The translations under genes were made by a program, and so were the position numbers. The notes below the pieces were generated by a model that saw only the letters and a list, made by a program, of their open reading frames with translations, did not search any database and was not told the origin of the DNA. From Zetaproteobacteria bacterium (GTDB taxonomy: Bacteria; Pseudomonadota; Zetaproteobacteria; Mariprofundales; Mariprofundaceae), in the NCBI GenBank assembly GCA_003233235.1, contig QILF01000052.1, positions 1 through 40,579 on the forward strand: a DNA stretch of 40,579 nucleotides. The letters run 5' to 3'. Positions 1 to 40,579 of this stretch are shown here, piece after piece (the first letter of the stretch is position 1; each line of letters starts with the position of its first letter).

Positions 1-36
1 ATCCATGGCGAACTTCTATGCTACGCCAGACACCTC

Positions 37-84
37 AAAAGCGGACAATTCTATCTGGCAGAAAAGAGGACATTTCTACTTTGC
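37..84. repeat. Two imperfect direct repeats (37-59 and 62-84), possibly a remnant of an IS terminus
   Basis: AAAAGCGGACAATTCTATCTGGC versus AAAAGAGGACATTTCTACTTTGC, 19/23 identical, spaced 25 bp; multiple terminal repeats of this kind resemble IS21-type ends. Confidence 0.4.
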
Positions 85-219
85 GTTGACAATAAACCGC
101 CTCTCTATTGCCGCGCCCGGCATATCCGTTAGGCTGTTGCGTTGATTTAATTTCGATAGCACCTGAAACAACAAAACCGGTGCGAATAGCCGCAAGGCAC
201 AGCTTGGAAGGTAAAGGCC

Positions 220-1029
220 ATGATCCGCTGCAAGGCACTGAGTAAAACATACGCTGGTATTCCCGCGCTAAATGGCGTGGACCTGCATGTGCGCGCCCAT
301 AAAACCACCGTTATCATGGGCGGATCCGGCTCTGGCAAGACGACGCTGCTGCGCCTGATTGCCGGACTCGAAAAACCTAGCGGCGGCGAGATTTATTACG
401 GTGACGAGGACTTTTTGCACATGCCGCACCGGCGTCTGTACGAATTGCGTCAATCAATGGGGATGGTATTCCAATATTCCGCACTGCTGAATTCGTTGAA
501 TGTTTACGATAACGTTGCTTTTACCTTACATGAGCACAGTGATTTGGATAGCGATATTATCCATACCATCGTAACCATGAAACTGGAGCAGGTTGGTTTG
601 CGCGGCATGGAGCATCTGATGCCATCCGAACTTTCCGGCGGCATGGCCAAGCGTGTGGCACTTGCCCGAGCTATCGCCATGGATCCGGGAATCGTTTTCT
701 TCGATGAGCCGACCTCCGGACTGGACCCGATTTCGGCAGGTGTCATTACCTCGCTTATTCACGACCTGAGCATCAAATCACACCACACTTCGGTGGTGGT
801 TACGCATGATGTCGAGGCAGGACTCTCCATTGCTGATTACGTTGTGCTGCTGTGGCAGGGAGAAATCATCGCCGAAGGTTCCGCCGATGATATTCGGCAC
901 AGCGATGATGCGCGCGTGAACCAGTTTATTGAAGGCAAGCCGGATGGGCCGATTCCATTTTCGCGCAGCTCCGTCACCTACATTGACGATTTATTGCATA
1001 AACCCGGCACCGTAAGGATGGAGCCGTGA
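220..1029 (+). CDS. mlaF: Phospholipid ABC transporter ATP-binding protein MlaF
   Basis: Walker A GGSGSGKTTLLRL, signature LSGGMAKRVALARA, Walker B IVFFDEPTSGLDP; followed by mlaE/D/C. Confidence 0.95.
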   Translation: MIRCKALSKTYAGIPALNGVDLHVRAHKTTVIMGGSGSGKTTLLRLIAGLEKPSGGEIYYGDEDFLHMPHRRLYELRQSMGMVFQYSALLNSLNVYDNVAFTLHEHSDLDSDIIHTIVTMKLEQVGLRGMEHLMPSELSGGMAKRVALARAIAMDPGIVFFDEPTSGLDPISAGVITSLIHDLSIKSHHTSVVVTHDVEAGLSIADYVVLLWQGEIIAEGSADDIRHSDDARVNQFIEGKPDGPIPFSRSSVTYIDDLLHKPGTVRMEP

Positions 1030-1805
1030 ACGGTGCAGCCATAATGTTCGGTCGCATGGGGCGCAGCTTTCTCGGCATGGTTTTCCGGTTGGGCGATGCC
1101 ACAACCCTGAGCAGCACCTCGCTCGGATTGCTTCCCACACCACCGTGGCAAGGTCGCCACATTGTAATTCAGATGTTCAATATCGGCGTCGGTTCGTTGA
1201 TTATTATTGGTCTGACCGGCGCGTTTACCGGTATGGTGCTGGCGCTGCAAGGTTATTACACGCTGGCTAAATTCGGCTCCGAATCGATGCTCGGAGCAGG
1301 CATTGCGCTGGCGATTATTCGTGAACTCGGCCCGGTGCTCGGGGCAATGATGCTGACGGCCCGGGCTGGCTCTGCGATCACTGCCGAAATTGGTATTATG
1401 CGTGTTACCGAACAAATTGATGCGCTGGAAATGATGGCTGTCAATCCGCGCGCACGCATCATTATGCCGCGCATTATTGCCGCGACGCTGGTTTTACCGC
1501 TGCTTATCGCTCTGTTCGACCTGATTGGCATGGGTGCTGGTTATGTCGTCGGCGTTAAACTTCTGGGTGTGAATCCCGGTGCCTTTATCGCGGAAATGCA
1601 GGCCAAGGTTACCACACACGATATCAATACAGGGTGGATCAAAGCGGTGTCTTTCGGTTTTCTTATTGGTGTTATTTGCACCTACGTCGGATATCGCGCT
1701 ACACCGACCACCGAAGGCGTCGGCAAAGCGACCACGCAGGCGGTGGTACTTTCTTCGGTTGGTATTTTGGTGCTGGACTACATCTTAACATCGTTTTTTC
1801 TGTAA
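1026..1805 (+). CDS. mlaE: Phospholipid ABC transporter permease MlaE
   Basis: MlaE family motifs (GPVLGAMMLTARAGSAITAEIGIMRVTEQIDALEMMAVNP); 4-nt overlap with mlaF. Confidence 0.95.
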   Translation: MNGAAIMFGRMGRSFLGMVFRLGDATTLSSTSLGLLPTPPWQGRHIVIQMFNIGVGSLIIIGLTGAFTGMVLALQGYYTLAKFGSESMLGAGIALAIIRELGPVLGAMMLTARAGSAITAEIGIMRVTEQIDALEMMAVNPRARIIMPRIIAATLVLPLLIALFDLIGMGAGYVVGVKLLGVNPGAFIAEMQAKVTTHDINTGWIKAVSFGFLIGVICTYVGYRATPTTEGVGKATTQAVVLSSVGILVLDYILTSFFL

Positions 1806-1826
1806 TTTGGAATATGGAGCAGGCAT

Positions 1827-2285
1827 ATGAAAGAGTATAATCGCATCGAAATTACGGTAGGGCTATTTGTCTTTATCGGTATCGCCAGCATGTTCTATAT
1901 GGCGCTGAAACTCGGCGAGGTTGGCGGCATAGGAACCTCTGGATATCATTTACAAGCGGCATTCGACGATGTCGGCGGGGTACGCGCAGGTGCTGATGTG
2001 ATGATTGCAGGTGTCGTGATTGGCCGTGTCGATAACGTACATCTGAACGCTGATGATCAAGCTGAGGTCAGCATGCGCATCCATGACAACGTTCATATTA
2101 CTGCTGATGCTATCGCCTCAATCCGCACCAAGGGAATTATCGGTGATCGTTTTATCCGTATTTCTCAAGGAGGTGACGATACGATGCTTGCTGACGGTGG
2201 AACGGTGGACGAAACTGAATCGGCTATCAGCCTGGAAGGCTTGGTGTCGAAATACATCTTCAACAGTGATTCCAGCAAAAAATAG
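1827..2285 (+). CDS. mlaD: Phospholipid-binding MCE-domain protein MlaD
   Basis: N-terminal TM plus single MCE domain (FDDVGGVRAGADVMIAGVVIGRV). Confidence 0.95.
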   Translation: MKEYNRIEITVGLFVFIGIASMFYMALKLGEVGGIGTSGYHLQAAFDDVGGVRAGADVMIAGVVIGRVDNVHLNADDQAEVSMRIHDNVHITADAIASIRTKGIIGDRFIRISQGGDDTMLADGGTVDETESAISLEGLVSKYIFNSDSSKK

Positions 2286-2385
2286 GCTGTACGCAGCACC
2301 CGCAGGCGGAGTAAATACCCCTGTCTCGAAATGCTGTAAGCCATAAGCTTTAGCACTGTACTGATACGCCAAGGAGAACGTACTT

Positions 2386-3045
2386 ATGTTGAGAAAAACA
2401 CTTATCCTACTTTCATTTATTACCCTGCTGCCGGTGCAAGTCATTGCCGCTACCGATGCCGGTTCGCAGCAGATAGATGCAGGCCAAACGTTGCAGCTTA
2501 ACGACCCGAAGGTCGTTGTCCAAACTGCGGTCAGCGGCGTTATCAACGCACTTAAAGCACGCAAAGATCAAAACGCATTATCTGCCGAAGATCGTGCGGC
2601 TATCCGTAAAGCTATCGGGGGCTACTTTGACTTTGTCGAAATGGCTAGGCGTGCACTGGGCAGGCCGTGGAGAAAGATGGACATCGCACAAAAAAAAGAT
2701 TTTGTCCTGACGTTCCGTGAGCTTTTGGAACGCTCCTACGGCAACCGTCTCTCCGAATACCACGACCAGCAGGTTGAATATGGTAAAGTGAAAATTGGCA
2801 AACGCACAGCCTCTGTCGATTCAGAGGTCATTGATGCCGACAAGCGTATCCCGGTGCGCTATAAACTGGTGCACAAAAAAATTGGCTGGCGCGTTTACGA
2901 TATCAAGGTGGAAGGTATCAGTATGATCAACACCTACCGAACCGACTTCGGCGAAGCGGTTAATAAAAATGGTATTGTGGGTTTCCTGAAAGATTTGAAA
3001 GAACGTGTTGCCGGATTAGAGAAACAGGATAAACCCAACGGCTAA
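2386..3045 (+). CDS. mlaC: Periplasmic phospholipid-binding protein MlaC
   Basis: Signal peptide; MlaC/Ttg2D motifs (FDFVEMARRALGRPWRKM, FRELLERSYGNRL). Confidence 0.92.
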   Translation: MLRKTLILLSFITLLPVQVIAATDAGSQQIDAGQTLQLNDPKVVVQTAVSGVINALKARKDQNALSAEDRAAIRKAIGGYFDFVEMARRALGRPWRKMDIAQKKDFVLTFRELLERSYGNRLSEYHDQQVEYGKVKIGKRTASVDSEVIDADKRIPVRYKLVHKKIGWRVYDIKVEGISMINTYRTDFGEAVNKNGIVGFLKDLKERVAGLEKQDKPNG

Positions 3046-3069
3046 TCACTTGCCGCAGCCCTGCAAGTC

Positions 3070-6000
3070 ATGAGAAAGATACTGGTTGCATGCCGACGCA
3101 TTTTGCTTGCAGGGGCTGTTGGCGTTTTGCTGGTTGTCGGCTGGGTCTTCTGGCAAGCCCCTTCGCTGAATGAAATGCATCCACAACTGGAGCGTGTTCT
3201 CGCCCGGCAATTCGGCCTGAAAAGTATCCAACTCGGCAAATTATCATGGCGCTGGGCCGGGCAAACCTGGCTGAATGCCGAGAACATTACATTTACCGGC
3301 CCGGCAGAACGCATTCGCGTCGAAGATGCGCAATTGGAAGTGCGGATTTCAAGCTGGGAGCTGTTGCTTGGTAACATTCGTCCGACCAGCATCAGCTTGC
3401 GTCACGGTCAGATTTCCCTACAACTGCCTCGTGCTGCCGTTGGCGAATCTTTGCCCGTACTTTCCGGTGTGCTGCAAATTGAGGACTCCACAGTCACGCT
3501 TGGTTACGGTGAATTCTCAAATCGTTTTCATCACCTTGATCTGCATCTTGATACGGTTCGTCGTAACCTTTCCATGCAATTGCCCGGTTTTACACTTAAT
3601 GTCGATTGGGATAAAAATTTACAACCGCTCAGTTTGCATACCCGTTTCGACAATTTAAACTGGCTGCCTAAGGCATGGCGTTTGCGCACGCGTGGCGAAT
3701 TCAGCGCTATGCTGGATATCAGCAAGTCGGCAGAGGTTTCCGGCTGGCAACTGGGGGGGCAACTCAATTCAGTGGCTGGAGCGGTTATTCTAAACAACGA
3801 AAACGCGCCATTTATCGCATTCAACGACGTACACCTTCAGGCGCTCATCCATACCGGGGGGCATGCAGCCGACATCCGGCGCGTTGAATGGCAGACCATT
3901 GAGTGGCAGGACGGCGATAACCATCTTAGCGCAAACGGTGATTGGCGCGATGGTCAGCTTAATCTGGCTGTGCAAGCCGAAACACTGCACCTCGAAGTGC
4001 TGGCAGGCTGGGCGCAGGCGCTGGTCGGCGACGGATGGAGGGAATGGCTCGGTGGCCTGCGCGGCAGCGCACAAAAACTCAATGCTCAATTGCACCTCAA
4101 ACAGAAAAAAGCATGGCGCAAACCGGAACTGGAAAATATCGACGCAAATAATATACGCCTCAGCGCAGAGCTGAGTGATGTAACCATTCCGTTGAGCGGA
4201 GCGAACGAGTTACTGCAAGAGCTGACCGGCAAACTTAATTTTGATGCCGACGGACTGAATATGACGGTGCAGCATGTTTTACTGCCACATCAGGCTGGTT
4301 CGGTGCATGGAAAACTGCATGTTGCCGACCTGAATAAACCCGTGTTCGCCATTGAAGGTCAGGGTGAAGTGGATGTTGGCCGTTGCGAACGGTGGCTGAA
4401 TCCGGGCAGCATGCCACAACTGGTTTGGAAACAGGCTCCAGCCAATGCCCGTTTCGCATTCGATTGGCCGATGTATGCCACACAACCAAGCAAGGGCGAA
4501 GCGGAATTGACGCCAATATCGGTGTGGCAGGTTGAAATTATGCAGCGTCCGGTTCTGTTGCGCGGTGGCAGTATGCGCTGGCAGACCGACGGCTCGTTGC
4601 GGTTCTCAGCGATGAAACTTCATTACGACGGTTTCGATGCCACACTTGATATGCAGCTACAGGAACAAGGACATGCCATCTGGAATTTGAATAAATTGCG
4701 GATGCAGTTTTCCGGTGATTTTGCCGACATTGCCGCACGCTATCGTATGCCGATTGATGGAGCCTCAGGACATTACACAGCACGGCTTGAATTCAAGCCA
4801 CCACAAACAATAAACAACAAAACAGAAAAAGGCGTATGGGAATTGAATGCCGACCTTGGCAATGCCGCATGGCGTCGCCTGCTTGGCTCACATAAGAATG
4901 TCGGGGAACCCTATGCACTCAAATTTAGCGGTTGGCAGACCCCGGACGGTTTTGAACTCAATAGTATCCGCAGTCATGGCGGTGCGCCGCTGGTCATCGG
5001 CAAAGGCAGTATGAACAAACAGCGCATTTCATTGCGTATCAGCACGCTGAAAGCTCCGGCTTTCAGCGGCGAGCTTACCGTCAGTGCTCCTTTCGATGAC
5101 GCGCCGCTGGAAATCAACATCAACTCCGATTTTATGGATCATAGCGCATTGCCCGAGCAAATGCCGGAAATACAAAAATTGGTAAATATTCCGGCAACAG
5201 GAAGTAAAGCGCGTCAGTGGGTCATGCGCGGCAATTTCCGGCATATTCGCTGGGATGCGTTGTCCATTCGTGGTGTGCGCATTAATTTTGCATCCTCAAC
5301 CCAAGGCATTGGCACGTTGCAAGCCGACATGCTGAATGCAGCCAAGCTATCCATTTTCCGCGTGCATGCCTTTTTTCATCTTTCCTCGGGTGGCAATGTC
5401 GATATTCGCAATTTGACAGCACAAATGCTCGGGCAAAACTTACACCTGTCAGGTAATCTGCGCCCGCAACCCGGTGGCGGTTTGCACTGGACGGGTTTTG
5501 CCGACATCAGTGGTGATTTCAGTCAAATCATTCAACGCCTTGATGCCTCAAAACTCTTTCGGGGTGGTGTCGTACACGCGTTGTGGTCGGGCAACGGTGT
5601 GATTAAAGCGGAACAACCGTGGTGGAACGGCATGCATGGCCGATTGCGTTTACGCTCCGATAAAGGGCGTATCCTCGAAGGTGGCACCATGACCAAGATG
5701 CTGGCGGCACTCAGCCTGACCGATCTGCCTCATTTTCTTACCGGCAAACGTGAGGATATAACCGGGCCGGGCATGTTGTATAAGCGGCTGCAACTTGAAT
5801 CGACGGTGCGCGAAGAAAAAGCCCAAATCCGGCGCTTGGCCATGCGTGCCTCAGCATTGGACATGGCCGGACGCGGCAGCATCAATCTTGCCACTGGCGA
5901 CATTGATTTATATGTAACAGCACGCCCGTTGCAAAACCTCGATTCTTTCCTGCGTATGATTCCACTGTTGCGTGACCTTGTTCTCGGAGCGGCAAAAAGT

Positions 6001-6180
6001 GTCTTCCGCAAAATTTATCATGTGTATGGCCCGTTGCAGAATGCCAAGGTGGAAGCGGTGAGTGCCGAGCAGGCTGGATTGCCCGAAGCAGGCTTGCTGG
6101 AAGCCCTCATTAGCTTGCCGGGACGCTGGTTCGACGCGGGCAGCAAAGCAACTGAAGAGGCACTTCCAGCGACACCGTAA
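3070..6180 (+). CDS. YhdP/AsmA-like (DUF3971-type) large membrane-anchored protein
   Basis: 1036 aa, single N-terminal TM, long beta-rich repetitive body, AsmA-type C-terminus (ALDMAGRGSINLATGDIDLYVTARPLQNLDSFLRMIPLL). Confidence 0.8.
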   Translation: MRKILVACRRILLAGAVGVLLVVGWVFWQAPSLNEMHPQLERVLARQFGLKSIQLGKLSWRWAGQTWLNAENITFTGPAERIRVEDAQLEVRISSWELLLGNIRPTSISLRHGQISLQLPRAAVGESLPVLSGVLQIEDSTVTLGYGEFSNRFHHLDLHLDTVRRNLSMQLPGFTLNVDWDKNLQPLSLHTRFDNLNWLPKAWRLRTRGEFSAMLDISKSAEVSGWQLGGQLNSVAGAVILNNENAPFIAFNDVHLQALIHTGGHAADIRRVEWQTIEWQDGDNHLSANGDWRDGQLNLAVQAETLHLEVLAGWAQALVGDGWREWLGGLRGSAQKLNAQLHLKQKKAWRKPELENIDANNIRLSAELSDVTIPLSGANELLQELTGKLNFDADGLNMTVQHVLLPHQAGSVHGKLHVADLNKPVFAIEGQGEVDVGRCERWLNPGSMPQLVWKQAPANARFAFDWPMYATQPSKGEAELTPISVWQVEIMQRPVLLRGGSMRWQTDGSLRFSAMKLHYDGFDATLDMQLQEQGHAIWNLNKLRMQFSGDFADIAARYRMPIDGASGHYTARLEFKPPQTINNKTEKGVWELNADLGNAAWRRLLGSHKNVGEPYALKFSGWQTPDGFELNSIRSHGGAPLVIGKGSMNKQRISLRISTLKAPAFSGELTVSAPFDDAPLEININSDFMDHSALPEQMPEIQKLVNIPATGSKARQWVMRGNFRHIRWDALSIRGVRINFASSTQGIGTLQADMLNAAKLSIFRVHAFFHLSSGGNVDIRNLTAQMLGQNLHLSGNLRPQPGGGLHWTGFADISGDFSQIIQRLDASKLFRGGVVHALWSGNGVIKAEQPWWNGMHGRLRLRSDKGRILEGGTMTKMLAALSLTDLPHFLTGKREDITGPGMLYKRLQLESTVREEKAQIRRLAMRASALDMAGRGSINLATGDIDLYVTARPLQNLDSFLRMIPLLRDLVLGAAKSVFRKIYHVYGPLQNAKVEAVSAEQAGLPEAGLLEALISLPGRWFDAGSKATEEALPATP

Positions 6181-6221
6181 ACACTTCTTTGCAAAGCGAA
6201 AAAGCCGTCTATACTGCTCGC

Positions 6222-6959
6222 ATGCAGCTCATCATGCTGGACACTGAAACTACCGGACTTTCACCTCTGAATGGAGACCGCATTGTTGAAATCGGTGCGG
6301 TTCGGGTATCGCAGCGACATATCGACCGCAAACAGGTATTTCACCACTACATCAATCCTGATCGCCACATTCCTGAAGAAGTGGTGCGCATTCACGGCAT
6401 TAGCGATAAAGATGTAAAAGATAAACCACGTTTTGTTGATATTGGCGAAGCCTTTCTGGACTTCATTCAGGATGCTACGCTGGTTATTCACAATGCTGCT
6501 TTTGATCTTGGTTTTCTGATGCAGGAGCTGCGCCTTGCCAAGCTGTCCGGAATCGCCGACGTTCCGGTCATTGATTCACTACAGGTGGCTCGCAAACGCC
6601 ATCCACATCAGCGCAATAACCTCGATGCACTATGCGATCGCTACAACGTGGAACGCGGACATCGCACCCTGCACGGTGCACTGCTTGATGCCGAGTTACT
6701 CGCTGAAATGTATCTGGCGATGACCGGCGGCAGACAGTTTTCTCTGGATATGGAAGCGACGCCACATCCGGCCTCCAATTTTGTGCAATTACCGGAAAGC
6801 AGCAGCGGGCGTGCCGAAAAAGCGGAAACCGCCAAGCTGATGCGCCGACCATCTCCACCGCTTGCTGACGAAGATATGGATGCGCACCGCCACATGCTGG
6901 AGCGCATCCATCAGGAAAGCGGTCAGGCCATCTGGCTGTTGCCGCCAAGCGCCTCATAA
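6222..6959 (+). CDS. dnaQ: 3'-5' exonuclease, DNA polymerase III epsilon subunit family (DnaQ-like)
   Basis: MLDTETTGLSP...RIVEIGAV, HNAAFDLGFL, RTLHGALLDAELLAEMYLAMTGG; ATG at 6222 preferred over 6189. Confidence 0.92.
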   Translation: MQLIMLDTETTGLSPLNGDRIVEIGAVRVSQRHIDRKQVFHHYINPDRHIPEEVVRIHGISDKDVKDKPRFVDIGEAFLDFIQDATLVIHNAAFDLGFLMQELRLAKLSGIADVPVIDSLQVARKRHPHQRNNLDALCDRYNVERGHRTLHGALLDAELLAEMYLAMTGGRQFSLDMEATPHPASNFVQLPESSSGRAEKAETAKLMRRPSPPLADEDMDAHRHMLERIHQESGQAIWLLPPSAS

Positions 6960-6965
6960 CAGCAG

Positions 6966-7427
6966 ATGCGCCTTCCTTCTCCGATTCTCGTCGTCTGTCA
7001 GGGTAATTTGTGCCGTAGTCCGTTCGCCGAACTTTTGTTGCAGAAAAAGTTGCAGGATGCCGGTGTATATGCCGAACTGTTCAGTCGCGGTTTGCAGAAT
7101 ATTGGCAGCCAGCCGGTACCGGACGTTGCATTATCCGTTGCGCTCGAATTCGACATCGATCTTTCAATCCATCGCTCCACCATGCTTCTCAAACAGGACT
7201 TGCAACACGCAGCATTCGTGCTGGTGATGAGCGCCCGCCAACGGAAGTTTATCGGCGAGATCAGTCCGATGAGTATCGGTAAAGTCTTTCTGCTATCGCA
7301 ACCCGATGGCGGCGATACGGTTGCCGACCCTATCGGTCAATCAGCCGATGTCTTTCGCGAGGTCTACACGGAAATCGCTGAACATATTGATGCATGGTTA
7401 CAGCGCTTTGGCATTGTTCAAGCCTGA
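6966..7427 (+). CDS. Low-molecular-weight protein tyrosine phosphatase family
   Basis: CX5R motif CQGNLCRS and DPIG loop. Confidence 0.9.
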   Translation: MRLPSPILVVCQGNLCRSPFAELLLQKKLQDAGVYAELFSRGLQNIGSQPVPDVALSVALEFDIDLSIHRSTMLLKQDLQHAAFVLVMSARQRKFIGEISPMSIGKVFLLSQPDGGDTVADPIGQSADVFREVYTEIAEHIDAWLQRFGIVQA

Positions 7428-7528
7428 ATACCGGCCCGCAGATAGTGCAAAGCGACAATGGATTAGCGGCTACGTTCCAGCACTTGCAGTGCGCTTACAT
7501 CTTCCTAGCATGCACCTTCACAATCCAT

Positions 7529-7602
7529 GCGGGTGTAGCACAATGGTAGTGCAGCAGCTTCCCAAGCTGAATACGAGGGTTCGATTCCCTTCACCCGCTC
7601 CA
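7529..7602 (+). tRNA. tRNA-Gly(CCC), CCA encoded
   Basis: 74 nt cloverleaf: acceptor GCGGGTG/CACCCGC, D stem GCAC/GTGC, anticodon loop TTCCCAA, T arm GAGGG-TTCGATT-CCCTT, terminal CCA. Confidence 0.95.
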
Positions 7603-7631
7603 TGTTTTGATACAGGTAGCCACAAACACAT

Positions 7632-8405
7632 ATGAGCCAATTTATTCGTTTTTCATTTCCCCTAAGTCCACGCATGCAGAGTTTTCTGCAATTGCGCGAT
7701 GGTCTTGCCTGTTTGGCCGAAGCCAATGCCGACCAGCAGCCTTATGTCTGGTTACAAGCCTGTGCCGATTTGCACATTTCGTTATTCGGCGAGCAGGGGC
7801 GTCGGGCAGCACTATCCGATGTTATCGGTCTGCTTGGTTGTATGCAGGATCATCTGGATGCGCTGGCCAGCGAGCACCCACAATACTGCGAACAGATTAT
7901 GCGCTCCTGCGCCACGCTTGAAGGACACGAAAAAAATCTGCGTGGCGGTGTGGATGAAGCAAAAAACATCCTCACCTCTGATGCGCTGATTTCCGCCTGG
8001 ATGAACGGCCTGAAAAAACACGACTGGCTAGGACACCGGAAGCATATGCCACATGCCCTGCATACGTTATGGCATAACAGCCAACGACGCGAAGCTGTGC
8101 ATAATGCATTGCGCAATTTGAGTGAAGCGGTGAGTAGTATGCATGGCATGCTGCACGATTATGTGGCATGGGAATCGCATCTCGCGGAGGGCGGCGGTCA
8201 GCGTTTCCGGCTTGATTCCAGCAAACCATGCGGTTTGCTCATTGTCGGCCTGACACCTGCTCAAGTTGACGCTGGACTGATCCCCGACATTTCCGGCAAT
8301 CACATGGCTGTCCGCTTGCGTTTTCAGCGCTGGCTGCCTACTCAGGCTTCTGTTCAGGTCGATGAGGATGTGCCGTATCAGTGCATGCAAGTGCCTATCG
8401 CATGA
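7632..8405 (+). CDS. zapD: Cell division protein ZapD (YacF/DUF1342)
   Basis: N-terminal FSFPLSPRMQSFLQLRDG and C-terminal RLRFQRW resemble ZapD; directly upstream of yacG, as in the conserved zapD-yacG pair. Confidence 0.8.
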   Translation: MSQFIRFSFPLSPRMQSFLQLRDGLACLAEANADQQPYVWLQACADLHISLFGEQGRRAALSDVIGLLGCMQDHLDALASEHPQYCEQIMRSCATLEGHEKNLRGGVDEAKNILTSDALISAWMNGLKKHDWLGHRKHMPHALHTLWHNSQRREAVHNALRNLSEAVSSMHGMLHDYVAWESHLAEGGGQRFRLDSSKPCGLLIVGLTPAQVDAGLIPDISGNHMAVRLRFQRWLPTQASVQVDEDVPYQCMQVPIA

Positions 8406-8596
8406 AAGCTAAAATAACTGAAAAGAATACTCGCGCCTGCCCCGTTTGCCGCAAACCTGTCGTTCCGGATACCCCGGAAGCGCCTTTTTGCAGCAAACGC
8501 TGCCGACAAATCGACCTTGGTCGCTGGGCGAGTGGCGATTATCAAATTGAGGGTGAGTCGGCGATGCCCTGGGAATTGGAACGCGGTGAAGATTGA
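8402..8596 (+). CDS. yacG: DNA gyrase inhibitor YacG, zinc-binding
   Basis: CPVCRKPV...FCSKRCRQIDLGRWASGDYQI; ATG at 8402 overlaps the zapD stop. Confidence 0.92.
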   Translation: MKAKITEKNTRACPVCRKPVVPDTPEAPFCSKRCRQIDLGRWASGDYQIEGESAMPWELERGED

Positions 8597-9191
8597 GTCT
8601 GTAACCCATGAATATAAAAGAGATAAATTAGATATTATTCTAGCCTCAAGCTCCACCTATCGGAAACAGCTTTTAGCGCGCCTACAGCTCCCTTTTTCAG
8701 TTTGTATACCTGATTTCAAGGAAGCCAGAACGGGCAGTATGCCACCGGCAGAACTGGTTCAGCACAACACGCTGGGGAAAGCACATGCTGTTCGTGTCGT
8801 GTATCCGCAAGCGACCATTATCGCCTCCGATCAAATTGTCGTTTGTGACGGAACCGTGCTCGGCAAGCCGGGCAATTACGCCGCTGCCAGTGAGCAATTG
8901 GCGTTTCTTTCTGGAAAATCCGTGGATTTTCTAACCGGCGTTGCGTTGCTTGGAAAAGCTATCGAACGCTACGAAACCGTACGCTTTCGTGTCTATTTCC
9001 GGCATCTGAATGCCGCCGAAATTGATACTTACCTGCTTGCGGATCAGCCTTATGATTGTGCCGGAAGTTTCAAATCGGAAGCGCTGGGTATCAGCCTGTT
9101 TTCGCGCATGCAGGGCGACGACCCGAGCGCATTGATCGGCCTGCCACTGATTACCCTGTCCGGCTGGTTGCAACCGCTAGGGAGGCGCTGA
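8586..9191 (+). CDS. Maf-family nucleotide pyrophosphatase (YceF-like)
   Basis: IILASSSTYRKQLL, ASDQIVV, LGKPG, YDCAGSFKSEALGI; GTG start at 8586 inferred; stop codon lies in the adjacent MITE-like inverted repeat. Confidence 0.9.
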   Translation: MKIESVTHEYKRDKLDIILASSSTYRKQLLARLQLPFSVCIPDFKEARTGSMPPAELVQHNTLGKAHAVRVVYPQATIIASDQIVVCDGTVLGKPGNYAAASEQLAFLSGKSVDFLTGVALLGKAIERYETVRFRVYFRHLNAAEIDTYLLADQPYDCAGSFKSEALGISLFSRMQGDDPSALIGLPLITLSGWLQPLGRR

Positions 9192-9319
9192 TCAATTCAT
9201 GGATTTGCATTTTACATTTATAATGCACCAACTCGGCGTTGCAATGTATCGCAATAGCCGTGCTATTATTGGCACATTCTTAATGCAAGCTGCTTTACCT
9301 AGAATTAATCAGCACCTCC
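9181..9319. mobile_element. MITE-like element, 139 bp, 18-bp terminal inverted repeats, CTAG target duplication
   Basis: GGAGGCGCTGATCAATTC (9181-9198) versus GAATTAATCAGCACCTCC (9302-9319), 16/18 complementary; CTAG at 9177-9180 and 9320-9323; no ORF inside. Confidence 0.75.
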
Positions 9320-9354
9320 CTAGGGAAGTTCTAAACACATAAAAAGGACGCGCT

Positions 9355-10395
9355 ATGCAATATCGCCGCTTGGGAAAAACAGACATGACCGTATCCGCTA
9401 TCGCGCTGGGAACGATGACGTGGGGCGAGCAAAACACAGCGGAGGAGGCCTTCCGGCAGATGGACTATGCGCTGGATCAAGGCGTAAATTTTTTTGATAC
9501 TGCCGAGTTGTATGCCATTCCGCCCAAGGCTGAAACCTACGGGCGCACTGAAGACATTATTGGTCAGTGGTTTAAAAAGCGTGGTCGTCGGGAGGAAATT
9601 ATCCTTGCCTCCAAGGTCTGCGGGCCAACCGGCTGGTGTCCGCATATCCGCCATGGAGAATCGCGTTTGGATGTTAAGAATATCATCACAGCCTGTGAAA
9701 AATCACTCCAGCGTTTGCAAACCGACTATCTCGACCTGTACCAGACCCACTGGCCGGATCGCCATACCAATTTTTTTGGAAAACTCGGCTATCAGCACGA
9801 TACACAAGAGCTTACAACACCGATTTCGGAAACGTTGGAAGCCCTGAATCTTCTTCTTCAACAGGGCAAAGTACGACAGATTGGTATTTCCAACGAAACC
9901 CCGTGGGGCATGATGCAGCATCTGAATTTGTCGGAAATCTCCGTTTTGCCGCGTATCGCCAGCATTCAAAACCCGTACAGCTTGCTCAATCGCTCATTTG
10001 AGGTCGGCGCAGCCGAAATCGCCTGCCGTGAAAATGTTGGTCTGCTTGCCTATTCGCCGCTGGCATTCGGCATGCTCTCTGGAAAGTATCTGAATGGTGC
10101 AAAACCCGAAGGTGCGCGGCTCACCTTGTTTGATGCCTATACCCGCTACTCTGGCGAACAGGCGGAACTTGCCACTCAGGCATACGTGAAACTGGCGATT
10201 GAACACGGCCTCAATCCGGCGCAAATGGCACTGGCTTTCATTCTCCGGCAGCCATTCGTCACCAGCGTTATCATCGGTGCGACCACGATGGCGCAATTGA
10301 AGCAGAATATCGCCGCCATCAATATCGAGCTTGCCGGGATCGTTATCGAAGGCATCGAAGCCATTCATAAACGCTATCCGAACCCCTGCCCCTGA
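9355..10395 (+). CDS. Aldo/keto reductase (Tas-like)
   Basis: MQYRRLGKTDMTVSAIALGTMTWGEQNT, NFFDTAELY, YSLLNRSFEV, VTSVIIGATTMAQLKQNI. Confidence 0.92.
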   Translation: MQYRRLGKTDMTVSAIALGTMTWGEQNTAEEAFRQMDYALDQGVNFFDTAELYAIPPKAETYGRTEDIIGQWFKKRGRREEIILASKVCGPTGWCPHIRHGESRLDVKNIITACEKSLQRLQTDYLDLYQTHWPDRHTNFFGKLGYQHDTQELTTPISETLEALNLLLQQGKVRQIGISNETPWGMMQHLNLSEISVLPRIASIQNPYSLLNRSFEVGAAEIACRENVGLLAYSPLAFGMLSGKYLNGAKPEGARLTLFDAYTRYSGEQAELATQAYVKLAIEHGLNPAQMALAFILRQPFVTSVIIGATTMAQLKQNIAAINIELAGIVIEGIEAIHKRYPNPCP

Positions 10396-10414
10396 TTCGC
10401 AGACAGCTTATTTT

Positions 10415-10951
10415 TCAGCCTTGGTTGATTTCCATAATCGGTAACTCATGCATCGGTTCGATGGGCATATCGGAAAGGCGTTTTTCCACTGCAATTTCAT
10501 CGCAATCAGCAAATTTTTTACAGTGTACACATACCGTCCATACCTTGTGCGGCAGGCTTTCGCGCGGCACGCTTACATAGCCTATTTTCGAAAAGAAATC
10601 GGGCACATAGGTTAAGGCAAAGATGCGCGCCACACCCAATCTCATGCCCCATTTTTCGCTGGCTTCGACAAGCAGTCGGCCAATGCCCAAACCATGCATG
10701 TCGTCGCGCACCACCAGCGAGCGAACCTCGGCCAGATTGGACCCGTAAATATGCATGGCAACCACGCCAACCAGCTCCGCTTCCGATGGACCTTCGTTAA
10801 ACAACGCCACCGCAAATTCCTGTAAATGCTGGAATAAGTTATCACGCGAACGCGCTAGAATAATATTGCGCTCGGCAAACGGTTTAAGCAGTGCTTCGAT
10901 GGCATCCACATCATCCACCCGTGCCATGCGAATTTGAATACGGTGCGGCAT
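10415..10951 (-). CDS. GNAT N-acetyltransferase, N-acetylglutamate synthase-like
   Basis: RSLVVRDDMHGLGIGRLLVEASEKWGMRLG; Cys-bearing tail VWTVCVHCKKFADCDEIAV typical of short ArgA-like proteins. Confidence 0.82.
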   Translation of the reverse strand: MPHRIQIRMARVDDVDAIEALLKPFAERNIILARSRDNLFQHLQEFAVALFNEGPSEAELVGVVAMHIYGSNLAEVRSLVVRDDMHGLGIGRLLVEASEKWGMRLGVARIFALTYVPDFFSKIGYVSVPRESLPHKVWTVCVHCKKFADCDEIAVEKRLSDMPIEPMHELPIMEINQG

Positions 10952-12672
10952 TAGCTTACTTTCGCAGGATTAGCTTCCGCACGGTTCGTTTCCACACGGT
11001 TCGTTTCCACACAAGCAGCTCCGCGCGCCAGCATCTGCTCGGCATGGGCAAGACTTTCATCACCCGCATCGCCAAGCATACGCGCTATTTCTTTCAAGCG
11101 CGCCGTATCGTCCAGCGGTTTTAGTCCGCTCACCGTGCGCCCGTCGCGCTGTTCTTTATAAATATGAATCTGCCGTTTGGCGCAGGTCGCCACCTGTGGC
11201 AGATGCGAAATCACCAGCACTTGCCGTACCCGGCCCATTTCAGCCAGCAATTCACCCACACACCACGCTGTTTCGCCGCCGATACCGGCATCCACTTCAT
11301 CGAAAATGGCGATTTGCGGTGCACTGGCCATCGCTCCGCAACCTTTCAAGGCCAGCACCAGTCGCGACATTTCGCCGCCCGAAGCCACCGCCGTTAATTC
11401 GCGAAATGGCTCACCCGGGTTGGACGCAGCCATAAACACCGTTTCGTCAAAGCCGTGCATACTCCACGTAGCGTCATCTTCGGTCTGCGCCACCACGTCG
11501 ATGCGCAATTGCATGCCGCCGAGTGCTAATTTATCAAGAAAACCACGCAATTCAGTGATAAGTTTCCTACCCGCCTTGTTGCGAGCCTGCGACAAGGCTT
11601 TTGCTTGTGTGCAGAATCCCTCTGTTGCCGTTTTGAATGCCTCGCGGCGTGCTTCTTCATCCCACGCGCCGGTATCCAGATGATTTAATTTATCTTCCAG
11701 TTCAGCAAACAGCGTGCTAAGCCCTTCTTCATCGGTTTCATTGCGGCGCATCGCCTCGTGTAAATCCATCAGGTGTGTTTCATCGGCTTGCAAAGCCTCA
11801 GCATCAAATCCGCCATCAAGCACGCTACGCAAAGATGGCGAGGTTTCGCCGAGCAGCACATCCACCTGCGCCAGATAATCTGTTGCCGCGCTGATTTGCG
11901 GATGAAATGCCGCCACGCTTTCCAGCTCACGAGCACAGGCGGCTATTTTGCCGCGCAAATCACCTTCACCGTCTTCAAGCGTCTCCAATGCACCCGCCAC
12001 CGCCGTTTGAATTTGCGCGAAATGCCGTCCCGCTTCGATTTTCTGCTGTAATTTATCGACTAGGCCAGCTTGCAACTCCAGCGCGGCAAGGCGCTTGTGC
12101 TCCTCGCGCATCCACGCTTCCTCGCGCACCCCGCGTTGCCGTTCACTGAGCAAAGAATCCAGTGCTTTTCGCGTTTTTTGCCACTGTTGCCACGCTACGA
12201 CTACCGCTTGTTTTTGTTTGTCAGGTATTCGCGCATCCAGTAACTGGCGTTGAAACTCAGCCCGCATCAACGACTGATGTTCATGCTGACCATGCATATC
12301 CAGCAGCAAGCGGCCAATATCCTGTAACAACCGCGCTGCTACAGGCGAGCCATTAATCCAGGCACGTGAACTGCCATCGGCGCGAATTACGCGGCGTAGC
12401 ACCAGCTCGCCATCGCCCTCAATGTCGTGCTCTGCGAGCAAATTTCTAACATTCGCCTGTATATTTTGAAGCACCACGCTAACTTCGGCTTTGTCGGCCC
12501 CGTGGCGAACCCAATCGCTACTCGCTCGCGCCCCGAAAGCCGCGCCGAGCGCATCAACCAGCATAGATTTTCCAGCGCCGGTTTCGCCGGAAAAGACCGT
12601 CATGCCATCACCCAGTTCAAGCTGCACATCGTCGATCAACGCGAACTGGCGGACATGCAGTTCGCTTAGCAT
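10951..12672 (-). CDS. recN: DNA repair protein RecN
   Basis: MLSELHVRQFALIDDVQLELGDGMTVFSGETGAGKSMLVDALG; ASGGEMSRLVLALK; IFDEVDAGIGG; SHLPQVA. Confidence 0.96.
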   Translation of the reverse strand: MLSELHVRQFALIDDVQLELGDGMTVFSGETGAGKSMLVDALGAAFGARASSDWVRHGADKAEVSVVLQNIQANVRNLLAEHDIEGDGELVLRRVIRADGSSRAWINGSPVAARLLQDIGRLLLDMHGQHEHQSLMRAEFQRQLLDARIPDKQKQAVVVAWQQWQKTRKALDSLLSERQRGVREEAWMREEHKRLAALELQAGLVDKLQQKIEAGRHFAQIQTAVAGALETLEDGEGDLRGKIAACARELESVAAFHPQISAATDYLAQVDVLLGETSPSLRSVLDGGFDAEALQADETHLMDLHEAMRRNETDEEGLSTLFAELEDKLNHLDTGAWDEEARREAFKTATEGFCTQAKALSQARNKAGRKLITELRGFLDKLALGGMQLRIDVVAQTEDDATWSMHGFDETVFMAASNPGEPFRELTAVASGGEMSRLVLALKGCGAMASAPQIAIFDEVDAGIGGETAWCVGELLAEMGRVRQVLVISHLPQVATCAKRQIHIYKEQRDGRTVSGLKPLDDTARLKEIARMLGDAGDESLAHAEQMLARGAACVETNRVETNRAEANPAKVS

Positions 12673-12703
12673 GCGCGCATCCGATTTGTTTGTTTGTCGC
12701 CGT

Positions 12704-13573
12704 TCAACATGGTGTGGATATTTCGCTCCGTCCCGTCCAGTGTAATTTGTTGCGTAGCACTTTGTAGTAATTGCGCCCGGGCAGGTAAATCAGCGAAATA
12801 GCCCCCGATTTATTGATGCGGATTTCATCACCCTGCTGCAAATCGAGAATCATCTGCCCGTCCAGATTCAGCGCACCGGGCGCAGGAACCTCAGTCAGAC
12901 GCAAGCTGATGGTTTCGCTGGCGGGCAATACAATCGGTCGGTTGGACAAAATATGCGGGCAAACCGGTGCGACGGTAATCGCATCCAGCCCCGGATGTAC
13001 AATGGGGCCACCTGCAGATAGAGCATAGGCTGTCGAACCAGCCGGTGTGGACAGCACAAGACCATCGGCACGTACGCGGAAGACAAAATGTCCGGCAACG
13101 TGCATTTCAAACTCAATCATGCGCGGGTGACGGTTGCGTTGCAGTACCACGTCGTTCATGGCGTGGCCGCTAATCAACATTTCGCCGTCCCGCCAGCCTT
13201 CGGCGTGCAGGCTGAAATGGCGCACCACCTCGCCCTTGCCGGAAAGCACGGTTGCCACGGCTTTGAACATGTCGTCTACCGGCGTTTCGGTTAGAAAACC
13301 GAGGCGGCCAAGGTTGATACCGAGAATCGGGGTGTCGGAGCCGATAAAATGCCGACCAACATTGAGCAGCGAACCGTCGCCGCCAAGTACCAGCATCAGA
13401 TCAACAGCTTTCGGCATATCGTCGAGCGGGATGCACTTCTCATCGCAAACGTTACGCAAACTGGCATCAATGCAGATGCTTTCATCTTGTTGTTTAAGCC
13501 AGTCAATAAGCTCTACGGCTACGGTAGCAGCACGCGCGTCATCCGGCTTGCTGCTGACACCGATGGTTTTCAT
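12704..13573 (-). CDS. nadK: NAD kinase
   Basis: VLGGDGSLLNVGRHFIGSDTPILGINLGRLGFLTE; DGLVLSTPAGSTAYALSAGGPIVHP; start MKTIGVSS at 13573. Confidence 0.95.
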   Translation of the reverse strand: MKTIGVSSKPDDARAATVAVELIDWLKQQDESICIDASLRNVCDEKCIPLDDMPKAVDLMLVLGGDGSLLNVGRHFIGSDTPILGINLGRLGFLTETPVDDMFKAVATVLSGKGEVVRHFSLHAEGWRDGEMLISGHAMNDVVLQRNRHPRMIEFEMHVAGHFVFRVRADGLVLSTPAGSTAYALSAGGPIVHPGLDAITVAPVCPHILSNRPIVLPASETISLRLTEVPAPGALNLDGQMILDLQQGDEIRINKSGAISLIYLPGRNYYKVLRNKLHWTGRSEISTPC

Positions 13574-13842
13574 TTGGCGACGCCCAGCCAGCCCTTGGGC
13601 TGTGTGTGGCATTGAAAACATTGTGTTGAACTGGCATGTCCGAGCGGCTGCGGGCGTACCCCGTCAGCGCCATGGCATTGCATGCAGGTCTCGTGCGAGA
13701 TCGCGGTCCGATGCACCGCATCGTCCGGTGTCGGTTTGGTGGTGCGTTCACTGCTACCAAGCACCAGCAGCACAATCACGGCAATCACCACGGCTGCAAA
13801 CACTGCGTCTTTCTTGCCGGGTTGCCACTTTTTATCACTCAT
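13570..13842 (-). CDS. Small membrane-anchored diheme c-type cytochrome-like protein
   Basis: 90 aa from MSDKKW; one TM (AVFAAVVIAVIVLLVLG) and two CxxCH motifs (CMQCH, CFQCH); 4-nt overlap with nadK. Confidence 0.8.
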   Translation of the reverse strand: MSDKKWQPGKKDAVFAAVVIAVIVLLVLGSSERTTKPTPDDAVHRTAISHETCMQCHGADGVRPQPLGHASSTQCFQCHTQPKGWLGVAK

Positions 13843-14026
13843 ATCGCGTTCTCCTAAATTACAGGTGAATTGGTAAGGCAAAGTGCCTTGCTTTGCAAGC
13901 TGTGATTACGCGTGGATGTTGCAAAGGCCATAAAACTCCCAAACGCCTTACTTTCTATAGGTGTTTGTGTTATAGCATATTCGCTACAATGCGCCATAAT
14001 AAAACAACTTCCTTTGGAGGAAACAT

Positions 14027-14608
14027 ATGGGTATTTTTACAAATCATAAACTCGCTCTGACTGCCGGTTTTGTGCTCGCTGCCATTATTCTGGGCGCAGG
14101 CATCGCTACCGGTGGTTCTGCACCGGATATCGGTGATCTGGCACGTTGGGGTCACTTTCTGGCCGGTATCACCTGGATTGGCCTGCTGTATTATTTAAAT
14201 TTCTGTCAGGTTCCGTCCATGGGCGGCCTGTCTGCCGATACCAAAGCCGACCTGTTCAAGGATTCCAGCATTGTTCGTCGTGTCCTCTGGTGGTTCCGCT
14301 GGGGGGCAATGTTCACCCTGATTTTCGGTGTCATTCTGTACATGAACATGATGCACGGTGGTGGCTTCAGTGGCACGCCGGGTTGGGATATTCGTATTGG
14401 CGGCCTGTTCGGTATCATCATGTGGTTCAATGTCTGGTTCATTATCTGGCCGGCCCAGAAGAAAATTCTGGGTATTGTTGAAGCCACAGCAGAAGAGAAA
14501 GCAGCACTGGGCAAACGTGCTCTGATTGCTTCGCGTACCAACACCATCCTGTCCATTCCGATGTTGTTGCTGATGGCTTCTTCGGCGCATTTCCGCTTGT
14601 TCGGTTAA
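14027..14608 (+). CDS. Urate oxidase N-terminal (PuuD-like) membrane-domain protein
   Basis: RWGHFLAGITWIGLLYYLNFCQVP...WWFRWGAMFTLIFG and several TM helices; SD TTTGGAGGAAAC. Confidence 0.75.
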   Translation: MGIFTNHKLALTAGFVLAAIILGAGIATGGSAPDIGDLARWGHFLAGITWIGLLYYLNFCQVPSMGGLSADTKADLFKDSSIVRRVLWWFRWGAMFTLIFGVILYMNMMHGGGFSGTPGWDIRIGGLFGIIMWFNVWFIIWPAQKKILGIVEATAEEKAALGKRALIASRTNTILSIPMLLLMASSAHFRLFG

Positions 14609-14655
14609 TTTCGGGACGAAGATCAGATTATCTCAAAAGACAGTCTCAAGCTTTC

Positions 14656-14682
14656 AAGGGCGGCCTTCGGGTCGCCCTTTTT
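14656..14682 (+). terminator. Rho-independent terminator after the PuuD-like gene
   Basis: AAGGGCGgccttcgggtCGCCCTTTTT hairpin plus T tract. Confidence 0.88.
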
Positions 14683-14764
14683 GTTGTGCGTTGGCTGTAT
14701 CAGTCGTTTGTGGCTATGAATGGAAAATATTGCCAGCCCGTTGCCCATGGCGCATGGTTTGCAC

Positions 14765-15097
14765 ATGGAAATCACCAAAACATTCGGTCTGTTCATTATC
14801 ACCGCACTGGCTGAAATTATCGGCTGCTATCTTCCCTATTTGTGGCTGAAAGAAGGGAAATCCATCTGGCTCCTGCTGCCCGCTGCACTTAGTCTCGCCG
14901 CCTTCGCATGGTTACTTACCCTGCACCCGCAGGCTGCCGGACGTGTCTATGCCGCATACGGTGGCGTCTATATCAGTGTCGCCCTCGTCTGGTTGTGGCT
15001 TATTGATGCCGTTCGCCCTACCGCATCCGACTGGATTGGTGTCGCCGTTTGTTTGTTAGGCTCCGCCATTATCATCTTCGGACCACGGCAAATTTGA
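14765..15097 (+). CDS. YnfA/UPF0060 family small membrane protein
   Basis: [53 protein letters not shown]; upstream ATG at 14720 is an alternative start. Confidence 0.9.
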
Positions 15098-15194
15098 ACG
15101 TGACCATGTTGTGCCATTCTACAGTAGAAATGGAGCAAGCGAGGGAAGTCTTGTTGCATAAACACATTGTTTACTATTTTCAGTAAGGATAAAT

Positions 15195-15509
15195 ATGAAA
15201 AAGACATTTAAATTAACACACCCGAAAATCAAGCCTGCGAGGCTAGTCGAAGCAGTGAGATGCGACGTTAAAAAATATATCCAGAGAGAACGGCGAAAAG
15301 AATTGCCGGAAGGGTTTGATTTCTGGGATTTTGATTGCAAATTCGGGGCTACGGTTGAACAGGCGGAGACGATTCACGAATTTGACCTTGGTAAATGCAT
15401 TGGTGAGGCCGAAACACAGAAGTTGGAATCGTTTTATGTGGAAATCTTGGTCAAACCGGGTAAAAAATCAGGAGCCACGGACGGGAGAAAGGAACAAGTG
15501 GATGAATAA
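15195..15509 (+). CDS. DUF6172 family protein
   Basis: MKKTFKLTHPKIKPARLVEAVRCDVKKYIQRERRKELPEGFDFWDFDCKFG. Confidence 0.75.
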   Translation: MKKTFKLTHPKIKPARLVEAVRCDVKKYIQRERRKELPEGFDFWDFDCKFGATVEQAETIHEFDLGKCIGEAETQKLESFYVEILVKPGKKSGATDGRKEQVDE

Positions 15510-15510
15510 A

Positions 15511-15573
15511 GAGCCACTTGCAAAAGTCGTGAGCGGCAATCGGCGTCCCCACTCAGACTTTTGCAAGTAGCTC
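15511..15573. mobile_element. 63-bp palindromic (mini-MITE-like) element with TAAA flanks; may also act as a bidirectional terminator
   Basis: GAGCCACTTGCAAAAGTC (15511-15528) versus GACTTTTGCAAGTAGCTC (15556-15573), 17/18 complementary; TAAA at 15507-15510 and 15574-15577. Confidence 0.55.
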
Positions 15574-15588
15574 TAAAGCTTTTGTTTT

Positions 15589-16629
15589 TCAGGTGTTAGG
15601 ATTTCTTGCCCATACGCCCTGTTCGCTGATAATAGCTGTGATGTTGGCATAAGGCGTTACATCGAAAGCGGGATTCCCGGCGCTTGAATTCGGTGAGGCA
15701 ATGCGGATGAGGTGGCTATCTCCGGCCTCATCCACGCCATCCATCATCAACACCTCGTCAGCATCGCGTTCTTCAACCGGAATCGCAGCGCCAGTGGCGC
15801 AATTTGCATCGAAGGTGCTCGATGGCGCGGCTACATAAAAAGGAATGCCGTGCTCGCGAGCGGCCAGTGAAAGCATGTAAGTACCTATTTTATTGGCGAC
15901 ATCGCCATTCGCAGCAATACGGTCCGCACCGGTGACAATGGCATCCACCTTACCCTGAGACATCATCCACGCGGCGGCACTATCGGCCTGAATACAGTGT
16001 TTCACGCCTTCCTGCCCCAATTCCCAGGCGGTTAGCCGCGCCCCCTGCAAGCGCGGTCGGGTTTCATCCACCCAAACAAACGGCGATTCACCCGCGTGTG
16101 CCAATTTATAAATTCCAGAGGTCGCCGTCCCCCAATCCACCGCCGCCAGCCATCCGGCATTACAATGGGTCAGGATGCGTCGCTCACCAACGGCCAGGCG
16201 CTCGGCCAAGTGCTCGCCCATGCACGCGTTGGCAGCCACTTCGGTATCGGAATAGCTTTGTGCGGCGGCCTGCATATCCGCATCCGTTACCCCTTGTTCA
16301 GCAAGTGCTTGTATTGCATCACAGGCGTGGAAGAGATTAACGGCGGTGGGCCGTGTAGCGCGAAAACGGGGCAGCCAGTGGGTAAAAAATCTATTCTTAT
16401 CAGTGAGATACGCTAAAGCTAAGCCATATGCAGCGGCACCTCCAATTGCCGGAGCGCCGCGTACCTGCATGCTTTCAATCGCTAGCGCGACATCTTCCGG
16501 TTTTCTGCTGATCCGCTGCTCAAAACGGTGTGGTAGCAGGCGTTGGTCAATCCACTGCACCGCAGGAGTAGAGTCGCCAGCGTCAACAAACCAGTTTGCC
16601 GAGCGAAAAGATTTTCCGCCGACTCTCAT
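15589..16629 (-). CDS. mtnA: S-methyl-5-thioribose-1-phosphate isomerase
   Basis: MQVRGAPAIGGAAAYGLALA, LTHCNAG, VDAIVTGADRIAANGDVANKIGTY. Confidence 0.95.
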   Translation of the reverse strand: MRVGGKSFRSANWFVDAGDSTPAVQWIDQRLLPHRFEQRISRKPEDVALAIESMQVRGAPAIGGAAAYGLALAYLTDKNRFFTHWLPRFRATRPTAVNLFHACDAIQALAEQGVTDADMQAAAQSYSDTEVAANACMGEHLAERLAVGERRILTHCNAGWLAAVDWGTATSGIYKLAHAGESPFVWVDETRPRLQGARLTAWELGQEGVKHCIQADSAAAWMMSQGKVDAIVTGADRIAANGDVANKIGTYMLSLAAREHGIPFYVAAPSSTFDANCATGAAIPVEERDADEVLMMDGVDEAGDSHLIRIASPNSSAGNPAFDVTPYANITAIISEQGVWARNPNT

Positions 16630-17483
16630 CCGCGCAGGCGGTTCAAAACCGTATCTAACTCTGCCGCTTGCGCATATTTGATTCGCATCTCACCGCTGCC
16701 GTTTTTGCGGCAACGAATCTCCACCATTAAACCGAGACGGCGGGTTAAGTCATCCTGCAAAGCAGCCACATCGGCATCGACGGTAAGCGGTGCGGGTTTT
16801 GACGATGAAGAACGCGCTTTTCTAGCATGCATCTCCATTTGACGTGCACTCCAACCGCCCTCGACACATTGCGCGGCAAGGCGTTCGGCATCTTTGGCCG
16901 GCAATCCGACCAGTGCACGTGCATGGCCCATATCCAGTTCGCGGCGTTCAACCATGCGCTGAATTTTCTGCGATAGTTGTAACAAACGAATCAGATTGGT
17001 GACTTGCGTACGCGATTTCCCCATGCGCTCGGCAACATGTTGCTGCGTGCAGCCGAATTCTGAAATCATAAGCTGATATGCACGCGCTGATTCGATTGCC
17101 GTCAAATCATCGCGCTGCTCATTTTCGACCACAGCCAGTTCCAAAGCCTGCAAATCATCGACATCACGCACCACAGCAGGGATTTCCAGCAAACCTGCGG
17201 CTTGCGCCGCTCGCCAGCGTCGCTCGCCGGCAATCAATTCGTAATCCGCACCGTTTGGACGTAGTAGAATCGGCATCAACACACCATCTTTGCGCACGGA
17301 GGCGGTTAGCGTAGCCAATTCATCTTCGGAAAAACGACTCCTCGGCTGGAATCGATTCGGACGAATCTGTGAAATCGGAATACGACTTGCCTGAGATAAC
17401 TTTTCCGGGTTAGGCGCATCGCCAAGCAGCGCGTTTAGCCCTTTCCCAAGCCCTCGTTTTTTCTGACTGTTTTGCATATTCAC
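16626..17483 (-). CDS. parB: Chromosome partitioning protein ParB
   Basis: RGLGKGLNALLGD, PNRFQPR, LIAGERRWRAAQAAG, HTH region SEFGCTQQHVAERMGKSRTQVTNLIRLL. Confidence 0.97.
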   Translation of the reverse strand: MNMQNSQKKRGLGKGLNALLGDAPNPEKLSQASRIPISQIRPNRFQPRSRFSEDELATLTASVRKDGVLMPILLRPNGADYELIAGERRWRAAQAAGLLEIPAVVRDVDDLQALELAVVENEQRDDLTAIESARAYQLMISEFGCTQQHVAERMGKSRTQVTNLIRLLQLSQKIQRMVERRELDMGHARALVGLPAKDAERLAAQCVEGGWSARQMEMHARKARSSSSKPAPLTVDADVAALQDDLTRRLGLMVEIRCRKNGSGEMRIKYAQAAELDTVLNRLRG

Positions 17484-17485
17484 CC

Positions 17486-18250
17486 CTATCCTCGCCGAAT
17501 CATTTCCTGTGCCACTTGCAAATAAGCCTGCGCACCCGTTGAACGAATATCATGATACATCGCCGGAATTCCGAAGCTCGGGGCCTCGGACAGACGCACA
17601 TTGCGCGGAATACAATGCTCGTAAACCTGTGACCCGAAATAACTTCGCACTTCCTCTTCCACTTGTACGCAAAGCCGGTTACGACGATCCACCATGGTTA
17701 AAAGAATGCCGTCCATATTCAAATACGGATTCAGGTTGGCGCGCACCCTGCGGATGGTGTCCATCAATTGTGTTAAACCTTCCATTGCATAAAATTCAGC
17801 CTGTAAGGTAATCATCACACGATCAGATGCGGCCAGCGCATTAAGTGTGATTAAATTTAGCGCTGGCGGGCAATCAATAAACACATAATCAAAAGGCTCG
17901 GCGGCATAATCCGAAAAAACCTTTTCCAGCACCTTTTCACGACCATCAACACCAACAAGCTCCACCTCAGCACCGGCCAGATCCATGCTTGCGGGAACGA
18001 TAAATAAACCTTCGCACGTGGTCGGTAAAATTGTGTTTTCAAGCGGCGCTTGATTGATAAACAGATCGTAGCTGCCCTGTTCTACTTGGCTCTTATCAAT
18101 CCCCAAGCCCGTGGTTGCGTTGCCCTGCGGGTCAATATCGAGCAACAGAACCCGCTTGTCCAGCGTCGCCAGCGATGCCGCCAAATTGATACTTGTCGTC
18201 GTTTTTCCGACGCCGCCTTTCTGGTTGGCGATGGCAACCACGCGCCTCAT
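17486..18250 (-). CDS. parA: Chromosome partitioning ATPase ParA (Soj)
   Basis: MRRVVAIANQKGGVGKTTTSINLAASLA; start at 18250 preferred over 18265. Confidence 0.97.
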   Translation of the reverse strand: MRRVVAIANQKGGVGKTTTSINLAASLATLDKRVLLLDIDPQGNATTGLGIDKSQVEQGSYDLFINQAPLENTILPTTCEGLFIVPASMDLAGAEVELVGVDGREKVLEKVFSDYAAEPFDYVFIDCPPALNLITLNALAASDRVMITLQAEFYAMEGLTQLMDTIRRVRANLNPYLNMDGILLTMVDRRNRLCVQVEEEVRSYFGSQVYEHCIPRNVRLSEAPSFGIPAMYHDIRSTGAQAYLQVAQEMIRRG

Positions 18251-18254
18251 GCAA

Positions 18255-18815
18255 CTATGTTTCACGTGAAACCCCTTCCCTTCGATAACAATGAATGCGT
18301 TGTTTTAAGCCTTGAAGACAAACCGCATCATCACTTGAAATTTTCCAGCCAGCCACGACTTGCGCCTGCAAACTTTCCGGGACTGGAAGCACAGCCAACC
18401 CGTCCGCAACCATATGCGCTTCGATCATCGGCAGCAATGCTTCCGGTTGCGTTACCGCCCGCGCCACACAAACATCAGCCTGAATATCCTGCAAATCACG
18501 AATGTCGCAATCATATACCGTAGCGTTGATATTCAACAACCGAACGATATGGCGCAGAAATTCAGCGCGCTTCTTACGCCTTTCCACCAAAATTCCCCGC
18601 AAATTCCGCCGCGCCAATAAAATCGGAATGCCGGGGATGCCCATGCCGCTACCGACATCAAGCAAGGTTCCCGAATCAGGCAGCCAGCGACATAGCGCGC
18701 GCGAAGGTGTGACAAAACGCCGTTCAAATTCACCAGCATCCTTAATCGCCGTTAAATTCAGCGCCTTGGCGAAGCGCAAGGTCTCATCAACATACCGCTG
18801 AGAATCATTTTTCAC
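18255..18815 (-). CDS. rsmG: 16S rRNA (guanine527-N7)-methyltransferase RsmG/GidB
   Basis: NLTAIKD...LLDVGSGMGIPGIPILLARR...VARAVTQPEALLPMIE; GTG start at 18815 inferred (ATG at 18938 would overlap mnmG by over 100 nt). Confidence 0.92.
   Translation of the reverse strand: MKNDSQRYVDETLRFAKALNLTAIKDAGEFERRFVTPSRALCRWLPDSGTLLDVGSGMGIPGIPILLARRNLRGILVERRKKRAEFLRHIVRLLNINATVYDCDIRDLQDIQADVCVARAVTQPEALLPMIEAHMVADGLAVLPVPESLQAQVVAGWKISSDDAVCLQGLKQRIHCYRREGVSRET
18258..18273. promoter_or_regulatory. parS: parS centromere site
   Basis: TGTTTCACGTGAAACC, 15/16 match to TGTTTCACGTGAAACA; adjacent to parA. Confidence 0.92.
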
Positions 18816-18823
18816 GAAAGGCC

Positions 18824-20719
18824 TTATTGCTTTGCCAGATAAAGCATAAGACAGCTTATTGCCGCTGGCGTTATGCCAGACAGGCGAGATGCCTGCCCGA
18901 GATTGGCTGGGCGCACTTGGTGCAGGCGCTGCCGACACTCAATACTCAATCCGGCCACCACTTCGTAATCCAGATCATCGGGAATCCGACGCTTTTCAAG
19001 TCCTTGAAAGCGCGAAACCTCCCGAGCCTGCTTCTGCAAATATCCATCGTAGTGAATCAGCGACTGCAAACTGGCATTGTCGCGTCTATCAAGACCGACG
19101 GCGCTATTCAGTAGCTGTATGGCAAGACGCACATCAACATCCTGACGGTGGGCATAAGCTGTAAACGCCATACCGTTCTCCGGCACGGGGAGGCCAGCAT
19201 CTTGTAAGCGGTTGCTCCATACCCGACCATGCCCGACCATTGTTGCCCGCATTTCGGTTTCTGCGGCCTGCAAGCGCTGCTGGCGACATTCAAACATGCG
19301 TTTTTGTTTATCGCTGTACAAACCTAGCCGGATAGCCGCCTCTCCGAGCCGCATATCTGCATTATCTTCTCGCAATTGCAGTCTGAATTCAGCGCGGGAA
19401 GTAAACATACGGTACGGCTCGCTTACCCCCTTGCGTACAAGATCATCAACCATTACACCCAGATAAGCCTCGGAACGATCTGGAACCCATGCCTCCAGAT
19501 CGCAGGCAAGCGCCGCCGCGTTAATTCCTGCCAAAAGCCCCTGTGCTGCCGCTTCCTCATAGCCTGTTGTACCATTGATTTGCCCGGCATGAAACAAGCC
19601 GCTGATTTTTTTACACTCCAAGGTGTGTTTCAATTCTGTCGGGTCCACATAATCATATTCTATAGCATAGCCCGGGCGGATAATAACGGCGTGCTCAAGG
19701 CCGGTAATGGCGCGAACAAATTTCCATTGCACGTCAACAGGCATCGAGGTGGAAATTCCATTCGGGTAAATCTCTTCATGATCACGACCCTCGGGTTCAA
19801 GAAATATCTGATGGCTCTCTTTGTCGGCAAAGCGCACCACTTTGTCCTCAATGCTTGGGCAATAGCGCGGCCCCCTAGAGCTAATCGCGCCCGAATACAT
19901 TGGAGAACGCTCTAAATGTGCGCGCAGAATATCATGTGATTTCGCGGTTGTGCGCGTGATATAACATGGGATTTGTTTTTCAATAAGCTTTTCACTCAGC
20001 GTGGAAAAGGGCAATACATCTACATCCCCGGGCTGCTCCTCAAGCCCTTCCCAGCAAATGCTACGTGCATCCAGCCGAGGTGGGGTTCCTGTTTTCAGGC
20101 GGCCAAGACGCAGTTCCTTTTGATAAAGCTCATCTGTCAAACCAACAATTGCCGCATCACCTGCTCGTCCGGCAGGAAAGGTTTTGTCGCCAACGTGAAT
20201 TAAACCACCCAAAAAGGTTCCTGTTGTTAGTACCACCGCTCCTGCCGAATGTGCCAGACCGAGTTCATCAATCGCACCGACTACGCGCTGTTGCTCAAAC
20301 ATGAGTTCGTGCACCGAACCCTGATGCAGTACAACACCGGATTCGGCAAGGTGCCGACGCATATGAATATGATACAAACGGCGATCGCACTGCGCTCGTG
20401 TCGCCTGTACTGCCGGGCCTTTGCCGCTATTCAATAACCGGTATTGCAGTGCTGAAACATCCGTCACTAGAGCCATAGCACCGCCCAAGGCATCCACCTC
20501 GCGTACCAGATGCCCTTTGCCGACGCCTCCGATGGCCGGATTGCAGGACATTTTAGCAATGGTATCCAGATTTTGTGTAATCAGGCGTACGCGTACACCA
20601 CGCCGGGCCGCAGCCAGTGCGGCTTCACATCCGGCATGACCCGCACCGATAACCAGAACATCGACCGCACCTGCCGGATGTTTCACGTGAAACGTGTTGT
20701 TGTTTTTATTTTCGCTCAT
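18824..20719 (-). CDS. mnmG: tRNA uridine-5-carboxymethylaminomethyl modification enzyme MnmG/GidA
   Basis: [74 protein letters not shown]. Confidence 0.97.
20679..20694. promoter_or_regulatory. parS: parS centromere site
   Basis: TGTTTCACGTGAAACG, 15/16 match to consensus; encodes FHVK near the MnmG N-terminus. Confidence 0.92.
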
Positions 20720-20761
20720 GGGGTGACAAGGTTAAGGGCGGGGCAGGTACAAATCCAGCGC

Positions 20762-20790
20762 AAAAAAAAGGGAGGCCGAAGCCCCCCTCT
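20762..20790 (-). terminator. Rho-independent terminator downstream of prk
   Basis: Minus strand AGAGGGGGGCTTCGGCCTCCCTTTTTTTT: GC-rich stem, TTCG loop region and T8 tract. Confidence 0.85.
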
Positions 20791-20806
20791 AAAACAGTGT
20801 TTGTAA

Positions 20807-21670
20807 TTACGATTTGCGCCGCTTCTCAAGCAACTCATGCATAATGGGTGTAAGAATCAGCTCCATTGCCAGAACCATTTTCGCCGCAGGTATAACAAGG
20901 GTATTGCGCCGCGACATAAATGAGTCCTTCAGCATGGAAATTAGCCACGGGAAATTAATCCCCCACTTCTGCGGGTCACGGATACGAATCACAATCACGC
21001 TTTCATCAGGCGTCGGTACATCGCGTGCAATAAACGGATTGGATGTATCGACCAGCGGTACACGTTGAAAGTTAATATCTGTATTCGTGAATTGCGGGGT
21101 AATGAAATGGACATAGTCATGCATACGCGACAGAATATTATCCACAACGGCTTCCTCGGAATAACCGCGCATTGCCGTGTCGCGATGGATCTTCTGAATC
21201 CATTCAAGATTAACAACAGGCACAACGCCCATCATCAAATCGACATAGGGGCGAACCTCTTCAACACCGCCATGCAGGCCTTCATAGAAAAGCAAATCAC
21301 TGCCCTCACCGATTTCCCGCCAGTCGGTAAAACGTCCGGCTTCCACGCCATAAATTTTGGCTTCATCATCGTCATGCACATAGGTTCTTGCCATGCCGCG
21401 CCCTGTTCGGCGATATGACTCGAACAATGCGGCAATTTTATCGAAAAGATTGGCATCGGCAGAAAAATGGCTTAAGCGTTTGCCCGCAGCCTCAAATTTT
21501 TTGGATTGCTCACGGAATTCATAACGATCAAATTTATGAAAGCAATCACCCTCAACAATCGCCGGCGTCACTTTCTCACGGCGAAAAATATGCTCCAATG
21601 CCACTTTGGCAGTGCTTGTACCCGCTCCGGAAGAACCCGTTACGGAAATGACTGGATATTTATCGGACAT
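20807..21670 (-). CDS. prk: Phosphoribulokinase
   Basis: PVISVTGSSGAGTSTAKVALEHIFRREKVTPAIVEGDCFHKFDRYEF, FYEGLHGGVEEVRPYVDLMMGVVPVVNLEWIQKIHRD. Confidence 0.95.
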   Translation of the reverse strand: MSDKYPVISVTGSSGAGTSTAKVALEHIFRREKVTPAIVEGDCFHKFDRYEFREQSKKFEAAGKRLSHFSADANLFDKIAALFESYRRTGRGMARTYVHDDDEAKIYGVEAGRFTDWREIGEGSDLLFYEGLHGGVEEVRPYVDLMMGVVPVVNLEWIQKIHRDTAMRGYSEEAVVDNILSRMHDYVHFITPQFTNTDINFQRVPLVDTSNPFIARDVPTPDESVIVIRIRDPQKWGINFPWLISMLKDSFMSRRNTLVIPAAKMVLAMELILTPIMHELLEKRRKS

Positions 21671-21844
21671 ACGCCCCTCCTGAAAGTTATAATAAAAACA
21701 GGCAATTACATGAATCCCATCTCCCTATACCTGTCTTTTGGGAGGCCATTCATTTCTTGCGGACACGGATTATGCCGTAGAACAGGGGTCTCCTACAAGG
21801 GCGGGTGTTTGCCACACAGTTTAAGCGCGGGTGGAAAGGTCGCA

Positions 21845-22603
21845 TCAGGGAATCAGCGTATTTTCGATGTTGGCAAGGAATGGTGCGTAAGTGATCAGCC
21901 AGCCGGATAAAATGCTGAAACTACCAAGAAAAATAAGCAGCCCTACCAGCATCAGTAGAATACCGGATATGATTTCGACAAGATGAAGGTAGCGGCGAAA
22001 ATTTTGCATCCAGCTGATGAAATGGTTGGTCGCCGCTGCCGCAAGCAGAAATGGAATACCGAGACCGAGGGAATAAACAGCGAGAAGAGCTGTACCGTGC
22101 AGCACCTGATCCTGCGCACCGGCCATAGCCAGAATGGCACCTAAAATCGGCCCGATGCAGGGTGTCCAGCCAAAAGCGAAGGCGGCCCCCAGTACAATCG
22201 CACCCGTGGCGCGCGTGCCTTGCACGCCGCTGGTATTTACATGCGCATCCACCATCAGAAAAGGAATGCGAATCAGACCGGTGTAGTGCAGGCCGAAGAC
22301 GAAAATAACAATTCCGGCAACTTTTCCCAGCTGTTGAAGGTGACCGAGCAACCACTGGCCGAAAAATGTCGCCGATGCTCCGAGGGCGATAAACACAAGA
22401 CTGAAACCGAGGATAAACCATAACGATTGCAACATGGCGCGGCGGCGAACATCGGGGGCTTCCGTTTTTAGCGCATCGACAGAGACGCCACTAATATACG
22501 ATAAATAGGCAGGAACCAGCGGCAGGACACAGGGGGAGAGAAAGGATAACAGTCCGGCCAGCAGTGCGCCGGCGAAGGATACTTCAAGCATGGGTTGCCT
22601 CAT
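21845..22603 (-). CDS. ccdA: Cytochrome c biogenesis protein CcdA (DsbD TM-domain family)
   Basis: GLLSFLSPCVLPLVPAYLSYISG; FAFGWTPCIGPILGAIL. Confidence 0.92.
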   Translation of the reverse strand: MRQPMLEVSFAGALLAGLLSFLSPCVLPLVPAYLSYISGVSVDALKTEAPDVRRRAMLQSLWFILGFSLVFIALGASATFFGQWLLGHLQQLGKVAGIVIFVFGLHYTGLIRIPFLMVDAHVNTSGVQGTRATGAIVLGAAFAFGWTPCIGPILGAILAMAGAQDQVLHGTALLAVYSLGLGIPFLLAAAATNHFISWMQNFRRYLHLVEIISGILLMLVGLLIFLGSFSILSGWLITYAPFLANIENTLIP

Positions 22604-22937
22604 TTTCCGAATTGGTTTCCGGGGATGTTGATATGTTTACCCAAGCGGCATATTGCTCAGCCGCCCGGCCTTTCAAGACGATAATCTCCGGAATATCATA
22701 GGGGTGATGTCGTTCAAGCCATTGTTTTATTTCAGATATCCGCTTGCTGGATGTTTTGATGCTCAGAAAATATTCCGTATTTTCCTGAACGTGTCCTTGC
22801 CAGCGATAGACGGATGTGCCGCGCGCGGAAATTTGCACACAGGCGGCCAAACCGCTTTCGACCATCTGTTTGGCCAGAGTCTTCGCCGTGGACGCGTCGT
22901 CAATGCTTGTTAATATGATGCCCAGATGATTGTTCAC
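22584..22937 (-). CDS. cutA: Divalent cation tolerance protein CutA
   Basis: GLAACVQISARGTSVYRWQGHVQENTEYFLSIKTS; HPYDIPEIIVL. Confidence 0.93.
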   Translation of the reverse strand: MNNHLGIILTSIDDASTAKTLAKQMVESGLAACVQISARGTSVYRWQGHVQENTEYFLSIKTSSKRISEIKQWLERHHPYDIPEIIVLKGRAAEQYAAWVNISTSPETNSENEATHA

Positions 22938-22977
22938 CCGCGCATTCTACCCGATAGGATAATGAAGGGAATGTTAA

Positions 22978-23008
22978 GGATGTGCTGATTTATTCCTGCA
23001 GCACTTCC
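22978..23008. mobile_element. 31-bp palindromic remnant related to the 9181-9319 element, TTAA-flanked
   Basis: GGATGTGCTGATTTATTCCTGCAGCACTTCC flanked by TTAA at 22974-22977 and 23009-23012; its start matches the 9181 element TIR (GGA-GTGCTGATT-ATTC). Confidence 0.5.
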
Positions 23009-23066
23009 TTAAGTGACGTTTTGCTTTTACATTCGGGTGCGACATTTAACCGGACAAGGAGGCCCC

Positions 23067-25013
23067 ATGAGCGGAGCTATCGAATCAATCCTTAATGAAA
23101 CACGTTTGTTTCTACCGCCGGAAAATTCTGCTGCGTGTATTGCCAGCATGGAGCAGTACCATGCGTTACGAAAGCGGTTCGATGCGGATTTTTCCGGCAC
23201 ATGGGGAGAATTGGCCGAGCAGCACATCCATTGGCGTAAGCCTTTCTCCACCGTGTTGGACGATACGGATGCGCCGTTTTTCAAGTGGTTTGCCGATGGC
23301 GAGATGAATGTATCCGAAAATTGTCTGGACCGGCATGTGGATGCCGGTTTCGGTGAACGTACGGCCATTATTTGGGAAGGTGAGTCGGGTGAGGTGCGGC
23401 AGATCAGTTATGCCGCGCTGTTGTCGGATGTCTGTCGTGCAGCCAATGCGATGCGTGAGCTGGGTGTGAAAAAGGGTGACCGGGTGATTATCTATATGCC
23501 GATGATACCTGAAGCGGCGGTGGCGATGCTGGCTTGCACGCGTATCGGTGCGACGCATTCGGTGGTGTTCGGTGCTTTTTCGGCGCATGCCTTGCACGAA
23601 CGCATTGTCGATGCCGGAGCGAAAATGATTGTGACTGCCGACGGTGGCTGGCGACGTGGCAAGGTGCATGCGCTCAAGCCCAGCGTGGATATGGCGCTTG
23701 GCGAAGGTAGCAATAAAGTTGAACACGTTATGGTGGTGCGTCGCGGTGGTAATGCAGTGGCTTGGCAGGAAGGGCGTGATGTCGAATGGCAGCAGGCACT
23801 GGCCGGGCAATCGGATATATGCGAGCCGCTGGCCGTGAGTGCCGAACATCCGATGTTCATTCTTTATACCTCAGGTTCGACCGGTTCACCGAAAGGCATT
23901 GTGCATGCCAGCGGCGGTTATCTGTTGTGGTCAATGCTGACCATGCAGTGGGTATTCGATTTTCAAACGGATAGCGATGTGTTTTGGTGTACCGCTGATA
24001 TCGGCTGGATTACCGGACACACCTATTCCGTTTACGGGCCGTTGGCCTGTGGCGGCACGACGCTGATGTACGAAGGCGTGCCGACTTACCCCGATGCAGG
24101 TCGTTTGTGGAAGATTTGTGCTGATCACGGGGTGACGGTTTTCTATACTGCACCGACAGCAATTCGCGCCCTGATTAAAGCAGGCGATGCATGGCCGCAA
24201 CAGCATGATCTTTGCAAATTACGTGTGCTGGGAACAGTCGGCGAGCCGATTAATCCCGAGGCATGGATATGGTATCGCAAGATGATTGGCGGCGAGCGAT
24301 GCCCTATTGTCGATACATGGTGGCAGACTGAAACCGGTGGTCACATGATTTCACCGCTGCCGTTTGCAACCGCAACCAAACCGGGTTCGGCGTGTTTGCC
24401 GTTGCCGGGCGTGTTTGCCGAAGTGGTTGATGCCGAAGGTGAGCCGGTTGGCAAAGGTCAGGGTGGATTGTTGGTGGTGAGTAAACCATGGCCATCGATG
24501 TTGCGTGGTATTTGGGGCGATGCGGAACGCTACCGTGATACTTACTGGAATAAATTCGGCAACCGCTATTATTTTGCCGGTGATGGTGCACGCACGGACG
24601 AAGACGGTTATTTCTGGATTATGGGACGCGTGGACGATGTGTTAAATGTTGCCGGTCACCGGCTGGGGACGATGGAAATTGAGTCGGCACTGGTGTCGCA
24701 TCCGGCGGTGGCAGAAGCGGCGGTTGTCGGTCGGCCTGATGAAATTAAGGGCGAGGCGATTTGTGCATTTGTGGTGCTGAAATCTGGAGATGTCGAATCA
24801 TTAGCAGGCGAATTGCGTCAACATGTGACCTCTGAAATTGGCGCAATTGCCAAGCCGGATGAGATTCGTTTTACCGATAACCTTCCCAAAACAAGATCCG
24901 GCAAGATTATGCGCAGGTTGCTGCGTGATATTGCTGCCGGACGGGATATTACTCAGGATATTAGCACCTTGGAGGATCATCGGGTCATTGAGCAGTTACA
25001 GGCTCAGAGATAA
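23067..25013 (+). CDS. acs: Acetyl-CoA synthetase
   Basis: [61 protein letters not shown] at 23067 with AAGGAGG SD. Confidence 0.96.
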
Positions 25014-25047
25014 ACAGCCCGTGTTATTTCGCCATCACACCGGCCAC

Positions 25048-27777
25048 ATGGCGTCTTCGGCGCGCTGGTATCTGGCGATTACGGGGGTGCTTGCGTTGTT
25101 GTTGCTGGCAGCGCATTTTGCAGTTCAGGAACATGTGCAGAAAAAGATGCGTTTGGCCGTACATGGCTGGCTTGCCGATCACGGCGGCTCGGTTACGCAT
25201 GTTCGCTACCGTCTTTTACGCGGGGAACTGACGCTTGAGCAACTGCATGTTCAGGCTGCTGAGTTTTCGCTGGATGCACCGGAGGTTTTGCTGCATATAT
25301 CAAGCGGGACGATGTTTTCCCCTATGCCTTTTTTTGCGCAGGTACGTTTTGACCAACCTGTCGTGCGCATGCCACGCCAAACGATATTTGACGTGTTATC
25401 TGCTGATTCAGATAAAAGCCAAGCTATAAATATCGCATTGCGCCATACGTTGCGCAAGCTGTCGTTGCATGCGGGGATGCTATCGACTGTTGATATGACG
25501 GTGCATTTGCAAGGGAATAATACGGATACGGATGTTGGTGTTTTGCAGCAGGTTGACGGCAGTTTAAGTGCTGACGGTTTGTTTGTGGAAGGCATGCTGG
25601 ATGCAGGTATGTGGCAATTGCAGGGGCGTGTAGATAAAAATAACAGACTGAATGCAAAGGTTTCCTTGCAGGGCATGCCCTTATCATCAATAGCTAAATT
25701 AAGCGGTTTATCCTATGGCGGTTTATCAACAGCGAGCGGTGATTTGCAGTTAACGGGTGATTGGAATCAACGCAACATCAATACGCGGGGGGAATTACAA
25801 CTGTTGGAAGAAGAAGATGCCGGCCTGCTCAATATTGCGGGGGAATCAACGCCTAGCGGTCTACTCTGGCGCATGGCCTGTTCGCATGTGCAGCTTGCCG
25901 GATGGTCGAATGCGTTGCCGGTCATTGTCGGCAGGTCATTGGAAGACGGCGTGTTGAATGGCGAGATTTTGTTGCATCGGGAAATGGAAAACCCGCAATG
26001 GCGCATGGGCATGAATGGTGAGCTAAGCTCGGTGCGCATGCTTGGCGACGGGTTACCACCATGGACGATAGGTCTGATTCGTATACAGGATGCCGTGGTT
26101 GAGAAGGCCGCGAATATCTTCACGGCTGCACAAATAGATATTGAAGATGCTGCAATCGGTTTGAATATGATGGTTTCTGATTCTGTTGAGGGGGCTGTGA
26201 TTGTGCCTGAGGTAGAACGGCTTGTGTTGAAAAACATACAAACGCAGTTGTTCTTTTCCGACGGCTCCATTCTCAAGCTTCCTTCGATGCGCGGTTCGGG
26301 AAGGCTCGACCGGCAGCGCGGCAAACTCGAACTTGACGGGGAGCAGGCGGATTCCAATTCTGAACTTGCCTCCAGCCACACGAACGAGAACTGGTCTGTG
26401 CTTGCCGAAGGTGATTTTACCGGCAGCTATACGGCTGCGGTAAAAGCCAAGGGTGTGCCGCTGGTGCGACTGCGCCCATTATTACCGGTTTTATCCCTAC
26501 CCGGCGCATCCGGAGCGCCCGAATATGTTGGGCGGGGTGATTTTTCCGTATCAATAATCGGCAACCATGATGGCCTAACGGCAAGCGGGCAGGCTACGTT
26601 GCATGATGTCCGAATCATGCAGGGCGGCGACAGTTTGCTTGCTGAACAGGTGAGTGTGAATGTCGCGCAAGTGGATACACAAGGAAAACGCCAGTTGAAG
26701 CAGGTGACGATAAAAAACTGGCAGTATCAGTCGGCCTTGCATCCCCTGACCCGCCAAATCAAGGAAAATCCGCCGGGTGCAGAAGAAAGTGATGGAAAAG
26801 AAGCGATGCTTACGCCTTTACCGGCAGATGTGGAACGTTCTCCAGCTTTTCCTGAACTGAATTGGCAGATTGGTCGGCTGGTTGCCAGCGGAGGGCGCAT
26901 CAGTGTGGGGCGAGTCGATGCGCTGATTGCCGAAAAACTTGAGTTTTCATTGCGTCACTTAAGTTCGGATAAGGCTTCGCCGTTTACACTGAGCGGTGTG
27001 ATTGGGGAAGGTTCACTGCGTGCTCGCGGGTATCTTTCTCTGCAACCCCATACGCATGTGAGTATGGTTTTACATATTGCGAATATGCTGCCGTTTGTAT
27101 TTAACGATTGGATGCATATTTCCGGCATGCCGCATTTTGTACGCGGTAGATTGGATGCGGTATTGCACGTTAACAAGACACACAAAGACGAGTCTGATGC
27201 CTACACGGGAAAAATGGATTTAACGATGCATCAGGGTTTGCTCGAAGCCGGTGTATTTCCTGATGATCCGTTGACTACGCGTGGCGGATACGGTGCGCAA
27301 GCGTTGCTGGACAGGTTAAACCATGGGCGCAAATTAAATGTGGTATTTCCTTTTCATGGCGAATGGGGCGAAGGGTCGTTATTGGGCCATATCGGTGATG
27401 CGGGAATAGACTTTCTGATGCGCGCTGCCGGAAAAACATCAGTACAGCAAAACAAGAAGTTATCTGTGGTCAACAGGGTTACGCGCATTCGCTTGCAGGG
27501 GAAGCATAGTTTTTCCTACAACGAGCGGGTACGTTTACGACAGCTCATTCGGCAGATGATAAAGCAGCCTGAATTGATCGCTGAACTGGAGCCGCAGTTA
27601 GGAGCAGCACCCTTGGATGACAAAAAGCTGGCGCGTGTGCGTTACAGTCAGCGCATGATTGAGAAATATATGCGGCGTTTCGGTATTGCACGGAAGCGAA
27701 TTTTTCCCGTCTGGCCGGAGGCAGCGCATCGGCGCGGTGATGCGCCGGGAATCATTATTCGTGCGCGTTCATTGTGA
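25048..27777 (+). CDS. AsmA-like / DUF748-type large membrane-anchored protein
   Basis: N-terminal TM (WYLAITGVLALLLLAAHFAV), long beta-rich body; ORF-track start at 24838 lies inside acs, so a start near 25048 (or GTG 25021) is preferred. Confidence 0.72.
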   Translation: MASSARWYLAITGVLALLLLAAHFAVQEHVQKKMRLAVHGWLADHGGSVTHVRYRLLRGELTLEQLHVQAAEFSLDAPEVLLHISSGTMFSPMPFFAQVRFDQPVVRMPRQTIFDVLSADSDKSQAINIALRHTLRKLSLHAGMLSTVDMTVHLQGNNTDTDVGVLQQVDGSLSADGLFVEGMLDAGMWQLQGRVDKNNRLNAKVSLQGMPLSSIAKLSGLSYGGLSTASGDLQLTGDWNQRNINTRGELQLLEEEDAGLLNIAGESTPSGLLWRMACSHVQLAGWSNALPVIVGRSLEDGVLNGEILLHREMENPQWRMGMNGELSSVRMLGDGLPPWTIGLIRIQDAVVEKAANIFTAAQIDIEDAAIGLNMMVSDSVEGAVIVPEVERLVLKNIQTQLFFSDGSILKLPSMRGSGRLDRQRGKLELDGEQADSNSELASSHTNENWSVLAEGDFTGSYTAAVKAKGVPLVRLRPLLPVLSLPGASGAPEYVGRGDFSVSIIGNHDGLTASGQATLHDVRIMQGGDSLLAEQVSVNVAQVDTQGKRQLKQVTIKNWQYQSALHPLTRQIKENPPGAEESDGKEAMLTPLPADVERSPAFPELNWQIGRLVASGGRISVGRVDALIAEKLEFSLRHLSSDKASPFTLSGVIGEGSLRARGYLSLQPHTHVSMVLHIANMLPFVFNDWMHISGMPHFVRGRLDAVLHVNKTHKDESDAYTGKMDLTMHQGLLEAGVFPDDPLTTRGGYGAQALLDRLNHGRKLNVVFPFHGEWGEGSLLGHIGDAGIDFLMRAAGKTSVQQNKKLSVVNRVTRIRLQGKHSFSYNERVRLRQLIRQMIKQPELIAELEPQLGAAPLDDKKLARVRYSQRMIEKYMRRFGIARKRIFPVWPEAAHRRGDAPGIIIRARSL

Positions 27778-27810
27778 GTGCCGGTTTATTGTTAGTGCCG
27801 GTTTATTGTT
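27777..27810. repeat. 17-bp tandem repeat x2
   Basis: AGTGCCGGTTTATTGTT at 27777-27793 and 27794-27810. Confidence 0.9.
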
Positions 27811-27888
27811 AGTGGGGCATGTCTTCGGTTAGCATTGGCAACGTTCAACACTTCCTTAATTTTCTCTCAAATATAATCAGGAGTTCTC

Positions 27889-29277
27889 ATGACCATTCGT
27901 ACCCGTTTTGCACCTTCTCCGACCGGTATGCTGCATATCGGTGGCGCTCGAACCGCACTTTTTTCATGGTTGTATGCCCGTCATCACGGTGGTGAATTTG
28001 TCCTGCGTATTGAAGATACGGACCGTCAGCGTTCTACCGACGAGGCCACACAGGTCATTCTCGATGGTTTGAAATGGCTGGGTCTTGATTGGGATACGGA
28101 GCCGGTGTTTCAGGCGAGCCGCCAGCCCGAACATGTGCGCGCCGCGCAGCAGTTGATTGATAAAGGGCTTGCCTACCGTTGTTACTGTAGCCGTGAAGAA
28201 TTGGATACGATGCGCGAAGAGCAGCGTGCATGTGGAAAAAAGCCGAAATACGATGGTCGATGTCGGCATCGCCGCGAACACCCGGAAGGGCTGCCTTTTG
28301 TGGTGCGTTTTCGCTCGCCGGATGAGGGAGAAACAATCGTTCGCGATATGGTGCTTGGTGATGTGGTGTTTGATAATGGTGAACTGGATGATCTGATTAT
28401 TTTGCGTTCTGACGGCTCTCCAACCTACAATCTGGCAGTGGTGGTTGACGATGCGGCAATGGGAATTACGCATGTCGTGCGTGGTTCCGATCACCTGAAT
28501 AACACACCGCGTCAGATTCAATTGTATCAGGCGCTTGCTTTGCAACCGCCGGTGTTTGCACATATTCCGCTTATTCACGGGCCTGATGGTGCAAAAATGA
28601 GCAAACGGCACGGTGCGGTGGCCATCACCGAATACCGTGAGGCGGGTTATCTGCCGGATGCGGTGGTAAATTATCTGGCGCGTCTCGGCTGGTCGCACGG
28701 CGATGAGGAGGTCTTTTCGCGTCAGCAATTGATTGATCTGTTCGATTTGGAGCACGTGGGGAAAACGGCATCCCGGTTTGATCAGCAGAAACTGGATTGG
28801 CTAAACGGGCATTATCTTCACCAAAGCGAACCGTCTGCACTGGTTAACGAGGTCGCGCGCCTGCTGGATGCGGATACCGCTGGTGGCCCCGATTTAGCAG
28901 CAGTGATTGCCAGCTTGCAGGAGCGGTCGAAGAATATTATCGATTTGGCGGCGGGTGCATGTTTCTTTTATCGGCGGCCCGTTGTGTTTGATGAAAAAGC
29001 GCTAAAAAAGAATTTTAAGGAGGGTACGGATGCCCTGCTGGATGCGTTTGTCGAGCAGGCTGGTGCGTTGGATGAATGGAAGCCGGAGGCGATTCACAGT
29101 GTGATTGTTGCGGTGTGTGAGCAGTTCGAAGTTGGTATGGGGAAATTGGCACAACCGATTCGTATCCTGATTTCCGGTGGCCCTGTTTCGCCGCCGATTG
29201 ATGTTACGTTGGCCCTGCTTGGTTGCCAGGAAACGTTGGCACGTATTCACTCCGGGCGGATGTATATTGCGGCATAA
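27889..29277 (+). CDS. gltX: Glutamyl-tRNA synthetase
   Basis: TRFAPSPTGMLHIGGARTALFSWLYARHHGGEFVLRIEDTDRQRS; KMSKRHGA. Confidence 0.96.
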   Translation: MTIRTRFAPSPTGMLHIGGARTALFSWLYARHHGGEFVLRIEDTDRQRSTDEATQVILDGLKWLGLDWDTEPVFQASRQPEHVRAAQQLIDKGLAYRCYCSREELDTMREEQRACGKKPKYDGRCRHRREHPEGLPFVVRFRSPDEGETIVRDMVLGDVVFDNGELDDLIILRSDGSPTYNLAVVVDDAAMGITHVVRGSDHLNNTPRQIQLYQALALQPPVFAHIPLIHGPDGAKMSKRHGAVAITEYREAGYLPDAVVNYLARLGWSHGDEEVFSRQQLIDLFDLEHVGKTASRFDQQKLDWLNGHYLHQSEPSALVNEVARLLDADTAGGPDLAAVIASLQERSKNIIDLAAGACFFYRRPVVFDEKALKKNFKEGTDALLDAFVEQAGALDEWKPEAIHSVIVAVCEQFEVGMGKLAQPIRILISGGPVSPPIDVTLALLGCQETLARIHSGRMYIAA

Positions 29278-29349
29278 CGGCACATATTAAGACGGGATGA
29301 GTGCCCGATAATTGGCGTTTAATACCTACATGGACTAGAAAGACTCTAC

Positions 29350-29374
29350 ACGAGCTGTGAGCAACACAGTTCGT
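29350..29374 (+). promoter_or_regulatory. Hairpin in the rpfF leader
   Basis: ACGAGCTGTG-agcaa-CACAGTTCGT, 10-bp stem with one G-U pair, 16 nt before the GGAGG SD. Confidence 0.45.
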
Positions 29375-29400
29375 GAAATTTCATGTTCATGGAGGAACAA

Positions 29401-30246
29401 ATGAATACAGTCAAACCATTGTTTACGAACGAAAGCCATCCGTTTTCTCAACTGGATGTTTATTACGAAGAAGATTGTCAGGCGCTGTGGTATTATATGC
29501 ATGCAGCCCCACGGCCTTGTTTTACTACAGTCCTGCTCAATGACATTTACCAATTGTTCGATGATATTGAGGAAATGTCAGGTGGTCTAAAGGCAAGGTA
29601 TTGTGTGTTGGCTTCGGAAGTTTCCGGGGTTTTTAATCTTGGCGGAGATTTAAATCGTTTTGTAGGTTTTATTCGTCAGGGTAACAGGCAAGGCCTACTG
29701 GATTATGCAAAAGCCTGCGTTGAGGTTCTTTATTTAAATCATACCGGCCTGGGGAAAGGTATTACCACCATTTCCCTAGTGCAGGGTGATGCCCTTGGCG
29801 GTGGTTTTGAAGCGGCTATATCCAGCGATGTTCTGATTGCTGAACGTAGTGCTAAAATGGGCTTTCCGGAAATCCTCTTTAACCTGTTCCCCGGAATGGG
29901 CGCATTCAGCTTTCTCTCACGTAAAATAGGTAACGCACAAGCCGAAAAGATGATACTTAGTGGTCGTTTGTATTCCGCTGAGGAGCTTTTCGATCTAGGT
30001 GTGGTTGACGTTCTGGCTGAAGACGGACACGGGGAAAAAGAGGTTTACGACTACATCAGTCGTGAAGATAAGGCGCGCAATGGCATCACGGCATTCCGCG
30101 CAGCCCGCAAGTGTACGCAGCCGTTGACCTATGACGAGTTGCAGGATGTCACCGAAATTTGGGTGGATGCGGCACTCAAGCTCCGCGATAAGGATTTACG
30201 TATGATGGAAAGGCTTGTGCGGCGGCAAGCTTCTAAATCGGCCTGA
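29401..30246 (+). CDS. rpfF: DSF synthase RpfF-like (crotonase superfamily)
   Basis: VFNLGGDL, LLDYAKACV, LVQGDALGGGFEAAISSDVLIAE, MGFPEILFNLFPGMGAFSF, ITEIWVDAALKL; GGAGG SD before ATG 29401; convergent with an RpfC-like kinase. Confidence 0.88.
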   Translation: MNTVKPLFTNESHPFSQLDVYYEEDCQALWYYMHAAPRPCFTTVLLNDIYQLFDDIEEMSGGLKARYCVLASEVSGVFNLGGDLNRFVGFIRQGNRQGLLDYAKACVEVLYLNHTGLGKGITTISLVQGDALGGGFEAAISSDVLIAERSAKMGFPEILFNLFPGMGAFSFLSRKIGNAQAEKMILSGRLYSAEELFDLGVVDVLAEDGHGEKEVYDYISREDKARNGITAFRAARKCTQPLTYDELQDVTEIWVDAALKLRDKDLRMMERLVRRQASKSA

Positions 30247-30269
30247 TTGCCGGTCCCGGATATCTTATT

Positions 30270-30308
30270 GAACGGCGGGCGGGGAAAAGGACGGCCCCGC
30301 CACCGTTC
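30270..30308. terminator. Bidirectional terminator-like hairpin between rpfF and rpfC
   Basis: GAACGGCGGGCGGGG ... CCCCGCCACCGTTC inverted repeat in a convergent intergenic region; no strong T tract. Confidence 0.55.
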
Positions 30309-30316
30309 AGTGGATG

Positions 30317-32830
30317 TCAGGTGTCGGATTTGCTGCGGGTTTCTTGTGCATATTGGCGCAGTGCCGCGCAGCCGTTGAGGTAGATGTCTTCGAACTCACG
30401 GGCATACTGCTGCATCTGGGGCTGCGTTAATGTGTTTTTGTGCGCTTCGATGTCTTGATAGGGCGCATCCAGATGTTTTAAGGCCATGGTAGTAGCAGAT
30501 CCTTTGAAGGTGTGTGCAATCGCCGCGAAGGATGGTCTGTCTATCTTTTTGGCGGCAGTTTTGAGATTTGTGATGTGCTTTTTGCCGCTTTCTTCAAACA
30601 GTTTAATAAAACCTTCGAATTTCTCCGGCGTATCGCAAACCCATACCAATTCCTGCAACATATCGGCATCCAAAATATCTTCCGGGCCTGCATGTACAAG
30701 CGGTGGCATCGTATTTTGCGGCTTTTCTGTGGTGGTTTCTCCAAATTTGGTAACTGTTTTTAACAGGCGGGTCACCTCAACCGGTTTGGTCAGATAATCG
30801 TTGGCTCCTGCCTCCTTGCATTGGCGAATGGTTTCGGGAAGCGCGTCGGCGCTAAGCATGATGACCGGCGTTGCAGCGCTGGTATCGGCAAAACGGAACT
30901 GTTTAAGTACATCCAGACCGCTAATTTCCGGCATATTCATATCCAGCAGGACAACATCGAAGTGTTCGTCGCCACTTAGCGCATCAAGCGCCTTTTCACC
31001 ATCGGTGGCAAAGCTTACTGTGTGTCCGGCGCGTTTCAGTACTTCGCCGATGACTTCCTGATTCACCGGATTATCTTCGGCGAGCAGAATTTTCAGTGCC
31101 TGCAGGCTATTTTTTCGCTGATAGGCATCGGCAAGCGGTATGACATCGGCGGGTGATTGCTGGGTGATACTGGCGGCATGCAAGGCATTGAATAACAAGG
31201 ACTCTTCAAGCGGCGGGTGTAGCACACAGGTAAATCCAGCGGCATACATTAAGGTATCGGCGCCCTGATTGGCTTCGTTGTCGAGCAGCAGGATGTCGAT
31301 ATTTTCCATACCCTTTTTATGGCGCACCGCTTGGGCCATCAGTTCCGGCTTGCATCCGAGATGACAACGCTCAATGATAAGTACATCGAATCCCTGACCG
31401 GAAGAATCGGCATCGACGAGTGCGGAAAGTAGCGGTGCATCATCATCCATGCAGGTCGTGACGACGTTCCAGCGCTGCATCAGCTTTGCCAGTCTTTTCC
31501 CGGTTATTTTATCAGACAGTAACAGACTACGGGTGGGTGAGAGTTGCCGTTGTGCACTATGTTTTTCCCTCTCTATATAGGGAAGGCTGAGGGTAAAGGT
31601 TGTGCCCTGCCCTTCACTGCTTTGCAGGTGGATATTGCCACCCATTAATTCTACCAGTTGCTTGGCGATGGTCGTACCCAGACCGCTACCGCCGTAACGT
31701 CTTGTTACGCTGTTATCCGCTTGCGTGAATTGTTCGAATATTTTCTGCTGCGCCTGTTGCGACATGCCGATGCCGGTATCGCGAATCGTGATTTGCAGCC
31801 TCGGCGGATTGTCCGCCCCGTCCAGCAATGTCACATGTGTGGAGACATAGCCGTGTTCGGTGAATTTTACCGCATTGCCGATGAGATTGATGAGGATTTG
31901 TTTCAGGTGCTGCGGGTCGCCAATGAGATCGAAAGGGACTTCCGCATCAATATGTGCTTCAATGGAAATGTCCTTTTTCTTTGCTTGTGGTTCAAACATG
32001 GCAATGATACCGCGTACAAGTTGATGCAAGTCGAACGGCTCTTGCGCAAGCTCCAGCTTGCCGGCTTCGATGCGCGATAAATCAAGGATACGTTCAATCA
32101 GACCGAGCAGATGATCCCCTGATTTGCGAATCACTGAAACAAAACGTTTTTGTTCGCGGGTCAGTCTTGTCGTGGTTAGCAGATCGCTCATGCCGATAAT
32201 GCCATTCAGCGGTGTGCGCAATTCATGACTCATATTGGCGACAAACTGTGATTTAGCCCGACTTGCCTCTTCGGCGATAGTAATCGCCCGGCGCAACTTT
32301 TTAATAAGTACGGCCATATAGGTGGGTATTACAATAATGATGAGCAGAAACCCGATGACCAGATGAATATTTGACGACCAGAATGGCAAGACACTCACAG
32401 CAGCAAGGAAGCCAATGCAGGAAAAAATAGTTGCCGCAATAAGGTAAGGCACACCGAACCTGAAACCATTGCCTGTGATAATCCAGAGCAGCACGCCTAT
32501 GAGTGGTGTTCCGACTTCTCCACCCGACAAAATCAAGCCTACTGATGTGACGCTGACATCTCCGATAATACCGATTAGCCGACGCCATTTGTTTTGCGAA
32601 GGCGCGGCTAAAATCCAAACGAAAAGGCCAAGGGATATTCCAAGATATGTGATTGCCAGAAGATGGACGGGCTGACTTCCCCATGCTTTGAAATAGATAG
32701 CGACTAAGGCAACAAGGATGATGCGAATGAAAGCCTGTTCGTACTCCGGGTCTGAACGATTAGTCAGCCGTGTTTTCAGAGAAGAAAACAGCGAAAAATT
32801 CCATTTCGTCTCTGTAGTTTTATTTACCAT
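30317..32830 (-). CDS. rpfC: Hybrid sensor histidine kinase RpfC-like (multi-TM, HisKA, HATPase, degenerate REC, REC, HPt)
   Basis: N-terminal multi-TM sensor resembling RpfC, H-box [57 protein letters not shown], HPt [10 protein letters not shown]; convergent to rpfF. Confidence 0.85.
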
Positions 32831-32975
32831 GACCTGCGTACTATAGCAGTATCGGTGAGAAATGGTGTGCGGGAGTTATTTACCGTAAGTTGGAAGATGG
32901 GGGCATGACTAATTATGGAGCAGATACATCGTGATTGTGGGTGCAGCTACGGTCGGGACAGAGTAGCGTGCGACT

Positions 32976-33896
32976 ATGAGTACGATTATTCCGATTCACG
33001 AAGCGGGTATTGGCGAGCCGATGACCGGCAAACCGGCATGGCTGAAAGTGCGCGCACCCATGTCGAAGGAATATCGGCAACTCGTCGAGCTGATGCGCGG
33101 GCAAAAGTTGAATACTGTTTGCGAAGAGGCATCCTGCCCGAATATCGGCGAATGCTGGAAACACGGATCGGCCACTTTCATGATTCTTGGCCGGGTGTGT
33201 ACGCGCACCTGTGCCTTTTGTGATGTCGCAACGGGTCGCCCTGATCCGCTCGACCTTGAAGAACCGGCTAATCTTGCCGATGCCGTGGCGGCCATGAAGT
33301 TAAAACATGTGGTTATCACATCGGTGGATCGTGATGACCTTGAAGATGGCGGAGCCGCGCATTATGCGGCGACGATTCGTGCGGTGAAGGCCAAGCTTCC
33401 GGAGACAACGATTGAAGTGTTAACCCCCGATTTTCAACGTAAACCCGATGCCTGCCTTGATACGCTGATGGCTGCGTGCCCCGATATATTTAACCATAAT
33501 CTGGAAACCGTACCCCGTTTGTACCGCTCGGTGCGCCCCGGCGCGCGTTATTTCACCAGCTTGCGCTTGCTGCAACGGGCCAAAGAAATAGATGCCAATG
33601 TGGTTACCAAATCCGGCATCATGCTCGGCCTCGGTGAGGAACGTGATGAAGTGCTACAGGTGCTCGACGACATGCGCGAGGCGGGTGTGGATATTCTCAC
33701 CGTTGGCCAGTATTTGCGCCCGTCGGTAAAACATCATCCGGTGATGAAATACTGGACACCGGAGGCGTTCGAAGATCTGAAATATCTGGCCGAGAAAAAA
33801 GGCTTCGGTATGGTTGCCTGTGGACCGCTGGTGCGTTCCAGTTTTCATGCCGAGGATGTTTTCAAAGCACTAAAAACAGGAAGGCCAATCGCATGA
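32976..33896 (+). CDS. lipA: Lipoyl synthase
   Basis: [13 protein letters not shown] and radical [24 protein letters not shown]. Confidence 0.97.
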
Positions 33897-35494
33897 CGGC
33901 AAGCGAACATATTCACGATGCCCTGCACGAGTTGGGCTTGAACAACCTGGAAGCTGTTTTTTGGGATTTGCCGACGCCGCGTCTGTATGAACATGCCATT
34001 CGCAATCGTGAGGGGCATCTGGCGCACAAGGGTGCGCTGGTCGTACGTACAGGTCACTTCACGGGTCGGGCCGTGAAAGATAAGTTCGTCGTTGATGAAC
34101 CGGCCAGCCACGATAAGGTCTGGTGGGGTACGTTCAATCGCCCCTTACCGGAAGATCGCTTCGATGCCATCTATCAACGTGTTTGCCGCTATCTTGAAGG
34201 GCAGCAAGTGTATGTTGAAGACTGTCTGGTCGGTGCCGATTCGCAATACGAGAAGCCGGTGCGGGTGATTACGCAGGATGCCTGGCATGCGTTGTTTGCA
34301 CGGACGATGTTTGTGCGACCCGTCGATATTGGACGAGGGCCAGCCTCCGATAAATCCAATACCGGCGAACCTGAGTTTACCGTTATCCATGTGCCGCATT
34401 TCCATGCCATGCCAAGTCAGGATGGAACCCATTCCGAGGCGTTTGTACTATTGCACATGGGCAAACGCATCGCCCTGATTGGCGGCACGAGCTACGCCGG
34501 AGAAATCAAGAAATCAATTTTCACCATCATGAATTACCTGCTGCCGGATGAAGATGTGCTACCCATGCATGCCTCAGCCAATGTCGGCAGAAAAAAAGGT
34601 GAAGCGGACGATGTGGCTATTTTTTTCGGACTTTCCGGAACCGGCAAGACCACCCTGTCTTCCGACCCGAAACGTAAGCTGATCGGTGACGACGAGCATG
34701 GCTGGAGTGACCACGATGTGTTTAATTTCGAGGGTGGTTGTTATGCTAAAGTAGCAAAACTTTCTAAAGAAAAAGAACCGATGATCTATGAGGCGACCAA
34801 ACGTTTCGGCACGATTCTGGAAAACGTCGGTTTTAATGTTGTCACTCGCCGTGTGGATTATGATGATATATCGCTGACTGAAAATACCCGTGCCGCTTAT
34901 CCGATTCAGGCCATTCCCAACGCTATTTACCCCGGTGTGGCCGGTCAGCCGAGCAATATCATTATGCTTACCGCCGATGCTTTCGGTGTGTTGCCTCCGA
35001 TAGCGAAACTCACACCCGAACAGGCCATGCGCTACTTCCTGCTCGGTTACACCGCCAAGGTGGCTGGTACTGAGGCAGGAATCACCGAACCGGAGGCGAC
35101 TTTCAGCCCGTGTTTCGGCGCCCCGTTCATGGCCCGCCATCCGAAAGTATATGCCGATATGCTGGGTCACAAAATCCAGCAGCAGCAAGTGAGCTGCTGG
35201 CTGATCAACACCGGTTGGAGCGGCGGCCCCTACGGCATTGGCAAACGCATGGATATTGATGCGACACGCGCTATGCTGAATGCGGCGCTGACTGGCGAAC
35301 TTGACGACGTCTGCTACCGGCGTGATGATATTTTCGGTCTTAGTATTCCGCAGTCCTGCCCCGGAGTGGAGGCGCAAATTCTGAATCCGGCCAGCACATG
35401 GCAAGATTCTGTTGCCTACGAGAAGACCGCCCGCCAACTGGCTGAACAATTTGATAGCCGTTACACCGACATGTTAGATGAAGCTCCAGAATAA
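33893..35494 (+). CDS. pckA: Phosphoenolpyruvate carboxykinase (ATP)
   Basis: [52 protein letters not shown]. Confidence 0.97.
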
Positions 35495-36554
35495 CGACGC
35501 CTGCGCGTCGATATTGCACCGGCGCGGGGTGACCCACGGGCAGGTAAGCATTGATGAACCGTGCCATCGGCCCGGCGAATGCATTCCCTCATACGACGAA
35601 ATTCGCAAATGCTGGCAGACGGCGTTCCCGGTGCATCTACCCGGTTTGCTGCTACCCGAGGTCGAGAAATATGCTAGTGCAATCCGCGATGCACTTCATA
35701 TCATGCGCCGCGTTCGTGCGGGTGAAAGCTGCGCGGATATTCTTGTCGAAGCACCATTTTTATCACGGCTGGAGCCGGATTTTGATTTGCTCTCGCCAGT
35801 GCATACCGGAGATAAGCAGGAAGTCGAAAAAATTGTTTTCGACGCAGTGAAATCCGGTGAATTATTTGCCGAAGATTTGTGGATGAAGGTGTCGCGTTTG
35901 TCGTTTGTCGATGAAGACGATTCAATCCGTTTTCGTTTTTCCTACGGTATGGAAATGTTTAAAAATCAGGAGGATGACCCGCTCAGAGAAGGGCTGGCTG
36001 CTGAACTGGCTGCGCGCGTGTTTCCGGAATGCAATATCGTTTGCGATAGCGAGCTGCTTATCGAAATCTTAAAAAACACGCTTAATTTTTCTCCGGTTTT
36101 TGTCGAACGCATCATCTATTCCAACGCCCCCAGCGGTGGCGCACAATTTCATCAGGATGTGGAAAACGATCATTTCGGTATCGTTTACGCGCAGCTTTAC
36201 GGTATCACCGCATGGCTGGCGCTACCGCGTGCGGTACTTCTTCAGCATGTGCAGGACTATCTTCGGGACGATGGCAGCGATATTTTTTCCGAACTGCGCC
36301 AAACAGCACAACATGAGGGGCATCTCGTCAACTTGCTCGAATCTGACGATCAGGGCGCACTGGAAATCCTGCTCAACGCAACACCGGCATTCACGCATCG
36401 TCTGATTGATGCGGGTTACGGTTTGACGCTAGCTCCCGGTGATGTGCTGTTGCTGCCGCAGGCCACGAACGAACACTGCTGCTGGCATTCGGTTTTCTGT
36501 CTGGATGATGCCCCCGGCCATTCGCTTTCTTTTGCCATGACCCGAATGCCATAA
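35478..36554 (+). CDS. Uncharacterised protein, possible non-heme Fe(II) oxygenase-like fold
   Basis: 358 aa ORF overlapping pckA end by 17 nt; [30 protein letters not shown] (HxD) and downstream His-rich [10 protein letters not shown]. Confidence 0.6.
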
Positions 36555-36564
36555 CTGGCATGCC

Positions 36565-38718
36565 ATGATGCGTTCTCTGTTTATGTCATTATTCGCCATG
36601 CTGCTGAGCTTGCCGATGCTAACAACAGCCGCCAGCCTGACCGCTATGGAATATCCTCCGATCAGCAACCATCTCGCCGGGCAAGTCAGCCCTTATCTTT
36701 TGCAGCACGCACATAATCCCGTTAACTGGTATCCGTGGGGCGAGGAGGCGTTCGCCAAAGCACGCCGCGAAGACAAGCCGATTCTGTTGTCTATCGGCTA
36801 TTCCACCTGTCACTGGTGTCATGTGATGGAGGAAGAGAGTTTTTCCGATAGCGAGGTCGGGCGGGTGTTGAATGAAAACGTGATTGCCATAAAGGTGGAC
36901 CGTGAAGAACGCCCGGACATTGACCAAGTCTATATGCAGGCAGCACAGATGATGGGTGTGCATGGCGGCTGGCCGCTGAATATCCTGATGACCTACGATA
37001 AAAGGCCGTTTTTCGCCGCTACCTACCTGCCCAAGCATTCGCGTTTCGGACGTATTGGTCTGATTGAATTGATACAACAAGTCGGCAAATTATGGCAGAC
37101 CGATCGTGCACGCGTACTCACACCCGCCGGACAATTGGCGGAAGCCATGGCCTCAATGCAGGCTACTGCAAATGCAGCGACCACAAGTGGTGGAAAACGC
37201 GCGGCCATTCCGGCTGATTTTTCAGCGCAGGTGTTCAACGGCTTGAATGAAAGTTTTGATGCGCAGTATGGTGGTTTTGGTGATGCGCCAAAATTCCCGT
37301 CACCTCATAAGTTGTTGTTTCTACTTCGCTATTGGCATAACTCTGGTGATAAGAAAGCACTGGAAATGGTGGAGAAAACATTAACGGCAATGCGTGCAGG
37401 CGGTATATTCGATCAACTGGGTTACGGCTTTCACCGTTATTCAACGGATGGCGAATGGCTGCTTCCGCATTTCGAAAAAATGCTTTCCGATCAGGCCATG
37501 CTGCTGATGGCTTATGCCGAAACCTATCAGGCGACCGGCAAGCCGGAATTTGCCGCTACAGCTCGTGAAATTGCCGATTATGTACAGCGCGTGATGCAAG
37601 CGCCGGAGGGTGGTTTTTATTCTGCCGAAGATGCTGATTCCGATGGTGAGGAAGGGCGCTTTTACATGTGGAGGCTGGATGAATTGAATGTACTGCTCGG
37701 CAAGGATGATGCGGCATTTGCTGCGAAAGTGTTCGCCATGACTGCTGCCGGAAACATTCGTGATGAAGCGACCGGCAAGCAAACCGGAGCCAACGTGTTG
37801 CATCTTGCTCAAGCGCCAAAAACAGCAGCAGATAAAGCACGCCTTGAGAGGATTCGTATTAAATTATTTGACGCCCGCGAGAAGCGTATCCATCCCTTCC
37901 GCGACGATAAAATCCTGACCGACTGGAACGGTCTGATGATTGCCGCTTTATCTATCGCCGCACGCGCCCTTGATGAACCGGCATATGCAAAAAGTGCGGC
38001 TACAGCCAGCGATTTTATTCTTCGGAATCTGCACGGTAAGAAACGCCTTTTGCACCGTTACCGTGCGGGAAAATCAGGCATTAAGGCGCATTTGGACGAT
38101 TACGCATTTCTTATCTGGGGTCTGCTTGAATTGTATGAAACCGATCTCAATCCCGCCTATCTGCAATCGGCCAGCGAATTAAATAGCGAAATGCTGGCAC
38201 ATTTTTCATCTCCCGGGGGCGCATTTTATTTCACTGCCGATGATGGTGAAGCTCTCCCGATCAGACCACTGGATGCCTATGATGGCGCGCTGCCCTCGGG
38301 GAATTCAGTGGCGATGATGAATTTGTTACGTCTGGCGCGGATGACAGGCAATACCCTGCTCGAAGAACAAGCCGCCAATATTGCCGCAGCCTTTGGCGAA
38401 GATATATCGCGGGCGTCGTCGGCCTTTATCTGGATGGCGGCAGCGTATATGCGAGCCACAACGCCGGGTTTCGAAATCGTTCTGGCCGGTGACCGCCATG
38501 CACCGAAAGCAAAAAAGATGCTCCGCGCTCTGCGCACACGCTTTTTGCCTGATCATGTGTTGTTGTGGTCTGATGAAACGGTTAATGAACTGGCTCCGTA
38601 CACCAAGGGGCAGCAAGCGATTGGCGGTCAGGTTACCGCCTACGTCTGCCAGAATTTTCAGTGCAACCTGCCGACGACTGATGTCGCAAAGCTACTGGGC
38701 ATGCTCGGCGTTAAATGA
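36565..38718 (+). CDS. DUF255/YyaL-like thioredoxin-domain protein with N-terminal signal-like sequence
   Basis: [67 protein letters not shown]; preceded by hydrophobic [23 protein letters not shown]. Confidence 0.92.
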
Positions 38719-38958
38719 ACAGAAGGTCTGGAAATCGTGATTCAGCGGAACATGGTGGAAATACCATTGCCATATCCTCCTTGATTATCTTATACCACGG
38801 GCATCAATGATAACCTCCGCATTGCTAGAAACTTAATAGTGACGGTTTTATTTGAAATATCGACCTCTCTAACCTATCATAGCAATAAGATTTCTTCCTC
38901 GCCTTTCATAAACAATGTCGGATGCGAGGCCACAACATAGTGTTTTGGAGAAGATAAT

Positions 38959-40308
38959 ATGCATATTGCCATGCTTTCCCCTGTTGCTTGGCGTACTCCT
39001 CCGCGCCATTATGGTCCATGGGAGCGTGTTGTTTCCCTGCTCACGGAAGGACTTGTTGCCAGAGGCGTTGAAGTTACCCTCTTTGCCACGGGAGACTCCA
39101 TCACTGGGGGGCATCTCCATGCTGTCTGTAAAAAAGGCTATGAAGAGGGGGCGAAAGAAGACCCGAAAGTAATGGAAGCACTGCATATCTCTGAACTATT
39201 TGACAGAGCTAGTAATTTTGATGTCATCCATAACCATTTCGATTTTCTCCCGCTGACCTATAGTGGACTGGTTAATACGCCCATTGTCACCACGATTCAT
39301 GGCTTCTCTTCTCCCCATATCCTGCCCGTCTATGAAAAATACAATGACAGAGCCTTTTATGTTGCCATCAGCGAGGCCGATAAGGCTGTCAGTCTTGATT
39401 ATATCAGTACCATTCATCACGGTATCAATCTGAATGAATTTACCTTCAATGCCGAACCACAAGGCGATTACCTGCTTTTCTTCGGACGCATTCATCCCGA
39501 CAAAGGTGCGAAAGAGGCGATAGAGATCGCTCGGCGTACCGAGAGTAGGCTTATCATGGCCGGCATTATTCAGGATAAAGACTATTACGAGCGCGAAGTT
39601 GCGCCTCACCTTCACGATGGTATTACCTATCTCGGCAGCGTTGGCCCGGATAAAAGGGATAAGCTGTTAAATGAGGCTAGGGCATTGCTACACCCCATCA
39701 GTTTTGATGAACCTTTTGGTCTTTCTGTGATCGAAGCAATGGCTTGCGGTACGCCAGTCATTGCCTTTAATCGAGGAAGCATGCCCGAATTGATACGCAA
39801 TGGTATCAATGGATACCTCGTATCCACGGTAGAAGAGGCTGCGGATGCCATGGGTCGGCTCGGCGAGATCAACAGAGGCGATTGTCGGGAATGGATAGAA
39901 ACCCACTTTTCCGTTGAACGGATGGTTGATGATTACATCAAGGTCTACGAAGAGATTATTGAAAAAACAAAGCGCGAGGATCATAGACCTTGGGGTTATT
40001 ACGAGATTTTCGCTGATGCTTCTGATCACAAAGTAAAGCGCATCGTGGTCTATCCTGGAAAGCGACTTAGTTTGCAGCGGCACCAGAGACGTTCCGAACA
40101 CTGGCACGTCATTTACGGTGAAGGGATAGCCACCCTAAATGACAGTAAGCTTGTCCTTAAAGCGGGGGACTCAATGGATATTCCCCAAGGTGCTATTCAC
40201 AGAATGGAGAATCAGGGTAAGGAGAATATGGCCTTCATAGAGGTGTCGCGTGGCGACTATTTCGGTGAAGATGATATTGAGCGGCTGGAGGATGATTTTG
40301 GACGCTGA
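38959..40308 (+). CDS. GT4 glycosyltransferase fused to a C-terminal mannose-6-phosphate-isomerase-type cupin
   Basis: N-term HIAMLSPVAWRTPPRHYGPWERVV...EPFGLSVIEAMACGTPVIAFNRGSMPELI; C-term HRPWGYYEIF...KRIVVYPGKRLSLQRHQRRSEHWHVIYGEG...IPQGAIHRMEN...GEDDIERLED. Confidence 0.9.
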   Translation: MHIAMLSPVAWRTPPRHYGPWERVVSLLTEGLVARGVEVTLFATGDSITGGHLHAVCKKGYEEGAKEDPKVMEALHISELFDRASNFDVIHNHFDFLPLTYSGLVNTPIVTTIHGFSSPHILPVYEKYNDRAFYVAISEADKAVSLDYISTIHHGINLNEFTFNAEPQGDYLLFFGRIHPDKGAKEAIEIARRTESRLIMAGIIQDKDYYEREVAPHLHDGITYLGSVGPDKRDKLLNEARALLHPISFDEPFGLSVIEAMACGTPVIAFNRGSMPELIRNGINGYLVSTVEEAADAMGRLGEINRGDCREWIETHFSVERMVDDYIKVYEEIIEKTKREDHRPWGYYEIFADASDHKVKRIVVYPGKRLSLQRHQRRSEHWHVIYGEGIATLNDSKLVLKAGDSMDIPQGAIHRMENQGKENMAFIEVSRGDYFGEDDIERLEDDFGR

Positions 40309-40322
40309 TGATTTTGGACGCT
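40291..40322. repeat. 16-bp perfect tandem duplication spanning the GT-cupin stop codon
   Basis: GATGATTTTGGACGCT x2 at 40291-40306 and 40307-40322; the TGA is formed across the junction. Confidence 0.95.
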
Positions 40323-40351
40323 GCCATTAACATGAAACAAACAACGCGGTT

Positions 40352-40411
40352 GCATGGATTTTTTCCATCCTGTGGTAATGTTTTATCCCACGGGAGGGAA
40401 AAAATCCATGC
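40352..40411 (+). promoter_or_regulatory. Long hairpin enclosing the SD and ATG of the GH130 gene
   Basis: GCATGGATTTTTTCC / GGAAAAAATCCATGC perfect 15-bp arms plus inner TCCTGTGG/CCACGGGA; 12-nt loop TAATGTTTTATC. Confidence 0.85.
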
Positions 40412-40579
40412 GCGTTAAGCGACACGAACAGAACCCGATACTGACGAAGCATGACATACCTTACCCCGTGGAAACAGTACACAATGCTGGTGTCGTGAAG
40501 CATGAGGGAAGATACATCATGCTTTTCAGGTCGCACCTGAGAAACGGAAGATCAATTATTGGCAAGGCGGAGAGTGACG
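40408..40579 (+). CDS. GH130 family glycosidase/mannoside phosphorylase (N-terminal part; truncated by window end)
   Basis: Not in ORF track; MRVKRHEQNPILTKHDIPYPVETVHNAGVVKHEGRYIMLFRSHLRNGRSIIGKAESD matches the GH130 N-terminal pattern. Confidence 0.82.
   Translation, partial: MRVKRHEQNPILTKHDIPYPVETVHNAGVVKHEGRYIMLFRSHLRNGRSIIGKAESD

Follow-up and report, generated by a model that had tools for sequence, protein, structure and literature searches.

The window (the whole stretch of DNA analysed, 40,579 nt) carries near its right end, both on the + strand, a gene for a group 1 glycosyltransferase (GT) with a C-terminal MannoseP_isomer/cupin domain (38959-40308) and the 5' part of a GH130 gene (40408-40579). 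The contig stops at 40579, inside GH130, and contig C93 of this genome, overlapping by 91 bp, carries the continuation of the gene. A hairpin detected by both RNA folding and inverted-repeat search, on the same strand, spans the junction of the two sugar-enzyme genes, its 5' arm at 40352-40375, its apical loop region of 12 nt at 40376-40387 and its 3' arm at 40388-40411. The arms are 24 nt each and 92% complementary; no longer inverted repeat is present in the window when arm distances of up to 60 are scanned. Another strong inverted repeat, with 19-nt arms of 95% complementarity placed 27 nt apart, is located at 15510-15574. The RNA fold of 40330-40430 reached -41.4 kcal/mol (z-score, -6.79), and none of 200 shuffled sequences folded equally well. 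The fold adds an outer stem of 5 bp, in which AACGC at 40343-40347 pairs with 40412-40416. As stated in the preliminary description of this DNA, both a Shine-Dalgarno sequence (GGGAGGG, 40392-40398) and a start codon (ATG, 40408-40410) are located inside the 3' arm. The predicted GH130 proteins start with MRVKRHEQNPIL in the window and with MRVKRYEHNPIL, MTSVITRYEKNPVL and MIHRYAKNPIL in the genomes referred to here as G062, G074 and G044, respectively. Since the homologues align from about the ATG at 40408-40410, this codon is very likely the real start of GH130.

The region 40300-40579 was used as the query for a search of 74 genomes of the family Mariprofundaceae, marine bacteria that oxidise iron. 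A stretch of about 92 bp, corresponding to 40327-40418 of the window, was found at many places, mostly with 75-90% identity. The aligned copies share TTAACATGAAACAAACAACGCG on the left and CATGCGCGTTA followed by A or G on the right, with a stem-loop between them, while the flanking sequences are unrelated. The hairpin of the preliminary description is real, but the 60-bp unit that it proposed is part of a larger one, 92 bp in length as judged from the aligned copies. In the window, the + strand carries an entire copy (TTAAC...GTTAA), with the conserved left end at 40327-40348 and the right end, GCGTTAA, at 40412-40418, within which the 3' side of the outer stem spans 40412-40416. Among 97 copies, each of the two bases preceding AAC is T in about 90%, and 97% have A or G directly after GTTA. 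The terminal inverted repeats consist only of TTAAC/GTTAA, 5 bp in length (4 bp in copies ending with GTTAG), the large inverted repeat being internal. The element is shorter than 200 bp, non-coding and dispersed in many copies between unrelated flanks, as are small mobile palindromic repeats, and it contains the long stem-loop of bacterial MITEs and related palindromes.

A covariance model of the element gave matches in 20 of the 74 family genomes and in none of the four genomes of the order outside this family. The matches numbered about 55 in G066, 52 in G060, 32 in G067, 28 each in G062 and G068, 24 in G007, 18 in G013 and 14 in G056; these are not exact copy numbers because a copy was in some cases matched on both strands and because the scoring had an upper limit for each genome. 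When the left end was used as an exact query, 43 stretches were retrieved, every one of which belongs to Mariprofundus, Mariprofundaceae or Zetaproteobacteria MAGs, and no exact match to it was found in viral contigs. Within the collections scanned, the repeat is therefore confined to Mariprofundaceae/Zetaproteobacteria. The window's genome contains a single copy, the one at the GT/GH130 junction.

The conservation of the structure was assessed with an ungapped alignment of 14 copies and with the covariance model. These replaced a raw alignment of 49 copies, on which RNAalifold returned a meaningless structure of four pairs because gaps were misplaced. Among 102 model matches, both partners had changed in 21 of the 29 pairs, and the covariation score exceeded those of all 500 shuffles and of all slid controls, in an alignment that is model-fitted and includes opposite-strand rows. 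When only one strand was taken for each place (81 distinct copies), 8 of the 29 pairs occurred as Watson-Crick types in which both bases differ, with at least three copies for each type; there were 134 G.T pairs against 86 A.C mismatches. The ungapped 14-copy set agrees with these compensatory stem changes. The + strand of the copies folds better than the opposite strand, by 2.5 kcal/mol on average. Because the compensatory changes occur in copies located beside many different genes, folding is maintained family-wide and not for GH130 in particular. The left ATGAAACA can pair exactly with the loop TGTTTCAT in the consensus; as a fixed feature of the family, this pairing was rejected since the hairpin apex is inverted in several copies. 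Such copies, with a ATGAAACA-like loop instead of TGTTTCAT, are located at positions 323-410 of locus L099, 3209-3300 of L148 and 1423-1514 of L175.

The genomic setting was examined for 62 unique copies read together with their flanks. The copies are mostly intergenic and occur in both orientations relative to genes; the neighbouring genes are co-directional in 37 cases, divergent in 10 and convergent in 6. This distribution bears on the possibility that the hairpin terminates GT transcription as an intrinsic terminator, as the strong stem shortly 3' of the GT stop codon might suggest. A terminator is nevertheless extremely improbable: the 3' arm is not followed by a T run on the + strand, no terminator was called there, and the copies are commonest between co-directional genes, with so few between convergent ones. 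For many copies, simple ORF gene calls place the end of the adjoining gene 4 nt into the element, through the TAA of TTAAC. At the lptE/holA junction, the filled and unfilled sites fit an insertion into the TA of a TAA or TAG stop codon, but their flanks have diverged. At ribD/comEC, the element is present in one orientation in three genomes and reversed in G060, at a slightly different point, while G068 retains only a remnant from which the hairpin is deleted. The opposite orientations at nearly the same ribD/comEC junction (L148 and L084) suggest independent insertions at a favoured spot.

The ends TAAC...GTTA and a stem-loop of similar length also recall an integron attC site, and integron integrases scored above the cut-off in 27 of the 74 family genomes, including two in the window's genome. 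An attC site has the ends RYYYAAC/GTTRRRY and is repeated in the same orientation in arrays near intI. In the intI contigs examined, however, neither a copy of the element nor an attC-like array was found; the copies are single and face both ways, their right flank departs from GTTRRRY, and G067, a high-copy genome, has no integrase above the cut-off. That the element is a stray attC site is accordingly very improbable. The two integrases of the window's genome above the curated cut-off are encoded at G000:C37:1485-2426 and G000:C33:12952-13896.

Comparison of transposases across the family genomes did not reveal the mobilising enzyme of the repeat. An IS630-type transposase, hinted at by the TA near both ends, is not supported, as DDE_3 is absent from most of the high-copy genomes, and Y1/RAYT transposases were uninformative, being widespread regardless of the repeat copy number. 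Only one such gene was noticed near a full copy of the repeat, a Y1-type transposase gene about 1.1 kb away, in the region of about 7136-8712 of locus L143 (G060:C246). With terminal repeats this short, no target duplication shown and no enzyme found, we do not file the element as a MITE of any named transposase family.

The GT/GH130 junction was compared with that of relatives. In G062, the genes are arranged as in the window, with about 86% DNA identity; its spacer retains both ends of the element, while about 60 bp of the hairpin is lost. The GT gene of G062 stops at the TAA of the element (40328-40330 in window coordinates), and its GH130 starts at the element's ATG. In the window, comparison with G062 reveals a 16-bp tandem duplication on the + strand (40291-40306 and 40307-40322, together 40291-40322), which creates the GT stop codon TGA at 40306-40308, earlier than the stop in G062. 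G074, belonging to another family of the order, carries GT, GH130 and the following gene without the element, and the leader of its GH130, GTTAGGAGGAAAACTATG, is an ordinary Shine-Dalgarno sequence (AGGAGG) followed by ATG. The element is also absent in G044. Since G062 keeps only the ends while G074 and G044 have no element, the GH130 start codon of the window and the first codons (ATG CGC GTT AA., encoding MRV and part of K), all of which lie in the element, most likely came from it. The G074 leader has in addition lost about 24 bp relative to the filled loci, and insertion alone thus does not explain the junction.

The preliminary description had left two readings side by side, an undescribed cis-regulatory RNA of GH130 and the insertion of a palindromic element, from which the start codon was recruited. 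The dispersed copies and the states found in G062 and G074 support the latter. An RNA dedicated to GH130 (a thermometer, a ligand switch or an sRNA target) would mask the start site until opened, and it would fit the enclosure of both Shine-Dalgarno sequence and ATG in a stem predicted to be costly to open. Against this reading, the stem is missing under an unchanged gene order (ends only in G062, nothing in G074), the same stem adjoins many unrelated genes as a dispersed repeat, and an Rfam scan of the window returned only a tRNA and nothing for the element. The first two of these observations are outcomes that the preliminary description itself had named as refuting. The predicted cost of opening the start region is 26.3 kcal/mol in the window, whereas 4.7 and 6.6 kcal/mol are predicted for G062 and G074, respectively. 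For the window, 19.8 kcal/mol is still needed at 60 C, which makes a temperature switch unlikely; an RNA thermometer was therefore rejected, and with it the earlier proposal of a stem opened by heat. We consider a dedicated RNA of any of these kinds very unlikely, and an evolved sensor for GH130 unlikely as a description of the hairpin. These folding predictions do favour the earlier claim that the hairpin would hinder initiation, and on this basis GH130 is probably translated less efficiently, except where the stem has been cleaved or the transcript begins within it.

A start inside the stem would be provided by an outward promoter in the element. Transcripts starting in the loop would carry the right arm only, leaving Shine-Dalgarno sequence and ATG free, and the hairpin would never form on the productive mRNA. 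In line with this idea, the family consensus before the loop, TGTGATAAT, resembles an extended -10 sequence, putative promoters have been reported in Correia repeats (PMC2229807), and a transcript beginning at about 40376-40387 has a predicted opening cost of only 11-12 kcal/mol. The window copy, however, reads TGTGGTAAT, lacking A at position 2; the motif varies among copies, and a simple scan found no promoter in the window copy. A promoter as the main explanation is thus improbable.

The right arm also differs from its relatives in sequence. The family consensus is GGGGTGG, and among 48 copies checked GGAGG is present only in that of the window, where one of the changes from GGGGTGG produces a mismatch in the stem. 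This looks as if the arm had been adapted locally to serve as a start site, in a single case. In the three other genomes of the window's genus that were searched, neither a full-length match to the GT gene nor GH130 was found, and so the locus may have been acquired by transfer, with the element in it.

In the explanation that we regard as highly probable, the hairpin is a copy of a non-autonomous MITE/REP-like repeat of about 92 bp, which gave a stop codon to GT and a start codon to GH130 and whose Shine-Dalgarno sequence was adapted later. The repeat family, its ends, its presence or absence in relatives and the compensatory changes in its stem come directly from comparison of sequences. The ancestral locus would have received a copy at the GT-cupin/GH130 junction, presumably by insertion, its left end serving as the stop codon of GT, while GH130 would have taken its start codon and its first three to four codons from the right end. 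The window lineage may then have gained a good Shine-Dalgarno sequence in the right arm by changes from GGGGTGG to GGGAGGG; the G062 lineage would have lost the core of the hairpin instead. Read-through transcripts would be expected to translate GH130 poorly, and expression of GH130 would depend on cleavage of the duplex, for instance by RNase III, or on a transcript starting in the element.

A broader proposal is that the repeat acts as a mobile stop/start cassette, the ends restoring the stop codon of the neighbour and the right end bringing an ATG with a Shine-Dalgarno-like arm, so that insertions would repeatedly re-wire gene starts, silenced by the hairpin until it is cut or until transcription begins internally. 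GH130 and possibly comEC in G060 would be instances; the latter (L084) starts with MRVKLNLAGSG and has no other early ATG. We hold this generalisation to be doubtful. Use of the element's ATG as a gene start was rejected as a general rule, since most such ATGs give short frames, and for the long frames starting from it in L073 and L058 a native start downstream is likelier.

Several known repeats resemble the element. The Correia/NEMIS repeats of Neisseria are MITEs of about 105-155 bp, on whose stems RNase III action has been proposed (PMC2229807). They share with the element a short, dispersed, palindromic organisation, a long RNA stem, TA near both ends and the fusion of some copies to coding sequence. 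In contrast, the sequence is unrelated as far as examined, and the Mariprofundaceae element has terminal inverted repeats of only about 5 bp outside the stem, with neither a transposase nor a target duplication demonstrated for it. ERIC/IRU/RU-1 and YPAL/RU-2 of enterobacteria (PMC2229807, PMC2759123) are likewise intergenic palindromes, of 100-170 bp, some of which overlap or extend neighbouring reading frames. They belong to another lineage and size class, while the Mariprofundaceae element gives a start codon within the stem. REP sequences associated with RAYT transposases are 20-40 bp long with a GTAG or CGTC tag, and GTAG REPs often give flanking genes a TAG stop (PMC3733652). The element is similarly a palindrome near stop codons; by that definition it is not a REP sequence, being 92 bp long with the ends TTAAC/GTTAR and no GTAG/CGTC tag. 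As described in PMC12306157, the translation control by REPs of Liang et al. 2015 concerns a palindrome within about 15 nt of the upstream stop codon. The element shares this position, but the effect described there is on the upstream gene, whereas what is peculiar about the window element concerns the start site on its downstream side.

A limited literature search brought up no report of palindromic repeats forming a family in Zetaproteobacteria or Mariprofundus. The element is of a familiar kind; the family is new, and its outcome at this locus is unusual. As the case shows, dispersed copies should be looked for before a start-masking hairpin known from one genome is named a regulatory RNA. 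What looked like a riboswitch candidate has become a clear example of a translation start supplied by a small palindromic repeat, at a locus available in three states, without the element (G074), with the hairpin kept (the window) and with the hairpin deleted (G062), and it brings to the Zetaproteobacteria a repeat that reaches tens of copies in some genomes.
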